A DNA stretch of 64,000 nucleotides from Desulfurococcus amylolyticus Z-533 (GTDB lineage: Archaea > Thermoproteota > Thermoprotei_A > Sulfolobales > Desulfurococcaceae): NCBI RefSeq assembly GCF_000513855.1, contig NZ_KI911318.1:696484-760483 (forward strand), written 5' to 3'. Made by a program: the position numbers and the translations under genes. Below the pieces are notes generated by a model. It ran no database searches. It was given only the letters and a program-made list of their open reading frames with translations, and was not told where the DNA came from. Below, piece by piece: positions 1 to 64,000 of the stretch; within the stretch, counting starts at the first letter, position 1; every line of letters begins with the position of its first letter.

Positions 1-380
1 GATCTCCCAGTGTTCACTATTCTTACGCCATGCCTCTCCCCAAGGTATAAAGTATACTTCTCGGCGGTAGTGTTGCTAACGCTGTTTTTCAATATTGACG
101 CGTGTACCTCACTATTACCGAGCAAGTGTTTCTCCAGGATCACTGATGGATCATAGGGGTTGTCAACGGCTAAGAGTAGCCCACCCTCCTTTATGTAGCC
201 AGCCCTCCTCACTATCCTCTCAGCTATATCCCTGCATCTATGTCTCACTATACAGAGCATTGTGTAGCATGTTATAGCTACATCTCTACACTCGTATGCC
301 TCGAGTAATGCCTTAAGCTCTCCTCGTCCAAGGGCCTCGTTGTCTCCTCTTAGCAGGAAGTAGTTAACTAATGCCTTCAT
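1..380 (-). CDS. tRNA (guanine-10-N2) methyltransferase, Trm-G10/Trm11 type (partial)
   Basis: Open reading frame leaving the window at base 1, with an ATG at 380. About 126 residues are visible and they start MKALVNYFLLRGDNEALGRG, which matches the N-terminal ferredoxin-like/THUMP region of archaeal Trm-G10 enzymes (a conserved Y-F-L-L-x-G-x-x-x-x-L-x-x-x-E-L-x-A-L-L-E pattern). This family uses S-adenosylmethionine to methylate N2 of G10 in tRNA. The catalytic NPPY domain lies beyond the window edge, so the function rests on the N-terminal pattern only. It lies 19 bases downstream of the PRPP synthetase gene on the same strand, so the two are probably cotranscribed. Confidence 0.72.
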   Translation of the reverse strand, partial: MKALVNYFLLRGDNEALGRGELKALLEAYECRDVAITCYTMLCIVRHRCRDIAERIVRRAGYIKEGGLLLAVDNPYDPSVILEKHLLGNSEVHASILKNSVSNTTAEKYTLYLGERHGVRIVNTGR

Positions 381-399
381 ACCCGGGACCACGGTTACC

Positions 400-1305
400 C
401 TAGGCCTGGATTAACTCTCTCAACATGCTGGCTATCCTCGACGATATATCAACATACTCTACTAACGGGTGCTCCAGCCTTGCGCTAAGCGTGTTAGCTA
501 ATATTATTCTCTGGACACCCGCATCCATAATCCTCGATAACGCATTACCGATCATCAATCCATGGGATGCAGCGACAAATATTCTTCTAGCTCCCTGCTT
601 CAAGAGGATCCTTGATGCCTCGGCGATTGTCCCACCCGTGCTTATTATGTCATCGACTATCACGACATCCCTTCCCTCGACGCTCACCTCTCTAGGGGCA
701 TAGCTCACGGCCCCGGTCACCCTGTCCCTTGATTTAACCAGGTAATCGTAGTCTAAGCCAATGCTTTCAGCTGCAAACCTGGCTCTCTCCAAGGCACCTT
801 TATCAGGGGCGAGGATGACCGGCTTATCCAGCTTATCCACCACTGCTTTAACAAGGAGGTCTGAGACAAGGATGTTTACAAGGTACGGCTTGAAATCGCT
901 TAGCAGGCTATTGCTATGGAAGTCCACAACTACGAGCCTGCTATAACCGGCTGATTTAAGGATCCGTAACACTGTTGAGGCCGATACAGGCTCTCCCGGC
1001 ATAAATACCTTGTCCTGCCTTGAGTAGGCCAGGTATGGTATTACCCCGATGAACTCTCTTGCCTGATTCCTTGCCAGGGCGTCGGCTAGGATTAATAATT
1101 TCAGAAGGGATTGATCCTGCATAGGGTACATGGTTGAAATAACGAGGATCGTGGAATCCCTTACCTTATCCGGCTCCTCAAGCCTCACGTATTGCTCTCC
1201 GTCGGGGAACACTTTCTCCGTGATACCGATTACTTCGGCATTGACTCCCCTAGCTATATTGAATCCATCAGGGTAGTTACCGGTTACAACAGCCTTAATC
1301 AACAC
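400..1305 (-). CDS. prs: Ribose-phosphate pyrophosphokinase (PRPP synthetase)
   Basis: 301 residues, the usual length for the short archaeal enzyme that makes 5-phosphoribosyl diphosphate from ribose 5-phosphate and ATP. Visible signatures are FPDGEQYVRL (residues 33-42), the conserved YSRQDK loop (94-99), VVDFHSNSL (126-134, with DFH where many enzymes have DLH) and the PRPP-binding loop VVDDIISTGGT (216-226). The start is a GTG at 1303-1305 preceded by GGTGAC. The gene is divergent from the radical SAM gene at 1355 and probably leads an operon with the Trm-G10 gene. PRPP feeds nucleotide, histidine and tryptophan synthesis in the cytoplasm. Confidence 0.95.
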   Translation of the reverse strand: MLIKAVVTGNYPDGFNIARGVNAEVIGITEKVFPDGEQYVRLEEPDKVRDSTILVISTMYPMQDQSLLKLLILADALARNQAREFIGVIPYLAYSRQDKVFMPGEPVSASTVLRILKSAGYSRLVVVDFHSNSLLSDFKPYLVNILVSDLLVKAVVDKLDKPVILAPDKGALERARFAAESIGLDYDYLVKSRDRVTGAVSYAPREVSVEGRDVVIVDDIISTGGTIAEASRILLKQGARRIFVAASHGLMIGNALSRIMDAGVQRIILANTLSARLEHPLVEYVDISSRIASMLRELIQA

Positions 1306-1354
1306 GAGTCACCAGTATATTATAATACGGGTCTAAACAATTTTATTTAAGAGG
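1306..1354. promoter_or_regulatory. Divergent promoter between prs and the AmmeMemoRadiSam gene
   Basis: Only 49 bases separate two divergent starts. The segment around 1315-1328 (GTATATTATAATAC) is A/T-only in its core and nearly palindromic, so it could act as a TATA element in both directions. For the plus-strand gene it lies about 27-40 bases before the ATG, consistent with a very short leader. This is inferred from spacing only. Confidence 0.4.
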
Positions 1355-2437
1355 ATGAGAAGCTTGAAGTTCTCCCCCGACCTACCATGGGTTAGGGAAG
1401 CAGATTTCTGGGAGCCCCTTGGAGACGGAAGGGTACGCTGTAACCTTTGCCATAGGAGATGCATCATAGTGCCGGGAGCCTATGGGGCATGCGGTGTTAG
1501 ATATAATCATGAAGGCAGGCTCTACACGCTGGTGTATGGGCTGCTTACAGCGGCTAACCCAGACCCCATAGAGAAGAAGCCCTTAATGCACTTCAACCCC
1601 GGTGCATGCACATTCTCTATTTCAACAGTCGGATGCAACTTCTACTGTAGATTCTGCCAGAACTGGGTGCTCAGCCAGTCAAGGAGGGATGGTGCCTTCG
1701 GGAAGCCATATGAACCCCGGGAAGTGGTCGAAGAGGCCTTAGGTAACGGCTGTGATGGAATAAGCTACACATATAATGAGCCAACAATATTCTACGAGTT
1801 CATGTACGATGTTGCAAGGCTTGCCAAGGAGAAGGACTTGTTCAACACGATGGTCACAAACGGCTATATGACACCTGAGGCCATTAGGAAGCTCGGTAAA
1901 CTCATGGATGCGGCAACCGTTGACTTCAAGGCCTCAGGTAATAAGGAGTTCTATAGGAGGTACATGGGTGTACTGGATCCCTCACCAATATACGAGAGCC
2001 TCATCGAGATGAAGAGACAGGGTTGGTGGATCGAAGTGACGAGCCTCATTGTTCCAGGTGTCGGCGATAGAATAGAGGATACGGCGGGCCTTGCTAAATG
2101 GATTGCCGAGAACCTCGGAGAGGAGACGCCATTCCACCTCCTGAGATTTCACCCAGACTACCTGGCGCAGGATATCCCTCCAACACCTGTTAAGACGTTA
2201 GAGAGGCATGCTGAAGCGGCTAGAGAGGCGGGATTAAAGCATGTTTACATAGGTAATGTGTGGGGGCATCCCTTAGAGAATACCTATTGTCCTAGATGCG
2301 GCTCCCTTGTTGTGGAGAGAAACGGCTTCTATATTATCGATTGGAGGCTCGGAGAGGATTTTAAATGCCCTAAATGCGGTTATAGATTGAACTTTGCAGG
2401 AAGATTCCGCGGTAATAAGGGATACATGTATTGGTGA
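1355..2437 (+). CDS. AmmeMemoRadiSam-system radical SAM enzyme
   Basis: 360 residues. The radical SAM 4Fe-4S motif is C94-x3-C98-x2-C101 within GCNFYCRFCQNW. A Cys-rich N-terminal stretch (C29, C32, C36, C46) precedes it, and a C-terminal zinc ribbon (two CPxCG pairs, about residues 312-346) follows; both are typical of the PflA-related protein found with AMMECR1 and Memo domain proteins. The substrate is unknown in the family and the partner genes are not visible in this window. The start ATG is preceded by AGAGG. The GPN GTPase begins 6 bases after the stop, indicating an operon. Confidence 0.85.
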   Translation: MRSLKFSPDLPWVREADFWEPLGDGRVRCNLCHRRCIIVPGAYGACGVRYNHEGRLYTLVYGLLTAANPDPIEKKPLMHFNPGACTFSISTVGCNFYCRFCQNWVLSQSRRDGAFGKPYEPREVVEEALGNGCDGISYTYNEPTIFYEFMYDVARLAKEKDLFNTMVTNGYMTPEAIRKLGKLMDAATVDFKASGNKEFYRRYMGVLDPSPIYESLIEMKRQGWWIEVTSLIVPGVGDRIEDTAGLAKWIAENLGEETPFHLLRFHPDYLAQDIPPTPVKTLERHAEAAREAGLKHVYIGNVWGHPLENTYCPRCGSLVVERNGFYIIDWRLGEDFKCPKCGYRLNFAGRFRGNKGYMYW

Positions 2438-2443
2438 CCCTAG

Positions 2444-3229
2444 ATGCCGTACTTCGTAGTGGTGTTGGGAACCGCCGGAAGCGGTAAGACCTCGTTAACT
2501 AGTGCATTATACACGTATCTAACATCACACCAGCTTGATGCAGCAATAATAAACCTCGACCCAGCTGTCGAGGAGATCCCATATGACCCGGATATAGATG
2601 TAAGGGACTACGTGGATGCCCGTGAAGTCATGAGGAAGACGGGTTTAGGTCCTAACGGCGCGTTGATAGCATCCATAGATATGCTGATATCCAATATACA
2701 GGAGCTCCAGGACCTCGTAGATAGCTTGAAAGCGAATTACATATTGATTGATACCCCTGGCCAAATGGAGCTCTTCGCCTTCAGAGACACCGGCTCGATC
2801 GTGTTGAGATCCTTGATCGGTAATGCAAAAGCCGTCTCATTATATCTCATGGATTCTGTGCATATGGTCCGGAGCTCCAATATATTCTCATCACTACTCT
2901 TGGCGGCATCGACATATGTGAGGCTGGGATATCCCCAGGTAAATGTGTTGACGAAGACTGATCTACTTGGAGACGGAGTGTTAGAGGAGCTTTTAAACAT
3001 GTTTGAAGACCCTGAGGCACTGGCTTCCATGATAGTTAATGATAGGGAGGCCAGTATGATATGGGATGAAACAGAGATCTCCCAGCTCCTCGAGAAACTA
3101 TTGGTATTCGATATAGTACCGGTCTCCAACACCGCGGGAGAGGGATTTGATTCTCTTTACGCAGCGATACAGAGGGTTCTAGCTGGGGGCGAAGACTATT
3201 TAACAGAAGAGCCAAACCCAGTGTTGTAA
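2444..3229 (+). CDS. GPN-loop GTPase
   Basis: 261 residues. It has a Walker A motif GTAGSGKTS (9-17) and the family-defining Gly-Pro-Asn insertion at residues 69-71 (GLGPNGALI). DTPGQMELF is the G3 motif and TKTDLLGD the NKxD-like G4 motif. GPN GTPases are homodimers whose eukaryotic relatives help assemble or import RNA polymerase II; the archaeal role is not established. It follows the radical SAM gene by 6 bases. Its 3' end overlaps the convergent HAD gene by 34 bases. Confidence 0.9.
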   Translation: MPYFVVVLGTAGSGKTSLTSALYTYLTSHQLDAAIINLDPAVEEIPYDPDIDVRDYVDAREVMRKTGLGPNGALIASIDMLISNIQELQDLVDSLKANYILIDTPGQMELFAFRDTGSIVLRSLIGNAKAVSLYLMDSVHMVRSSNIFSSLLLAASTYVRLGYPQVNVLTKTDLLGDGVLEELLNMFEDPEALASMIVNDREASMIWDETEISQLLEKLLVFDIVPVSNTAGEGFDSLYAAIQRVLAGGEDYLTEEPNPVL

Positions 3230-3804
3230 TGCTTCCGGCTCCTAGAGCACTCCAGCCTCAAGTACTCCAATATGCTGGCTAGTTCCGTGTATGATTTAAC
3301 CCTATAGAACCTTATATCAGCCTTGATCGAGGCTTCTTCGTCATATATGGTGTCCCCGATAAAAACTATCTCGCTGTACTTGGCCTTTAAATAATTCAAC
3401 TGCTCAACCCTGTCAATAGAGTAGTCGCGTGTCACGTACTCACTAATATAGTTTGTTAGGCACAGCTTCTCCAGCAGCGGTTCAAGAGTTCTCTTACTTC
3501 TATGGGTGGCTATCACTACTTTGAATCCATTCTCCACCATTTTTATTACTTCACTGATATTGGTGCTCACTGAGCCGGGATCAAGGAGCCTTATGGAGTT
3601 TAACTCCTCCTCCTCAATCATTTCCCATGCCCGCTTCTTCTTCTCCACGGGTATATCTAGCCTGGAAAGCGATAGTCCAAGCGGCTTCAATTCATGGCTC
3701 ACACCTAGTTCTTCCCTTATTCTCCTCCTGAGTTTATCGAAGTCTACTAGGCTTGGTATCAGTGTTCCATCTACATCTATGACTATTGTCTCGATACAGC
3801 TCAT
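3196..3804 (-). CDS. HAD-superfamily hydrolase
   Basis: 202 residues. Motif I is IDVDGTLI (about 9-16, nucleophile Asp in DxDGT), with a Thr/Ser-containing motif II near VIATHRS and a motif IV-like VFIGDTIYDEE (about 147-157). A helical cap sits between motifs I and II, as in phosphoglycolate-phosphatase-like HADs. The substrate cannot be told from sequence. The last 34 bases overlap the convergent GPN GTPase gene. The gene lies 2 bases downstream of the isoaspartyl peptidase gene, on the same strand. Confidence 0.82.
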   Translation of the reverse strand: MSCIETIVIDVDGTLIPSLVDFDKLRRRIREELGVSHELKPLGLSLSRLDIPVEKKKRAWEMIEEEELNSIRLLDPGSVSTNISEVIKMVENGFKVVIATHRSKRTLEPLLEKLCLTNYISEYVTRDYSIDRVEQLNYLKAKYSEIVFIGDTIYDEEASIKADIRFYRVKSYTELASILEYLRLECSRSRKHYNTGFGSSVK

Positions 3805-3806
3805 CC

Positions 3807-4790
3807 CTAAACTACCTTTACCTTAACTGGGTGCTGTGATGCAACATATATTTCCCCATCATCCCTCATGTACCCTATTAGCATGCCATCAGTATTGTAT
3901 GCATAGAATATCCTGCCATCCCTGCTTACACCGATGAATCCGAGTGCATCCTGCCCAACGGTTTTCTCAGTATAATACATTATCTTTCCGAGCGCCTCCT
4001 CGAGATCCATGCCGCCTGAGACCTCCATGTCTAGCCTCAGACACGGCATCACCCTTATAATGTATTCACCGATCCCTGTAGCACTGCAGGCTGTAGTGCT
4101 CGACGCGTAAAACCCGGCCCCAGGTATTGGTGTGTCCCCCACTCTGCCGGGGAGCTTCAATATGACTCCCCCAGTACTTGTTGCTGCTGCCAAGACTCCT
4201 TTTTCATCCAGCGCCACAGCCCCCACTGTATCGTAGACGTTTACAAGTTCCTTGAGCATAGTGTAGTATGAGCTACCATGCCTATACACGAATTCACGTA
4301 TCTTCATATAGTAGTCCTGCTTCAAGTCTCCACCCAGTAGCTTCCTACCTGCCTGAACATATCTCTCAACAACGTGTGGAGGCGGTGGCGGCAGTGGTGG
4401 TAAACCCTTTAACACGGCTAATTCATCAGCGCTCCCGCCAGCCAGTAGTACATGGGGTGTCTCCTCCGCGACTATTCTAGCCAGTAGGATCGGGTTACGT
4501 GTAGCCTTCACAGCTGCGACAGCACCGAGGAGGCCTGTTGAAGTCATTAAACCGGCATCAAGGCTTCTCCCACCGAGTAGATCAAGGGTAGAGCCGTAGC
4601 CAGCGTTAAGGATTCCCGAGTCCTCCATGCATCTCACGGCCTCAACTACTGTGTTGAGGGCGTTATTGGATTCCCCGAGTATCCGCCAAGCACGCCTGGT
4701 ACACTCCTCGACAACCTTCTCGGCTTTAACTCTAATAGATTCGTCTCTCCAGCTTCCAGCTCCACCATGGAGAATAAGGGCCTTAACCAT
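3807..4790 (-). CDS. Isoaspartyl peptidase / L-asparaginase (Ntn hydrolase)
   Basis: 327 residues with the ATG at 4790, chosen because GGTGA lies 6 bases upstream and because the family starts at ALILHGGAGSW; an in-frame ATG at 4868 would add 26 unconserved residues. The autocleavage site is DTVGAVALD, with the nucleophilic Thr at about residue 188 releasing alpha and beta chains. The RVGDTPIPGAG and TGIGE motifs of the substrate pocket are present. The family removes isoaspartyl residues from damaged proteins or hydrolyses asparagine. A proline run (PPLPPPPP) in the linker before the cleavage site is unusual but lies in a variable region. It is followed closely by the HAD gene. Confidence 0.88.
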   Translation of the reverse strand: MVKALILHGGAGSWRDESIRVKAEKVVEECTRRAWRILGESNNALNTVVEAVRCMEDSGILNAGYGSTLDLLGGRSLDAGLMTSTGLLGAVAAVKATRNPILLARIVAEETPHVLLAGGSADELAVLKGLPPLPPPPPHVVERYVQAGRKLLGGDLKQDYYMKIREFVYRHGSSYYTMLKELVNVYDTVGAVALDEKGVLAAATSTGGVILKLPGRVGDTPIPGAGFYASSTTACSATGIGEYIIRVMPCLRLDMEVSGGMDLEEALGKIMYYTEKTVGQDALGFIGVSRDGRIFYAYNTDGMLIGYMRDDGEIYVASQHPVKVKVV

Positions 4791-4946
4791 GTTTTCACCA
4801 TCATAGTATAGATTGCCACTATAGTTTAAAACTCTAAGACAGCTATGAGTGAACCACCGTATTCCCATGGATTAGGATCCTTATATTAATAATGTATTTA
4901 ACTAGCTTCCAGATAAAGATAGATGCCAGATTCGTGGTGAGAGCGA

Positions 4947-6296
4947 ATGAGCAGTGTAGCCATGGGAAGTGACATCAACGACGAGTTATCCAAGGTCGTC
5001 TCCTCGGTCACATTTAAAAGGGAAAACCCCTTCATCCATGTATTGCCAGGTATATTTATTGCTCCAGCAGTGTTAATTATATTATACAACATCAATACAG
5101 TGTTAGACATACAGAGTATCCCTGCGACGCTGGCACCATCTACAGTGTTTATTCTCGCATATCTTATTTCCTCAGCGCTCTCATCATACTATCTACTATA
5201 CTCTATTAAGAAACACCTCTATGAAAGCAGTGTTGTAACATACTACTTCACTCGTGGGAGAGACTTCAACGGGGCCCTACTATACATACGCAGTGCTGTC
5301 ACATCATCAACTCTTCCATCACCCAGTACAGGCATCCTCCTAGTGCTTCTCACAGGCGCTTACCCAGTTATACTAGTACTTGCCAGGAAGGCTGTTAGAA
5401 GACATGTGGTAGAGGAGGAGAAGGTGTTATTGGGCCGTAATTACCTCAGGGACTACTCGATAGCCGATATTGCTTTAGATTTAGCATTAACCGTGGCCAC
5501 ACTCGGCCTCTACGCATCATATTTATCATACAGGGTCATCGAGGAGTTCAACAACCATATCACACGCGTACACGGCACCCATCCAAATCCACCTGGCCCA
5601 TTACAACAGGAGGTAACTGAGGGAGAGGGGGGTTCGCTGACTTCGCGTGTTATTGGAGTCGTGTTATTTATATTGGGGCTTACATGGGGTCTCGCCTATA
5701 TTGGTGTACCATACAGCTTTGTCTCTAATCTATCACTAGGCCTGACATGGTTCGCGTTGAACCACATACTGAGGGATAAAAGCTATCCATTCATACTCGC
5801 GGTGAACATAGCGCTAACCTATATATTGCTTATAGCAGGAGTGGCGACTGGTATAGCCGGCTACCCTGTTTACAGCGGGTTGTTTAAAGGTGTGTCAGAA
5901 AATATGAGAAGTATTGCTTCATCCACGTCGCTATACAGCCTAATAATAATGGTTTTCCTCAATAATCTCTCCATATCGATCCCATCGATTATTCCAATGG
6001 GTTCGCTTGCCCTTGCATCAGGGGTGGGTAATGCTGGGATAATAATCGGCTTGACGATTTACGGCCTCCCACTAGACACCGCTTTAAGAACGCTCTCCAT
6101 CCTACTATATCCATACGCGATCACCGAGTTACTCGCGTACTCTATACTAGCATCCTCTGTTACAAGGCTGGAAACCAGTAGAAAGTATCTTACAATAGTT
6201 TTAGCAGGTATACTACTATTACTGTTAGCAGCGGTCCTAGAGGCGATCACCATAATACAGGTACGTGGTCCAACTACTAGTAGAAGCCACCTCTAG
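4947..6296 (+). CDS. Multi-pass membrane protein with SpoIIM-like C-terminal region
   Basis: 449 residues with about nine hydrophobic segments. The C-terminal third (NNLSISIPSIIP followed by Gly-rich and LYPYAITELLAYS stretches) resembles the DUF95/stage II sporulation protein M family, integral membrane proteins of unknown archaeal function. The N-terminal half has two helical pairs separated by a cytoplasmic segment rich in charged residues (about 150-220). No catalytic motif is seen. It stands alone between oppositely oriented genes. The family assignment is tentative. Confidence 0.6.
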   Translation: MSSVAMGSDINDELSKVVSSVTFKRENPFIHVLPGIFIAPAVLIILYNINTVLDIQSIPATLAPSTVFILAYLISSALSSYYLLYSIKKHLYESSVVTYYFTRGRDFNGALLYIRSAVTSSTLPSPSTGILLVLLTGAYPVILVLARKAVRRHVVEEEKVLLGRNYLRDYSIADIALDLALTVATLGLYASYLSYRVIEEFNNHITRVHGTHPNPPGPLQQEVTEGEGGSLTSRVIGVVLFILGLTWGLAYIGVPYSFVSNLSLGLTWFALNHILRDKSYPFILAVNIALTYILLIAGVATGIAGYPVYSGLFKGVSENMRSIASSTSLYSLIIMVFLNNLSISIPSIIPMGSLALASGVGNAGIIIGLTIYGLPLDTALRTLSILLYPYAITELLAYSILASSVTRLETSRKYLTIVLAGILLLLLAAVLEAITIIQVRGPTTSRSHL

Positions 6297-6337
6297 AGTG
6301 GAGCGTCAACTATATAGGGTTGTCCAGCGGGAAGCGT

Positions 6338-7336
6338 TTACTGAGTAGTTATTGATGACTGTAGCTTCAAGAGTTCCTCCGGGGGCTCGATAACCAGCGC
6401 TAATGCCCCATATAATCCCACATCGTCCCCAAGCGTTGTTGGCTGTATCAGAGGCGGAGTTGTCACAATGTTTCTTTCTGCTTCCCTCCTTATGGGTTCA
6501 AGCAGTATATCAATGTTATTGATGAATACTCCTCCACCGATGATGACTACCTCTGGATCATATGAGTTTATCGCTGAAGCGAGCCCAGCTCCCGTTGCCT
6601 TAATAAATTGCTTCACCACCTCTAAGGCGAGGGGGTCATTGCTCCTGTATAGTGTAAATATATCTATACTTGTCACCTGCTCCCCTATTGAGATCCTCTT
6701 GGCGAGGAGACTACCTGAGGCTAGCCCTGGGTTCCTCTCAAGTAGCCACCTCGCTACTCTTGGTAAGTTTCTTCCACCAACGTAGGCCTCCCAGTGCCCG
6801 TAGCCGCCGCAACCGCACTTGAGTTCCGAGTTGTAGTCAACCACGATGTGACCTATTTCATGTGCGTTTCCCTGCTTGCCTAGTAAGAGATGATTATTCA
6901 CTATTACACCGCCCCCCACACCAGTACTCAGCGTCACGTAGAGCAGGTTCTCGAAGCTTCTTCCAGAGCCAAAGTGCTTCTCTCCCCAAGCAGCGGCTAC
7001 AGCATCGTTTACAACGTATACTCTCTTACCGAGCATTCTTTCCAGGGGTTCTAGTAGCTTTACTTCATTGAATAATAGATTAGGCGGCTTAACAATGACT
7101 CCCCTCCTTAAATCTAGTGGACCTATTGATGCCACGCCAACTGCTTCTACACTGTCTAGTACACTACTCCATTTCTCTCTAGCTTTAGCAACTATTGACT
7201 CAGCTATCGTTGTATTATTACCGGTTTTGGGTGTGGGAAAAACTATTTTATCAAGTATCCTGTCCTGACCGCACAGAGCTATCCTGGTTTTAGTTGCACC
7301 CAGATCCACCGCCAGATACCTGGCCATTCCTACCAT
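6338..7336 (-). CDS. ROK-family sugar kinase (glucokinase/hexokinase-like)
   Basis: 332 residues. It has an ATP-binding phosphate-1 motif LAVDLGATKTRIAL near the N-terminus, the sugar-binding EIGHIVVD and the ROK zinc motif CGCGGYGHWEAYVGG (about residues 164-178). Archaeal ROK enzymes phosphorylate glucose and related hexoses with ATP, which would feed the modified Embden-Meyerhof pathway. The start overlaps nothing: the preceding metG stop codon is immediately adjacent (7337), so the two genes are almost certainly cotranscribed. Another ATG nine bases downstream is possible. Confidence 0.87.
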   Translation of the reverse strand: MVGMARYLAVDLGATKTRIALCGQDRILDKIVFPTPKTGNNTTIAESIVAKAREKWSSVLDSVEAVGVASIGPLDLRRGVIVKPPNLLFNEVKLLEPLERMLGKRVYVVNDAVAAAWGEKHFGSGRSFENLLYVTLSTGVGGGVIVNNHLLLGKQGNAHEIGHIVVDYNSELKCGCGGYGHWEAYVGGRNLPRVARWLLERNPGLASGSLLAKRISIGEQVTSIDIFTLYRSNDPLALEVVKQFIKATGAGLASAINSYDPEVVIIGGGVFINNIDILLEPIRREAERNIVTTPPLIQPTTLGDDVGLYGALALVIEPPEELLKLQSSITTQ

Positions 7337-8848
7337 CTATCCCTCTTGTTTAACCTGGATTTTTCTAAAGAGTATTGGTGCATCAGTGATGGTGTATCTC
7401 TCAGTTTTCCCGGGCTCCATGTTCACTGGGTTCTCTATTTCAAACCCGAATGCAGAGGCTAGTTTCGAAGATGCCATTGGCGTGAACGGGTGAAGCAGTA
7501 TTGTTGCAACCTTGATCAGCTCCAGTAACGTATACAGCTCCTTGCTTGGATTAGACCTTTCCCAGGGCTTGGTTTCATTAATATATTGGTTAGCGTATCT
7601 AGCTATGTTCATCACGTGCTCTAGAGCCTTAGAGACCTCGTAACTCCTCATTGCATCGAGGTATGCCCCGATACCACTGCTAATTACATCGGCTACATTC
7701 TCATCAATACTCCTCTTATATACCTTGCCACCCATCTTTTTTAATGCTAGCGACCCAACTCTCCTAACCAGGTTTCCAAATGTATCGGCGAGCTCCGTGT
7801 TATAGATGCTGTCAAGTAACTCGAAGGAGACCTCGCTGTCCTTATCCGTGTTAAATATCCTTGAGAGTAGGTATCTCACGCCGTCGCTACCATTATATCT
7901 CTCCACTAGTTCCTCTATAGATATCACATTGCCGATGCTCTTACTTATCTTTAGGCCCTTGCTGATCAGATATGAGTGAACTATTACCCTCCTCGGAGGA
8001 GGCATATCTAGTGCTTTCAGCATGGAGAACCATACGGCTGTATGGAACCATAGTATGTCCTTGCCTATTATATGATGCACGTTGCTCCAGTAGAGCGTGT
8101 TCTTCTCCTTGTCATCGGGATACCCTATCCCGCTGAGATAGTTCATTAAAGCATCGAACCACACGTAGATAACGTATTTGTCATCGAATGGAACCGGGAT
8201 ACCCCACCATACTCTTTCAACAGGCCTAGCCACCGAGACATCCCTTAGTCCCTCATTCCTTATCTTGGAGGCTACTTCTCTAGCATACTGGGACGGATAT
8301 ACTATATCTTGGTTCTCAAGTACATCCAGTAAGTAATCCTTGAACTCCGATAACTTGAAGTAATACGTCTCCTCCTCCAGGTACTCCAAGGGCTTGTTAT
8401 GGATTGGACAGTAGGGCTTGCCCTCAACCTCCGTGTATTCGCCCGGTGAATAATACTTCTCACAGTCCACGCAATACATCCCACTATACTTCGCCTTATA
8501 TATCAAGCCCTTCCCGTATATGTAGTTAAATGCTTCCTTAACTGCTTTCTCATGGTAGGGATCAGTTGTCCTTATAAAATAGTCGTACGAGATATTCAAT
8601 ATTCTCCAGTACTCCCTGTACAGGTTGGCCATTTCATCAACATATTCCTTGGGGTGTTTTCCCGCCTTCTCTGCAACCCTCTGGATCTTCAATCCATGTT
8701 CATCATTACCGGTTAGGAAGAAGACCTTGCCACCAGTCAACCTGTGGAATCTTGCAAGCACGTCAGCGAATACTGTTGTATACGCGTGCCCTATATGCGG
8801 TGGTGCATTAGGGTAATATATCGGTGTAGTCACATAAAACACACTCAT
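7337..8848 (-). CDS. metG: Methionyl-tRNA synthetase
   Basis: 503 residues. The HIGH motif is PNAPPHIGHAYTT (13-25) and the KMSKS loop reads LKISKSIGN (299-307). A zinc knuckle with C126, C129 and C147 is present in the connective peptide; the fourth ligand is not a Cys and could be H150. The anticodon-binding helical domain follows residue 350. There is no C-terminal EMAP/Trbp111-like domain, so any such domain would be a separate gene elsewhere. The ROK kinase gene follows with no gap. Confidence 0.94.
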   Translation of the reverse strand: MSVFYVTTPIYYPNAPPHIGHAYTTVFADVLARFHRLTGGKVFFLTGNDEHGLKIQRVAEKAGKHPKEYVDEMANLYREYWRILNISYDYFIRTTDPYHEKAVKEAFNYIYGKGLIYKAKYSGMYCVDCEKYYSPGEYTEVEGKPYCPIHNKPLEYLEEETYYFKLSEFKDYLLDVLENQDIVYPSQYAREVASKIRNEGLRDVSVARPVERVWWGIPVPFDDKYVIYVWFDALMNYLSGIGYPDDKEKNTLYWSNVHHIIGKDILWFHTAVWFSMLKALDMPPPRRVIVHSYLISKGLKISKSIGNVISIEELVERYNGSDGVRYLLSRIFNTDKDSEVSFELLDSIYNTELADTFGNLVRRVGSLALKKMGGKVYKRSIDENVADVISSGIGAYLDAMRSYEVSKALEHVMNIARYANQYINETKPWERSNPSKELYTLLELIKVATILLHPFTPMASSKLASAFGFEIENPVNMEPGKTERYTITDAPILFRKIQVKQEG

Positions 8849-8897
8849 GTTAGACCGCCACTGAATCCTTATTCATTGAGAGTTGATTAATGTTGTC

Positions 8898-10415
8898 TCA
8901 CTTTTTAATTATTTCCTCAAGCCTGCCGGCATACCTGTTTACCTGCTTCCTCACATATCCCATAAAATATTTGAGGAGGAGCTTTAATGGAGCATGGTAT
9001 GGTTCACTGAAGTAGAACTTGTTCATTATATCCTCAGCCCAGTAAATAGTGTGATTATACATTGCGAGCAATGCATCAATATGCTCATGCTTCAAGTGGT
9101 CGCGTAGAAACCATGTATTATGCTTTAATGCACCCATGGGTACGAAGAACATTGGAACTATTATACTTCTATATGGTTTAAGCCTCTCAATCAACTCGAT
9201 GGTTTTCATGACGTCATCTGGTGTTTCACCAGGGATACCGAGGATTACCGTGGCAGCCGGGATAATCTTGTTTTCATGCATGATCCTGAAGGCATCCTCC
9301 ACTACATTAGGCCACTCCTCGACAGGGTAGGGGCTTGACTTAGCCCTCATTATCTCATGTGCCAGCTTAACGCTTCCAGTCTCAATGCCCACCTCCACCC
9401 CGAGGAACCTACGGTGCTCATTCAACACTAGTTCATTCATTAATTTAGAGATGAGCTTATGGTTTTCCTCAGCGTACTTAACTGCTGCAAGGCTTGCATG
9501 GGACCATGCAAGACTCCTCTTCTCACCTATCCTCTCTAATACCTCGCGGTGAAGCCTTAATATTGGATCAGGTCTAGGTTTCACCCCGTCTGCATGGTAT
9601 AGTAGTACATCCTCGCTATGCAGGATGGTGCCCTTCAACCCGCTCCTTATATTTACATCGATCTCGGCAAGTATCTTCTCAAGAGGAATAAACCTCAATG
9701 GTCTCAGTGTAACACTGCAGAATCTACACCCTCTGGGACAGCCACGCATTATCTCAACCAATCCATTAACACTAGCACCCTTTATAACAGGGATCTCGTT
9801 AACCCCGGGTACATCGCCTGCCCCCACGTACACATAGCGTGGCAACGGCTCATTCCTCAACGCCTTCTCAACAAGCTCTACTACAACCTTCTCTCCCTCT
9901 CCATCAACAATCGTGTCTACTCCCCATTTATCCATTAGTTCCAGCTCGTAGAGCCACTGCCATGCAGCCGGTCCGCCCACTATTATCTTTACCCCTTTCT
10001 CCTTCGCCTTCCTCACAACGGGGCTATTCATGAACCTGATAAAGCTCCTCCTATTAATCGGCTCCATCCCTGTTATGCTCCACCATTCACTGCTTGGAGG
10101 ACCGTATGCAAAGTAATCGTGGTGGCTTAGCATCAGTATCTTCATCGAGTCCAAGTGTTTGTCTATGTGGTCCGGATCGATTATAGCGGCATTGAAGCCT
10201 GCATCCATCAGCACAGCCTCTATCTTTCTCATTCCATAAGGAGCCTCCCTGGGTCTCCCCGCATCATCCACCTTGACCTTGGGTGCTGCCAGCATCATCC
10301 ACAGGGATTCCGGCATAGCTATCGGAGGTCCTGTAGCTATGAATCCCAGGAACTCCTTGCCGTGATGATTACTCATCATTGTTCGATCAGATGTGAGAAC
10401 TATCTCGTACCCCAT
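8898..10415 (-). CDS. Radical SAM protein with B12-binding-like N-terminal region
   Basis: 505 residues from an ATG at 10415, which leaves one base after the upstream stop; an earlier in-frame start would overlap that gene by 29 bases. The cluster-binding motif is CPRGCRFC (C226, C230, C233). The preceding region has a Rossmann-like cobalamin-binding pattern with a VDGEGE motif but no DxHxxG signature. The start (VLTSDRTMMSNHHGKEF) is typical of a conserved archaeal radical SAM family of unknown substrate. It is the last gene of a minus-strand group with the two small genes upstream. Confidence 0.8.
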   Translation of the reverse strand: MGYEIVLTSDRTMMSNHHGKEFLGFIATGPPIAMPESLWMMLAAPKVKVDDAGRPREAPYGMRKIEAVLMDAGFNAAIIDPDHIDKHLDSMKILMLSHHDYFAYGPPSSEWWSITGMEPINRRSFIRFMNSPVVRKAKEKGVKIIVGGPAAWQWLYELELMDKWGVDTIVDGEGEKVVVELVEKALRNEPLPRYVYVGAGDVPGVNEIPVIKGASVNGLVEIMRGCPRGCRFCSVTLRPLRFIPLEKILAEIDVNIRSGLKGTILHSEDVLLYHADGVKPRPDPILRLHREVLERIGEKRSLAWSHASLAAVKYAEENHKLISKLMNELVLNEHRRFLGVEVGIETGSVKLAHEIMRAKSSPYPVEEWPNVVEDAFRIMHENKIIPAATVILGIPGETPDDVMKTIELIERLKPYRSIIVPMFFVPMGALKHNTWFLRDHLKHEHIDALLAMYNHTIYWAEDIMNKFYFSEPYHAPLKLLLKYFMGYVRKQVNRYAGRLEEIIKK

Positions 10416-10416
10416 T

Positions 10417-10767
10417 TCACACGACCTCGAATAATACTTTACCATCTAGCCTTCTCAGTAGCTCTTCGAGGTTATCGCGTGTGGTTAAAACAAGGATGCT
10501 ATCGTTGCAGACATGTTTCTCTAGTAGCTCTAGGGCCTCGCCTCTTGATTCAAGCTCGTATATAATTAATGAGTAGACATGGTTATTCAATATACTATCC
10601 TTTATTAATTCAAGTGGCCTAGTGCGGGCCTCCTTGTGGAGTATCAGGGTTATCCTTCTACCCCCGCTTTTCATGGCATATTTGAGAACAATGTTCTTTA
10701 ACTCCTCCACATTACTGTCGACTGAGTCAACTAGCACGGTTAGTGATTTACCACATTCACTTATCAA
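10417..10767 (-). CDS. Unknown small protein paired with winged-helix regulator
   Basis: 116 residues from a TTG at 10765-10767. This start is chosen because GGAGG lies 8 bases upstream and because it overlaps the regulator gene by only 11 bases; the open frame continues upstream to 10839 but that part is antiparallel to nothing conserved. The protein alternates beta-strand-like (LTVLVDSVDS, RITLILHKE, YSLIIYELE, SILVLTTRD) and helical segments, suggesting an alpha/beta sensor or nucleotide-binding fold. I do not recognise a family. The operon position suggests that it acts with the regulator. Confidence 0.6.
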   Translation of the reverse strand: MISECGKSLTVLVDSVDSNVEELKNIVLKYAMKSGGRRITLILHKEARTRPLELIKDSILNNHVYSLIIYELESRGEALELLEKHVCNDSILVLTTRDNLEELLRRLDGKVLFEVV

Positions 10768-11140
10768 TGAAGCCGCCTCCTTTACGTGCCGCCTTAATAT
10801 TGCTCGCGATCTCCACGAAGTCCCTGATACCGCTTTCATGATGGGCTGCCTCCAGGGCTTCTACTAGTTTCTCTAGGTGCCTCTCCACACGCTTCACGAG
10901 CTCATCGATCTTAGCCTTGTAATAAGCCCGCTTCTTAACGATATTTACCTCTATTAATCCACTCGCCTCGAGCAGCTTCATGAGCTCCGAGGCCCGGCTC
11001 TTGGTGTAACCTGTTGCCTCACATATCTCCCTCAGTGTAAGCGCTTTATTACTGGTTACCAGTATAGCAATTATCCTGGCCGTGTTGGGTTTCAACCCTA
11101 TGGCGTTCAAAAGAGTTATCAGTCCCTTCACAGAGTACAC
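10757..11140 (-). CDS. Winged-helix transcriptional regulator (MarR/TrmB-like)
   Basis: 127 residues. The helix-turn-helix is LTLREICEATGYTKSRASELMKLLEA in type, at about residues 34-59 (key residues T35, R37, E38, S48, R49), with a wing at about 60-72 followed by a charged helix (73-100) that could dimerise. The start is a GTG at 1138-1140 of the 10-11 kb block (11138-11140) and no ATG is available in frame upstream. It leads a three-gene minus-strand group. The effector is unknown. Confidence 0.75.
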   Translation of the reverse strand: MYSVKGLITLLNAIGLKPNTARIIAILVTSNKALTLREICEATGYTKSRASELMKLLEASGLIEVNIVKKRAYYKAKIDELVKRVERHLEKLVEALEAAHHESGIRDFVEIASNIKAARKGGGFIDK

Positions 11141-11521
11141 CTTTGTCCGGTATTTCCCGAACGATCAGTATGTATAGAAAAGTTAATAAGCTTCTTCACC
11201 TGGTAAAGCATTAAGCGTTTCCTCTCTAATGATGTTTCTAGAGTCTTTAAGACCTAGGTCTAGTAGTTTCAGGAGTTTGTGTTTCTGTCATGGTTCTCCA
11301 TACTGAGAATTCCTTATTCTACAAACAAAGAATGGGGCATAAAAGAAGAAATCAAGAAAAAGAAAAACTTGTTGCTGAGTTAGTTTACTTGCTCGTTGAC
11401 TAGCTGGTGTATTGATTGGTTCGTGTTTTTAAGTATCTTAATGAGGGGGGCAGAAACGTTTATTAAGGTCATTGAGGAAATTTTATAGACAGTTGGGATC
11501 GAATGTTGGAGAGGTTGTTGA

Positions 11522-11704
11522 AGCCTGCGGGGCGATGGGAGCGCTGCTCCAAGCCCCGCGGGGCTACTCGTAGATGGGAGCCCCGTGCCGTTGGGCTCGA
11601 CAGCCGCCCATGAACCCACGGTGATAGCACGTGACCTGTGGGCGAGGCGGAAGTCCCTACACCTGATCATGAACGGATGTAAAGTAATCGAAATGAAGGT
11701 GTAG
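11522..11704 (+). pseudogene. Remnant of tnpB-type transposase C-terminus
   Basis: An open frame without a start codon, bounded upstream by TGA at 11519. It contains the peptide GSPVPLGSTAAHEPTV and then ARDLWARRKSLHLIMN. The same kind of peptide, SPVPLGSAAAHEPV, occurs in the remnant at 30780-30932 on the other strand. In archaeal IS200/IS605-type elements the tail of tnpB after the zinc ribbon has this sort of Gly/Pro-rich composition, and the DNA here also overlaps the region that forms the guide-RNA scaffold. The assignment to tnpB is inferred; the repeat relationship is seen directly. Confidence 0.5.
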
Positions 11705-11893
11705 GGACAAACGGTTTCTAGGGTTAGTGACTTAGGTCTTAGGAGGCTAGAAAGAGACTGTTTATTGTTTCTTTTGGAGATTCTTTATTTAGGTAATGAG
11801 CCGAGAAGTTAACTTCACTAAAGTAAAGTTAAGTGTATTAGCTACACCATCGCAAACCCGAACACCCCCTACTAAGCTAGGGGCTAGTAGGTC

Positions 11894-12130
11894 TCCATCT
11901 AGTGGATCACCCACTCCCCGCTGCTGATGCCCTACACGTCCTTCTACGCAGATCTACGTTGAAACGAGCTCACACCGAGCTTGCCATCTAGCGCCTCACC
12001 CAGCACTGCTAGCGGGTCCGGCGGTCTGGGGCTCTCCACCTAGTGCCTCGATGCCATCAAATACGTGCCTAGCGGCTCAAGGGGTAGCCCCATCGGAGGT
12101 GCCCGCCTAGCCGTCCAGGGTCTGGCGCCT
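11894..12130. repeat. CTAG-rich degenerate repeats in GC-rich gene-free DNA
   Basis: Between the winged-helix gene and the first ribbon-helix-helix gene (11141-12413) no intact gene is seen. This stretch carries at least five loosely repeated units of the form YCTAGYGSMTCA (near 11894, 11988, 12041, 12068 and 12107), in DNA that is clearly richer in G+C than its surroundings. Both strands are broken by stops because CTAG occurs so often. It may be a decayed gene or a protein-binding region. Confidence 0.35.
11946..11964 (+). repeat. Copy 1 of island repeat ACGCAGATCTACGTTGAAA
   Basis: 19-base sequence that matches 18 of 19 bases of 21083-21101, in the same orientation and 9.1 kb away. In both places CTAGTGGATC lies upstream (52 and 76 bases). 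The first 14 bases form a near palindrome here and a perfect one in copy 2. The copies bracket the glycosylation and regulator genes. Confidence 0.5.
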
Positions 12131-12413
12131 AATCGAGGCGGTCCAGCTAGTCCACGCCCTTCGGCCTTGCCCATATTTCGGTTAAAGGTTATTAGGCGAG
12201 ATGAAAGAATATTATTCTTTCATTCTTGTAGATTTCAAAAACAAAAAGGGAAATGAAGCCGCTACTTGCGGTACCTCTCCCTCTCCATCATCTTTGGGCA
12301 CCGAGACCTTCTCCTCCTCCGTGATGGCCCTGTAGAACTGTGGTATCGAACCTTGGGTGCATATTCCCCTAGTTGCTGAGGAGTCGGATATCGATTGATG
12401 GTGACATAGCATG

Positions 12414-12702
12414 TTAAGGAGGTCTATAATACGGATAGTATGGGTAGTAGGGTGGATAGTACGGTGGTTCGATCCGAGACTCTTCTTTCTTCTTAAGGCA
12501 CTCTCCATGGCACCAGTACTTGAAGGCGTCGAGAAGCACCTCCTTTATCACTTCAACATAGCTCTTGACTGCACCCCTCCCCCATTCTGAGCTTGTCTAG
12601 GAACTCCTTCAGCTCCTTGTTCACCCTAACTCCAACTGCAGGATATCTTTCGTTATATCTTACATAGCTTGGAGGATAGCGCCTTTTCCGCCGTCCGACC
12701 AT
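12414..12702 (-). pseudogene. Ribbon-helix-helix protein gene with one-base frameshift
   Basis: The ATG at 12702 follows GGTGACC and opens a basic N-terminus (MVGRRKRRYPPSYVRYNERY) and a strand-helix AVGVRVNKELKEFLDKLR, as in CopG/Arc-type DNA-binding proteins. The frame is lost in a G-run (plus-strand CCCC at 12574-12577). Removing one base restores reading into GAVKSYVEVIKEVLLDAFKY and a tail made almost entirely of Pro and Tyr (PPYYPPYYPYYPYYRPP), ending with TAA at 12414. The repaired protein would be 95 residues. It could be a true pseudogene, a homopolymer sequencing error, or a slippage site. Confidence 0.6.
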
Positions 12703-12800
12703 GGTCACCAATACCTCACTATATGTAAACTATATAGAAACTACTTAAAACCGCATGAACTAGTCGGGCCGACCCGACTAGTAGGTGCTCACATCATAGA

Positions 12801-13010
12801 TCAGCCCGTGTACCTCCCCCTCTCTATCGCCTTCACCATCTCATTCACCGTGAAGCGAAGGCAGAGTCGTACGGCCTCACTCACGGTCGGCTCCCTGATC
12901 TTGCCGAGCGCGTAGAGGTACTGGGCCAGCTTCTCGACCAGCTCCTTCTCCTCCCTAGACACCCTGACGCTTATCGTGACCAAGCCCTCCCACCAATCCT
13001 CCACCCTCAT
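12801..13010 (-). CDS. Ribbon-helix-helix DNA-binding protein
   Basis: 69 residues. The strand VTISVRVSREEKELV (about 11-25) is followed by two helices, the second being TVSEAVRLCLRF (about 42-53), which is the layout of CopG/Arc proteins that dimerise through the strand and bind the major groove. Such small regulators are common on archaeal plasmids, viruses and integrated elements. It lies next to a second, frameshifted member of the same fold class, which supports a mobile or formerly mobile segment. Confidence 0.68.
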   Translation of the reverse strand: MRVEDWWEGLVTISVRVSREEKELVEKLAQYLYALGKIREPTVSEAVRLCLRFTVNEMVKAIERGRYTG

Positions 13011-13211
13011 AGGCGCTTATAAGTTCGTAGTACGGGACGTGGTGCATGGTCTCCAGCGACGTGTTACACCCGTCCCCGAGGGGTTCCGTGCAGACCCTAC
13101 GCGTTTCATGAGAACGTCTTACGGCGTTTATGGGTTAGTATTGCGGAGCTGTCTCACAAAACCCTATTAGCGCGTTTCTTCATCCTCTTATCAGAAGCGG
13201 GGGAACGGAAC

Positions 13212-13969
13212 GTGAAGGTTCCATCATTTAGTTGTGGGGTTAACCAGGTTAATAAGCATTCCACCCGTGTCAGTGATGGACGGAGCCAGTTCCTCGGGGA
13301 CCTGGAGCACAGCGTTCTTAGGGCATTCGCCGAATCGGGCCTCACCCAGATGTCGTTCTCGGATATCGTCTCGAGCGTTGGGCGCGGTAAGAGGCCCGTC
13401 TGGACGGCGCTGAGCAGGCTGGTCCGTAGGGGGCTCCTGGCCAAGGCCTCCAGGGGTATGTACAGGATAACCGATCTGGGCGTGAGGGCGCTCGCATCGA
13501 TGCCCGTCAGGAGGCTCTCCAGGATTGCTAGGCAGTTCAGTGATGGACAGGCCGATGGAACTAGGGTTCCAGGCGCTTCCCCCGACCGCCCCTTAGGCTA
13601 TGCGGGCAACTGCCCCAGCGGCCCCCTCCTAGGCCCTCCGTCCTGGGACCCTTCTTCGACAACGCCAGGTACCACGCAAACGGGGCTTACCGCCAGCTCG
13701 GCAGGGGTTCATTAGCTGGTTGGGGCGTTTTTGTCAACGCTGATCGCGTATCCTACTTCGAGGCCACGTGCGTCGTCAAGGGGATTATGATAGACGGCCA
13801 GGTCGTTATTTACTCGAATCCTGAGGACCTCGGCCGCTTCGGACCCTGTTGCAGGGTCGAGTGGAGGCCCCCGAGGGGCTACGTCAAGCTCAACGGCGTC
13901 TCATCGACCCTCAGGTTCTCGAATGAGGTGTTCTCGAACGCCTTCAAGGCGATTGCAACAGTCCCCTAG
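13212..13969 (+). pseudogene. Winged-helix protein gene with frameshift in GC-rich DNA
   Basis: The first part (13212 to about 13620) encodes a winged helix: MSFSDIVSSVGRGKRPVWTA, then LSRLVRRGLLAKASRGMYRI, then LTDLGVRAL-like wing residues. The frame then turns into low-complexity Pro/Thr sequence. A frame shifted by two bases picks up a protein-like stretch from about 13640 (LGPFFDNARYHANGAY, then VVIYSNPEDLGRFGPCC, then GYVKLNGVSSTLRFSNEVF) and ends at TAG 13967. The coding DNA is much richer in G+C than the neighbouring genes. After the TAG yet another frame (RLPARRISRLFGWISWVW) looks coding for about 30 codons. The gene therefore seems transferred and decaying; its family is not recognised beyond the helix-turn-helix. 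Confidence 0.5.
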
Positions 13970-14250
13970 GGGAGCGCCTGCCCGCCAGGAGGATCTCGAG
14001 GCTGTTCGGCTGGATCTCGTGGGTCTGGGGAATGCCTACTAGGGGCTTGCGTCCTAGTTGGGGTGCTTGAATGTTGATTGACCCAGCTGTCAAACATCTG
14101 CCTAGCTATTTGCTGAGCCTGCTGTTGAGGCTGAAGCTGAACCTCCGTCAGCTTCTTATTTAGTTGAGAAACCTTTCTCGAATAATATACGATAACTACT
14201 ATTAGGACTATGAGGATAGTGGACTGCATAGACGTATTTTCTATTACCAC
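13966..14250 (-). CDS. Small membrane-anchored protein, possibly truncated COG4741-like
   Basis: 94 residues. One N-terminal membrane segment (STILIVLIVVIVYYS, about 10-24) is followed by a Gln-rich helix QARQMFDSW-like (AQQIARQMFDSWVNQH). This TM-plus-helix layout resembles the start of archaeal membrane-anchored Holliday-junction-resolvase-like proteins, but the nuclease domain is missing. The last 30 residues are Pro/Arg-rich and read antisense through the end of the decayed GC-rich gene, so the true stop may have been lost. A second ATG seven codons in (14229) is an alternative start. Confidence 0.35.
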   Translation of the reverse strand: MVIENTSMQSTILIVLIVVIVYYSRKVSQLNKKLTEVQLQPQQQAQQIARQMFDSWVNQHSSTPTRTQAPSRHSPDPRDPAEQPRDPPGGQALP

Positions 14251-14251
14251 G

Positions 14252-14340
14252 CCTGTGCTCCTCGTACTAAGAAACTTCCTTACCGCACCTTGGGCACACG
14301 TCCCTACCCGACTGGGATCCTGCCATCCCGCATTCCCAAC
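14252..14340 (-). pseudogene. Zinc-ribbon fragment
   Basis: Upstream of the membrane-anchored reading frame the minus strand encodes ICWECGMAGSQSG and then RDVCPRCGKEVS followed by TAG. This is a complete CxxC-x11-CxxC zinc ribbon, but the open frame has no ATG, GTG or well-placed TTG start with a ribosome binding site. It is best read as the tail of a lost gene, perhaps of the small single-domain DNA-binding proteins common in archaeal mobile elements. Confidence 0.35.
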
Positions 14341-14368
14341 AAATTTGCGTAAAGGGGCTAATAAGCTT

Positions 14369-14390
14369 TTCTACGCATTTTTGCGTAGAA
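14369..14390. repeat. Hairpin with TTCTACGCA / TGCGTAGAA arms
   Basis: A perfect 9-bp inverted repeat around a TTTT loop, with a third GCGTA copy 24 bases to the left (14347). It contains the same ACGCA core as the two long island repeats and lies just upstream of the zinc-ribbon fragment, so it could be an operator; this is inference. Confidence 0.45.
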
Positions 14391-14507
14391 GATGCGATAG
14401 GCAAAAAGCTTCCGACAATGCTAAGCAGCTTGTCTAAGAGTAACTAACTCACGTCCTTGTGTGTACCAGGTGCAATGTAGATTCAATGGAGAAGCTGATT
14501 AGAGATG

Positions 14508-14777
14508 CTAAGCATCTGCGTTACTGCTCAACACCTGTAGAGTGTTGTGGCAATGGGTGGAGGCAAACACTTCTGCAGCTATAGTGCTGCATACCCTGTT
14601 CCATGGTGTTTGCTCTTTGGTCGTCTTCAAGCTGCTTTGCAACGCCATTAATGGCATTCTTGCCAAGACCTTGTCCAGCCATCTAACTAAAACCGCCATC
14701 ATCTTGCCATCATAAACGGGCTTAAAGCCCTGCAACATGAAGTATTCTGCAAGCCAGTAGCCAAATGGCCACCACAT
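14508..14777 (-). pseudogene. Decayed reading frame of unknown family
   Basis: The frame begins MWWPFGYWLAEYFMLQGFKP and has 89 codons, but its second half looks non-coding, while the frame shifted by one base reads NAINGVAKQLEDDQ and then RANTMEQGMQHY to a TAA, which looks more like protein. Upstream of the ATG the same frame continues as a Cys-rich stretch (CCTRCRCAIIDRC) back to a TGA with no start. This pattern suggests a frameshifted gene for a Cys-rich, partly hydrophobic protein. No family is recognised. Confidence 0.3.
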
Positions 14778-14933
14778 ATCCTTACATCTATCGATGATCG
14801 CGCATCTACATCGAGTGCAGCATCCACGTCATTTCCTAATAGCATAACGCTTTAAATGGAGTTGAGGTTTTCGCACATCCTTATGCCCCACGCAGACGTA
14901 GAACTTTGCTCCTCAGGTTCTATCTTCAGCTCA

Positions 14934-14959
14934 TTTTCCACATAAATTTATGTGGAAAA
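14934..14959. repeat. Perfect 26-bp palindrome in the glycosylation operon's 3' flank
   Basis: The arms TTTTCCACATAAA and TTTATGTGGAAAA meet with no spacer. The site is in gene-free DNA (14778-15084) 126 bases beyond the stop of the GT4 gene. It could be a bidirectional terminator hairpin, a protein-binding site or a scar of insertion. No other feature is seen in this gap. Confidence 0.7.
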
Positions 14960-15084
14960 CATACCACTAGGCCATAGGCACTTCTGAAAGCTGTGTTTCC
15001 AGCAACAACCGCCGGGCGGAAGCGGAGGTTCTAAGCATCTCTACAATGCAGAAGGCCTTAATCAAAACATATGAATTTAGCTAC

Positions 15085-16179
15085 CTATTCAACATGCCAT
15101 GTTGCTTTACCCGTAAGCAAGGTGTTAATGACTTCAAGCCACCTTTCAGCCACGGCCTTGACGTCGAACTCTAAAGCCCTCTCCCTACACCTAGACCTCA
15201 TCCAAGAGGGGTAGCCATCCCTCCACAACCTAACAGCGAGCTCAACGAGCTCATCATCGCCATTAGCGAGCCAACCTGTAACACCGTTAACAACAGTCTC
15301 GCTAGGGCCCTGCTTATTGTATGTCAGAACCGGAGTGCCGCATGCCATGCTCTCAACAGGTATATAGCCGAAGGGCTCATGGGTGAAGGTGAGTAACGTA
15401 AATAGCGCATTCGAATAAAGATCTATGAGCTCCTCGTCGCTTACGTGACCTAGGAATTCTACGTTGGGGTGATTGAGGAGGTAGCTGGGGATGTAGGGAG
15501 TCTTGGAGCCAAAAGCCTTAATCCTAACGCCAGCGTTGGCAATGGATTTGAGTATGGAGTGCTTCGTCTCCTTCCCGAGGTAGGTGAGCACATAGTCTTG
15601 GGAAGGTGTAGAGGTGGTGGGCTTAAATTGGGAGCAGTCCAAGGGCGGGTATATGATGCCGTCAACCCTAATGCCCCAGCCCCTATACATGCTGGCGCAG
15701 AACCTGCTATTTGCGATGAAGAGTCTAGACCGCTTCCTGATTTCTTGATTAAAGCCCTTATCGCGCTTAACCAGGAGGGGTCTAGCGAGCCTGTAGGCGA
15801 ATCTATAGATCCACTTCAGCTCAGGACGCATGTCGTCAATAGCCCTGGTAATAGGGCCTTGGGCGTAGTAGATATGAGCATCAGCTAAGAAGCATTGAGA
15901 GAAGTTCACAACCACGTCATCAGCATTTCCTAGTCTGAGCTCCGATCTTCTGAGCCAGGCCTCGAAGGTTAGTAGTGAGCCTGAGAGGAGGTAGTGCTTA
16001 CCTAAGTTCATCACATTAAAGTTATAAGACCTAAGCTCTTTGTTGACGTCTTCGCTCACATATGGCGACGTAAAAATTATGTCATATCCTTTACTGCCCA
16101 GCTCTCTAGCTATTAAAAATGGGGGTCTCAAGGAACTATATATGCTTTCTAATGGATCAGTCAAAAAGATTATCCGCAC
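15085..16179 (-). CDS. Glycosyltransferase family 4 (GT-B fold)
   Basis: 364 residues from a GTG at 16177-16179, chosen because GGTGGGGG lies 7 bases upstream; an upstream GTG at 16203 would overlap the preceding gene by 34 bases instead of 10. The donor-binding motif is E-x7-E type: EPFGYIPVESMACGTPVLTY (near residue 270). The N-terminal domain has the Rossmann start RIIFLTDPLES. Such enzymes transfer sugars from nucleotide donors to lipid or protein acceptors, fitting a role in N-glycan or surface polysaccharide synthesis with the genes upstream. The acceptor is unknown. It is the last gene of the island's glycosylation operon. Confidence 0.85.
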   Translation of the reverse strand: MRIIFLTDPLESIYSSLRPPFLIARELGSKGYDIIFTSPYVSEDVNKELRSYNFNVMNLGKHYLLSGSLLTFEAWLRRSELRLGNADDVVVNFSQCFLADAHIYYAQGPITRAIDDMRPELKWIYRFAYRLARPLLVKRDKGFNQEIRKRSRLFIANSRFCASMYRGWGIRVDGIIYPPLDCSQFKPTTSTPSQDYVLTYLGKETKHSILKSIANAGVRIKAFGSKTPYIPSYLLNHPNVEFLGHVSDEELIDLYSNALFTLLTFTHEPFGYIPVESMACGTPVLTYNKQGPSETVVNGVTGWLANGDDELVELAVRLWRDGYPSWMRSRCRERALEFDVKAVAERWLEVINTLLTGKATWHVE

Positions 16180-16862
16180 TGGATGTCCCCCACCTTGTTC
16201 CACGCTATGAGAACATAGCCGCTCTCCAAGTGGTTTGGCACGCCATAAATCACGAAGTACCTGTTGAGGAGATGGGGCGGTATTGGAAGGAGAAGCTCTC
16301 TAATTACGAAGACGTTATTAAAGGCTCGTTTGAAGGCTTCCTCGGCTTCATGCGGCTTACGCAAGTTGATATGTGTTCTCTCCCCTCCAAGAAGATCGTA
16401 AGCGAGCCTTACTAAAGTTCTTGATTCAGCAGTGATTATAACCACCCCTCCCTCCCTTAGCGTCCTCCACAAACTTAGAATAAACCTGCCTGCATTTGGG
16501 AGGTGCTCAAATACCTTGAAGGCAACTATCAAATCAAACGAGCAGGGGGCAAAGGGCATCGAAAGGGCATCGGCCTGCACAAATTCTAGCTTCGGGTTCA
16601 CCCTCTTAGCCACCCCTATAACCTCAGATATGTCCAGTCCCACTGCTTCATAGCCAAGCGAGGCAAGCCACCTAGTTGTCACTCCAAGTGCACAGCCTAC
16701 ATCTAATGCCCTCTTCCCCCGACCATCAAGCATGTTTACTCCAACAACGGAGCTAGCCCTCCTAAGGACATCTTCATAGAGCCTTACAATAGCACGCCAC
16801 GTCCTAAAGCGATATCCGAAGTATGTTAGCCTTCGAAAGTACTCCTCATTAAAGCTGCTCAT
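16170..16862 (-). CDS. SAM-dependent methyltransferase (class I)
   Basis: 230 residues from an ATG at 16862, chosen because GGTGAG lies 5 bases upstream and the preceding gene stops 5 bases before. Motif I is ALDVGCALGVTTRWLA, motif II VGLDIS, and the post-II segment reads FVQADALSMPFAPCSFDLI, all typical of Methyltransf_11/25 proteins. In glycosylation clusters these enzymes methylate sugars. It overlaps the GT4 gene by 10 bases. Confidence 0.83.
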   Translation of the reverse strand: MSSFNEEYFRRLTYFGYRFRTWRAIVRLYEDVLRRASSVVGVNMLDGRGKRALDVGCALGVTTRWLASLGYEAVGLDISEVIGVAKRVNPKLEFVQADALSMPFAPCSFDLIVAFKVFEHLPNAGRFILSLWRTLREGGVVIITAESRTLVRLAYDLLGGERTHINLRKPHEAEEAFKRAFNNVFVIRELLLPIPPHLLNRYFVIYGVPNHLESGYVLIAWNKVGDIQCG

Positions 16863-16867
16863 CGCTC

Positions 16868-17344
16868 TCACCCACATGCCCGTAGAGTATGAAGCTCTGA
16901 CTCGACGACAACACTCCCACCGCCAAACCACGTTAAACTATTATTGCGTATTACGTCACTTATTCCACGCGATGTGTCATAGCACTTAACCTCTATACGT
17001 TCAAGTTCTAAGACTAAGTTTCGATCCTTGGGTATGATCCTGGACTCAAGGTTTGGAGTGATATTCTTCAGCTCAAGCACTAGTGTAAAGCTCGTTGCCT
17101 CCCCGATAGCTTGACTTCCCTGAATATTGATGCTGTAATTGCCTGGTGGTAGGGTTATGTAAGGACCATAGATCCAGCCCTCAGATAATATAACCACACC
17201 CCTAGATGTCCAAAGAAGTCTCCCCCCATAGAGCTCTCGAGGGGTTATGGTCAACAATTTATCTATCACCGTAAGAGGGGGTTCATATAATGTTAGCACG
17301 TAGACCTCACCCCGCGTGCGATCGAGGGTAATGAGTGCTTCCGC
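16868..17344 (-). pseudogene. C-terminal remnant of a second DUF2079-type membrane protein
   Basis: An open frame directly following an in-frame TAA (17345-17347) that ends the frameshifted GT2 reading. It encodes ALITLDRTRGEVYVLTLYEP and then WIYGPYITLPPGNYSINI. These align with FVLLRLNYTGEPKVFVPYK and VWHGPWSPIPPGNYAVKL near the end of the complete DUF2079 protein at 18428-20386. The membrane half is absent. A GTG at 17299 could start translation of 143 residues, but with no membrane region this is most likely a broken paralogue. Confidence 0.6.
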
Positions 17345-18431
17345 TTAAGCAACGCCCTTGCCCAAGCCTCCAAAGTAGGTAATTGCGGTATACAGAGATT
17401 CATATTCTCTACCATATCTTTCAACATCCTTGCTAATACGTGGAGAGACCAACGCAACATCAAAGCCTTGCCCCCTTAGGTTTTCTGAATAAGAGGAGAG
17501 CAGTCCTAACAGACCAAAGATCGTTACTAGAAAGTCTTTTCTCAGATTGAAGCCTACGCCATGTAATTGGCGATTCCACCTGGAATGGAATTTTTGCTAA
17601 TAGATATTGTAAGATTACTAATGGAGCTGTACCGAAGAATGAGCTTATGAGATGCCGAGCTACTATAAATTTGTACATCTGCCAATATCTGTCTATCAAC
17701 CAATCTGCTTTCCTGAAGTAATTTGAACCTAGTTTCCTCTTTAAATATAAATGAGCCATTTCAAGGGTTTTCTCTCTATGACGAAGTCTATACATCATCC
17801 ATTCATTAAGAGTTTGGGGGAGCTTTAGAATTAGCCCACAATCAATGCTCGTACATTTAAGACCCAAAATCAGTCCAGCCAATGAAATAACATAGTCGTC
17901 GAGGGGAAAAGGATCGGAAAATAGATTATGTTCCTTAAATTTTTCGACAGCTCTTCGCGACAGTGCCAGACATTCTCCACCCATTGCAAATAGATGAAAT
18001 CGTTTCCACATACTATGTATGGAAGCATAGAACTTGGCTACATAAGATGCAAATGGCGAGCCCTCAGCCAAATAATGTGAGTAGCATGTAACGACATCAA
18101 AACCCTCCTCCAAGGAGCGCACAATTCTCCTAGGATATTCTATAAAGGTATCGGCATTAAGTTCAATTAATGCATCGAAGTCGCTATTTAACATAAAGTC
18201 AAGTGCCACAGACCAAGCAAACCACTTTCCAAGCCTTCTCTCCCTATGCAAGATGCGAACCTTGTCTATTTTCTTTAATAGCGGGAGGTATTTCAATGAG
18301 CTCTCCTCATCACTTTCATCAACCACCATGTATTCACCGACAACATCGCCAATCCTCCTCTCAATTTCCTTCACTCTTTTAACAACTAATTGGAGGTCAT
18401 TGTAGCTCGGTATAAGCACAAGTATCCTCAT
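17345..18431 (-). pseudogene. Glycosyltransferase family 2 gene with homopolymer frameshift
   Basis: The start MRILVLIPSYNDLQLVVKRV and the DADTF-like NADTFIEYP motif are those of GT-A family 2 enzymes, which act on the cytoplasmic face of the membrane. As it stands the frame stops at 17460 (323 residues), but the last 45 residues are atypical. Removing one base from the T-run at 17591-17595 (an A-run on the coding strand) opens a hydrophobic continuation (KDFLVTIFGLLGLLSSYSEN, then VALVSPRISKDVERYGREYE) ending at TAA 17345, which looks like the genuine C-terminus. The ATG overlaps the DUF2079 stop by 4 bases. The 323-residue product may still fold, because the catalytic domain is intact. Confidence 0.68.
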
Positions 18432-20386
18432 GGCTTCACCTGCTCAATTTCAATTTGCTTAATGAAGAGATCCGCTTTCCCTTGCAGCTCAACCCCCACC
18501 ACTTCAAGCTTGGAGACAAATCCGTCTACCCTGAAGTTGAGGACTATAAACGCCTCTCGTTGTTTAAAATCATCTGCCGTAATCAATCTCTCAGCATAAA
18601 TCTTGTTCTTCTCCCACCATATCACTTGAACCTTGACGAGCTTCTCTCCCATCGACAGATCGCCTACATCACCTATCTCCACGCTCAGCTTGACCGCATA
18701 GTTCCCTGGAGGAATTGGACTCCAAGGTCCGTGCCATACATATCCTACCTTATGTTCAAATCCTTTTGGCAAGTACAGCACCTTAGAACCTTTATAAGTT
18801 ACGATACGTGCTTCGCCTTCAGGTATTAGCTGGTCAGGCGATATGATCAGCTTATACGGCACGAACACCTTCGGCTCTCCTGTATAGTTTAACCTAAGAA
18901 GTACAAACCCGTCTGCTGACGCGATGACACCATACTTATACCTCTCCATGAAGTCCACCACCTGATCACAAATGCTCTTGCCCCCGCCCAACTCCACTCT
19001 TTCGAGCGGTGCTAGGAAGAAATAAGTCCTTGAAACGTCAACAACTATATATTCAGGTGGAGGGGCGTTTGAAGGCCACAATGAGTGGATGATGGGTCTA
19101 TTGGCTAGATGTGGGTAAATATTTTCTTGAGCTAACACGCTTGCATCAGGCTCTATCAACCCCAAAACTTTATGGCCGTAATAAACATGAGGATTGGGTA
19201 ATTGAAAGTTTCCCGGCGAGCTTGTTAGGAGCACTGGGTTGATTGGTCCGTATATCGCGATCGCGATTGCTGTGAGGGCTATTAACTTCTTCGTGAGGCT
19301 CTTCCTTCCATCGAGCTTCTTCATAGCGTATATCGTGGCTACAAATATTTGCGCTATCACAACTGCGTTGTACTGCCAGACTATTACATAGTAAGGTCTG
19401 TGAGTTGAGAGGAAAGCGACGGCGAAGTATGGCAGTGCCGGAAGAAGCTCTAATGGTGAATGGAGCGGTAAAAAAGCTACGGGAAAAAGCAATGTAACGA
19501 GATACGATAACTTGAGCGATACGTCAATCCACAAATTCTCTAACGCAAACTTCGCCCATATCGGGGGCTCGTAAATTCGTCTTTGAGGCCAAATGATGTT
19601 TTTAATCGATTCTGCTAAGAAAAAGTAAATCGCTGAAGAAACGAAGAGCACTATATAAGTCAGGATTCTCTTTGACATCATCTGCCGCGGTTTAGACAAC
19701 ATGTTTAATGCATTAAAAGTTCCCAGCTCCCTTATTAGTACGTATAATATAAGCATGAGAGCTATAGGGACGCTGGAATCAAAAACAGAAATCAGTAAAA
19801 GAAAAGAAATAACGAATTTCTTAATATCATTAGTCAGCCAATAGTAAAAAGCCATCGAGAAGAAAAGCGGAATAAATGCTTCCAAGTGAAAATCGTAAAG
19901 ATTGACCCACATAATAGCTGGATGAAGTAGGTAAATTAAGGAGATAACCAAAGATTTCCGCCCGTCCTTAAGTACTGTGTTAGCTATTCTGTAAATGTAG
20001 AATGTGGGTAAGGCCAGTATAACTGATTGTAGTGTCAAAAGCGTATAGGGGAAGGGCAATAGATGATAAATAGCACATAATAGCAATGCCAATGGAGAGA
20101 TGTGGGGGAATACTGGAGAGTATGCTGGACTAGCACGTGGCCATACATACCAAAAGTTACCATGGATTGTCTGCCAGAAAAGTTGAATGAATATACCTAA
20201 ATCAAAAGCTTGAGAATTAAAAGTATAATGTCTCAATGAAGATAAAGCCGAGAAAAGCATCACATATACACTAAAAGCGATAATTAAAATGCGTGCGCGC
20301 AAAAGCTTTTTAGCTAGATAGGGGCCTACGAATCCCGTAACACCTGTTACCAGCGCTCTTCTCCCACCCACACTTTGATGCTTCAT
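18428..20386 (-). CDS. DUF2079 membrane protein carrying the N-terminus of an SDR epimerase
   Basis: 652 residues from an ATG at 20386, preceded by GGAGGTGG. From about residue 30 it is a DUF2079 protein: many membrane segments, the early SQAFDLGIFIQLFWQT motif and an outside C-terminal beta domain (PPGNYAVKLSVEIGD). DUF2079 proteins are related to polyprenyl-phosphate-using GT-C enzymes. The first 29 residues (VGGRRALVTGVTGFVGPYLA, then KKLL) are instead the Rossmann start of an NAD-dependent epimerase/dehydratase, with the GxxGxxG loop. The junction is in frame, so a deletion or recombination seems to have fused two genes. The rest of the epimerase is not in the window. It overlaps GT2 downstream by 4 bases. 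Confidence 0.78.
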   Translation of the reverse strand: MKHQSVGGRRALVTGVTGFVGPYLAKKLLRARILIIAFSVYVMLFSALSSLRHYTFNSQAFDLGIFIQLFWQTIHGNFWYVWPRASPAYSPVFPHISPLALLLCAIYHLLPFPYTLLTLQSVILALPTFYIYRIANTVLKDGRKSLVISLIYLLHPAIMWVNLYDFHLEAFIPLFFSMAFYYWLTNDIKKFVISFLLLISVFDSSVPIALMLILYVLIRELGTFNALNMLSKPRQMMSKRILTYIVLFVSSAIYFFLAESIKNIIWPQRRIYEPPIWAKFALENLWIDVSLKLSYLVTLLFPVAFLPLHSPLELLPALPYFAVAFLSTHRPYYVIVWQYNAVVIAQIFVATIYAMKKLDGRKSLTKKLIALTAIAIAIYGPINPVLLTSSPGNFQLPNPHVYYGHKVLGLIEPDASVLAQENIYPHLANRPIIHSLWPSNAPPPEYIVVDVSRTYFFLAPLERVELGGGKSICDQVVDFMERYKYGVIASADGFVLLRLNYTGEPKVFVPYKLIISPDQLIPEGEARIVTYKGSKVLYLPKGFEHKVGYVWHGPWSPIPPGNYAVKLSVEIGDVGDLSMGEKLVKVQVIWWEKNKIYAERLITADDFKQREAFIVLNFRVDGFVSKLEVVGVELQGKADLFIKQIEIEQVKP

Positions 20387-20387
20387 T

Positions 20388-20736
20388 TTACCACCTCCCA
20401 ATTAAGAGCACACCTACAATTATTAATGTTATCTCGACCCACTACCTCAACGTGAGGTTCTCCCCCAAGAACCAAGGTGCATGTAATTATGGTTGCCACG
20501 GCGCCCAACGAGAGGAAGAACCTACCAGCTAAAACGTCCATCCACCTCAGAACCGCGTAGCTTAGCAGAGATGCTGTGAACGCCGATGCCATCGCTAGCA
20601 CGAACCACCTGTTGAATGCCAGCCTAAGGAGGAAGCCTAGGGACATGCTCGGATCCCTAACCTCCCTTATCGCAAATCCCCATGCAATCGCGTTCAAGGC
20701 CGATAAAGCAGCCGCCGATACGTTGAGGAGCCGCAT
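20388..20736 (-). pseudogene. EamA/SMR-like four-helix transporter, frameshifted and with internal stop
   Basis: The N-terminal 85 residues have three hydrophobic helices (starting MRLLNVSAAALSALNAIAWG). The frame breaks at a G-run (plus-strand CCCCC at 20462-20466). Deleting one base gives VLGENLTLR, an in-frame TAG (plus 20442-20444), then WVEITLIIVGVLLIGRW and TAA at 20388, exactly how EamA/SMR proteins end. Two lesions therefore exist. In glycosylation loci, such small proteins are proposed to flip lipid-linked sugars (ArnE/F-like). The unrepaired frame would give 117 residues without the last helix. Confidence 0.65.
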
Positions 20737-20810
20737 TCAGGGAATTCGCATTCATGCTTAGCTACCTCACTCAATCTCTGTGAAGGTGCTGGTATTTAAA
20801 TTTTCTGGTG

Positions 20811-21011
20811 ATGGCATTGATCAAGGAGAGGATCTTAGAGTTCCTTAAGGAAGTTTACCCAACGGACCTGCCCATAAACGAGGTCGCTAGGAGGCTGGGC
20901 ATCTCGAGGAGTACAGCAGCTAAGTACATCGCCGTGCTTAAGGCCGAGGGCAGGGTCGAGTGCAGGCGCGTGGGCAAGGCCAAGCTCTGCAGGACTAGGG
21001 GCGGTGCCTAG
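20811..21011 (+). CDS. Small winged-helix DNA-binding protein
   Basis: 66 residues, one domain: helix LIKERILEFLKEVYP, then LPINEVARRLGISRSTAAKY as the helix-turn-helix (about 20-39), and a short basic wing ending RRVGKAKLCRTRG. It starts at ATG 20811 (GTG three bases earlier is equally possible) with no clear ribosome binding site and an A/T element (TATTTAAA, 20793-20800) close by, which suggests a leaderless or nearly leaderless mRNA. Its stop codon lies in CTAGTGGATC, the sequence that precedes island repeat copy 2. It is a candidate regulator of the divergent glycosylation operon. Confidence 0.68.
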   Translation: MALIKERILEFLKEVYPTDLPINEVARRLGISRSTAAKYIAVLKAEGRVECRRVGKAKLCRTRGGA

Positions 21012-21082
21012 TGGATCCCAGATAGAGAAGAGGATCACTAGGAGTCTAGAGACTGGAGAAAAGTGTTTTGCAGTAAATTTAC

Positions 21083-21101
21083 ACGCAGATCTGCGTTGAA
21101 A
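21083..21101 (+). repeat. Copy 2 of island repeat ACGCAGATCTGCGTTGAAA
   Basis: The first 14 bases form a perfect palindrome (ACGCAGA/TCTGCGT). It matches copy 1 at 11946-11964 in 18 of 19 positions. It lies 71 bases after the small winged-helix gene. Confidence 0.5.
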
Positions 21102-21432
21102 TAGGTGAGCCCATATGACAGGCCTGCCGTTGGACCTCTTCAACTAACGGGCTCGACCACCCCTAGCCCATCTAAGCTATACATCACATTGGTGAAGTTA
21201 AGTGCATATTAACCACTTAACTACACAATGAACAACGTGGAAACCAAGACTTCCAGTCCAACCCACCGGGAGTGTGAATAGAAAGAACCCGGAAGACATA
21301 ACCAAGAAAACAGCGTAGCTCGCACTCCCGAGATTCTTTGGGCTCGAGAACGAGCGCAAAACGAATTATTCTCGGGTGAGTTCTTTCCACGAATTCCGAG
21401 TTTGTTGAGGGCTGTCTTCCAGTGATTTCTTT

Positions 21433-21481
21433 AAGAAAGCCTTACAACTGAAGGCCTCGCTCTTTAGGGTGGGGATGAAGG
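21433..21481 (+). mobile_element. Solitary IS200/IS605-type right end (possible guide-RNA scaffold end)
   Basis: Contains CTGAAGGCCTCGCTCTTTAG followed by GGTGGGGATGAAGG. CCTCGCTC and GGGTGGGG pair across a TTTA loop over 8 bp (with G-U pairs). The block at 48041-48080 has the same frame with changes on both sides of the stem. Such hairpins form the right end of archaeal IS605-type elements and the 3' part of the TnpB guide RNA. Upstream, 21268-21340 has a further inverted repeat (CGGGAGTG/CACTCCCG), but no tnpB is left. Confidence 0.5.
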
Positions 21482-21589
21482 TTTGTGAGCTTCTTCTATG
21501 TTTTGTTTAGTGATGAGTCTTATGTTTGTGTGTCTCGGGGCCGCCCTCGAGTTGTGTTCTGTGAGTACGATGGTGGTTAATGATATCCA

Positions 21590-21881
21590 TAACCTCGGGC
21601 CGACAGTCATTCTGCCTAGTAGCTGGAGTAGCGCGATTAGTTGCGGCGTGAACTCCTTGAACGTCTCGTACAGAGACCCCAGGAGTGACTCAGGTGACGA
21701 GCCTATAGACCATATAGAGAGCGCCGTACCGAGTACTAAGATGAGGATTGACGCAACTATATACTTTGGCGCCTTAATCGAGAAGTAGCCAAGAACAACA
21801 AACCATCAAGAACTGAATAAGCACGGCCACCAAGACTTTAGGCTCCCTCAACGCCTCACTAATCAAGTCAGTTAATTCCAT
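21590..21881 (-). pseudogene. Decayed paralogue of the FUN14-like membrane protein at 24292
   Basis: The minus strand starts with ATG at 21881 (MELTDLISEALREPKVLVAV, then LIQFL), shifts frame near 21790-21810 and continues GYFSIKAPKYIVASILILVL, GTALSIWSIGSS, ESLLGSLYE, LLQLLGRMTVGPRL. The intact protein at 24292-24711 reads VYIAVFIQFVLGLAIGYFSL and then KYIVALILIIILGVILSIWS in the same order. The copy lacks the signal peptide. Beyond 21590 the frame runs into the IS605-type end. No gene is visible on the plus strand here. Confidence 0.65.
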
Positions 21882-22098
21882 ACACTGAGCTTGCTTCTAG
21901 GTGTAAGCAGTCTTGAGTGTGAACCAAGAATAACGTTATTTAATTGATGAGAACTAGTATTTTGTGTGGTGTATTTGGTGAGGGTTCCGGCTGCTTTATC
22001 AGTGTTCCTGGTGTTTGCTCCTTACGTGGTTGATGCTCAAAACCACGATAACGAAACTCGCGAAGACTTCGTAGAAAAATAGGATGTCATCATTGAGT

Positions 22099-22554
22099 TT
22101 ACTGAGTGCTTGCCTTGTTTCCCGCGAAAAACTGTGTGAGGAATTCCTTCGTGATTTTGTCAGCTATCTTCTGCACGTCTTCATCGTCGAAGTCTAGTGT
22201 TGGGAGTTTGTTGGGTCCCTCCTTAGCTACTGTGATCTCGTATGTTGGTTCTATTCCTTTCTGTCTGAGAACGTTTGACGCACAGCTTAGTTGACAACCG
22301 TTAATAGCTATTACTGCGACAGCCTTCTTGAAGATCTCTATGTGCGTCTTGCTCCCTGCACCTACTGCTGAGAGGCAGCACATCCTCACTTTGTCCGGAA
22401 ATGTCTTAGTGAGTCTCCTCGCTACCTCGTTACCTATCTGGCCTACCGATGATGCTCCGTCGCACGTAGCAACGATGATTAGTTTCTCAGCGTGTGTCCC
22501 GCAGTGCGGGAGTAGCTGGTACCTACTTGTTTTCTGCTGAGTGCTCAAGTCCAT
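22099..22554 (-). CDS. DGC-domain putative zinc-binding protein
   Basis: 151 residues. The family signature is CDGASSVGQIGNEVARRL (near residue 31), followed by RMCCLSAVGAG and INGCQLSCASNVL, giving conserved cysteines C14?, C31, the CC pair, and C in NGC and SC. Proteins of this family (named for the DGC motif, here CDG) are small, Cys-rich and of unproven function, often next to redox or metal-cofactor genes. Here it is the last of four tightly spaced minus-strand genes. Confidence 0.75.
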   Translation of the reverse strand: MDLSTQQKTSRYQLLPHCGTHAEKLIIVATCDGASSVGQIGNEVARRLTKTFPDKVRMCCLSAVGAGSKTHIEIFKKAVAVIAINGCQLSCASNVLRQKGIEPTYEITVAKEGPNKLPTLDFDDEDVQKIADKITKEFLTQFFAGNKASTQ

Positions 22555-22598
22555 TCAACCACCAGAACTACTCTACTTGAGCCTCGAGTTAATAAGTT

Positions 22599-22973
22599 TT
22601 AGTCGTGTTCGCGAGGTTCCGTCGCTTCCGCTAGTTCGTTATTGACGAACATGTTTAGTGCTTCCTCAACACTCACTAATTTCTCGTGTGTTGCTGGTTC
22701 CACGTAATATATTCTTATCCCGAGTTCCCTCAGCTTAGTGAAGGCTCCGTACCCAATACCTAGCGTTATGACCGCGCCTACCCCACGTGACGCTAGGAGA
22801 TTAATTATCACTTCCCCCCTGTGTTCGTGTTTTGCGTGCAGGTTCTCAACCACATCGATGATCCTGTAGTTTTTGTTCTGGACTTCAGCTAGCGTGAAGT
22901 ACGGTGCTCTCCCGAAGTGCGGGCTTAAGTAGTCTGCTCGGCTAGTCCTGATAGTCGGCAACGCAACAATCAT
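22599..22973 (-). CDS. NifX/NifB-C-terminal-like dinitrogenase cofactor family protein
   Basis: 124 residues. The family core is PHFGRAPYFTLAEV (about 17-30) and ASRGVGAVITLGIGYGAFTK (about 60-79), which forms the RNase-H-like fold that carries iron-molybdenum cofactor precursors in nitrogen fixers. In non-fixing archaea these proteins are thought to bind iron-sulfur or other metal clusters; no nif genes are visible here. It starts two bases after the stop of the Trp-rich gene, so the two are translationally coupled. Confidence 0.86.
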   Translation of the reverse strand: MIVALPTIRTSRADYLSPHFGRAPYFTLAEVQNKNYRIIDVVENLHAKHEHRGEVIINLLASRGVGAVITLGIGYGAFTKLRELGIRIYYVEPATHEKLVSVEEALNMFVNNELAEATEPREHD

Positions 22974-22975
22974 TG

Positions 22976-23233
22976 TTAAGTTCCCCTCAACTCTTCTATC
23001 CTCTTGTCTATTTCTCTCAGTATTTCCTCACTCAAGTACTTTCTTAGTTCTTCAAGATACTTTAGTTCTTCTTCCTTGCTTACCCAGGGTGGATAGGGTC
23101 TTGCCCAGTACCACCAGCACCAACCCCTACCAAACCACCACCCAGGCCTCTCCCAAGGAGGCAGGTGACTCCACGGACCGTGACCTGGATATGGTTTTAC
23201 CCAGTATTTCCACCACCAGCTCACGTTATTCAC
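22976..23233 (-). CDS. Trp/Pro-rich small protein (DUF5320-like)
   Basis: 85 residues. The first 50 contain eleven or more tryptophans among Pro and Gly (WWWKYWVKPYPGHGPWSHLP), and the rest is a charged helix (EEELKYLEELRKYLSEEILR). This Gly/Trp/Pro-rich head with a coiled-coil tail is the layout of DUF5320 proteins, which are commonly encoded next to NifX-like and DUF134 genes. The function is unknown; the helix is probably for oligomerisation. Confidence 0.7.
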   Translation of the reverse strand: MNNVSWWWKYWVKPYPGHGPWSHLPPWERPGWWFGRGWCWWYWARPYPPWVSKEEELKYLEELRKYLSEEILREIDKRIEELRGT

Positions 23234-23262
23234 CCATATGAAATATGTTTCAGTTCATTTCA

Positions 23263-23637
23263 TTATAAACTTCTCTCTCCCTCCTCAACACCCCTCCTCA
23301 AAGAGCCTGAAACAAGTTTAATTGGCTTCCCTTCAGACAGGGCTTGAAAGATTTTAAACCTGCATGACTCAAGCATGCGCCAGAAAGTAGCTTTAGAAAC
23401 GCCTAGCCTGGCAGCAGCTTCGTCAGTAGTCAGGCCGTCAACGTGAACCAGCTTAAGAGCCTCAACCTCATAATCATACACCTCGACGAAGCCGGAAACA
23501 TCAAGACCGACAACACCCTTAACAGGCAGGTAAACAACCTCACCACCCCAAACAAAACTACGGGAGAACGCTGGGGTGACCCCACACCTCCACCTACAAG
23601 GAACACCCCTAGGCAACAACCACACCCAACTAAACAA
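23263..23637 (-). CDS. DUF134-family helix-turn-helix protein
   Basis: Up to 124 residues. The core is VYDYEVEALKLVHVDGLTTD, then EAAARLGVSKATFWRMLESC, a sigma-70 region-4-like helix-turn-helix, preceded by the family's basic, Cys-containing N-terminus (PRGVPCRWRCG). There is no ATG; a TTG at 23637 or GTG at 23625 is the likely start. DUF134 proteins regularly lead clusters of NifX-like and DGC genes, so this is probably their regulator. Confidence 0.8.
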   Translation of the reverse strand: MFSWVWLLPRGVPCRWRCGVTPAFSRSFVWGGEVVYLPVKGVVGLDVSGFVEVYDYEVEALKLVHVDGLTTDEAAARLGVSKATFWRMLESCRFKIFQALSEGKPIKLVSGSLRRGVEEGERSL

Positions 23638-24291
23638 GTACCTAACACCCTAAAATAGTTCTTGTAGTTCCTCTTCGTTGTTTCAACGATAGATGTTATC
23701 TCACTTCTTGAAAAGAACCCCAGCTGAATAACTTCCTCTCTAGATTGAAAGCCTTGTTACTTGATAACGGCTTTATAGTGGAGAAGCCTTACAGCTCGGC
23801 TTGAGGTTAGAAGACCCCTGGGTAATGAGGTCCAGTCATGTTTTAATATCTAGTAAACAGGGAGCCCTCTTTAGGAGTCAATATTCCCCTAATCGCGTAT
23901 TCTTAGTTCAGTATGAGTTTAGGGTAGTCCTGACCCGCAACCCCCACTATCACAGAAGCCTCAGGTTCATTGTTGAAAATGGGCCGGCACCCAGGCGTTC
24001 TTGATTACCTGCTCGCTCGAGTCTTCAAGCCAACCCATGTCACGAGCAACCCCGCACAAACAAATCAACCAACACTCACAAACCACTATAAAACCAGAAA
24101 CAGCTTGGCGAGGCTCTAGCTACGGGTTTCCCGCTTCACCCATACTTCATGGAGCCCTGTTGAGTCCAACGCCGTGGGGGCTCTCGTCTGCGGATAGATA
24201 CCTCACTGTACTACGGTTCACCGCCAATGGAAAATTCAAAAGCATTTAAATCCATGAGTTAAATTCACGTCAGCCTAAAGAACCGTGATAC
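23638..24291. other. Gene-free stretch with IS-type remnants
   Basis: No credible gene is seen in 654 bases. It contains AAGCCTTACAGCTCGGCTTG (23784-23803), which resembles the AAGCCTTACAACTGAAGGCC stretch of the IS605-type end at 21433, and at 24079-24121 a 43-base sequence shared with 28499-28541. A palindromic GCTCGCTCGAG motif lies near 24010. The rest shows no structure I can name. Confidence 0.5.
24079..24121 (-). repeat. 43-base dispersed repeat, copy 1 (minus orientation)
   Basis: Read on the minus strand it contains GCCTCGCCAAGCTGTTTCTG followed by GTTTTATAGTGGTTTG. It matches 41 of 43 bases at 28499-28541. Upstream on the minus strand is GACGAGAGCCCCCACGG, resembling the tnpB-tail remnant at 30780. 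It is probably the end of an inactivated IS605-type element. Confidence 0.65.
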
Positions 24292-24711
24292 CTAGCCCTT
24301 GACCCAGGCGATTATCACTCCCACTATAAAGCCCACTGCGACGGGTCCGATTGTCAGCAACCCGAGGGTTGAGGCGATTGATTCAACTATTTTAAGTATC
24401 TGCGAGGATGAGCCATATATTTTGGCGAGTAAGTCATATATGCTCCCGCCTATGCTCCATATGGAGAGTATTACTCCAAGTATTATGATGAGTATTAATG
24501 CTACAATGTACTTGAGGACCTTTAATGAGAAATACCCGATGGCTAGCCCCAGTACGAATTGTATGAATACTGCTATATATACTCTTGGATTACTCAGCAG
24601 CTCATTAAGTACATCGACCCCGGTTATATTAGTATTCTCCTCGGCTACACTATAGATCGTTGAGAGCACTAGTGCCAGGAGAAATAGTGGAATGAGTCCT
24701 CTAAGCCTCAC
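24292..24711 (-). CDS. FUN14-like small membrane protein with signal peptide
   Basis: 139 residues. A cleavable or anchoring N-terminal signal (LIPLFLLALVLSTIYSVAEE) is followed by three membrane segments. The second contains the Gly-spaced pattern VLGLAIGYFSLKVLKYIVAL, typical of FUN14-domain proteins. The role in archaea is unknown. A decayed copy lies 2.5 kb away at 21590-21881. It is 34 bases downstream of the DUF2299 gene on the same strand. Confidence 0.6.
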   Translation of the reverse strand: MRLRGLIPLFLLALVLSTIYSVAEENTNITGVDVLNELLSNPRVYIAVFIQFVLGLAIGYFSLKVLKYIVALILIIILGVILSIWSIGGSIYDLLAKIYGSSSQILKIVESIASTLGLLTIGPVAVGFIVGVIIAWVKG

Positions 24712-24745
24712 TAAGAGTCACCATTGATACGCTATTATTTAACTC

Positions 24746-25291
24746 CTATATAAAGGTTTGTGGCGACAACTTATCCGTGCTGGGCGGCGGCACAGGCATC
24801 CATTCGTTAAACCCTGAGACTATCGCCAGGTAAGTGTTGAGGAATCTCCATACAAGCCTTAGAAAGAATGACTTACCGTAGCTGCGTAACTCATCCTCGA
24901 AAAACTCCATGTTCACAGTTATTGTCTGCGGGGTAACTATATTCGGCTGCACCATTATCTTACAGTCTATGCACACGGTTAGAGCCTTGGATAGAATGCT
25001 ATTCATCACTCTAAGCCTCTCAGCAGGCTTCATTTTCTCTAGTTCCCGTGCATGCTCAGGCGATACAACTATGGCGAGGGCGAGTATATACCTATCCGGC
25101 TTGTCAACGGGGTTCACGACGGTGAAGTTCACGCCAGGGTTGCCTGGAGTAGTTACATTGATTCCCCATTTAATACCTGCTCCAGGAGGTGCCTCAAGCT
25201 TCCTGGTTGTAAATGACTCCTCCATCAACCATTTAACTATTAGATCCTGCACGCTCTCCCTCAACCTATAGACCACCACTGGCCTTAACAA
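24746..25291 (-). CDS. DUF2299-like hypothetical protein
   Basis: 181 residues, soluble. The segment GAGIKWGINVTTPGNPGVNF (about 37-56) and the later HARELEKMKPAERLRVMNSI helix fit the archaeal DUF2299 family, whose fold resembles type III secretion chaperones. Two cysteines (CIDCK) lie at about 107-110. The function is unknown; the family assignment is moderate. Confidence 0.55.
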   Translation of the reverse strand: MLRPVVVYRLRESVQDLIVKWLMEESFTTRKLEAPPGAGIKWGINVTTPGNPGVNFTVVNPVDKPDRYILALAIVVSPEHARELEKMKPAERLRVMNSILSKALTVCIDCKIMVQPNIVTPQTITVNMEFFEDELRSYGKSFFLRLVWRFLNTYLAIVSGFNEWMPVPPPSTDKLSPQTFI

Positions 25292-25371
25292 TACTTTATT
25301 TCTTGAAGGGCTTATTTAATACTGTACGGCTTTAAGTATAACTTTAAGGTTAATAATGGTGGTATAGCACC

Positions 25372-26091
25372 TTGATAGAGTGGATTAGAGAGGTTTTACA
25401 TGGAGCCGGTGGATACATAGGGGTTTTCACGGTTTCCCTTATTTCAAACGCCATACCATACTCCACAATACCCTACTTATTCTGGCTGATACCATTTTTC
25501 ACGCGGTACAGGGATTTAGGGGGTCTCATAATAGCTGTAGCCGTCTCAGCCCTCGGGGCTAGCATTGGTAAGCTAATAGTGTATTTAGTAGGTAGGGGGT
25601 TAAGTACCCTGGGGAGTGAGTCGAGGTTTAAGCAGAATATATCGTATTTTACGAATAAGCACTCCAAAGTTATATTCCTAACAGTGTTCCTGGCGGCTGC
25701 TCTACCCATACCTGACGACGTGGTGTATATACCTGTGGGGTATGCTAGGTATAGTGTCCCATTATTCTTCATTGCCCTACTTGCCGGTAAACTAGTAATA
25801 ACAGTCATGGCCGCTATCTATGGAAGAACCCTCTCCTTTCTCTTCGAAGAGCGGGTTGGATTACCTACATGGCTCTCTATAATATTTTACATCTTTTTAA
25901 CAATCATAGTAATGTATGTAGCCGGCTCCATAAACTGGGTCAACGTAAGCAATATAGCTGGGGAGAAGGGGGCGACTAAAGCAATTGATTTCCTCTTCAA
26001 GGAAATAGCTTTATCACTGAAGAGGATCCCGGAACGCATATCATCCTTGATCAAGAGAATCCTAGACTTAATCCGCTGGGAACAATCCTAA
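25372..26091 (+). CDS. DedA/VTT-domain membrane protein
   Basis: 239 residues starting from a TTG at 25372. It has five or six membrane segments with the VTT-type motif: a re-entrant region ALGASIGKLIVYLVGRG (about 60-76) and FLAAALPIPDDVVYIPVGYA (about 107-126). DedA proteins are thought to be lipid scramblases or proton-dependent transporters for membrane homeostasis. The C-terminal 40 residues form a basic amphipathic helix (KRIPERISSLIKRILDLIRW). It is monocistronic. Confidence 0.78.
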   Translation: MIEWIREVLHGAGGYIGVFTVSLISNAIPYSTIPYLFWLIPFFTRYRDLGGLIIAVAVSALGASIGKLIVYLVGRGLSTLGSESRFKQNISYFTNKHSKVIFLTVFLAAALPIPDDVVYIPVGYARYSVPLFFIALLAGKLVITVMAAIYGRTLSFLFEERVGLPTWLSIIFYIFLTIIVMYVAGSINWVNVSNIAGEKGATKAIDFLFKEIALSLKRIPERISSLIKRILDLIRWEQS

Positions 26092-26310
26092 CCAGGGATT
26101 AAAGAATCAATAGGAATCGAGGGCTGTTGGCTCGATAATATGTTGAGTTCTTTAGCGGATATTTAATTAGGGTTAACCATATATCTCTCGTTGGGATGAC
26201 GAGGAACCCGGGATATGGAGAGGCTTCTCGATGAATGAAGATAGTTAAAGCGGGCTCCGACCATTAAGACGCATCATAAACTTTACCGCGGCTCCCCTGG
26301 TCTGGATTAC

Positions 26311-26326
26311 AAGATTTATATTTTTA
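26311..26326 (+). promoter_or_regulatory. Probable TATA promoter of the MscS-like gene
   Basis: AAGATTTATATTTTTAAG lies 42-57 bases before the GTG start and is followed by long A/T-rich DNA and then GGTGGG. The spacing fits an archaeal TATA box with a leader of about 20 bases. The remaining intergenic DNA (26092-26310) shows nothing I can name. Confidence 0.4.
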
Positions 26327-26367
26327 AGTTTAGAATAATTAATTATATAATATATTTGGTGGGAAAT

Positions 26368-26994
26368 GTGAGTGAGCCAAGTAAGGACTCTATAGGCAGT
26401 GCGTTAGCCAGAGTAGTGTTGTATGCTGTGATAGTAGCCATAGTAATGGGTATACTCCAATGGTTCTTCACACAAGGGGTGGATTTACTGGTTAAAACCA
26501 CTAAGCTAGAAGGATTACAGGTCTTGAAAGACTATGCTGCATACATCTACATAATAGTCTTACTAGTACTGGGCTGGATGATAGTCAACTCAGTAGCACA
26601 GCTATTCTACACGATGCTGAAGCCAAGATACGGTGTATCATCAGCTGCAGCCGTGAGGAGCTTGGTTAAAATACTCGGCCTAGGAGGCCTGCTAGCAGGC
26701 ATTGCAGGTGGAGTAGCTGGTGGGGCAGCTGGAGTAGCCCTAGGAGGCTTCATAGGCTTAGTCATAGGCTTCGCTACACAGCAGGTGCTTGGACAGGCTG
26801 TTGCCGGGATGTTCATATTATTAGCGAGGCCATTCAAGATCGGGGATATAGTAGATATAGCCGGTGAAAGCGGTGTTGAAGTCAAAGATATATCAACAAT
26901 GTTCACCATTGTACAGAGGAGTGATGGAGTTGAAGTACTGATACCGAGTAGCATGATCATTGGGCAGAAGATAGTTATAAGGAAGAGGGCGTGA
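26368..26994 (+). CDS. Small-conductance mechanosensitive channel (MscS family, short form)
   Basis: 208 residues from a GTG at 26368 preceded by GGTGGG (5 bases). Two N-terminal membrane helices are followed by the pore-lining Gly/Ala-rich TM3 region (GGVAGGAAGVALGGFIGLVI, about 118-137) and the MscS beta domain (LARPFKIGDIVDIAG, then VEVLIPSSMIIGQKI). The protein ends right after this beta domain and lacks the large C-terminal vestibule of E. coli MscS (286 residues). Similar short forms occur in archaea. It would release solutes on osmotic downshock. Confidence 0.82.
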   Translation: MSEPSKDSIGSALARVVLYAVIVAIVMGILQWFFTQGVDLLVKTTKLEGLQVLKDYAAYIYIIVLLVLGWMIVNSVAQLFYTMLKPRYGVSSAAAVRSLVKILGLGGLLAGIAGGVAGGAAGVALGGFIGLVIGFATQQVLGQAVAGMFILLARPFKIGDIVDIAGESGVEVKDISTMFTIVQRSDGVEVLIPSSMIIGQKIVIRKRA

Positions 26995-27046
26995 GGCCTC
27001 TAAACCAATATGGATTTTTTAACGTGGTTACCCGGAGGAAAGCATA

Positions 27047-28249
27047 TCATTCACTCCTAGATTTCAGGACCACCGGGATAACAAGCATCGACAACACGGT
27101 TGTTAGAACAGCGATTAATGATGAACCCCCTACAGCATATATGTAGCCTGAAGAAGCTGAGCCTACAAGGCTTATTATTTCACCTATTAAACTATACAAT
27201 CCAACACCATATCCGCCACGATTCTTAGCGAATGCTAGGAACAGGTTTAAATCTATTATATCGTTTGCCAGGTATATTAATCCGAGAAGGAACCCTATCA
27301 GGACACTGTTCCTTATATTATTCAAGATCATCAGCACAAGAAGCCTAACTAGGATACCTATTGCGAAGGAACCCTTCTTAAACACTAGGTTGGATCGGAC
27401 TGCGATGTATAGGCTGAAAGCTATAAGCCTGCCCAGCCCATAAACCATTAATACATCATTAATGCCTAGTTCCAACACCCGTGTTAAATAATAAGGGAGG
27501 GGTGTCCATAAGTATTCATTACTAAGCCTGAAGCCAACTAGGGCGAGAAGTATTAGACCCGAGGGCACAAGAGCTGATGCATATATTCTTGTAGATAACG
27601 GTATAGAACCATTTATCTCCAGGTAGGAGAGCGTGAGAAGCCCCTTGACGGGTATGAGGATCATTCCAAGCATTGATTCAAGCCTGTAGAGCACTCTCTC
27701 TATTTTCAACCGGGGTTCATGTATCACTAACAACCCTGAGAAGTGTAGGAGTGTGAATAATACTGCTAGATATATGTATCCGGATGTAACAATCGTGGAG
27801 AACCCAACTAGGGCTAGAGATAGTATGATCACCGACTCGGATAGCAGTCTAAGCCGTGAAACCATTATCGATGCTTTGCTCCATGAGCCACTATCCCTGG
27901 TCTCGAAAATATATGTGTTCACGGCAAGCCTTGTTGAGGCAAATACTAGTGTGTGAATCATGTAGGTTACATAGATCAACTGCTTCGAGTGAAATATCAA
28001 GGAGAAATACATCAAGGCCTGCAGCAGAGCCATCGAGGAGCTACCTATATACCATAAGAGCCTCACCCTCCCAGCATCGGCTAATCTATCCATGATCCTC
28101 ACTACAGGTATGAAAACAATGGTCCACAAAGCGTTCAGTAATCCGAGTTCCACAACACTGAAATTAAAGTGTTTAACAGCGATCAGGTTTATCAGCAAAT
28201 CCATTATCGAAGCCAATCCTATGTTTAAAGCCGCCACAGGGAGATCCAT
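27047..28249 (-). CDS. MFS-like membrane transporter
   Basis: 400 residues from an ATG at 28249; the frame is open 174 bases further but those codons overlap repeat DNA, and TTTTAAA lies about 40 bases upstream as a likely promoter. About twelve membrane segments are visible. The loop VVRIMDRLADAGRVRLLWY between TM2 and TM3 resembles the MFS G-x-x-x-D-R motif. The substrate cannot be assigned. A second ATG at 28282 is possible. Confidence 0.65.
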   Translation of the reverse strand: MDLPVAALNIGLASIMDLLINLIAVKHFNFSVVELGLLNALWTIVFIPVVRIMDRLADAGRVRLLWYIGSSSMALLQALMYFSLIFHSKQLIYVTYMIHTLVFASTRLAVNTYIFETRDSGSWSKASIMVSRLRLLSESVIILSLALVGFSTIVTSGYIYLAVLFTLLHFSGLLVIHEPRLKIERVLYRLESMLGMILIPVKGLLTLSYLEINGSIPLSTRIYASALVPSGLILLALVGFRLSNEYLWTPLPYYLTRVLELGINDVLMVYGLGRLIAFSLYIAVRSNLVFKKGSFAIGILVRLLVLMILNNIRNSVLIGFLLGLIYLANDIIDLNLFLAFAKNRGGYGVGLYSLIGEIISLVGSASSGYIYAVGGSSLIAVLTTVLSMLVIPVVLKSRSE

Positions 28250-28498
28250 GAAGCAGCACCAATCACTCCATGTAATATACATGAAGTTTAAAAGTAGATA
28301 GGTCAAAGTCTTTTTGGTGTTTAAAGGAGGGGTTATACTGAGTTGGTGGGCGGGGTGGAGCCCCCTAGGTGAAACCATGAACATAGTATAATTAGAGCGA
28401 ACACCTGGGGGCAAACGGTTCACTGGTTTCCTGCATCTATTCCGGGTTTACATCTCTCGTATGCCGGGTGGTCGGCGGGCTAGCTTTCGCCCCATCCC

Positions 28499-28541
28499 AG
28501 CTATAGCCTCGCCAAGCTGTTTCTGGTTTTATAATGGTTTG
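28499..28541 (+). repeat. 43-base dispersed repeat, copy 2
   Basis: Contains GCCTCGCCAAGCTGTTTCTG then GTTTTATAATGGTTTG, matching 41 of 43 bases of 24079-24121 in the opposite orientation. It lies at the right edge of a GC-rich, hairpin-prone block (28345-28500) and just left of a tnpB remnant, all in the gene-free stretch 28424-28898. Confidence 0.65.
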
Positions 28542-28607
28542 TAGTATTGGTGATAGTCTTCTGATATATTATTGCATACACACCTTTCCTATACTTTCTG
28601 TATATGA

Positions 28608-28829
28608 TGTTTACACGGCGAACTATCGAAGGCTACAGGATCATCAAGAACCCGGAGCACGGGGTTCACGGAAAACAGGGATAGGGTAGCATGCATAAAC
28701 CTATTCCTGAAGCACTCAAGATGTGATGTCACCCTGAACGCCCTCAAGCCGTATGCAAGCCCAAAGGGGATACAGGGGGAACAAAAACGAGGGGATGAAA
28801 CCAATTTAAATAAGCCTATACCTATATAA
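28608..28829 (+). pseudogene. Remnant of tnpB (zinc ribbon to RuvC-III end)
   Basis: An open frame after TGA 28605, with no start. It encodes GFTENRDRVACINLFLKHSR and then LNALKPYASPKGIQGEQKRG. N-R-D-R-x-A-x-x-N-L is the TnpB/Cas12-like C-terminal motif that holds the last catalytic Asp, directly after the zinc ribbon; here the ribbon cysteines are not intact (SRTRSTGF). TnpB is an RNA-guided nuclease of IS200/IS605 elements. The rest of the gene is gone. Confidence 0.7.
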
Positions 28830-28898
28830 GACCTAACCCCTTTAACATAGAGCTCTAACTAAATATTTCATGAAGAGAGATGAAAACATGTAGTCAAG

Positions 28899-29921
28899 GT
28901 GGCTTCATTGAGGGGATCCCTTGGGGAAATGGGTGAGGAAGCTGTAATAAATCTTATAGCTGATAAACTGATCAGCAAGCCTGAATCGGGCGAGAGTCTC
29001 ACATATCCCGATGATGCTAGAGATTTACTGCCAAGAGGCCCTAGGTTAATATATTCCATGGATGCTTATAGAATAAAATCGCTTATGCTTCCATGGAGGA
29101 CCTGGAGCGATATTGGGTGGATGGCTTTAACCGGTGCCCTTAGCGATGTAGTGGTTAAAGGCGGAGTGCCTAGTGTAGCAATGATTGGGTTAGGACTTAG
29201 CAGTGAAACAGATATCCTGGATTTAGAGGAGCTGGTCAAGGGGCTCCGTGAAGCGAGTAACTACTATGATGTGAGGATTACAGGGGGAGATACAAATGAA
29301 AGCCTTGATCCATGGATAGCTGTCTCAGTAATGGGGTTTACAACCTGTAAACATCCCCCAAGTAGGCGTGGAGCTAGGCCAGGCGACATCGTTATCGCCA
29401 CGGGATCTTATGGCTCGATGGGTTTTGTAGCACTCCACGGTGTCGTTGAGGCTGGTGGAATAAGCTGGGTCGTTGATAACACTAAGAGGGTGTATTTGAA
29501 GCTCGAAGTAGCCAACGTGATCATGTCTACTTATAGATTCATTCATGCTTCAATGGATGTAAGTGATGGACTTGGATATACCTTGGAACAACTCTCAGAG
29601 CTCAGCGGGTATGGTATACTCCTTGAGAATCTCCCGGTACACCCAGCAGGACTTAGAGAGTATTGTAAGAACAGTATTGAATGCATGTGGAGGCATGTAC
29701 TAGTTGGAGGAGAGGAGTATGGTGCCGTGCTAATTGTCGCTGGAGAGTACCTGGATAAAGTGGCTGAGGAACTAGATTACTATGAGATACCATATAGTAT
29801 CATAGGGAGGGTGGGAAACATATCCCCGGGAATATATATTAATGGAGCCAGGATCACTGTGGAAAGATGGGATCAATTCAGGGGGTGGGGGAAACGTTTT
29901 CCAATGGGTGATGCCCGGTAA
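28899..29921 (+). CDS. ThiL-like thiamine-monophosphate kinase family protein
   Basis: 340 residues from a GTG at 28899. AIR-synthase-like signatures include GEMGEEAVINLIADKL, the Asp-containing metal loop YPDDARDLL, the second metal region WSDIGWMALTGALSDVVVKG (in ThiL usually KxxAxNLSDxAAMG) and ITGGDTN. These enzymes phosphorylate thiamine monophosphate to the diphosphate cofactor, which the nearby POR/VOR needs. The TWSDIGWMALTGALSD segment differs from canonical ThiL, so a related kinase is possible. It overlaps the phosphatase gene downstream. Confidence 0.7.
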   Translation: MASLRGSLGEMGEEAVINLIADKLISKPESGESLTYPDDARDLLPRGPRLIYSMDAYRIKSLMLPWRTWSDIGWMALTGALSDVVVKGGVPSVAMIGLGLSSETDILDLEELVKGLREASNYYDVRITGGDTNESLDPWIAVSVMGFTTCKHPPSRRGARPGDIVIATGSYGSMGFVALHGVVEAGGISWVVDNTKRVYLKLEVANVIMSTYRFIHASMDVSDGLGYTLEQLSELSGYGILLENLPVHPAGLREYCKNSIECMWRHVLVGGEEYGAVLIVAGEYLDKVAEELDYYEIPYSIIGRVGNISPGIYINGARITVERWDQFRGWGKRFPMGDAR

Positions 29922-30756
29922 GCTAGCTCAATCACCTATGCCTAGATTAAGTGATATCCCTGCACTAACACGATACTTTACCGGGGTAGTGGCATTAATG
30001 GATCAGTATGATGCACCGTTAAACTATGTTGAATCACTAGCCAGCCACGGCCTGAAGGTCCTATACATACCTACTAGGGATCAACATCCTGTTGAACTAC
30101 TCGATCTCTTAAAGGCTACTTTCTTCATAGAGTACCATGTAAAAAACGGTGGAGCTGTTCTAGTACACTGTGTCAGCGGGCTCGGGAGGAGCAGTGTGGT
30201 TACGGCGTCATTCCTGGTCTTCAATGGTTTAACCGCATATGACGCAGTTATGGAGTTGAGGAGTATTATACCAGGGGCGATTGAAAACCCTTGGCAGGTT
30301 AAAATGGTTAGGACATACGAGGTCTTCCTGAATAGCCTAAGTGAGCTGGGGTTACTCCGTAGTGTAGCCGACTGGATTAAAGTAGCTGACTCCAGGATAA
30401 CTAGGCATTTATCCAAGGTCATCCAGTTCCACATAGAACTACACGACCCTCTTCACATTAATACTCCCTGTATGAGGCAAGGATTAAGGCGGCTCATCAC
30501 CGCGTACTTGTCTGGGAAGAATATACTGAGCCACATAGACGAGGAACTATGCCTCCCAGAAACACTAGACTACGATTACAGTGGTAGAGTGGTTACATTA
30601 TACATAGATACCGTTGACAAACCAGTTGTTACGCTATTATGTGATGACGATTGCAGTGCAATAACTAATAAAGCAATGGAGTGCAGGAAACATGCATTAG
30701 AACTCCTCGGAGGGGATATTGTTTTCAAGTGGGATTACTACTCCAATTATGTTTAG
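29911..30756 (+). CDS. Dual-specificity/protein tyrosine phosphatase with C-terminal extension
   Basis: 281 residues from ATG 29911, overlapping the ThiL-like gene by 11 bases; an in-frame ATG at 29842 would include the family's aromatic W-V before PGKLAQSPMPR and cannot be excluded. The catalytic loop is VHCVSGLGRSS (nucleophile C87, R93), the HCx5R signature. A possible general acid Asp lies in IPTRDQHP. After about residue 150 comes an uncharacterised domain with several cysteines (DDDCSA, MECRKH). It probably removes phosphate from proteins, nucleotides or small molecules. Confidence 0.78.
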   Translation: MPGKLAQSPMPRLSDIPALTRYFTGVVALMDQYDAPLNYVESLASHGLKVLYIPTRDQHPVELLDLLKATFFIEYHVKNGGAVLVHCVSGLGRSSVVTASFLVFNGLTAYDAVMELRSIIPGAIENPWQVKMVRTYEVFLNSLSELGLLRSVADWIKVADSRITRHLSKVIQFHIELHDPLHINTPCMRQGLRRLITAYLSGKNILSHIDEELCLPETLDYDYSGRVVTLYIDTVDKPVVTLLCDDDCSAITNKAMECRKHALELLGGDIVFKWDYYSNYV

Positions 30757-30779
30757 CCAATCTTCTTGGGAAAGCCCGA

Positions 30780-30932
30780 TCATTTCATAGTGGTTTCATT
30801 GATGTGCCTAGGTTTCCCAGCTCGCTCCACGGGTTCATGTGCGGCTGCCGAGCCCAACGGCACGGGGCTCTCATCTAGGTCAATCCAGGCTCGGAGTAAT
30901 ACTCCATCACCTAGGCTGGGATCCATATCCAT
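30780..30932 (-). pseudogene. Remnant of tnpB-type C-terminus
   Basis: A 50-codon frame with ATG at 30932 after GGTGACA, ending TGA at 30780. It encodes WIDLDESPVPLGSAAAHEPV and then ERAGKPRHINETTMK, sharing SPVPLGS-A-AHEP with the remnant at 11522-11704. The DNA identity between the two is high over about 40 bases (centred on GAGCCCAACGGCACGGGGCT). It is most likely the end of an IS605-type element; a small expressed peptide cannot be excluded. Confidence 0.5.
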
Positions 30933-30971
30933 TGTCACCTATCAACCCAGTATAAACCCCTCGAAACTCGA

Positions 30972-31496
30972 TCACCGTTTCCCACGTTCCAGGAGGATCA
31001 TTGAGAAGGCGTTAACTAATTTCTCAACACTCTCAGCCACTTCACTAGAGATCTCTACTCCATAATCTAGGTTCAACGGTACTACACCAACCACGTATAC
31101 TTCTTTAATACCGGCATCATGGAGCATCCTTGATAATAACCCAAATGGTATTGTATGAGTTGTCGCTAGTCTGTATTTCTCTGCTAGGGAGTCTTCACTA
31201 GCTATGATTATCTCTCCTGGCCTGGCCCCCCTATATATCACTGCATCAACTATCACCAGCTTCTCCACTTCGGCATTTAGTATTTCGCTTATACAGTTCT
31301 CTAAACCATACTCGCATTTAATGCATGCAATACCTCTTCCAACTAGTTTATCGCAGAACACCAGGCCTGCTTGATCATCCATCCTAAGAGGAGATCCTAC
31401 ACCAGCTACTAGTACTTTACCGCTTAAAATATGTTTAAGTAGAGTAAAAAACCCCTGTGGATCAGTGGTCTCGGGTCGTGGGCTACTTTGGTGCAT
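30972..31496 (-). CDS. Hydrogenase-maturation-type protease in the POR/VOR operon
   Basis: 174 residues. The family start is VLVAGVGSPLRMDDQAGLVF (about 29-48), with the metal-binding Asp pair at 40-41, a second Asp in IVDAVIYRGARPG and a His in TTHTIPFG, matching the E/D-D-H nickel-sensing triad of HybD/HycI peptidases. These peptidases trim the C-terminus of [NiFe]-hydrogenase large subunits; no hydrogenase gene is in the window. The ATG overlaps the beta-subunit gene by 14 bases, so it is the last gene of that operon. Confidence 0.8.
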   Translation of the reverse strand: MHQSSPRPETTDPQGFFTLLKHILSGKVLVAGVGSPLRMDDQAGLVFCDKLVGRGIACIKCEYGLENCISEILNAEVEKLVIVDAVIYRGARPGEIIIASEDSLAEKYRLATTHTIPFGLLSRMLHDAGIKEVYVVGVVPLNLDYGVEISSEVAESVEKLVNAFSMILLERGKR

Positions 31497-32541
31497 TACT
31501 AGCCCTTCTTAAGAGGTCTTCCCATACTTTGTCAACGTATTCCTGGAATTGCTTTAATAGCTCCTTGTTCTCCGGCTTTAATAGGTGTCTGAACCTACCT
31601 TGGACCTCGATGTATTTTTCAATGGGTTGCTTTAAAGCCGGGTTCCTAGCTATCGCTAGACTCCTATCTGTCAACATATATCCCTGCTCAGGTGTCCACT
31701 CCCATAATGGGAAGTAGCATGTATCAACCGCTCTCCTCATTATCTCTACTGATATATCTGTTTCATGCCTCCATCCACGGTTACAATCACTTAATGCATG
31801 GATGAATGCCGGACCATTAACCTCTAAGCCCCTTCTAACCTTCTTCATGAAATCCATCCAGTGGGCTGGCGTAGCTGTAGCAACATATGGTATTCTATGG
31901 GCCACCATTATATCGGCTATCGGCTTCTTAGCCTGTGTTTTACCTGGTATCACTTCACCGGCTGGTGATGTAGTTGTTGACGCGAATTGCGGGGTTCCAC
32001 CGGATCTCTGTATACCAGTGTTCATGTAGGCCTCATTATCGTAGAGTATGTATAATACGTCGTGACCCCTTTCAGCCATACCGCTTAAAGCCTGGAATCC
32101 TATGTCAAAGGTTCCTCCATCACCGGCAAACACTATAACATCCACGTGATCATAAGGTAACCTCCCGGTTTTCTTCAATGCCTTAATCGCTGATTCAACG
32201 CCTCCGGCAACAGCCGCAGCGTTCTCGAATGCTACGTGGATCCATGGAGCAGCCCAGCTTGTATAGGGAAATATCGTGGATGCTACCTCGAGACACCCGG
32301 TGGCGTTAACGAATATCGTTGGACCTCTGAGAGCAAAGCTAGCTAGCTTTACTACCAATGGTGCAGTACATCCAGCACATAGCCTGTGACCAGGTAATAG
32401 CACCGGCCTCTTTTGTTCAGCCAGTTGCCTGAGGTTGAAGTTTAACGGTATCTCGCCCTTCCAACCCGGTTCGAAAATCCATACCTTGTATGCTGGCTCA
32501 CCCTTTTTAACAGGGAATTCTGGCAGAGTTTGAACCGTCAT
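31483..32541 (-). CDS. porB: 2-oxoacid:ferredoxin oxidoreductase, beta subunit
   Basis: 352 residues. The thiamine diphosphate motif is GDGGTFDIGFQALSG followed by the metal-binding NEAYMNTG. Four cysteines for a 4Fe-4S cluster are in LCAGCTAPL, NATGCLE and SDCNRGW. The subunit binds the cofactor and decarboxylates pyruvate or branched-chain 2-oxoacids to acyl-CoA with reduction of ferredoxin. Sequence alone does not let me decide between POR and VOR. It lies 2 bases after the alpha-subunit gene. Confidence 0.92.
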   Translation of the reverse strand: MTVQTLPEFPVKKGEPAYKVWIFEPGWKGEIPLNFNLRQLAEQKRPVLLPGHRLCAGCTAPLVVKLASFALRGPTIFVNATGCLEVASTIFPYTSWAAPWIHVAFENAAAVAGGVESAIKALKKTGRLPYDHVDVIVFAGDGGTFDIGFQALSGMAERGHDVLYILYDNEAYMNTGIQRSGGTPQFASTTTSPAGEVIPGKTQAKKPIADIMVAHRIPYVATATPAHWMDFMKKVRRGLEVNGPAFIHALSDCNRGWRHETDISVEIMRRAVDTCYFPLWEWTPEQGYMLTDRSLAIARNPALKQPIEKYIEVQGRFRHLLKPENKELLKQFQEYVDKVWEDLLRRASNAPK

Positions 32542-32543
32542 GG

Positions 32544-33803
32544 CTACTCCCTCACCCCTAAGTACCTTATCTTCCTTTCAACACTTTTGGACTCTAGGTC
32601 TTTCTTTACTTCTTCAATCATCCTGTAGACTAGTGAGGGTGGCAGGTCTCTCCCTCCTAGGCCGTAGATGTAGTCGAGTAGCAGTGGTCTCTCATCGAGA
32701 TCATATAGACTTACCGCTATATCCTCGTATAGCGCGCCAAACGAGCCGGGTCCTATAGCTTTATCCATTACAGCCACTATTTTAGCGCCTGAGAGTATTT
32801 CTGCTATATCACTGTATGGGAAGGGCCTGAACATCCTTATCTTTAGCAATCCTATCTTCTCCCCCTTTTCTCTTAGCTTCTTCACAACACTCCTGATTGT
32901 GCCTGCCCCACTACCCATCGCAACAATCACTATGTCGGCGTCCTCCACGCCATATGCATCTACTACTCCATCACCATATCTCCTGCCCGTTAGCTTATAC
33001 CATTCTTCATTTATCTCCCTTACAACAGGAGGCACATTCTTCATGGCTTCCACCTGCTGGACTTTATGTTCAAAGTAATAATCGTATAGATCCAGTGAGC
33101 CGAATGTTAAAGGCCTGGCCGGGTTTAACACTAGTGGTACTTCCTCGCTGAAATAGTCTACTTTAACGTTTACCAGTTTCCTCGGACCTCCTAGGAACTC
33201 ATAGACCGTGTCATCCGGTAACATGTAGAAGTTCTCCAGGGTGTGGCTTAGGAAGAACCCGTCAAGGTTTACGGCGACAGGTAATTGTACACGTGGATCC
33301 TCCGCTATCTTGAATGCCTGTATAGTGGTATCATACGTCTCTTGCACGTTTTCCACGAATAACTGTATCCATCCAGAGTCCCTCATCAGGTATGCATCAC
33401 TGTGATCATTATGTATGTTTATCGGTGCTGAGAGAGCCCTGTTGACAACCGCCATAACTATTGGTAGTCTTAGGGCTGATGCTATATATACTATTTCAAC
33501 CATTAACGCCAATCCCTGGGATGATGTGGCCGTGAAAGCTCTGGCACCAGCCGCTGCCGCACCTACGCAAGCACTCATAGCTGAGTGCTCTGATTCAACC
33601 GGTATGAACTCCGTGTGTACTAATCCATCATTAACGAACTCCGAGTATTTTTCAACAATAATTGTCTGGGGTGTTATAGGGTATGCTGCCACCACATCTA
33701 CGTAGCTCTGCTTTACAGCGTAGGCTACTGCTTCATCACCATTAGCGGTTGTTAAAACCTGTTTCTCAATAGGGATCTTCGGCTTGAACACGGTTTTCTC
33801 CAT
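32544..33803 (-). CDS. porA: 2-oxoacid:ferredoxin oxidoreductase, alpha subunit
   Basis: 419 residues from ATG 33803 (a GTG lies directly before it), with GGAGGTG 8 bases upstream. Signatures are YPITPQTIIVEKYSEFV near the N-terminus and SEHSAMSACVGAAAAGARAF (about 73-92), then SSQGLALMVE. The C-terminal part is a transketolase-like domain (VVAMGSGAGTIRSVVKKL, RPFPYSDI). With the gamma, delta and beta subunits it forms the archaeal four-subunit enzyme. Confidence 0.92.
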   Translation of the reverse strand: MEKTVFKPKIPIEKQVLTTANGDEAVAYAVKQSYVDVVAAYPITPQTIIVEKYSEFVNDGLVHTEFIPVESEHSAMSACVGAAAAGARAFTATSSQGLALMVEIVYIASALRLPIVMAVVNRALSAPINIHNDHSDAYLMRDSGWIQLFVENVQETYDTTIQAFKIAEDPRVQLPVAVNLDGFFLSHTLENFYMLPDDTVYEFLGGPRKLVNVKVDYFSEEVPLVLNPARPLTFGSLDLYDYYFEHKVQQVEAMKNVPPVVREINEEWYKLTGRRYGDGVVDAYGVEDADIVIVAMGSGAGTIRSVVKKLREKGEKIGLLKIRMFRPFPYSDIAEILSGAKIVAVMDKAIGPGSFGALYEDIAVSLYDLDERPLLLDYIYGLGGRDLPPSLVYRMIEEVKKDLESKSVERKIRYLGVRE

Positions 33804-33808
33804 CACGC

Positions 33809-34090
33809 TTACACCTCCTCAAACTCGGGTACCATTGATATAGCTTTGACAGGGCATTCGTGAGCACATATCCCACAACCTTTACAGTAATCCAGGTTTA
33901 CCTGTATCTTCTCGCCATCCCATACTATAGCCATATCAGGGCAGAAGAGCCAGCAGATCATGCACTTCGTGCATTTATTATGATCCACCACAGGCCTCAA
34001 CGCACGCCAGTCACCAGTTTTAACATCTGTGGATAACCTATACGCTACCCCACCTATTGGCAGGTTTCTCCATCCTCTAGGCTCACTCAT
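33809..34090 (-). CDS. porD: 2-oxoacid:ferredoxin oxidoreductase, delta (ferredoxin) subunit
   Basis: 93 residues. There are two 4Fe-4S motifs, CTKCMICWLFCPD and CKGCGICAHECP, which pass electrons from the beta subunit to the external ferredoxin. The N-terminus RGWRNLPIGG is typical of the subunit. It lies 4 bases after the gamma subunit and 2-5 bases before the alpha subunit. Confidence 0.93.
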   Translation of the reverse strand: MSEPRGWRNLPIGGVAYRLSTDVKTGDWRALRPVVDHNKCTKCMICWLFCPDMAIVWDGEKIQVNLDYCKGCGICAHECPVKAISMVPEFEEV

Positions 34091-34094
34091 GCAT

Positions 34095-34652
34095 CTACAC
34101 CTCTATAGATTCCTCATAAGCCTTCTTTATTAAGGCAAGATTCTTTTCAGCAACAGGACCCTTAAATCTTGCCTTCACGGCTTTCTCAACACTATCCCAT
34201 CCAACGACCCCACCATGCTTGAGTAGTCCACCTATCATGGCTGTATTAGTTATATTGGCCCTAAGTATTTCAAGCGCTAGCTTGGATGCCGGTACAAGTA
34301 TCAGCCTGTAATCACCTTTTTTAATGCCTAGTTTCCCAATAACCTGGTCAATACTTCCAGCATAATTGGTTATAATAGTACCACTCCCCTTTAAGCCGCT
34401 CACTAAGCCTGGAGAGAGAAGGGTGTAGTCTAATACTACAGCTATATCCGGCTCATATATCATACTGTGTATTTCTATAGGTTCATCGCTGATCCTAGTG
34501 AAGGAAAGCATTGGTGCACCTGATCTCTCAGGACCAAATGCTGGAAAACTTTGAGCATGACGTCCCTCCAGAGCGGCTGCCATGGCGACAATATTACTAG
34601 CGGTCCAGGCTCCCTGGCCGCCTCTTCCATGCCACCTGATCTCAATCATCAT
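34095..34652 (-). CDS. porC: 2-oxoacid:ferredoxin oxidoreductase, gamma subunit
   Basis: 185 residues. The family start is IEIRWHGRGGQGAWTASNIV, then FPAFGPERSGAPMLSFTRIS. The ATG follows GGTGACC. First gene of the gamma-delta-alpha-beta operon; on the minus strand AAACTTATC about 35 bases upstream could be the TATA element. The gap 34653-34826 shows nothing else. Confidence 0.92.
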   Translation of the reverse strand: MMIEIRWHGRGGQGAWTASNIVAMAAALEGRHAQSFPAFGPERSGAPMLSFTRISDEPIEIHSMIYEPDIAVVLDYTLLSPGLVSGLKGSGTIITNYAGSIDQVIGKLGIKKGDYRLILVPASKLALEILRANITNTAMIGGLLKHGGVVGWDSVEKAVKARFKGPVAEKNLALIKKAYEESIEV

Positions 34653-34826
34653 TTACTGGTCACCATTTATTCTAACATGATAAGTTTATTCATACATGAA
34701 TTAATAAAGGTTCAATATTATTGGATATCACATATTTTTTAAAGAGGCATATTGGTTTAAAGATTCGTATCTCTGAAACGCATTAAATTCAGGTCAATTT
34801 AACCAGGTGTTCTAAATACAGGTGTT

Positions 34827-35525
34827 CTAAATAAAGGCACCCCTGTTTTTGTAAAGAATATATATCGCGATGGATAAGAATAGTAATCCAGTAAGGCTTC
34901 CCACTAGGTACAATAATAGTATCATGTATACTGTTTCAACCGGTAAACCATATACCCCAGCTAGATAATTTATTTCACCTGGGTCAAGTAATGCCCTTGC
35001 AACGTACCCGATCATCCATGAAAATATGGCTAGGGGCAGCGGTGTCGACGCGTAAGCCAGCATCAGGCCCATTGAACGCCGCCTCCTCATGAAGTACATG
35101 GCCATTAATGAGGGGAGGGCTATAAGTAATGCTGAAACAGCATATATTTGCGTATAGGTTCCAGCCAGTACGAAGAATAGCATCATCCCGTATAAATAAT
35201 ACCTGTACCCCTTTCTCACATACTTTATTCTATCTGTGAAATCATATGGAATTGTTTTGCACCATTTTACTAGTTTCTCCAAGTCTTCAATGATTTCCCT
35301 GGTTAACTCCTTGCTGACGGATATCTTAGATGCTGTTTCCCTGGTTTTATCACTGATAAACCTAGCTAACTCTATGTTGTTGACACTGATCTCCCTAAGG
35401 GTTAATTCAAGGGACTCGATAGCTTCCTCGATTTTTCTCTTCAATCGTGGATCGCTCAACTGTTTTAGACTTAACAATGTCTCCAACGTGTTCAACGCAT
35501 CTCTTAGTAGCTTGACGGACTCCAA
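34827..35525 (-). CDS. Hypothetical membrane protein with N-terminal coiled coil
   Basis: 232 residues from a TTG preceded by GGGGGTCAC. The first 95 residues are helical and charged (LRDALNTLETLLSLKQL, RKIEEAIESLELTLREISVN), with heptad-like Leu spacing. Four hydrophobic segments follow (about 108-128, 130-148, 155-172, 200-225). No family is recognised. It stands between two unrelated transport and metabolic operons, in the same direction as both. Confidence 0.6.
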   Translation of the reverse strand: MESVKLLRDALNTLETLLSLKQLSDPRLKRKIEEAIESLELTLREISVNNIELARFISDKTRETASKISVSKELTREIIEDLEKLVKWCKTIPYDFTDRIKYVRKGYRYYLYGMMLFFVLAGTYTQIYAVSALLIALPSLMAMYFMRRRRSMGLMLAYASTPLPLAIFSWMIGYVARALLDPGEINYLAGVYGLPVETVYMILLLYLVGSLTGLLFLSIAIYILYKNRGAFI

Positions 35526-35591
35526 TATATAGTGACCCCCTTGTGAGGATGATTATGATTAAGGTGGAATAAAAAAGAATGGTTTAAGTAT

Positions 35592-35693
35592 TTACTTCTT
35601 CTGCGCCTTAAGATTCTTCCAGATACACCAGGCCGACAAGCCCAGTATGAATAGCCATGATCCCAGCATGAAGACTATCCACAACTGCTCCAT
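35592..35693 (-). CDS. 33-residue single-TM protein, probable small subunit of the SNF transporter
   Basis: MEQLWIVFMLGSWLFILGLS then AWCIWKNLKAQKK. One membrane helix (about 4-23) is followed by a basic tail, so the C-terminus is cytoplasmic. The ATG at 35693 is 11 bases after the transporter's TAG and is preceded by AGAGGTGG at a 5-base spacing, the strongest ribosome binding site in this part of the window. In bacteria, SNF-family methionine/alanine importers are followed by a similar one-helix protein, MetS. No sequence identity to MetS can be claimed for so short a protein; length, topology and position agree. Confidence 0.72.
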   Translation of the reverse strand: MEQLWIVFMLGSWLFILGLSAWCIWKNLKAQKK

Positions 35694-35704
35694 GTCTTCC
35701 ACCT

Positions 35705-37249
35705 CTACTCGACCACTATGATCTTCCTGTTTTCAGCCAATTCCTTACCATATTTCTTCTTGATTCCATAGTATGTTTCAATCGCTCCGATGATCAATAC
35801 AAGTATTATAGCTATCCTGGCGCCCACTATCAAGGGATCTGCTTGCGCGAAGACCCCTTGGTTATAATAATCTATTGTTGTTCCAACCAATAGTATTAAT
35901 ATGTATATCGGGGTCAGCGTCATTAATATATACTTGAATAATGATGGTACACGTATCAATGCACCAGTATGGAGCTCCTTCCATAAGTTATCTGGTTTAA
36001 ACAGGTAGACTCCCACTATTACATCGAATAACCCAAGAACTACCAGCAGGTATGAGCCAACCCAGTTATCTAGTTCACCGAAGTATGTAAGAGAAGAGTC
36101 TAGCGCCACCGGTAATCCCAGCAAGAAGTACAGTATAAATACTATAAGTGACCCAAGCCTCCTATTGATGCCTAAGTCCTCCTCTAGTAATGCCACTAGA
36201 TAATTATACATTGCTATAGCGGATGTCCACCCTGCGAAGAACAGTAGGAGGAACCATAACATGCCGAAGACCCTGCCTACATCACCTAGGGCCGTGAAGA
36301 TATTTGGTAGTGCCATGAAAGCTAATCCCAGCGAGCCTTGTTTAACCACGTCTGGACCTAGATATGCGTATGCTAATGGTACCGCTATTGTACCGCCTAG
36401 TATTACCTCTGCCACCTCGTTGAGGGATGCTGTTGTTAAGCCTGCTAGTGCTATATCATCATCCTTCTTAACGTATGACGCATAGTTATGTATTATACCC
36501 ATTCCAAGGCTTAATGTAAAGAATATCTGGCCCGCCGCAGCTAGCGAGATAACCCAGAAGTTGCTTCTCAATGTTTCAAAGTCCGGATTCCAGCTGTACC
36601 GGAGCCCGGCCCAGGAGCTCCAGTCAGGCCTCACCGGTGCTCCAGTTGTTATCGATCTTATTGCTAGAATAATGGCAAAGACATAGAGCAACGGCATCAT
36701 GACCTTGTTAAATAACTCAATGCCTTTGGCCACCCCCCTATAGGCAGCTATAAAGAGTAGTATCATGGGTATACTCCATGTGGCAAGCACCATGCTAGTG
36801 TTAGCTATATGGTTATTGAAGAATTCTACAGTGTTTGCTCCATAGTATGACCCTGCTGCACTATATATAACGTATGCTGCTGTCCAACCTATCACATGGA
36901 TGTAATAAGAGTTTAGCAGTGTGGTCACAGCAAAGGCTAACATGCCCCCTATAATGCCGAATATTAATGCTGTCCTAGGCTTAACCGACTCCCTGGCCAT
37001 CAGGTAGAACATTGGACCGAGCGTTCCATGCCCGTATTTACCGCCATATCTCCCTGTACTCCATTCAACCCACATCAATGGTATACCCAGTAACAGCAAT
37101 GCTATGAAGTATGGTATCATGAATGCGCCGCCACCGTTTGCAGCGAGTAGCCTGGGGAATCGCCAGAAATTACCTAGTCCAATAGCATTCCCAGCCATTG
37201 ATAATATCAATCCGAACCTGGTTGCCCATGTTTCTCTTTCCCTACTCAC
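35705..37249 (-). CDS. Sodium-dependent transporter, neurotransmitter:sodium symporter (SNF) family
   Basis: 514 residues from a GTG at 37249 chosen because AGGTGGG lies upstream and because family members start with SRERETWATRFGLILSMAGN; an upstream GTG adds three residues. TM1 has the sodium/substrate-binding stretch GNAIGLGNFWRFPRLLAANG and TM2 follows with PLMWVEWSTGR. Twelve membrane segments fit the LeuT fold. The likely substrates are amino acids. The 33-residue protein downstream is probably its accessory subunit. Confidence 0.92.
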   Translation of the reverse strand: MSRERETWATRFGLILSMAGNAIGLGNFWRFPRLLAANGGGAFMIPYFIALLLLGIPLMWVEWSTGRYGGKYGHGTLGPMFYLMARESVKPRTALIFGIIGGMLAFAVTTLLNSYYIHVIGWTAAYVIYSAAGSYYGANTVEFFNNHIANTSMVLATWSIPMILLFIAAYRGVAKGIELFNKVMMPLLYVFAIILAIRSITTGAPVRPDWSSWAGLRYSWNPDFETLRSNFWVISLAAAGQIFFTLSLGMGIIHNYASYVKKDDDIALAGLTTASLNEVAEVILGGTIAVPLAYAYLGPDVVKQGSLGLAFMALPNIFTALGDVGRVFGMLWFLLLFFAGWTSAIAMYNYLVALLEEDLGINRRLGSLIVFILYFLLGLPVALDSSLTYFGELDNWVGSYLLVVLGLFDVIVGVYLFKPDNLWKELHTGALIRVPSLFKYILMTLTPIYILILLVGTTIDYYNQGVFAQADPLIVGARIAIILVLIIGAIETYYGIKKKYGKELAENRKIIVVE

Positions 37250-37424
37250 TGGACCCACCTAACATAATACTCATTTTTATAGTATTAAGTATAAAAATAT
37301 TAACTGAATTATAGAATAAATATTTCTAACCCACCAACGTTTCACTTTAAAAATAATAATTGGGAACATTAATTAATTGGGGTCACCCGGTAAACGCTGT
37401 CTACACTGTATCGCTGCTGTGCTG

Positions 37425-38672
37425 TCAAGAGCCGGTCTTTGGATTCAGCCTATACCCGGTTAACTTCGTTATCAGTATGGTGCACGCATTATCATCCGAC
37501 ACGTTTACAGCCGTCCTTATAGTATCAGCTAATGGATCGATAACCATCATTATACCAACACCTTCTAAGGGTAGGCCAATCACGGATAACACATATGCAA
37601 GCATTATTGTCCCGCCACCAGGTATAGCAGCTGTGGCCACTGATCCAATAAGGGCCGCCATTACGACCATGCCTAGCTGGGTTGATGTTAGATTTATGCC
37701 GAATAACTGCGAGATGAATAAGGCACTGAGCGCCTGGTATAAGGCTGTCACATCCATGTTAACGGTAGCGCCTATGGGGAGCGTTATATTGAATACTTCA
37801 TCGGACACACCCATTTTCCTAGCGGCCTCCATGTTGAATGGGAGTGTTACAGCTGATGAACGGGTTGTGAAAGCTATTAGGAAAGGTGTTAGCTGAGCCT
37901 TAAAGTATACTATAGGGTTGAGCCCTCCTAGCATGACTATTATAGAATATATTACAATGAAATGGAATAGTGTGAACCCGTATTGTACACCAAGGAATTT
38001 CGCGTAAGCACCCAGCATGGCTGGTCCGTAGGATATCATCAGCCAGCCAGCATAGCTGAACACAGCTATCGGTGCATAGTACATTATAACTGATACGAAT
38101 TTAACCATGAGGGTTGATAAGAGTGAGAGCATTGAAGCTATCTTCCTGCCTGGCTCCCCCATAAATACTACTGCGACACCCAGTATTATAGCGAAAATTA
38201 TCATTGTCATAGAACCGGAGACAGTTAAGAGGTTTACAAAGTCGGGCATGAAGAATGAAAGCAGTAGATCCGGCCCGCTTGGAGGGGTTGGAGGCTGGTA
38301 GCCCTTAGGTGGTTGGAGACCCACCCCGATACCGGGTTGGAATAATACTCCACCAAGGACGCCCCAGAAGGCGGTAAGGATTGAGGTGATAATATAGAGG
38401 AACAGTATTACCGCTAATATCCTGCCCAGCCGTCTGGCACTTGCTATAGAGGATGTTGCGGCTGCAATAGTGAATAATATAAGGGGTGGGATAATTATCC
38501 TGATTAACCTAACGAATATGTCTCCTAATGCCTTTAGCCATGATGCAACAGTGGACGCTGTGTCTTTTGGAACGGTAATGCTTGTAATGTAACCAAACAC
38601 TGTACCTATACAGAACGCTAGCAATATAGCTATTAAGAACCTATATGCTCCTCTTCTTGGGGAGGCGCTCAT
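37425..38672 (-). CDS. Dicarboxylate/amino acid:cation symporter (GltPh-like)
   Basis: 415 residues, eight TM helices and two hairpins. HP1 carries TRSSAVTLPFN, TM7 the motif normally NMDGT but here NMDVT, HP2 AIPGGGTIM, and TM8 DPLADTIRTAVNVSDD. Compared with GltPh the TM8 residues D390, D394, R397, N401 and D405 are all kept, which supports an acidic amino acid or dicarboxylate substrate with Na+ coupling. The Gly-to-Val change in the sodium-binding motif is unusual. The preceding 166 bases hold only an A/T-rich promoter-like region. Confidence 0.9.
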   Translation of the reverse strand: MSASPRRGAYRFLIAILLAFCIGTVFGYITSITVPKDTASTVASWLKALGDIFVRLIRIIIPPLILFTIAAATSSIASARRLGRILAVILFLYIITSILTAFWGVLGGVLFQPGIGVGLQPPKGYQPPTPPSGPDLLLSFFMPDFVNLLTVSGSMTMIIFAIILGVAVVFMGEPGRKIASMLSLLSTLMVKFVSVIMYYAPIAVFSYAGWLMISYGPAMLGAYAKFLGVQYGFTLFHFIVIYSIIVMLGGLNPIVYFKAQLTPFLIAFTTRSSAVTLPFNMEAARKMGVSDEVFNITLPIGATVNMDVTALYQALSALFISQLFGINLTSTQLGMVVMAALIGSVATAAIPGGGTIMLAYVLSVIGLPLEGVGIMMVIDPLADTIRTAVNVSDDNACTILITKLTGYRLNPKTGS

Positions 38673-38695
38673 TGTAATTCATCTAAGTATATACA

Positions 38696-39217
38696 CTAAC
38701 CAAGTAACCTCAGGTATATGCCTAGATCATATATATTCTCGAACACTTTCTTTCTTGGATTCCACTTGGCAAATCCTATTATTTCATTATCTCTGGAGTC
38801 GACTATACTGACTAATCCATCCACGGGCTCATACTTCTCTATAATGCTTTCCAATAATATGTCGTTTCCGTAGAGGAAGGCCTTTACGCCTTTTTCCCCT
38901 ACTAGTACTGCTGCCCTGAATCCTTTCGATGAGTATATTTTTTTAACCAGGGGTATTGAGGGTGTTATTTCTCCTTTAACTATGGTTGCCACCCATTGAC
39001 CCTGGTAAATGGTATTTGTGCTGAATTCTCCGGCCCCGGCGATGATACTATGTATTATGCATAAATCATTAATACAAAGGTATTCTAATTCATCTCTATT
39101 AACTTTACCAATGTATTCTTCAGGGTTAACGTTGAATGTGTTCTTAAATAGATTATAGAGCCTGTTGTACAGGGTTTTCCCAATTCTTCCCGTCTTAAAC
39201 TTTATCTTCCCCTTCAT
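38696..39217 (-). CDS. Nip7-like PUA-domain RNA-binding protein
   Basis: 173 residues. The C-terminal PUA domain reads GFRAAVLVGEKGVKAFLYGN (about 99-118), then VDGLVSIVDSRDNEIIGFAK and LGIYLR at the end, as in Nip7. The N-terminal half is an alpha/beta domain with several cysteines. Nip7 proteins bind pre-rRNA and act in large-subunit maturation. The ATG overlaps the stop of the NSUN-type methyltransferase gene by four bases, and in eukaryotes Nip7 and the m5C methyltransferase Nop2 are direct partners. Confidence 0.75.
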   Translation of the reverse strand: MKGKIKFKTGRIGKTLYNRLYNLFKNTFNVNPEEYIGKVNRDELEYLCINDLCIIHSIIAGAGEFSTNTIYQGQWVATIVKGEITPSIPLVKKIYSSKGFRAAVLVGEKGVKAFLYGNDILLESIIEKYEPVDGLVSIVDSRDNEIIGFAKWNPRKKVFENIYDLGIYLRLLG

Positions 39218-40236
39218 GACTTAATCCTCCTGATCAGGCATGTGGTAAACCCGAATAAGCCGTGTCTATGAGGCCATACCCTGATGCATTTCTCAAGGTC
39301 CCTGGGGAACTCCATTGACCTATAATGGGTGAGCCAGGGGCTATAATTGAACAGTTTTAATTCCGGCTCAATTATCTCGATATCGCTCCTTGAATTCAGT
39401 ATCCTACTAAGAACGTACTCGTTTTCCTCCGGTGCAATACTGCACGTTGAGTACGCTAGTACCCCATTTTCATCCAGTAGATCTATTAATCTATCCAGCA
39501 ACAATATCTCTCTCTTGGCAAGCATGGCCAGGTCTAAGATACTTGTTCGTGTTTTCCGCCCTGGATCCACAGATATCCTTCCCTCCCCACTACATGGTGC
39601 GTCCAGGAGGATCCTCTTAAATCTTCTACCTAGTTTCCCCGGAAGGTTTAACGCATTACTCCATGCTACTACTACGTTATCTAGTTTCATCCTTAATAGA
39701 TGCCCCACCAGGGTCTTTAACCTGTATAAGACATAGTCGTTAGCGTATACAATACCTTTTCCCCGCTCCTTAAGGATTTGAGCCATAAACGTTGCCTTAC
39801 CGCCTGGGGCGGCACAGGCGTCGAGGACGTCTCCTTCATAGTTATGTAGTAGGAGTAACACTGGTATCAGGCTAGAGGCATCTCTGTGGATATAGTAGTA
39901 GCCCTTTAAGTATTCATGTGTCGAGCCTATAGTGGGGCTTCTAGGGGTTTTAACTACCCAGAATGAAGCGGGAGCCCATGGTATTTCCTCTAACTGGAAT
40001 CCCAGGGATTCTAGTCTCTCCATTAATTCACCGGGCCTTATAAGTAACGTGTTAACTCTGACAACTGGTTTAACAGGTTTTTCGAATGCTTCAAGAAGTT
40101 CCAGGGCTTCATCTGGGCCAAGCATCTCAAGGTATCTTTGAACCATGTATGGGAGATACCCGTATCTTAATGCCAACTCGACTGCCTGTTTAGATGGCTC
40201 CAAGTATATGTCGCGATATATCTCATAGAGCCTCAA
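39214..40236 (-). CDS. RNA 5-methylcytosine methyltransferase (NOL1/NOP2/Sun family)
   Basis: 340 residues. The SAM site is DACAAPGGKATFMAQIL (about 137-153), and the two catalytic cysteines are in LDAPCSGEGR (motif IV) and YSTCSIAPEENE (motif VI). The N-terminal region binds RNA. It methylates cytosines in rRNA or tRNA. Overlap with the Nip7-like gene points to rRNA. Confidence 0.88.
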   Translation of the reverse strand: MRLYEIYRDIYLEPSKQAVELALRYGYLPYMVQRYLEMLGPDEALELLEAFEKPVKPVVRVNTLLIRPGELMERLESLGFQLEEIPWAPASFWVVKTPRSPTIGSTHEYLKGYYYIHRDASSLIPVLLLLHNYEGDVLDACAAPGGKATFMAQILKERGKGIVYANDYVLYRLKTLVGHLLRMKLDNVVVAWSNALNLPGKLGRRFKRILLDAPCSGEGRISVDPGRKTRTSILDLAMLAKREILLLDRLIDLLDENGVLAYSTCSIAPEENEYVLSRILNSRSDIEIIEPELKLFNYSPWLTHYRSMEFPRDLEKCIRVWPHRHGLFGFTTCLIRRIKS

Positions 40237-40250
40237 GCAGAGGACCCCTC

Positions 40251-40943
40251 TTAACCCCTAAGCATCCCCATTAGTGAGCGGGCATTTTCAAGCATCCAGT
40301 GATCGTTATTGAAGAACACATATACTTTCTCGGGCTTCATCCTTACTATTCTTCCCGCCACCTCACGTAGCTCATCCATTGTGTACTCATGTCCGTACCA
40401 TGAAGATCTTCCATGCATCCTTAAGTAAACTATCCCCATAATATTGGTAATCCATGAAGCAATGGGCGCATCTATTGACACTATCACTATAGCTTTATCA
40501 ATCCCCCATGAGGCAACACTATCATTAAAGCATGATACATGCCTGAACTCAACAGCCATCCTGGAGGCTAGGTTGGATGCCTCATGGAATCTCTCAATCT
40601 TCTCCAGATTCTCCTTACTGCATGTGAATTGAGGAGGCATCTGGAAAAGATAGAAGTCAATGACATCATTCATCGGGGTGAATAAGTTATGGAACCTCCT
40701 CCATATCTCTAAGGCGTCTCTCCCAAGCTTCCTGTAATGGGTTATAGACTTGTGCACCTTAATACTCCATCTTATACCCCTACCCTTCCTAGCCCATGAC
40801 ACCACTTGATTCCTGTAGGGGAACCTGTAGAAGCTGGCGTTTAATTCAACAGCGTTTAACCCGCTTTCCCTAATATACCAGTCCAGTGAAGCCTCCTCAT
40901 TCCAGTCATAGAGCCAGCCGCTAGTGCCTACATATACCTCCAT
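40251..40943 (-). CDS. DUF72 family protein (TIM-barrel-like)
   Basis: 230 residues from an ATG at 40943, chosen because GGGAGAG precedes it and the family starts VYVGTSGWLYDW. An upstream ATG (41012) would overlap the phosphate transporter gene by 35 bases. Other family marks are LNAVELNASFYRFP (about 33-46), FSIKVHK-like WSIKVHKSITHY, PPQFTCS and EFRH. The function is unknown; the fold resembles xylose-isomerase-type barrels. In bacteria members accompany metal and DNA-related genes. Confidence 0.85.
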   Translation of the reverse strand: MEVYVGTSGWLYDWNEEASLDWYIRESGLNAVELNASFYRFPYRNQVVSWARKGRGIRWSIKVHKSITHYRKLGRDALEIWRRFHNLFTPMNDVIDFYLFQMPPQFTCSKENLEKIERFHEASNLASRMAVEFRHVSCFNDSVASWGIDKAIVIVSIDAPIASWITNIMGIVYLRMHGRSSWYGHEYTMDELREVAGRIVRMKPEKVYVFFNNDHWMLENARSLMGMLRG

Positions 40944-40977
40944 CACTCTCTCCCAGTTAATATACTGGCTTCCCCGA

Positions 40978-42177
40978 CTATATACTGACATATAATAGTA
41001 TTCTAGTAGCAATATATGTAACTACAGTGGCTACTAGGAAACCAATATACCAGTATGATAGCATCCTTGAAAATAACCTGGTATTAACACTTGAGATACC
41101 TCTTCCCAGTCCAACCCCCATTATGGAACCAATGATTATTCCGACCATACTGCTCGGTAACCCAAGCCTGGTTACAATGAGTGTTGTCTGCGCGCCAGCT
41201 ATGTTAGCAATGAGAGCTGACTCGGGATTTAATACAGTGATCTCTTCCCCAATAGTTTTCGCTACGCTAACACCCCATGTGAGGATTCCTGTGCTCAATC
41301 CTAGTGAAGAATAGGTGAGTATCAGTAGTGATTCAATATCATGATTCAACTCCCTTGAACCCAGTATAAGCATTAATGGTGCGGCAGCGTTTGCGACATC
41401 ATGTCCTCCATGTGTAAAGGCAAGGATCGCTGATGAAGCGATGAGCATTCTATTATTGAACCTATTTACAACAGTATCTACATCTATCACTTCATGTCTA
41501 CTTCCCCATATATTCATGTAGAGGTATATCATTATTGATGCTGTAAGGACAACGATGATCGATGACATGGCTGCGAGAATATATATGTTCTCCAGTAACT
41601 GCTCCGGTATAGCCATATATACGGCTGAAACAGTGAAGGAGGTGTATAGGAGCAAGAGGGGGAGGAATATCTTTACATAGATGTTTCTTCTCGAGCGCAG
41701 GTAGCTATATAGCCTATAATATATATAGCCGACCAGTAAGCCTATGAAAGGTATTAAAAGCCATAGAACAAATAACTCGAGAAGTAGGCCTGTATTAACA
41801 TATTCCACACCCATAGCTAAACCTATTCCTGAAATAGCTCCCACTGTAACTATGCTTATACTAAACGGCATATGCTTTCTAGTCGCCAGGAACACTATTA
41901 TAAATGAGACAAATAAGGCGATGACGAAGCCAGCGGTAATTATCCTCGACGATATCTCTGCCACGCTGATTATCTTGGAGGAAAGAGTTGAAGAAATGAA
42001 TCTCCCGTAAGCCAGGCCCCCGATCAACTCGAAGATCGATGCGATCAACAAGGCCCTTCTTACAGGCAATGCACGCACACCTATGATTGTCCCAATGCTG
42101 TTTGCAGCATTGTTTGCCCCATCAATCCATGCAAGCATGAACGCTCCTACAAACCCTGCTAAAACTATTGGATCCAT
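40978..42177 (-). CDS. Inorganic phosphate transporter, PiT family
   Basis: 399 residues. The two PD001131-type repeats are AWIDGANNAANSIGTIIG (about 16-33) and AFTHGGHDVANAAAPLMLIL (about 252-271), the hallmark of PiT symporters. About eleven membrane segments. It imports phosphate with H+ or Na+. No PhoU-like gene is next to it. Confidence 0.92.
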   Translation of the reverse strand: MDPIVLAGFVGAFMLAWIDGANNAANSIGTIIGVRALPVRRALLIASIFELIGGLAYGRFISSTLSSKIISVAEISSRIITAGFVIALFVSFIIVFLATRKHMPFSISIVTVGAISGIGLAMGVEYVNTGLLLELFVLWLLIPFIGLLVGYIYYRLYSYLRSRRNIYVKIFLPLLLLYTSFTVSAVYMAIPEQLLENIYILAAMSSIIVVLTASIMIYLYMNIWGSRHEVIDVDTVVNRFNNRMLIASSAILAFTHGGHDVANAAAPLMLILGSRELNHDIESLLILTYSSLGLSTGILTWGVSVAKTIGEEITVLNPESALIANIAGAQTTLIVTRLGLPSSMVGIIIGSIMGVGLGRGISSVNTRLFSRMLSYWYIGFLVATVVTYIATRILLYVSI

Positions 42178-42347
42178 GAAGTAACCACCAGCCCTAAATA
42201 CACTTGTTGCGTAGATATGATTTAGATTATTAAATCGTTTAAAATCGCTCCTAAATATATTTCACTGAGATTCACTTACCTCAGGATCAAGGCTCCTAGA
42301 TATACAGGTAAATCAAGTCCATGAATTAAGTATTTTGGAGAAGTATC

Positions 42348-42464
42348 ATGGATGAGGGCATTAAAAATATGTTGGGCTGTGAATCCTTTGCTTACAAGCT
42401 CCACGGGAGAAAAGTAAAAGGTAATAGTCATCAAGGAAAACTAGTAGAGGCGTCGAGAGAATAA
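42348..42464 (+). CDS. Possible 38-residue basic peptide
   Basis: In the 350-base gap between the phosphate transporter and the M42 peptidase, an ATG preceded by GGAG at 7 bases opens MDEGIKNMLGCESFAYKLHG and then RKVKGNSHQGKLVEASRE. The peptide is soluble and basic. There is no match I recognise, and a frame of this size can arise by chance. The rest of the gap is A/T-rich with no other feature. Confidence 0.25.
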   Translation: MDEGIKNMLGCESFAYKLHGRKVKGNSHQGKLVEASRE

Positions 42465-42527
42465 AACGTGTTCAAAAATATTAAGAATTTAAAAATAATT
42501 TAGAACCCATAACAGGCTTCTCATAGC

Positions 42528-43637
42528 TTATTTTATTACTACTCCCTTTATGCTTTGAATCCACTCAGGCGTTGCCTCCTCTATGAAGGCCTTAGCTAGT
42601 AATGATGCATTGTAAAGGTCTCTTAAATCCACTACTTCAACAGGGCTATGTATATACCTTGAGGGAATAGAGATCGTTCCAGCAGCAACACCCTCCTTGT
42701 TTAAAGCTATTGTTGAGGCATCGGTTGTACCACCTGAGATCACATCTAATTGATAAGGTATCCTCTTTTTCTCGGCAATGTTCACCAGGAACTCAACCAC
42801 CTTTGGATGCGCTATCAACCCACTTGCATTTCTCCCATCAACTATCTTTATAGCTGGACCATATCCTAGCCGAGTGAACCACTCGCTTTTAGCTACTCCG
42901 GGTACATCGCTTGCTATGGTTACATCTATCGCTAATGCCACATCCGGTGAGATACCGTAAGCCGACGTCTTAGCCCCCTTTAACCCTACTTCCTCCTGGA
43001 CTGTTGCAACGAAATAAACGTCTACATCGTGTTTCTCAAGCATTTCAAGAGCCTTTAACATAACCACGACGCCAACCCTGTCATCGAACGCCTTACCGGT
43101 TATCCTGTTCCAGCCTAACTCAGCTACCTCTCTATCAAATACAGCTATATCGCCGACTCTTATACCCATCTTCTCCACTTCCTCCTTTGATGACGCACCA
43201 ACATCTATGAAGAGTTCCCGTAGCTCCGGTACTTTCTGGGCTTCCTCCGGCTTAATTACATGAGGAGGCTTTAACCCTATCACACCCCTGTATAGTCTCC
43301 CATCCCTCGTCCTAACAACTACTCTTTGGTAGAGAAGAGTCCTCTCGAGTACTCCACCTATGGGTATAACCCTTAGAAACCCGTCATCCTCGATGTGAGA
43401 GATGAATAACCCTATTTCATCCATGTGGGCTGCGATCATGATTTTACCAGAGCCCTTAGAGCCCTTCCTATATCCAACTACGTTCCCCCATACGTCTATC
43501 CATAGTTTATCTACATGAGACTTCATCAACTCGGCAACGAGGTCTTTCACTGGGTCTTCTCTCCCACTAGGAGCATGAAGGCTGGTTAGCTTCTTAATTA
43601 ACTCTATGTACTGGCCCCTCCATTCCAAGGTGTTCAC
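42528..43637 (-). CDS. M42 family metallopeptidase (tetrahedral aminopeptidase)
   Basis: 369 residues. Zinc ligands and catalytic residues are in AAHMDEIG (His, Asp), AFDDRVG (bridging Asp), VQEEVGLKGA (catalytic Glu and ligand Glu), AIDVT (Asp) and RYIHSPVE (His). The TET enzymes form dodecameric tetrahedra in the cytoplasm and clip peptides released by the proteasome. It begins at a GTG. The spacing to neighbours suggests its own promoter. Confidence 0.92.
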   Translation of the reverse strand: MNTLEWRGQYIELIKKLTSLHAPSGREDPVKDLVAELMKSHVDKLWIDVWGNVVGYRKGSKGSGKIMIAAHMDEIGLFISHIEDDGFLRVIPIGGVLERTLLYQRVVVRTRDGRLYRGVIGLKPPHVIKPEEAQKVPELRELFIDVGASSKEEVEKMGIRVGDIAVFDREVAELGWNRITGKAFDDRVGVVVMLKALEMLEKHDVDVYFVATVQEEVGLKGAKTSAYGISPDVALAIDVTIASDVPGVAKSEWFTRLGYGPAIKIVDGRNASGLIAHPKVVEFLVNIAEKKRIPYQLDVISGGTTDASTIALNKEGVAAGTISIPSRYIHSPVEVVDLRDLYNASLLAKAFIEEATPEWIQSIKGVVIK

Positions 43638-43681
43638 CAGTGTAGATATATATTTACATGTAGAATAAAAATATACCTTGA

Positions 43682-44419
43682 TCAGTGGAAGAGAATGCTC
43701 AATACTTTCTCTGTATCAAGTAGCTTATTATAGTTTGGTAACTCGATTACATTACTGCCTATCAACGCAGATACTCGCCCCTTTTTATCGAAACCATATA
43801 GAATATACATCGAGTCCACTTCAGCTCTTAAAACACCGTTTTCAAATCCGAGCAGCTTTAGCAACTCCATAACGATCTTATACCTTGTTAAACTCCCCCA
43901 ATAAGAGCCCTCTTCCTGGAGTTCGTCCCGCTGACGAGGCAGAATTAATCCTAGAAGCATGCCTCTAAACGATATTTTTTTCTGGCTCTTTTCCCTCTCA
44001 CTGATTAACTCCTTCATACTATGCCTTGTAGACTCATATAGGTTTAGGAGGTATTCCTCAACTCCTTTCTTACTACAGGTATCCCTATCAGCGTTTACGG
44101 TTCTAAAGCTCTTACCTGTGCCGGGCATTATTTCTCCCGGGCTCGTTTTTGAATTATATGAGAGTAGGAGCCTAGATTCAGGCTTGTCGCTCTTGGAGTA
44201 ATTGTGAAAGAAGCAGTCAATGCAGTAAAAGGTGTCGGAGTTATATGGTTTAACAATAGCTGTTTCAACCCATATGCATTGATATATGCTTCCGCATTTA
44301 TCAACTAATCTCTCAGCAACACCTATAAAGCCCTTCACATCAGATCCCTCTATAATGTTACTAATGTTATTATGATGCCCTTTTTGATTTTCTAGAATTG
44401 TTAAGCCTATATTATACAT
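43682..44419 (-). CDS. Unknown protein encoded in the aldehyde oxidoreductase operon
   Basis: 245 residues, overlapping the radical SAM gene by 13 bases. I do not recognise the family. Visible features are cysteines at KCGSIYQC, FYCIDCFF and DTCSKK, a helical, highly charged centre (KELISEREKSQKKISFRGML) and a final alpha/beta region ending VIELPNYNKLL. The CIDC pair could bind zinc or a cluster. The position suggests a role in handling the tungsten cofactor or as a redox partner of the oxidoreductase. Confidence 0.6.
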   Translation of the reverse strand: MYNIGLTILENQKGHHNNISNIIEGSDVKGFIGVAERLVDKCGSIYQCIWVETAIVKPYNSDTFYCIDCFFHNYSKSDKPESRLLLSYNSKTSPGEIMPGTGKSFRTVNADRDTCSKKGVEEYLLNLYESTRHSMKELISEREKSQKKISFRGMLLGLILPRQRDELQEEGSYWGSLTRYKIVMELLKLLGFENGVLRAEVDSMYILYGFDKKGRVSALIGSNVIELPNYNKLLDTEKVLSILFH

Positions 44420-45696
44420 TTAGCAAGCCCAGCAGCGTAAATACATTCACTACAGCCTACTTCATTACCATAGCAGTCGAAGATGTTTTCATCAACGTAC
44501 CAGCAGTTAAACGTTGATAGATTGCAGTCTGAGCACCAGGGTATGTTCTTAGAGAATTCTTTTCTAGTATTCCTGAACTTAACGTATTCGGGCTTTAACC
44601 ATATATCTCTTAAATGTTCCCTCCATAGGTTGCCGAAGATGACCCTACGGATAATCTTATAGTGGTTGTTTATGAATAACGGGTGCTCATATGCTAGATC
44701 CATACATGGAGATACTAGTCCATCATACCTTATATATGCATAATCCTTATCGATATAGGGACATGTACGCTTAAGTGCATCAGCGTAGACGCCTGGTGCA
44801 TTAATGATCAATCCCCTCTCCTTTCCTTTCGCCTTAGCCTCATCCAGGATTCTTATGGTTTCCTCAAGTATGTTTTTCCTCTCTAATGCCTGTCTGATAT
44901 TGAATATGTTTAAGCTGTATCCCTTCTCCACTGCTTTATTATATATTTCATTATATATTGTATGCCACTTCAACTCCTGGCTTGAGTACTGGCTCTCAAC
45001 GGTCTCTCTAAAGGCTAAGTGAGATATTTTCTCCCATTTCTCTAGACCAATATCCTCTATAAGTCTAACAGGGTATTCGCTGGACAAGCTATAAAGGATT
45101 TGATCTGCCAGGGTACTCGTGTATGTCACCAGGTGACTTATAGTTAACTCGCTGATCCCTAGCTCCACAGCCTTATCGACTAGGCTGGGTAACTCCGCTA
45201 GATTTTCACGCATTAACACGGTTGCTATACTTATCTTGCCATCGTATTTACTAGCTATCTTCACTGATTCAGCTAGATGCTGGAAGAGAGTAAGAGAGTA
45301 TTGTGAAACACCTACTCGTATCTTGTTTAACTTGACAAGATCGTTGCTATCAATGCTGAACACTAATTCGTTAAGTCCATTTCTAAATAATTTATCAACA
45401 AGCTCTGGTGTAGCTAGGGAGCCATTTGTCACTACCAGTATATGAGTTGAACTACCATGCTTCTCCCTATATTCCTTGATAAAAGCTGGAAGCTCTGGAT
45501 GTAGCAATGGTTCACCGAACCCGTAAAGTGCTAATCTCTCTAATGCATCATCGATTTCATTAACTATTTTACTGAATAGCCTAGGGCTCAGTAAACCATA
45601 TTTTTCATCCTTCCAGGTTCTCCTTACACACATTATACAGGTGAAGTTACAATTATTGGTGACCTCCACCTGTAGACTACGTGGCATCTTACTCAT
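44407..45696 (-). CDS. Radical SAM/SPASM protein, tungsten-cofactor-modifying (Cmo-like)
   Basis: 429 residues. The radical SAM motif is CNFTCIMC (near residues 15-22). The C-terminal SPASM region has many cysteines: RTCPYID, SPCMDL, IPWCSDCNLSTFNCWY, FDCYGNEVGCSECIYA, enough for two auxiliary 4Fe-4S clusters. Proteins of this kind, called cofactor-modifying protein in Pyrococcus, are encoded beside tungsten aldehyde:ferredoxin oxidoreductases. The stop of the MoaD-like gene is 5 bases upstream. Confidence 0.83.
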   Translation of the reverse strand: MSKMPRSLQVEVTNNCNFTCIMCVRRTWKDEKYGLLSPRLFSKIVNEIDDALERLALYGFGEPLLHPELPAFIKEYREKHGSSTHILVVTNGSLATPELVDKLFRNGLNELVFSIDSNDLVKLNKIRVGVSQYSLTLFQHLAESVKIASKYDGKISIATVLMRENLAELPSLVDKAVELGISELTISHLVTYTSTLADQILYSLSSEYPVRLIEDIGLEKWEKISHLAFRETVESQYSSQELKWHTIYNEIYNKAVEKGYSLNIFNIRQALERKNILEETIRILDEAKAKGKERGLIINAPGVYADALKRTCPYIDKDYAYIRYDGLVSPCMDLAYEHPLFINNHYKIIRRVIFGNLWREHLRDIWLKPEYVKFRNTRKEFSKNIPWCSDCNLSTFNCWYVDENIFDCYGNEVGCSECIYAAGLAKCII

Positions 45697-45701
45697 TAGT
45701 A

Positions 45702-45978
45702 CTATCCACCTGCTATTGGAGGGAATATAGCTATTACATCTCCATCCCTAAGCTTTAACTCCTCGATAAACTGTATGTGTCTACCATTTACGAGGATTAT
45801 CCTATCACTCCTATATCCCTTACTCGGCAGAGACTTCATCAATGAAGTCTCTGCCGAGGATTTCACCAGCTTTCTCAATAGCTTCCCTAAACTCATCACT
45901 CTCTACTTCAACCTCTATCTCGCTTACACCATATTTCTCTCTAAGGGAAGCAAATAAGCGTATTTTAACCTTGGCCAA
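45702..45978 (-). pseudogene. MoaD/ThiS-like sulfur carrier gene split by a one-base frameshift
   Basis: The first part starts at a TTG (45978) after AAGGTG and reads AKVKIRLFASLREKYGVSEI, then EVEVESDEFREAIEKAGEIL and GRDFIDEVSAE, followed by TAA. One base later a second frame continues KGYRSDRIILVNGRHIQFIE and ends LRDGDVIAIFPPIAGG, the C-terminal Gly-Gly that is adenylated and thiocarboxylated in MoaD. Together they make a normal 91-residue carrier. The break is at 45820-45822, next to a perfect inverted repeat. It may be a sequencing artefact at a strong hairpin, a recent mutation, or +1 recoding at the TAA. Confidence 0.78.
45823..45858. repeat. Perfect 17-bp inverted repeat inside the MoaD-like gene
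   Basis: Arms CTCGGCAGAGACTTCAT and ATGAAGTCTCTGCCGAG flank the two bases CA. On the mRNA this hairpin covers codons LGRDF-ID-EVSAE and ends exactly at the TAA where the frame breaks. Perfect 17-bp stems in coding DNA are rare. Confidence 0.85.
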
Positions 45979-46034
45979 GAGAGAACACCTTTCCAGTTCA
46001 AGCAAGTCTAAAAAGCCTTATAGATAAAAAAATC

Positions 46035-47885
46035 TTAGAGTTCTATCCCAAGCTCCCGGAGTTTCTCAATAGTGGGGACTCCATTTATCCATCCTCTTAA
46101 CTCATAGTACTCCTTCAACATCATGTCTAGTTCAACTACCTGCCCCTCAGCAGGTCCTTTAGGCATAGGCTCTCTTAACAGTCTAGGTGGTAATGTATCG
46201 TCTTTGGCTGAGAACCCGTAGAGGAACATTATATATCTCTCTAGGTTGTATATTCTCTCACCAATAGTCATGATCTCCTGCTCGGTAAGGCTGAATCCTG
46301 CTACCGCATTGAATAGTCTAGCATAGTCTCTAGCACCTATCTCGAATGTAGTGAAGAGGCAGTTGACAGCGGAGTTTACGACTGATGTTAGATCCTGGAA
46401 GATCTTAACAAGTTTAGCCTTCCCCTGTGGGCTTAATGGATCTGTTTTCTCGGGTAAACCAAGTACTTCTGATGCCACAGTGTATCCTGATACATGACAA
46501 CCTCCTCTATTGGCGGTTGCATAGTTTAACCCTATTCCTTTTATAGCTCTTGGATCGTATGCCGGCATCTCTAACCCCTTAACACTCATGCTCAGCTCTG
46601 GTGCACCATACATCTCTGCAAGCCTCTTGCTTCCAAGGGCAAGTCTTGCTCCAAACCCAGCTCTATAAGCTGTCCTCCATACAGCGTCGACTAATGCGGC
46701 TGGATTACCGAATCTCAGATCTATGCCCTCTAGATCCTCACTTGGTATTAATCCTTTCTCATAGAGCTCCATGGCCGTAGCAATGGTTGCACCCATGCTT
46801 ATAGTGTCTAATCCTAGCTCATTACAGAGATGGTTCGCCTTTATTATTGCCTCAAGATCCATTACACCAGTATCATTGCCGAGCGCCCATATTGATTCGT
46901 ATTCTGGGCCCTCACTGTATAGTACCTGGTATGGCCCAAACTGTACACGCGTCACCCTGCCACACGCTATCTGACATCCCCAGCATGGTCTGCGCTTTAT
47001 AAGGTATTTCGATGCAAGGGTTTCGCCGCTTATCTTATCTGCCTCAGGATTGTAGCCATACTGCCAGTTCTTATAGGGTAATCCACCGATCTGATTTATT
47101 ATGTTCACCAATACTGCTGTACCATACTGTGGTAAACCGCCTCCGGTTACAGGGTTTTTCCTTATTCTCTCGGTCATTTCAGTAACAAGCTTTCTATACT
47201 CCTCTGTGTTAGCTATTTGAGGCTGATTATCGCCTGCTACAACAATTGCTTTGAGCTTCTTTGAGCCCATTATAGCTCCAACACCTGTTCTACCGGCTGC
47301 CCTATGCTCATCGTTGATTATTGCTGCAAATAACACTTTATTCTCGCCGGCTGGACCAATACATGCTACGCTGGTATTCTTATGGTTAACCCTCTTCTTG
47401 AGTATGCTTGTTGTTGTAAAGGTATTTAATCCCCATAGATCACTAGCATCGCGAATATCGACGTGCCCATTAACTATTTCTATGTAAACAGGTTTCTCGG
47501 CTTCGCCCTCAATGAACACCAGGTCATATCCAGCAAACTTTAAGAATGGACCAAACTCGCCACCGCTATTCGCACTTGCCACAGAGCCTGTAAGCGGGCT
47601 CTTTAAAGCCATTACATGGTATCTACCTGGCGAGGGAACACCAGGTATACCAGTAATAGGACCAGTTGCAAATGCCAGCACATTTTCTGATCCAAGTGGG
47701 TCTATATCTCTTGGTGAAAGACCTTTGTTCATGTATTCCTTCAAGTATTTCTTGTATAGAACGTAGAGGGCGTACCCTTTCCCACCAATGTATTTTTCAG
47801 CTATACTTGGATTAACGTATTCTTCATGTATGGTTTTATCTGTTAGATTAATGAATAGTATTTTACCGGCATAACCTCCCTTCAA
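46035..47885 (-). CDS. aor: Tungsten-dependent aldehyde:ferredoxin oxidoreductase
   Basis: 616 residues, the usual length. The 4Fe-4S ligands are C301, C304 and C308 (CWGCQIAC) with a distant C509 (VNCLF). The N-terminal AFATGPITGIPGVPSPGRYH and GEFGPFLKFAGYD stretches bind the bis-pterin tungsten cofactor. The enzyme oxidises aldehydes to acids with reduction of ferredoxin. I cannot distinguish AOR from FOR with certainty. It leads an operon with a MoaD-like carrier, a Cmo-like radical SAM protein and an unknown protein. A/T-rich DNA at 47888-47960 probably contains the promoter. Confidence 0.9.
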   Translation of the reverse strand: MKGGYAGKILFINLTDKTIHEEYVNPSIAEKYIGGKGYALYVLYKKYLKEYMNKGLSPRDIDPLGSENVLAFATGPITGIPGVPSPGRYHVMALKSPLTGSVASANSGGEFGPFLKFAGYDLVFIEGEAEKPVYIEIVNGHVDIRDASDLWGLNTFTTTSILKKRVNHKNTSVACIGPAGENKVLFAAIINDEHRAAGRTGVGAIMGSKKLKAIVVAGDNQPQIANTEEYRKLVTEMTERIRKNPVTGGGLPQYGTAVLVNIINQIGGLPYKNWQYGYNPEADKISGETLASKYLIKRRPCWGCQIACGRVTRVQFGPYQVLYSEGPEYESIWALGNDTGVMDLEAIIKANHLCNELGLDTISMGATIATAMELYEKGLIPSEDLEGIDLRFGNPAALVDAVWRTAYRAGFGARLALGSKRLAEMYGAPELSMSVKGLEMPAYDPRAIKGIGLNYATANRGGCHVSGYTVASEVLGLPEKTDPLSPQGKAKLVKIFQDLTSVVNSAVNCLFTTFEIGARDYARLFNAVAGFSLTEQEIMTIGERIYNLERYIMFLYGFSAKDDTLPPRLLREPMPKGPAEGQVVELDMMLKEYYELRGWINGVPTIEKLRELGIEL

Positions 47886-48040
47886 AAATATTTCACCATA
47901 TATAATTGTGTTAACCGATTATGTATATTCTTTTCATTATCTTTTTTAATTAAAAATTCCTGAGATGCTATATGGCCTTCTTCATGTTAATTTCTATTAA
48001 GATTAAGTATATCTCTCATTGCTCCATATTTATGAAATTA

Positions 48041-48080
48041 CAGCTGAAAGCCTCATCCTTTAGGACGGAAGAAAGTCAGC
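48041..48080 (+). mobile_element. Solitary IS200/IS605-type right-end hairpin
   Basis: Contains CTGAAAGCCTCATCCTTTAG followed by GACGGAAGAAAGTCAG, the layout that ends many archaeal IS605-type elements. It shares CTGAARGCCTC and CTTTAGG with 21433-21481, and one stem pair is changed on both sides (C-G there, T-A here). No tnpB is next to it. It lies between the AOR and MoxR promoters. Confidence 0.6.
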
Positions 48081-48146
48081 AATTAATATTAATTAAGGAG
48101 TATTGCTCATAGAGTAATACAGCCCCAAATGCATCTGGGGGTTTTA

Positions 48147-49082
48147 ATGGGTTTTTATAGCAGTATTAAGAAAATCCTGGTCGATGATGAATTGCTTATT
48201 GAGAAAGAGAAAGAGCTCAGGATTATTATTGCATCAATACTCGCTAAGGGACACATGATAATGGAGGGTGTCCCGGGTATTGCTAAAACCTATACTGCTA
48301 AAGCTGTTTCAAAACTCCTTGACTTAGAGTTTAAACGGGTTCAAATGACCCCGGATCTACTACCATCGGATATAATAGGCTATTATGTATTCGACCAGAA
48401 AACCGGGGGGTTTATCGTTAAGAAAGGACCTGTTTTCACCAATATTCTTTTAGCCGACGAGATCAACAGAGCCTCCCCTAGAACACAGTCAGCATTACTT
48501 GAGGCTATGCAGGAGAGGCAGGTGACTATTGAAGGCGAGACATATAGGCTCCCGGAGCCCTTCATAGTTATAGCAACAATGAACCCCGTGGAGATGGAGG
48601 GTGTGTTCCCGCTTCCAGAGGCACAGCTGGATAGATTCCTCGTTAAAGTGGAAACCAGTTATACTTCTCACGTAGGCTTGGTTAAAATACTTAAGAGATC
48701 CGATGAGATCGAGAAAGCTATCAACGAGCTTAAACCAGTTGTCTCCCGCCAGGAGATACTAGAGGAAATTAATAGGGTTACAAGTATTAAGGTGGATGAG
48801 TCAATCTATGACTACGTTGCCTCAATAATCGAGGAGACTCGTAGGCATCCAGCAGTGAGGCTCGGTGGCTCGCCTAGGGCTGGGATAGCATTAATCAAGC
48901 TGGCTAGGTCACTGGCGTACATTGAGGGGAGAAACTATGTTATACCCGATGATGTCAAGGAGGCATGTAAACCAGTGCTACTGCATAGATTGATCCTCAA
49001 GCCCGAGTATGAGGTGCAGGGATTGAGCGTTGAAAGAGTAATCGATGATGTCTTATCAAGTGTTAAGGTGCCCTCTCCATGA
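48147..49082 (+). CDS. MoxR-type AAA+ ATPase
   Basis: 311 residues from ATG 48147 (an in-frame ATG at 48129 adds six residues). Walker A is MEGVPGIAKTYTAKA, Walker B and sensor regions are LLADEINRASPRTQSALLEA and IATMNPVEMEG, then GGSPRAGIALIKLARS. MoxR ATPases act with DUF58/VWA-type proteins as chaperones for membrane or extracytoplasmic complexes. First gene of a six-gene operon; the stop overlaps the next ATG by 4 bases. Confidence 0.92.
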   Translation: MGFYSSIKKILVDDELLIEKEKELRIIIASILAKGHMIMEGVPGIAKTYTAKAVSKLLDLEFKRVQMTPDLLPSDIIGYYVFDQKTGGFIVKKGPVFTNILLADEINRASPRTQSALLEAMQERQVTIEGETYRLPEPFIVIATMNPVEMEGVFPLPEAQLDRFLVKVETSYTSHVGLVKILKRSDEIEKAINELKPVVSRQEILEEINRVTSIKVDESIYDYVASIIEETRRHPAVRLGGSPRAGIALIKLARSLAYIEGRNYVIPDDVKEACKPVLLHRLILKPEYEVQGLSVERVIDDVLSSVKVPSP

Positions 49083-50161
49083 AGAGCCTATTCATAATAT
49101 CTATAGCCTTGGTAATTATTACAGCGTCAACTCCTCTAGCACCTATTGCTGAGGACAGACATACAGCTGGGTTCCCGAATCAGCTAGATTCCCCTATAAG
49201 CATGGATGAGTTAATACGTGAACTATATAATACATCGATAATAACCTTGGGATCCAGCCTAGATGAAGCAAGTATTTCGAGTCTACTGGATAATCTCACA
49301 CGAAGTGGGTTATTGAATGAGACATATAGGAACAAACTTAGTAGAATATTATTTGATCCCCCTGAATCACTCGTTGCCAATATAAGTAACCCCGAGCTAC
49401 GCTTACTACTCAGCAAGCTAGTTAGTAAGGAGAATATATCATATGATGAGTTGTCCACTATACTTAAATACGTGGATACCTTGAAGGCCACTAATAGTCT
49501 AAGCCTTGAGGATGAGTTGATAGCCTATAAAATTCTCTCCGAGCTCTCAAGTAGAAACCGGTTGGGCGATACAGAGGTACCTGGTAGAATAATGTCAACT
49601 CTGATGAATATACTTGGATTAAGCCATATATCATTAGAGGAGACCATGGGAAATACATCGTTAAGCATACCACGCGTGAATTTACCGGGTGTAGCAGTGT
49701 CTGGCGTGAAGCAGGGTCTACAGAGTCTAAATCTACTGGTTCGAGGTCCTTTATGGCCTGGATTACTTGGAGTATTCATTGCTGTCTTTACAATAGTGTT
49801 GATCACGGCTACTAAGGGAGGTAAAATCATCGGAGTAATAGGTAAAATCTACTCAGGTATTACACTAGGGAGAACAAGGAGGTATAGTTATGGTGAACCA
49901 GGGGACTGTATCTCAGCATACTGGTTCACTGTAGCCATGCTGGCAAGTAGATACAGGGTCTTAAAGATGCCTTCTGAAACACATAGGGAGTATCTTGAGA
50001 GAATTATACATAGGGTTCCACCCGAAATAGTTAGGCTGGTTGAAGAGATCACTAGGTTATATGAGGTTTGTAGATTCGGAGAATCCACGAGGAAGAGAGA
50101 AGCTGATAGGGAGGCGATCGAAAAATATCGCGAATTGGTGAATAAAATTGAACATGGCTAG
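49079..50161 (+). CDS. DUF4129-like membrane protein
   Basis: 360 residues. An N-terminal signal (SLFIISIALVIITASTPLAP) leads to an outside helical domain of about 200 residues, a TM helix (LLGVFIAVFTIVLITAT, about 235-251), and a cytoplasmic C-terminus with the DUF4129 pattern YWFTVAMLASRYRVLKMPSE-TxREYLERI and LYEVCRFGES. DUF4129 is typical of MoxR/DUF58 operons. It overlaps both neighbours. Confidence 0.7.
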   Translation: MKSLFIISIALVIITASTPLAPIAEDRHTAGFPNQLDSPISMDELIRELYNTSIITLGSSLDEASISSLLDNLTRSGLLNETYRNKLSRILFDPPESLVANISNPELRLLLSKLVSKENISYDELSTILKYVDTLKATNSLSLEDELIAYKILSELSSRNRLGDTEVPGRIMSTLMNILGLSHISLEETMGNTSLSIPRVNLPGVAVSGVKQGLQSLNLLVRGPLWPGLLGVFIAVFTIVLITATKGGKIIGVIGKIYSGITLGRTRRYSYGEPGDCISAYWFTVAMLASRYRVLKMPSETHREYLERIIHRVPPEIVRLVEEITRLYEVCRFGESTRKREADREAIEKYRELVNKIEHG

Positions 50162-51254
50162 GCTTGTAATCGAGGCTGGCAGAAGGCTGGTTGTACTGGC
50201 CATACTTTACGATGCATCAACTATACTGGTAAGCCATATGCTCCCTAATGTTTTGGGCATGATTGTTTTAATAGTCACCATATTACTAGCGGCTTCAATG
50301 GCTTTAATAGGAAGTCTCACGGTATATATTTTAGCTGTATCATTGGTTACATTATTCTCCGCAATGGTGCACTCTCTTCCAGTTGCCTCGATCACATGTC
50401 TACCAGTACTTCTACTACTCGATACTGTCTCGAGTATTTACAAGGGTGGCGAGTTATCCTGGTCCGGCGTCAGTTCCATGGATATTGCCAGAAGTCTTGC
50501 ATCATTGCTTCTACTATATATACCAATGCTCCTGGTATCAATGCTACTAGCCCATGTCTCATGGATGCTGGTTGAGAGCATGGAGAATGTATTCCTGGGT
50601 GCAGCTGTGACTAACCCACTGGTTTCACCTATAGTGTTATCCAAGGTGTTCATTACAGCTTTAACAATCATACTAGTGATCTACTTCTACCGAGTGCTTA
50701 AAGCAGGGGTTGAGGTAGTTGCTTTATTTCTTTTCGCGACTAGTAGGCAAGCCGTTAAAGAGCTTGCCAGGGAATCGGATATAGACATCGTCTTTTCCCC
50801 ACCGTTTTCATGGTTTTTAGAGCTCCCCATAGTCTTCCTTATATATCCATTTTTCTACACCGTAATCTACGATGTCTACTTGCCATTAATTCTTGGAGAC
50901 ACACTGGGCTCTATGCCGCAGGGTATCACATTGTTTCTCCAGTTCGCAATCGGCTTACTCGCATTCACTATCTCAACAGCTCTAGTTAGAGACTTCATCG
51001 ATCCAGGTGCTCTTAGAGGTGTGGAGATCGATGGAGGGAGAGGCCTAATTATTAAACCCTTAATATTCACTCTATTCATTTATCTGACCTCGGTGATGCT
51101 AGCATTACGGAGGGGCTATCCCATCATTGATTCATTACTTAGCCCGAGTTTCAGCGAGTTCGCCGGCTTAATCAGTTCTAACTACATTGATTCGAGTTCC
51201 TTCTTTGTTTCACTACTGAGTGATGTATTAAGAATAGTGGGGGTTGTTACATGA
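50148..51254 (+). CDS. Polytopic membrane protein of the MoxR operon
   Basis: 368 residues, about ten hydrophobic segments and few charged loops. A TTG at 50148 has GGTG 7 bases upstream and is preferred over the ATG at 50154; both overlap the preceding stop. No family is recognised. Its conservation with the MoxR and DUF58 genes would suggest that it is the membrane core of the complex. Confidence 0.65.
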   Translation: MNMARLVIEAGRRLVVLAILYDASTILVSHMLPNVLGMIVLIVTILLAASMALIGSLTVYILAVSLVTLFSAMVHSLPVASITCLPVLLLLDTVSSIYKGGELSWSGVSSMDIARSLASLLLLYIPMLLVSMLLAHVSWMLVESMENVFLGAAVTNPLVSPIVLSKVFITALTIILVIYFYRVLKAGVEVVALFLFATSRQAVKELARESDIDIVFSPPFSWFLELPIVFLIYPFFYTVIYDVYLPLILGDTLGSMPQGITLFLQFAIGLLAFTISTALVRDFIDPGALRGVEIDGGRGLIIKPLIFTLFIYLTSVMLALRRGYPIIDSLLSPSFSEFAGLISSNYIDSSSFFVSLLSDVLRIVGVVT

Positions 51255-51523
51255 GTAGTGGACAGGGGAAGACAAGGGCTGGTAGGATGGGTTTCCAAAT
51301 ACTTATAGCACTCGGTGTTTCAGTTTTACTCGTATCACTTATCCTAATGATCCAATCGATAGGATATATGGAGGGAGCCATGGTAGGCGCTTCATTATTA
51401 ACTGCATTGATAGGTTTCTCCCTCCTCTCGGCTTCACTATATATATTGAGGCTGGCGGCATATGTATACGCAACAGAGAGGAGGGGGGAGAGTGGAGAAA
51501 AAGAGGAGACAGGGGAGAGGTAG
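51251..51523 (+). CDS. Small two-TM protein of the MoxR operon
   Basis: 90 residues. Two membrane helices (about 17-38 and 44-72) are flanked by a basic N-terminus (MSSGQGKTRAGRMG) and an acidic/basic tail. The ATG overlaps the preceding stop (ATGA), which supports translation. The function is unknown. Confidence 0.65.
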   Translation: MSSGQGKTRAGRMGFQILIALGVSVLLVSLILMIQSIGYMEGAMVGASLLTALIGFSLLSASLYILRLAAYVYATERRGESGEKEETGER

Positions 51524-53003
51524 TCTAGTAGCAACATCCATGGTGCTAGCACTTGTCTTCATAGGTTTAATAGCCCTAGTTGAAAGAGGGCCAGTTGTCC
51601 CAGGGTTCCCAGTGGGTGCATCCCCATTTAACCCGTTATCTTTTGGTACACTGGGGTTAGTTAAGGATCTCGAGCATTACTACACTGTTAGAATAGCTAG
51701 CTCCATGGAGGATCTCAATAGATTAACCGGTGGTAAATGTATTTATGTAGTGATATCGCCGGAGAAGCCTTTTGTAGCCAGTGAAGCCGAGTACATAGTG
51801 AAATCACTCAGCGAGAGATGCAGGGAAGCAATAGTCTTCATCGGAGACGAATCAACTTATTCAAACGGGCTCTTGGAAGCGTTGAATACAAGTATCCGAG
51901 TTACCGGTAGCAGAATATACGTGAGCCAGTGTAGTGATATGGCATGCGGGTACTCGCCGTATCCACGTGCCCGGCTAATCCTTGGAAACAGGTCGTTCAA
52001 CCTAGTTCTAGATAAGGCATCCAATCTCATTGGTAGGGGAATTATACGGGGGTATATTACCGGGGGATGTGTTGTTACATTGCCTGGTGCAGGAGGCTTT
52101 GAATGCAGTAGTATCGCGGTTGGAGCTAACGAGACCGTAGAGGCAGGAATCCATGACCCTGTTGTAGCATTAGAGGATCACGACTCACGTATACCGGTCT
52201 ACGTGATAGGGGATGGCTCGATATTTCTTAACCAGGTGATTAACTCGGGGAATCAGAGCGAGTACAAGGTGTTCGTGTTAGAGTTATTCCAGTATTTATG
52301 TGGAGGGGAGAGCGGGTGTATTATGGTATTTGACAACATGCACTATGAAACGATCAATGCATTCAACCTACTAGTGAATCCAGGCTTAATTACAGGGGCT
52401 GGAACTGGTTTAAGTGATATACTCTACGTATTCTCCCTTATACTTGCAACAATTATACATCCATCATTCTGGATGCCCCTGGTATTCAAATTTCTCGATG
52501 AATTATTCTCCACGCTTCTAGCCAACATGTTCCTAGCTATCCTCGTATTACTAGCAGTCACCATAGTTGTAGACAAGTACTTAACAAGGGGCATTGTTTT
52601 CAGGGGGGATGAAGTGTTAAGGGAGCAGGTTGAAAGAGATATTACAGTGTTTGAATCAGTGAGGAGGAAGATAATTGAGAAGAAGGAGAAGCTGGGCAGG
52701 GATGACTTCCTAAACATCTATTGGCTAGCGAACCAGGTGTTAACCATGATACTAGGGGTTGAACTATCCAGTCCAGCCTTCATTGAGAGAACATCACAAT
52801 ACGTGGGAAGTGATCTAGCTAGCTCGTACTGGAGCTACATGAATAAGCTATATAGGAGAGCAGTAGGGGAGTCTTGGAGACCGCTTATAGTGAGGTGGCA
52901 TAGTGAAGCACTTAAAGCCTATAGTGAAACCGAAAAAATGCTTTCACTCATTACATCAAGGCTTCAGATAGGGGATTATAGAAGGCTTCTAGCGGGGATC
53001 TAA
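51492..53003 (+). CDS. DUF4350-like membrane-anchored protein of the MoxR operon
   Basis: 503 residues from a GTG at 51492, chosen because GGAGGGGGGA lies directly upstream; it overlaps the preceding gene by 32 bases. After a TM helix (VATSMVLALVFIGLIALVER) comes a DUF4350-type alpha/beta domain (CIYVVISPEKPFVASEAEYI, IVFIGDEST, about 60-280). A second TM region near 340-360 follows (SFWMPLVFKFLDE ... ILVLLAVTIVVDKYL), then a cytoplasmic helical tail. DUF4350 proteins accompany MoxR/DUF58 genes. Confidence 0.72.
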   Translation: MEKKRRQGRGSLVATSMVLALVFIGLIALVERGPVVPGFPVGASPFNPLSFGTLGLVKDLEHYYTVRIASSMEDLNRLTGGKCIYVVISPEKPFVASEAEYIVKSLSERCREAIVFIGDESTYSNGLLEALNTSIRVTGSRIYVSQCSDMACGYSPYPRARLILGNRSFNLVLDKASNLIGRGIIRGYITGGCVVTLPGAGGFECSSIAVGANETVEAGIHDPVVALEDHDSRIPVYVIGDGSIFLNQVINSGNQSEYKVFVLELFQYLCGGESGCIMVFDNMHYETINAFNLLVNPGLITGAGTGLSDILYVFSLILATIIHPSFWMPLVFKFLDELFSTLLANMFLAILVLLAVTIVVDKYLTRGIVFRGDEVLREQVERDITVFESVRRKIIEKKEKLGRDDFLNIYWLANQVLTMILGVELSSPAFIERTSQYVGSDLASSYWSYMNKLYRRAVGESWRPLIVRWHSEALKAYSETEKMLSLITSRLQIGDYRRLLAGI

Positions 53004-54323
53004 ATGGCTATTCATGCTACAACAAGGCTGAGGCTCTACATGTTATCTACTGCCCTGCTTCTAGCTGGAGCCATAATAGTTGACCCAACTTTCCTGCCTC
53101 CAGCCCTACTACTCCTTTCTCTCCCAGTGTTCTCATACATAGCTATAGAGTCAAACTATAAAATCCTTAAGAGCATAAAGGTCTCAGGCTCAGTCGCCAT
53201 GGAAACCGGTGGAAGATTCTTCGTCGAGTATACTATTATAAACCCTACTAGAATACCTATTCTGCCAGTTGAGTTCAGCATACAGTATAGCGAGCTGATA
53301 AAGCTAGTCAAGGGATCAAAGAGGGGCTTATTAATAATACCACCTAGAGCAAAGGTTAAGCTAAGGTTCTCCTTTCACGGCAGATTAGGTGAACACTTTG
53401 TTGGCCCGCTTAAAATAGTTCTAAGGGATCTCTTTGGATTCTATAGATCGAGTGACGAATATCTTGGAAAAGCACTGGTGGTCAATATACCTCCCACCGT
53501 TGAGGAGGTCATTGTCAGGAAACTACTCATATATGCGAGAAGTACTGGGCTCGTTAAATCAAGGATCCCTGGGGAGGGAGTCGAATTCTATGATATACGG
53601 GATTATTCACCGGGCGATGAAGCGAAGAGGATAGTCTGGCGTATCTATGCTTCAAGAAGAATGCTTGCCATCTGGGAGCCTGAGAAGGAGGTGTTTCAAC
53701 CAGTGTTATTCATACTTGATGGGACAAGAGAGATGTGGAGCGGCCCAATGAGTCAATCCATGATAGAGCATTCAGCGAGGATCATATCTTCCATAATATA
53801 CTACCTAGTTAAAAGAGGCTACCCTGTCTCAGCAACCGTCTTCAATGAGTCACTAGTGCACACCAGTGGGAAACCCATGCATGGATATCACGGATACATG
53901 GAGGCTCTAAGAGTACTCTCCAAGGTAAGGTTTGAGGAGGGGGATGAATCACATAGGCGTAGGGCGTTATCAGGAGTACTCTCATACACGTATACCAGGA
54001 TTCTCCCAAGAGATAGAAGTATAATATTTCTCTTTACACATCTCAGGGATACCATTATAGATGAAATAGCTGCGTGGAATAACCTATACAAGGATAAAGG
54101 CCATATCCTCTACATTGTCCACCCCCTTATAACAGCCTATGAGTCAGATAGCGATGTCCCTGAGTGGGTTGCGAATATATATAGGGTGAAACTAATAGAG
54201 AACCTTCGAGAAGACATGGCAGTCATCTCCAGGGCGCGTGGGAGAGGGTTGAAGGTAATAGCTGTTACCCCTGATCTAATACCCCAGAGGGTCATGGATA
54301 TTATTGAGAGGTATAGCTCGTAG
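53004..54323 (+). CDS. DUF58 domain protein
   Basis: 439 residues. Two N-terminal TM helices (about 10-48) precede a beta domain and the DUF58 signature GEGVEFYDIRDYSPGDEAKR, then IVWRIYASRRMLAIWEPEKE. A VWA-like region follows, with ILDGTREMW replacing the MIDAS DxSxS motif, so metal binding may be lost. It is the last gene of the MoxR operon, which starts at 48147. Confidence 0.88.
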   Translation: MAIHATTRLRLYMLSTALLLAGAIIVDPTFLPPALLLLSLPVFSYIAIESNYKILKSIKVSGSVAMETGGRFFVEYTIINPTRIPILPVEFSIQYSELIKLVKGSKRGLLIIPPRAKVKLRFSFHGRLGEHFVGPLKIVLRDLFGFYRSSDEYLGKALVVNIPPTVEEVIVRKLLIYARSTGLVKSRIPGEGVEFYDIRDYSPGDEAKRIVWRIYASRRMLAIWEPEKEVFQPVLFILDGTREMWSGPMSQSMIEHSARIISSIIYYLVKRGYPVSATVFNESLVHTSGKPMHGYHGYMEALRVLSKVRFEEGDESHRRRALSGVLSYTYTRILPRDRSIIFLFTHLRDTIIDEIAAWNNLYKDKGHILYIVHPLITAYESDSDVPEWVANIYRVKLIENLREDMAVISRARGRGLKVIAVTPDLIPQRVMDIIERYSS

Positions 54324-54346
54324 AGTTAAATAATTTAACAATAAAG

Positions 54347-54354
54347 TATAAATA
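54347..54354 (+). promoter_or_regulatory. TATA box of the encapsulin operon
   Basis: TATAAATA lies 36-43 bases before the ATG at 54390, with A/T-rich DNA upstream after the DUF58 stop. This predicts a short leader containing GGTAG before the start. Inferred from spacing. Confidence 0.5.
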
Positions 54355-54389
54355 TGATTCAACCAGTAATTATCCCATGGTAGATAACT

Positions 54390-55466
54390 ATGATGTCCAA
54401 GCATCCTCTTGACCTACCATTGAACAGGAAGCTTACACTCGATGAAATCATGGAGGCATTAAGACTATCCATAATAGCCGAGTTAGATGCGGTGAACCTA
54501 TACCTTCAACTAGCTAGATCTATAGACGATGAAAAGGTGAGAAGAGTATTTGAGGACATAGCTAACGAGGAAAAAACGCATATAGGCGAGTTCCTGGCTG
54601 TATTGGAGTCACTGGATCCCCAGCAGGTAGAGGAGTTGAAGAGGGGGGCTGAGGAGGTCAGGGAGCTAACTGGTATAAGTAGCCCGCAGGGGCGAGGAGC
54701 TGGTGTGGGCACAAAGAATAGTGATGGATCAAACACCAGTGAAGACCCTCAGGGCATAGAATTAGTGGGCAAGATATTCCTCAACATAGTGAATGAGACC
54801 AGGTCTCTACGCAAGTACATACCCGTAGTAGATTTGGGGAAAGGTATTGAAAGCGTGGTCCTCGAGAAAACCGGGGAGACCCTACAGCGTATAGTAGTAC
54901 CTTTGAGAGAGCTATCAGTATACTTCAGAATCACTCAAAGAAGTCTTGAGTACTCATATAGAACCAAGACCAGTATCGATGCACCAGACATGTATCAGGC
55001 TGCGCTTAAACTAGCCACCATGGAGGATTCACTGATAATAGGATCCATTTTAGATTCCAATGATGTTTTAAGGAGTAAGCTTAGTGATTGGCGGACTGAG
55101 GATGCACCAGTTATTGATGTGGTAAACGCTGTTAACAAGCTTTACTCCGCCGGGGCTACCAGGCCATTTGTACTAGTGATCAACCCAGCTAACTATGTTA
55201 ACATGGTTAAATCAACTGGTAGAACAGGACTCACTGAGCTTGACAGGGTGAGGCAGGTAGTGGATCATATCGTTGTCTCACCGGTAATAGGGGAGGATAA
55301 GGCCATAGTGTTATCTGCTAAGCCATATGTTATTGATGTGGTGACCGGTGGAGATATCTCGGTGGATTATATTGGGCCAGAGAAAGATATGCATGTATTC
55401 AGGGCATGGGAGCTGATAGCTTTAAGAATAAAACATGGTGAAGGCATAATAGTACTTGAGAGGTAG
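54390..55466 (+). CDS. Encapsulin shell protein fused to an N-terminal ferritin-like domain
   Basis: 358 residues in two parts. Residues 17-90 form an encapsulated-ferritin-like two-helix domain: E31 in IIAELDAVNLYL, and E61 and H64 in IANEEKTHIGEF, the same spacing as the E32/E62/H65 iron ligands of Rhodospirillum encapsulated ferritin. A Gly/Ser-rich linker (about 97-122) follows. Residues 123-358 match the HK97-fold encapsulin shell. The same order is known from the Pyrococcus furiosus virus-like particle protein, whose shells have T=3 symmetry. The shell should be an iron-storing compartment with cargo built in. A second ferritin-like gene follows 7 bases after the stop. Confidence 0.85.
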   Translation: MMSKHPLDLPLNRKLTLDEIMEALRLSIIAELDAVNLYLQLARSIDDEKVRRVFEDIANEEKTHIGEFLAVLESLDPQQVEELKRGAEEVRELTGISSPQGRGAGVGTKNSDGSNTSEDPQGIELVGKIFLNIVNETRSLRKYIPVVDLGKGIESVVLEKTGETLQRIVVPLRELSVYFRITQRSLEYSYRTKTSIDAPDMYQAALKLATMEDSLIIGSILDSNDVLRSKLSDWRTEDAPVIDVVNAVNKLYSAGATRPFVLVINPANYVNMVKSTGRTGLTELDRVRQVVDHIVVSPVIGEDKAIVLSAKPYVIDVVTGGDISVDYIGPEKDMHVFRAWELIALRIKHGEGIIVLER

Positions 55467-55473
55467 GTATGAA

Positions 55474-55947
55474 ATGAGCCAGGAACTGGTTACTAGGCTA
55501 TTGGCCTACTCTAAAATAGAGGAGGAACATGCTAGAAAGCTAGTAGAGCTGGGTGAGTCGCTTAACCACCCGGTTTTAAGAACAATATTTCTATCTATAG
55601 CCAGAGACTCGGAGAAGCATGGAATGATATACAAGGCCCTCTCAGAACTCGTATCTAATCCACAGCCATTTATAACTGAGAAAGAGTTCGAGAATATTAG
55701 AAAAGTAATATCAAACCATATAGAGACAGAGGCCAAAATGCTCAAGGTTGTTGATGAATTACTCAATGAAGCAGAGGACTCACGCGTAAAGCTATTACTG
55801 GCCGCTATAAGAGATGACGAGGTAAAGCATCACGCCTTACTAGCTTCAATAAGGGATAAGCTGGCCTCACTAGAAACATTAACAGAGCAGAAATTATGGG
55901 ATATGGTTTGGAAGGAATCCCCGTGGCATGGTACGCCCGGAGGATAG
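55474..55947 (+). CDS. Ferritin-like four-helix protein next to the encapsulin
   Basis: 157 residues from ATG 55474, preceded by GAGGTAGG; an upstream TTG would overlap the encapsulin gene. Four helices carry the acid/His clusters IEEEHARKLVELGE (16-19), ARDSEKHGMIYKAL (45-49), HIETEAKML (82-86) and RDDEVKHHALL (115-120), the pattern of rubrerythrin/ferritin-like di-iron proteins. There is no rubredoxin domain. It ends in SPWHGTPGG, which could be a loading peptide for the shell, though this is a guess. Confidence 0.78.
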   Translation: MSQELVTRLLAYSKIEEEHARKLVELGESLNHPVLRTIFLSIARDSEKHGMIYKALSELVSNPQPFITEKEFENIRKVISNHIETEAKMLKVVDELLNEAEDSRVKLLLAAIRDDEVKHHALLASIRDKLASLETLTEQKLWDMVWKESPWHGTPGG

Positions 55948-56100
55948 ACATTTAAAAATGCTTTTTGGCTTCTCTGTGCACGAGCATCCCTCTCAGCACC
56001 CGCTCACCGCTCGCGGGGTCGTCGAGGGCTTCATGATGGGTACCGCTTGGCCAGTCTCGCGAGGCTTGACAGAAACTAAAATAGTGGACGCAGGCAACCA
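55948..56100. other. GC-rich stretch between convergent genes
   Basis: 153 bases between the ferritin-like gene and the flavodiiron gene, richer in G+C than its surroundings, with GTCTCGCGAGGCTTGACAGA (56055-56074) and hairpin-prone GCTCACCGCTCGCGGGG. The first bases resemble the dispersed repeat only loosely. It could be a bidirectional terminator or a further IS remnant; I cannot decide. Confidence 0.35.
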
Positions 56101-57318
56101 CTATTTTTTCAACGACTCTATTAAGCCAATTATTTTATCCCTATACCTTTCCTCTTCGCCAGCCTTAAACTCGACTACCCCTACGACTTTGAAGCCTTGA
56201 GTACTCATCATTTCCTCTAGTATTTTACCTGCTTTACCTCCCCACCCATACTGTGCTATAATTGCTACCTTCTTTCCTCTCGGGGTCTTCCTGGTTATCA
56301 GTGATGCTATATGCTTCATCAATGGATATAGGTCTGCATCATAAGTTGCTGATGCCAGTATTATGTTTTCAGCATCAAATGCTTCACCAATCACATCACT
56401 GATGCTAGGTCTATTGGAGTCGGTGAATCCAATCATATCTATATCCTGGTTCAAGCCCGAGAAGTATTCTCTAATTATTTTGACTGTTCTCTCAACGAAT
56501 CCGTACATTGATGTATATATGAGCAGGGTTTTACCTTGCTCTGGCTCTCCATGCCCCCATGACTTATATTTCTTGTACATGTAGTCTAAGGAGTCTCCTC
56601 TGAGGAGGAGCCCATGGGATGGAAGTACCAGGCTTGGAGTCACGCCCCGTGATACTAGTTTCTCAAGGTTTTTCACAACCCACTCATAGTGGATCCCTAT
56701 AACGTTGGCGAAGTATTTCTTTGCGTACCATAGGTATCTCTCATAGTCTTCCCCGCTGAGTTCATCTGCCCACACTTCCTTAAATACACCGTAGGAGCCG
56801 AATGCATCACAGGTGAGCAGCATCTTCCAGCTGGTTATGTAGGACATTATCGTCTCAGGCCAATGGAGCCATGGCGTGTGATAGAATATTATTTTTTCAT
56901 CATCGAACACTATTTCCTCCCCGTCTTTAACAGGCCTGAACTTCATCGAGACGCTGTAGAATGATTCAGCCATATTCTTAACCAATGGGTGACCGAGCAC
57001 TATTGGATCCGCCTTTTCAACTAGTGTTTTAAGTATCCCAGAGTGATCCGGCTCCATGTGGTGTACAACTATATACCTAACATCCCTTAAGTCAACTATG
57101 TTTCTAAGGGCTTCGAGAAACTCGTTTCCCAGCCCCATCTTCCAGGTGTCAAATACTATTGCACCTTCATTACTCGTGTAAACATAGGAGTTATACATTA
57201 TCCCCTCAGGTATCTCCCATAACCCTTCAAAATACTTGGTGCTTGTATCTTTGAAGCGTAACAGGTATAGGTTGCTTGTTAACTTAGATACATTATATTC
57301 CGTCATGTTATCATCCAT
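56101..57318 (-). CDS. Flavodiiron protein (FprA family)
   Basis: 405 residues. The metallo-beta-lactamase domain (about 1-250) has the di-iron ligand motif HHMEPDHSG (HxExDH), a later His in LHWPETI and Asp in CDAFG. The flavodoxin domain (about 256-405) binds FMN through YTSMYGFVERT. These enzymes reduce O2 to water or NO to N2O with electrons from rubredoxin or ferredoxin-linked donors. It is convergent with the ferritin/encapsulin genes and upstream of nothing on its strand until 43 kb apart from 55.9 kb repeats. The position suggests a shared oxygen-defence role. Confidence 0.9.
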   Translation of the reverse strand: MDDNMTEYNVSKLTSNLYLLRFKDTSTKYFEGLWEIPEGIMYNSYVYTSNEGAIVFDTWKMGLGNEFLEALRNIVDLRDVRYIVVHHMEPDHSGILKTLVEKADPIVLGHPLVKNMAESFYSVSMKFRPVKDGEEIVFDDEKIIFYHTPWLHWPETIMSYITSWKMLLTCDAFGSYGVFKEVWADELSGEDYERYLWYAKKYFANVIGIHYEWVVKNLEKLVSRGVTPSLVLPSHGLLLRGDSLDYMYKKYKSWGHGEPEQGKTLLIYTSMYGFVERTVKIIREYFSGLNQDIDMIGFTDSNRPSISDVIGEAFDAENIILASATYDADLYPLMKHIASLITRKTPRGKKVAIIAQYGWGGKAGKILEEMMSTQGFKVVGVVEFKAGEEERYRDKIIGLIESLKK

Positions 57319-57394
57319 AAGCAGGGTTAGTTATCAATGTCTCTCAGGAAGATTTTAGAATGATTTTAGAATAAAAAAATAATTACTTTTAGGT

Positions 57395-58096
57395 TTAGGG
57401 TTTCGCGGCTCTTTCAAGCCAGGAGCGCGCTTCCTTTACTTCTTCGGGCGGTACCTTTCCTTCCTCGTAGCATAGCCACCAGTCGAAGCACTTATACTGC
57501 TTAACCCTCTCCTTTGCTTCCTGTATCGTTGAGGCTGGTGGAACGATTAATCCATCCCCGATTAATTCATTGTTAGGCCATCCAGCTGGCACAGCCCTCT
57601 TATACTTATCGTTCAACTGTAACGCTTTTACCAGTCTCAGTATTTCATCTATGTTGCGCCCGGTCTCCTGTGGATAGTAAATTACAGCCCTTATGATGCC
57701 GTTTCCATCAATGATGATTACTGCCCTAACGGTATGTGTAGCACTTTGAGCGTGAAGGAACCCGAGCCTCCTCGATACTTCACCATTAGGATCAGCTATT
57801 ATTGGGAAGGGTATTTCAACGCCTAGTTTCTCCTGGATCCACTCAATCCACTTGATATGGGAGAAGACGCTGTCAACGCTTAGCCCAAGTAGCTCAGCAT
57901 TCAGTTTCTTAAAATCCTCGTATCTCTTTGCGAATGCCACGAACTCAGTGGTACAGACCGGTGTGAAGTCGGCTGGGTGACTGAATAATACGAGGTACTT
58001 ACCCTTATAGTCATCGGGGAGCTTCTTCTTGCCATGCGTGGTCACTACTTCCATCTGAGGGAATGGTTCGCCTATTAATGGGATTTGCCCAGGCAT
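57395..58096 (-). CDS. Peroxiredoxin (Prx6/archaeal thioredoxin peroxidase type)
   Basis: 233 residues. The peroxidatic cysteine is C48 in [12 protein letters not shown], and the C-terminal [11 protein letters not shown] holds C203 and C209. The spacing matches the Aeropyrum enzyme (C50, C207, C213), which forms toroid decamers. It reduces hydrogen peroxide and alkyl peroxides. It lies 76 bases upstream of the flavodiiron gene on the same strand and may be cotranscribed. Confidence 0.92.
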
Positions 58097-58239
58097 TTAC
58101 ACCACCGAATTCATAAAATATACTATAATGGTTTATAAATTTTTCCATATATAATCTTTATTTAATCAATTATTTAACATCTAATACTTCATAGAGAGAT
58201 AATACACCCTTATTTAAAAAATATAATCCAGGTGTAAAC

Positions 58240-58461
58240 ATGAAGACTATAAAATGCCCCTGGTGCGGCTTCATGGGTGAGCCAGGGGAGTTTCTGTATA
58301 TACAGGAAGCCACATTATATTACACTGGAAAAGGCGTGGATAGGGAAGAGCGGGAGAGACCATTGATGGTGGTATGCCCCCGGTGTAGAGAGGGCTTCTA
58401 TCTTGAATCACCATATTCTAAGCTACTTGAAAAAACAAGGGACTATGGAAAAATTTATTAA
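58240..58461 (+). CDS. Small zinc-ribbon protein
   Basis: 73 residues. CPWCGF at 6-11 and CPRCRE at about 47-52 form a two-knuckle zinc site with a charged beta-hairpin insert between. The length and the lack of other domains suggest a nucleic-acid-binding or regulatory role. It is divergent from the peroxiredoxin gene across a very A/T-rich 143-base region that should contain both promoters, so it may be a regulator of that gene. Confidence 0.6.
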   Translation: MKTIKCPWCGFMGEPGEFLYIQEATLYYTGKGVDREERERPLMVVCPRCREGFYLESPYSKLLEKTRDYGKIY

Positions 58462-58496
58462 TATGTAATCATTAATATGGGCATATAAATGATCAC

Positions 58497-60158
58497 ATGA
58501 TCGGGTATCAGTATGAAATGACAGAGGTGTACACGCCTTTGACAACACCATATGAGGCGCATCAGAGCGAGTCATTATTCTCCTTGTTCATGCCATTCAA
58601 TGCCCAGGTGCGTGACCCTATATATGGCTATATAGACTACGTGAAGGGATTCGAGGATGAGGTCATAGACTCATGGGTCCTGCAGAGACTTAGATATATC
58701 TATCAACTCCAAGTGGCCCACATGATCTACCCTGGTGCAACGCATTCAAGGTTCTCCCATTCGCTTGGGGTCATGTATTCATCCTATAAGTATACGTCAT
58801 TCCTCATAAGATCTACGATAGCCTCAAATATTTCAGGTAGCTATAAGAAGGAGTTGGCCGCGCATCAAAAGGAGTTAATATATGCGTCGCGGCTACTCGG
58901 CCTCTTACATGACATAGGTCATGGACCATTCAGTCATGCTTTCGATAGATACGTGTATAAATCGAAGGACTTCCTGGAGTATAGGGTAGGGAATCATGAG
59001 GTAATGGGGTATCTGCTCTACCGTGATGCCTTAAGAGACATTATTGAGAAAACATTGATGAGGGAGCGTGAAAGAATACAGGTTGATCCAGAGCTACTTA
59101 TACGCATACTGGATGAAGGCTTGAAGCCTCCCAAGGGGATGAGGGAATTCACGGATCTCTACGTCAATGGACTTCTCAAGGACAGCGACTTCTATGATCC
59201 TCGTACAGTTGAAGGATTGAATAATATTGTAAGACTTGTTGTAAGGGATTATGTGTATACCAGTGATATAATGGATTACCTCCGAAGAGACAGTTATTTC
59301 ACTGGTGTACCTGTTGGGGAGATCAATGATGAATGGATAATAAGGAACTCCTATATTGTTGAGAAAGATAATACATTAATACCAGCAATATCTACGAAAG
59401 CGCTTGATGAAATAGCAAGACTGTTTGACGCGAGGAAGATAATGTATAAAAATGTATACCTTCACCCAGTCAACCAGGCTTTCATCGAGACTGTTGGGCT
59501 TCTTCTTCAATGTGTTAAAAGCGATATAATAGAGATCCTTTCAAGGATTATAGAGAAGGGTGATGCGATAGCCTACCTCGCTTTAACCGATCACTACATG
59601 TATTCACTCTTCAAGAAACTCCTGGTGGAGAGCCCTGGTAAACTGGAGTGTGAGAATAAGGAGCTAGCTAGAAACGCGCTGGAGAGCTTATTCATTAAGA
59701 GGAAACCCTTGTGGAAAATGGTTAAACGAATATCGATAGATCTCAGGAAAGCCGGCCATTTATACGGCAGATTCGGGGATGCACTGCAGAGACGCATAGA
59801 GGAGGATATATATGGTGAGATATCTAGTTGGCTACGAGATAAGAATATAGGGCCTGACGACTTGAAGATAATATTTGACAAGATAGATGTGTATCCATCA
59901 GCTGGAGCCGAGGTATTAAAGACTATAGAAGTGGTTGAGCTTAAAGACGGAAGGGTAATAGAAGCCTACTCTAAGTCCCTCGAGGAATTTGCAAGAGAGT
60001 CCGGGTTAATACCCGAGGCATTGATCACGGTGTATGTGAGCAGGTTAAAGTACAATGAATTATCTGGTGAGGAATTAAGGAAGATCAGTGAGATAGCTGC
60101 CAGGATAATCGAGGACGCAGTAAAGGGTACATTCAACGAAGCCCCTGAAACAAGCTAG
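58497..60158 (+). CDS. HD-domain phosphohydrolase (dNTPase/SAMHD1-like)
   Basis: 553 residues. Metal ligands are in THSRFSHSLGVMY (near residue 82-94), LLHDIGHGPFSHAF (H138, D139) and a later Asp in SDIMDYLRRDSYFTG. The layout matches the COG1078 family related to dGTP triphosphohydrolases and SAMHD1. It probably hydrolyses nucleotides; the substrate is unproven. It follows the zinc-ribbon gene by 35 bases. Confidence 0.87.
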   Translation: MIGYQYEMTEVYTPLTTPYEAHQSESLFSLFMPFNAQVRDPIYGYIDYVKGFEDEVIDSWVLQRLRYIYQLQVAHMIYPGATHSRFSHSLGVMYSSYKYTSFLIRSTIASNISGSYKKELAAHQKELIYASRLLGLLHDIGHGPFSHAFDRYVYKSKDFLEYRVGNHEVMGYLLYRDALRDIIEKTLMRERERIQVDPELLIRILDEGLKPPKGMREFTDLYVNGLLKDSDFYDPRTVEGLNNIVRLVVRDYVYTSDIMDYLRRDSYFTGVPVGEINDEWIIRNSYIVEKDNTLIPAISTKALDEIARLFDARKIMYKNVYLHPVNQAFIETVGLLLQCVKSDIIEILSRIIEKGDAIAYLALTDHYMYSLFKKLLVESPGKLECENKELARNALESLFIKRKPLWKMVKRISIDLRKAGHLYGRFGDALQRRIEEDIYGEISSWLRDKNIGPDDLKIIFDKIDVYPSAGAEVLKTIEVVELKDGRVIEAYSKSLEEFARESGLIPEALITVYVSRLKYNELSGEELRKISEIAARIIEDAVKGTFNEAPETS

Positions 60159-60234
60159 TGCCCTTGACAAGTTTTATTTTGTTCCACTTATATTCAGAGA
60201 ATAAAATGCCGGCTTAATGATGGTGGGTTATTTA

Positions 60235-60993
60235 ATGAAGGTATCAATATTGTTACCAACATACAATGAGAGAAAAAATATAGGTATACTCATTCCTTTA
60301 ATAGATAGTGTTCTAAGAGGTGAGGGGATCGAATACGAGATCATTGTCATAGACGACAACAGCCCCGATGGCACAGCCGAGGAAGCTTTAAAGCTTTCAT
60401 CCAGGTTCAACGTTAAAGTCCTTAAGAGACCTGGTAGACTTGGGTTATCCTCAGCCATTCATGACGGGGTTAGATATTCCAGTGGTGAAGTAATTGTAGT
60501 CATGGACGCGGATCTACAACACCCCCCGGGATACATCCCCATGCTTGTCAAGAGGATAGGTGAGTGCGATATCGTCGTGGCTTCGAGATATATACCTGGA
60601 GGGAGAAGTGAGGGTTTTCCACTCGTTAGAAGAATTATTTCAAGGGGCTCAATTCTACTTGCCCATCTAATAGTCCCGGGAACCAGAAAGGTGAGAGATG
60701 CCGTAAGCGGGTTCTTCGCTGCTAAGAGGAGTGTTTTATCTAGGTGGAGGCTTCTGGAGCCCTACGGTTACAAGGTCCTTGTTGAGATTCTTGGAGAGCT
60801 CCAGGATGTAAAAGTATGCGAGGAGCCCATAGTATTTAAAAAACGTGAAAGGGGGTCTTCGAAGCTTACGGTTAAGGTTATTCTCTCATATATTAAGACA
60901 ATCTACAGGCTGAATCCACGCGTATTCCTAGGCTACGTGTTATTGACTTTGACTATAGTGTTGCTTCTCTCAATAACACTGCTAGCTATATAG
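60235..60993 (+). CDS. Polyprenyl-phosphate sugar synthase-like glycosyltransferase 2
   Basis: 252 residues from ATG 60235, preceded by GGTGGG; an upstream ATG at 60217 adds six residues. The GT-A core has VSILLPTYNERKNI, VIDDNSPDGT and VVMDADLQHPP (DxD-like). The RLGLSSAIHDGVR and DAVSGFFA motifs are those of dolichyl-phosphate mannose synthases. One C-terminal TM helix (about 232-250) anchors it. It would charge dolichyl phosphate with mannose or glucose for N-glycosylation. Confidence 0.85.
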   Translation: MKVSILLPTYNERKNIGILIPLIDSVLRGEGIEYEIIVIDDNSPDGTAEEALKLSSRFNVKVLKRPGRLGLSSAIHDGVRYSSGEVIVVMDADLQHPPGYIPMLVKRIGECDIVVASRYIPGGRSEGFPLVRRIISRGSILLAHLIVPGTRKVRDAVSGFFAAKRSVLSRWRLLEPYGYKVLVEILGELQDVKVCEEPIVFKKRERGSSKLTVKVILSYIKTIYRLNPRVFLGYVLLTLTIVLLLSITLLAI

Positions 60994-61066
60994 CTATGTT
61001 TTTATTTTGGTTAGATTGTATCTTTCAAGATACTGAGTTAACCAAGCATTAACGAGGATGTAGTTA

Positions 61067-64000
61067 ATGAGTGGAAACACAGAGTGGCTTTTACAGGGGG
61101 GTTATAAGCCCCGGGATGTCGAGGAAAAAGTACTTGGATTCTGGGAATCCATGAATATTTACAGGCTCGTTAAAAAGGAGAATGAGTCTCATACTAAGAG
61201 ATTCAATTTCATTGATGGCCCACCCTATCCCTCAGGTGAAATACCGCATATTGGCACAGCATGGAATAAGACGCTTAAGGATGCCGTATTAAGATACAAG
61301 AGGATGAAGGGTTTTAGAGTATATGACATACCCGGGTACGATTGCCATGGATTACCAATAGAGGTAAAAGTAGAGCAGAAACTCGGTGTAAGTGTTAAGA
61401 AGGAGATCGAGGAAAAGATAGGTGTCGAACGCTTCATAGAGGAGTGTAAGAGGCTTGCCCTCTCCAATGCTAAGGCTATGACTAAATGGTTTAAAGAACT
61501 CGGTGTCTTCATGGACTGGGATAATCCATACCTGACTCTGAGAGACAAGTATATCGAGGCAGAGTGGTGGCTCATAAAGAAAGCTCATGAAGCCGGACTT
61601 CTTGAAGAAGAATATAGGGTAGTGCATTGGTGCCCTAGGTGTTCGACAACCCTGGCGGAGTACGAGTTAGAATACCATGAACTAGAGGATCCAAGCATAT
61701 ATGTGAAGTTCAAAGTTGAGGGCAAGGAGAACGAGTACTTGGTGATTTGGACGACTACGCCATGGACTCTCCCAGCCAATACCTTCGTAATGATTCACCC
61801 TGATGAAGACTATGTAAAAGCCGTGGTTGGCGGAGAAACATGGATCCTAGCCAAGAAGAGACTTGAAGCAGTGATGCGTGAAGCCGGTGTAAAGGAATAC
61901 CAGGTCGTAGAGGAGGCGAAGGGGTATCAGTTGGTCGGGTTAAGATATAGCCACCCACTCACCGATATTGTGCCTCTACAGGAGAAGCTGAGGGAATACC
62001 ATGTAGTATTGCCGGCCCCGGAGTTCGTGACAATGTATGAGGGTACAGGGTTAGTGCATGCTGCGCCAGGTCATGGTTTCGAGGACTTCATTGTAGCTAG
62101 GAGGAATAATATCGAGTTTGTTGCAAGTCCGATCGATGATGAGGGCAGGTTTACTAGTGAGGCGGGTAAATATGCGGGTCTTCATGCTAGGGAAGCTAAT
62201 AACGTGATAATAGAGGATCTAAGGGCTAGAAACGCGCTTGTAAACGCGTCAACCATAGTGCACAAGTATCCTGTGTGCTGGAGGTGTAAGACACCAGTTG
62301 TCATGAGGGCTACGAGGCAATGGGTGATTAAAGTATCCAAGCTGAAGGAGAAGTTGAGAGAGGAAGTGAATGGTGTTAAATGGATCCCTGAGTGGGCTCG
62401 GAGCAGGATAGAATCCATGATTGATAACCTGCAGGACTGGTTGGTTTCAAGGCAGAGGTATTGGGGTACCCCGCTACCTATATGGGAATGTCCGAACAAG
62501 CATAGAATAGTTATCGGGAGCATCAGGGAGCTGCTAGAGTATGGTGGTGAGAAGCCAGAGGAGCTCCATAGACCATGGATTGATAAAGTAGTTTTAAAGT
62601 GTCCCTACTGTGGCTTAGAGATGCATCGCGTCCCAGACGTTATCGACGTGTGGCTTGATAGTGGTGTAGCATTTTACGCTGCTAAAGGACATCCAGGAAA
62701 CTTGAGTCTTGAAGATATAATACTAGACTTTATAGTAGAGGGACACGATCAGACCAGGGGATGGTTTTTCTCCCTGTTAAGGGCCGGTGTTCTAGGCTTT
62801 AACAAGTCTCCATATAAGATAGTGCTGGTCCATGGCTTCATGTTGGATGAGAAAGGTAGGGAGATGCATAAGAGCCTAGGGAATTATGTTGGCACGGATG
62901 AGGCAATCGCCAAGGTTGGGAGGGATCCGCTTAGACTATGGCTGGCTAGTAACACGATATGGGAGGATGCAAGGTTCTCGTGGAAGAGCTTGGAGGACGC
63001 CTTAAAGGATCTCTCAATACTGTGGAATGTAGCAGTATTTGCATACACCTACATGAGCTTGGACAGGTTTAACCCAGGAGAATACAGCCTAGAGAAAGTT
63101 GCCGGGTACTTGAGAATAGAGGATAAGTGGATACTTAGCAGGATAAACACGCTTATTAAGAAAGTCACGGAGCTGATGGATTCATATGAGCTATATATAG
63201 CCGTAAGGCTGATCAGAGAGTTCTTTATAGAAGATCTTAGCCACTGGTATATAAGGTTGATTAGGCCGCGTGTATGGGTCGAGGAAAACACCGGTGATAA
63301 ACTGGCAGCTTACGCGGTGTTATACTATGTGTTAGATAGGGTTGTAAGGCTATTAGCGCCATTCACCCCATTCATATCCGAGTATATTTATCAGGCGTTA
63401 ATGAAGCCTGTTTACGGAAAGCAATCAGTACATCTTCTTGAATTCCCAGAGACAGATTCAAGCTTAATAGATGAAGGGTTAGAGAAGGAGATGGATATAT
63501 TGAGGAAAATATATGAGACAGCTGGAGCAGCCAGGATGAAGCAGGGTATAAAGTTCCGTCAGCCAGTTAAGAGGCTCATAGTGTATACAGACCGGAAGGA
63601 AATAGTTGAAGCCGTATCTAGAAATATGGAGCTTGTAAAAGCCATCACGAATTCTAAGGAAGTGTTGGTCGAACCCCTCAGGCTCATGGGTGAAATAGTT
63701 AGGTATAAGGTTGAGCCAGTATACAAGAGTATTGGTCCAAGGTATAAGTCCCTCACTAAACAAGTATTGAGATACATTGAGGAGAACCAAGAGAGAATAG
63801 CCTTTGACATACTTAACAATGGTAAGCATGAGGCAGATGTAAACGGGTTGAGAATAATTTTAACAAAGGATGATGTAGTGATAACGCCCTACTACATCGA
63901 GGGGTATAGTGTAGAGGATGCCGAGTGGGGCAGTGTTGCGATCGACACAGTGTTAAGTGAGGGGGAGATAGCGGAGGGAATAGCCAGAGATCTCGTCAGG
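61067..64000 (+). CDS. ileS: Isoleucyl-tRNA synthetase (partial)
   Basis: 978 codons are open to the window edge. The ATG at 61067 follows GAGG. Class I motifs are the HIGH variant GEIPHIGTAWNKT (H61) and the KMSKS variant MHKSLGNY (about residue 600). The editing domain includes VIWTTTPWTLPANTFV, and zinc-type cysteines are in VHWCPRCSTTL-like and YPVCWRCKTP stretches. GYDCHGLPIEVKVEQ distinguishes IleRS from ValRS and LeuRS. The C-terminus lies outside. Confidence 0.93.
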   Translation, partial: MSGNTEWLLQGGYKPRDVEEKVLGFWESMNIYRLVKKENESHTKRFNFIDGPPYPSGEIPHIGTAWNKTLKDAVLRYKRMKGFRVYDIPGYDCHGLPIEVKVEQKLGVSVKKEIEEKIGVERFIEECKRLALSNAKAMTKWFKELGVFMDWDNPYLTLRDKYIEAEWWLIKKAHEAGLLEEEYRVVHWCPRCSTTLAEYELEYHELEDPSIYVKFKVEGKENEYLVIWTTTPWTLPANTFVMIHPDEDYVKAVVGGETWILAKKRLEAVMREAGVKEYQVVEEAKGYQLVGLRYSHPLTDIVPLQEKLREYHVVLPAPEFVTMYEGTGLVHAAPGHGFEDFIVARRNNIEFVASPIDDEGRFTSEAGKYAGLHAREANNVIIEDLRARNALVNASTIVHKYPVCWRCKTPVVMRATRQWVIKVSKLKEKLREEVNGVKWIPEWARSRIESMIDNLQDWLVSRQRYWGTPLPIWECPNKHRIVIGSIRELLEYGGEKPEELHRPWIDKVVLKCPYCGLEMHRVPDVIDVWLDSGVAFYAAKGHPGNLSLEDIILDFIVEGHDQTRGWFFSLLRAGVLGFNKSPYKIVLVHGFMLDEKGREMHKSLGNYVGTDEAIAKVGRDPLRLWLASNTIWEDARFSWKSLEDALKDLSILWNVAVFAYTYMSLDRFNPGEYSLEKVAGYLRIEDKWILSRINTLIKKVTELMDSYELYIAVRLIREFFIEDLSHWYIRLIRPRVWVEENTGDKLAAYAVLYYVLDRVVRLLAPFTPFISEYIYQALMKPVYGKQSVHLLEFPETDSSLIDEGLEKEMDILRKIYETAGAARMKQGIKFRQPVKRLIVYTDRKEIVEAVSRNMELVKAITNSKEVLVEPLRLMGEIVRYKVEPVYKSIGPRYKSLTKQVLRYIEENQERIAFDILNNGKHEADVNGLRIILTKDDVVITPYYIEGYSVEDAEWGSVAIDTVLSEGEIAEGIARDLVR

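Follow-up and report, generated by a model that had tools for sequence, protein, structure and literature searches.

The two adjoining genes at positions 54390 to 55947 of the window, i.e. of the whole analyzed stretch of 64,000 nucleotides, are best read as an ordinary Flp-fusion iron encapsulin operon with a probably cytosolic diiron redox partner, which would make them a two-gene operon for iron handling and oxidative defence. The first gene fuses a two-helix ferroxidase (EncFtn) domain to an encapsulin shell, while the second encodes a ferritin-like protein, FLP2, whose C-terminal WHGTPGG tail had been proposed in a sequence-only reading to load it into the shell as a second cargo. This proposal is not supported, because the tail is equally conserved in genomes without a shell, because one congener (G101) carries FLP2 beside a bare EncFtn without a detectable shell, and because another (G002) carries the fusion without FLP2. 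The fusion is one further representative of a class already described, and the comparison around the locus is more useful: the same locus occurs in three states across three congeners, which amounts to a natural experiment. It makes testable which role EncFtn plays without a cage and whether FLP2 then takes over storage, release or peroxide removal.

The encapsulin fusion

The intact open reading frame at 54390–55466 (forward strand, 358 residues) is a fusion of EncFtn and shell that belongs to the family 1 'Flp-fusion' encapsulins. A putative TATA-box-like element of archaeal type, TATAAATA, can be read about 40 bases 5' of its start codon (54347–54354, forward strand). The N-terminal EncFtn domain (residues 1–97; 54390–54680, forward strand) is matched over residues 6–95 by NF058679 (EncB_fam; 2.9e-24, 85.3 bits, slightly below the cut-off of 90) and by PF02915 (6.1e-9), as well as by the EncFtn domain of Pyrococcus furiosus (5n5e; 3.4e-28). 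Its ligands E31, E61 and H64, which follow the E..ExxH pattern in frame with the shell, are conserved without exception in the 12 fusions compared, and the predicted domain has helices at residues 17–44, 48–75 and 77–94. A flexible linker (residues 98–119; 54681–54746, forward strand) that varies among relatives leads over to the shell, with a pLDDT below 50 at residues 89–117. The remainder of the gene (residues 120–358 plus stop codon; 54747–55466, forward strand) encodes a family 1 encapsulin shell that is matched over residues 157–356 by PF04454 (Linocin_M18; 1.7e-27) and NF041155 (106.8 bits, above the cut-off of 100). Modelling of residues 120–358 gives the HK97 fold with the P. furiosus VLP (2e0z) as top Foldseek match (E 3.8e-24, TM 0.85 on the target). 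A helix preceding the shell domain (residues 120–137) is present in the model of the fusion, and given its retention the shell may offer a cargo groove.

The domain pair with its three ligands, the HK97 fold of the shell part and the architecture known from P. furiosus had all been recognized from the sequence, and the profile and structure searches bear this out, with 2e0z as the closest solved relative by sequence and fold. The proposed Gly/Ser linker holds as a disordered linker (residues ~89–117 in the model); its richness in glycine and serine is only partial.

The neighboring ferritin-like protein FLP2

FLP2 (55474–55947, forward strand) starts with an ATG 7 bases past the fusion stop codon and, as had been noted, ends in WHGTPGG. 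Its intact reading frame encodes 157 residues without cysteines. The protein is matched by PF02915 (Rubrerythrin family) with 27.1 bits, above the curated cut-off of 22.8, and the C-terminal rubredoxin domain that marks rubrerythrins proper was sought in FLP2 without a match. The AF2 model (mean pLDDT 88.8) consists of two long hairpins (residues 2–61 and 69–133), a short fifth helix (138–147) and a low-confidence tail. At the level of the hairpins, it matches EncFtn, bacterioferritin and sulerythrin, whereas the whole chain superposes on compact bundles with an rmsd of 12–20 only and yields no Foldseek match below E 0.001. A compact one-chain bundle was hence rejected. The non-superposing chain may point toward domain swapping or may merely reflect an uncertain model. 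From the earlier description as a four-helix ferritin-like protein, the ferritin-like character was retained, while the fold is better called two ferritin-like hairpins plus a short fifth helix.

An alignment with 70 relatives revealed E16, D45, S46, K48, H49, H82, E86, D115, E116, H119, H120 and W146 as invariant, and all of these except W146 were likewise invariant in a second comparison with 69 relatives. In helix B, the DSxKH motif (S46-x-K48-H49) is unchanged in 90 relatives and places a serine at the position of the glutamate expected for the diiron site of EncFtn and archaeoferritin. Read from the sequences, the spacing of E31, E61 and H64 in EncFtn recurs in both hairpins of FLP2, completely in E86/E116/H119 and with serine in place of glutamate in E16/S46/H49. 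One bridging carboxylate is thus missing in all FLP2 relatives, with an aspartate alongside and extra invariant histidines at positions 82 and 120. The lost carboxylate and the additional histidines set FLP2 apart from archaeoferritin and suggest a changed metal chemistry. A diiron activity of FLP2 remains putative, given that one expected bridging glutamate is absent. An altered diiron or mixed-metal site is possible at residues 45–49 and 115–120. The genome of the window also has, away from this locus, an unambiguous member of the rubrerythrin family and a further, weak ferritin-like match (G000:C1:172085-172468 and 404692-405051), so that FLP2 is not its sole protein of the ferritin superfamily.

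The C-terminal tail

The tail of FLP2 (residues 148–157, ESPWHGTPGG; 55915–55944, forward strand) is modelled with low pLDDT. Relatives were gathered with a whole-protein search of 398 genomes of the phylum, in which the tail was no selection criterion; more distant ferritin-like matches, many of them ending before the tail, were excluded from the family count. The close relatives read over their whole length number 90, and in 86 of them the C-terminus is HGxPGG or a near variant of it. The tail occurs in all 28 relatives from genomes with a shell match versus 58 of the 62 from genomes without one (Fisher p 0.31), while the remaining four (L087, L103, L111 and L113), whose genomes have no shell match, end in VPFFF. 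By eye, SPWHGTPGG is unlike the known hydrophobic type of encapsulin targeting peptide, of which SLGIGSLK and LTVGSL are published examples (Table 2 of PMC11202242), and a literature search for the letters of the tail found nothing. A role as shell-targeting peptide was rejected in view of its retention without a shell. Since it is conserved equally with and without a shell, the tail is a signature of the FLP2 family rather than a shell address. A separate scan of named genomes, which used the tail as search pattern and is not counted as evidence for its conservation, places the FLP2 family also in Bathyarchaeota and Asgard archaea.

Genomic company of FLP2

FLP2 was found in 104 genomes, 73 of which have no shell match and 43 neither shell nor EncFtn. 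It lies within 5 kb of EncFtn in 22 of the 104 (13 fused, 9 bare). Direct adjacency to the fusion is seen in 13 of 59 fusion genomes from several families, with the same order and strand and gaps of 11–130 bases; another 32 of the 59 have no FLP2 match. In G101, G149 and G044, FLP2 stands beside a bare EncFtn without a shell. FLP2 and EncFtn occur together in 59 genomes, against an expectation of 36.6 (p 1e-7, without correction for common descent), and EncFtn (17 cases) and flavodoxin (15 cases) are immediate same-strand neighbors of FLP2 within 250 bases. Judged by these gene arrangements, the operon is real and the link of FLP2 goes via EncFtn, not via the shell. The sequence-only reading had staked its proposal on FLP2 being kept beside encapsulins in relatives; the outcome is mixed, as this is the case in the 13 fusion genomes, but the association runs through EncFtn.

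Genes recurrent near FLP2 encode superoxide dismutase, peroxiredoxin, desulfoferrodoxin, OsmC, ferritin and a rubredoxin-domain protein, which is a setting of oxygen and iron defence. In many genomes, at L082, L091, L106, L081 and other loci from outside the order of the window, a flavodoxin gene adjoins and often overlaps that of FLP2, with no neighboring shell. Possibly, FLP2 and flavodoxin form a reductase or electron-donor pair.

Bare EncFtn without a shell

By-products of the comparison are the FLP2 family itself and the frequency of shell-less EncFtn. Bare EncFtn proteins of about 95–115 residues are encoded in 81 of the 398 sampled genomes of the phylum, 78 of which lack a shell match. 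In the shell-less genomes, no shell exceeded the threshold with PF04454, with a shell-only profile at E≤1 (64 genomes) or with PF19307 (13 genomes). A shell hidden elsewhere in these genomes was rejected on the basis of these three negative searches. Some of the genomes are incomplete drafts, which makes single absences weak; G101 is the firm case. An EncFtn tree from 93 columns with few firm forks requires eight changes between the fused and the bare state, and its strongly supported branches may be compatible with a single origin.

Three states of one locus

Three congeneric genomes share the gene order AAA ATPase, DUF4129, DUF58, a variable slot, flavodiiron protein and peroxiredoxin. The slot of the window holds the fusion and FLP2. 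On its far side lie a convergent gene for a flavodiiron protein of ODP/FprA type (56101–57318, reverse strand; PF19583, 5.9e-15), whose place is conserved in two congeners, and a gene for a 1-Cys-type peroxiredoxin (57395–58096, reverse strand; PF00578, 1.6e-34; PF10417, 1.5e-9), a conserved neighbor by synteny. The cluster of AAA (MoxR-type) ATPase, DUF4129 and DUF58 genes occupies 48129–54323 immediately upstream and keeps its order in two congeners. The short GC-rich gap at 55975–56095, which separates FLP2 from the convergent flavodiiron gene, gave no Rfam match over the gathering threshold and no tRNA, and an RNA gene at this place was rejected.

In G101, a single contig rated 100% complete, the slot harbors a bare EncFtn of 105 residues (L221:6016-6330) followed by FLP2, and no shell was found in this genome by PF04454, by a 12-sequence shell-only profile at E≤1 or by PF19307. 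The shell-only profile does detect the shell of G002 (9.3e-88), where the slot contains the fusion only and FLP2 is absent from both the slot and the rest of the genome. G101 keeps FLP2 with no detectable shell and G002 keeps the fusion in the absence of FLP2, so that the two are independently dispensable. By the identities of the locus proteins, the window is nearer to G101 than to G002, and the EncFtn tree pairs it with G101 at an SH-aLRT of 88, which is under the starred level. On the simplest reading, an ancestor had both fusion and FLP2, the shell was lost in G101 and FLP2 was lost in G002. G101 keeps EncFtn and FLP2 without a detectable shell, although iron storage by the EncFtn of Rhodospirillum is reported to depend on the shell (PMC5012862).

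Function of the operon and alternative explanations

We regard it as somewhat probable that EncFtn oxidizes and stores iron in the cage, with FLP2 outside it in a diiron redox or iron-handling role. Among the elements of this reading, the domains, the gene arrangement, the independence of the tail from the shell and the separate losses of shell and FLP2 are direct observations. The fusion subunits would assemble into a closed icosahedral cage, as in P. furiosus, where the Flp-fusion cage has T=3 symmetry, and each subunit would bring one EncFtn domain inside. Paired EncFtn hairpins would then oxidize Fe(II) in the interior, with the mineral held by the cage. FLP2 would be a soluble protein of diiron type, active alongside EncFtn whether the latter is encapsulated or not, and would most likely reside in the cytosol. 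There, it could reduce peroxide or O2 or transfer iron to or from EncFtn, with electrons conceivably supplied by flavodoxin or rubredoxin-type donors. The PWHGxPGG tail would more likely serve such a partner or the assembly of FLP2 than the shell.

The gene arrangement would also fit other explanations. FLP2 and the encapsulin might be adjacent merely as members of a general oxidative-stress island, without interaction. The stress genes around FLP2 in many genomes and the 43 genomes that have it without EncFtn and without shell speak for this; the tight, same-order pairing with EncFtn in several families, bare EncFtn included, renders it unlikely. Still somewhat less credible is FLP2 as a soluble, archaeoferritin-like storage ferritin that builds its own mineral core in parallel to the encapsulin. 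Such a role would suit the ferritin-like fold and the gene context, and P. furiosus likewise clusters the archaeoferritin gene PF1196 with the genes for Dps (PF1193) and Fur (PF1195) (PMC3401498), but FLP2 has no second ExxH, carries an invariant serine for the helix B glutamate and, searched by sequence or profile, has no match to PF1190 (2fzf) at E≤1.

Least probable, and quite improbable in our estimate, is the two-cargo encapsulin in which the WHGTPGG tail draws FLP2 into a shell that already carries EncFtn covalently. The 7 bases between the genes, the gene order kept in 13 genomes of several families (gaps of 11–130 bases), the flexible tail in the model and the retained N-terminal helix of the shell are what such loading would lead one to expect. 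Opposed to this are the equal conservation of the tail without any shell, its dissimilarity to SLGIGSLK and LTVGSL (PMC11202242), the shell-less pairs with bare EncFtn in G101, G149 and G044, and the 32 of 59 fusion genomes without an FLP2 match. The cytosolic partner remains our preferred assignment for FLP2, with counterpoints: the tight adjacency of fusion and FLP2 in the 13 genomes would also fit co-encapsulation there, possibly by a route other than the tail, and a tail that evolved for a general partner could have been co-opted by the shell in some lineages.

A wider reading, which we consider possible rather than probable, takes FLP2 as an undescribed ferritin-like family that extends across Thermoproteota and Asgard archaea and is marked by an altered diiron site (invariant serine for the bridging glutamate, extra histidine) and a near-universal PWHGxPGG docking tail; no description of the family was found in the literature. 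FLP2 would then be a general partner of EncFtn, the latter would be shell-less in many archaea, and shell and ferroxidase would be separable modules that were repeatedly joined and split.

Comparison with known systems

The closest known system is the Flp-fusion encapsulin of P. furiosus (PF1192; PDB 2e0z, EncFtn domain 5n5e), which has the same N-terminal EncFtn domain and family 1 shell. Besides being the best structural match, 2e0z aligns with the fusion over nearly its full length (2.9e-53), and the fusion carries the DxxxEExTH motif described for archaeal fusions, as in the P. furiosus system. Flp-fusion encapsulins with neighboring ferritin-like genes were noted in 2021, Crenarchaeota, the same archaeal group with the same architecture, included (Andreas and Giessen, PMC8346489). 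Because of this report, the architecture and the ferritin-like neighbor are already known, and what the finding proposes beyond them is the tail-dependent loading of a second cargo. Its passages on the Crenarchaeota fusions take up neither the tail nor the neighbor's residue pattern nor shell-less congeners.

The bare EncFtn of G101 resembles the s-FLPs, i.e. short EncFtn proteins without targeting peptide such as NE0167 (PDB 3k6c), in that these have about 95 residues and no obvious targeting peptide. According to a review (PMC11202242), s-FLPs are found mostly in bacteria, whereas bare EncFtn without a detectable shell is common here in archaea.

Archaeoferritin (PF1196) and PF1190 are, like FLP2, archaeal ferritin-like proteins in an iron gene cluster. 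Archaeoferritin has the ExxH motif twice, in helices B and D (PMC3401498), whereas FLP2 has DSxKH in helix B, in all 90 relatives with S46-x-K48-H49, and HIxxE in helix C. With helix B devoid of ExxH and no 2fzf match at E≤1, from single sequence or profile, a relationship of FLP2 to archaeoferritin or PF1190 was rejected. With rubrerythrin and sulerythrin, FLP2 shares a PF02915 match above the cut-off and structural similarity at the hairpin level; it differs from them by the missing rubredoxin domain, the serine that replaces the helix B glutamate and the conserved PWHGxPGG tail.
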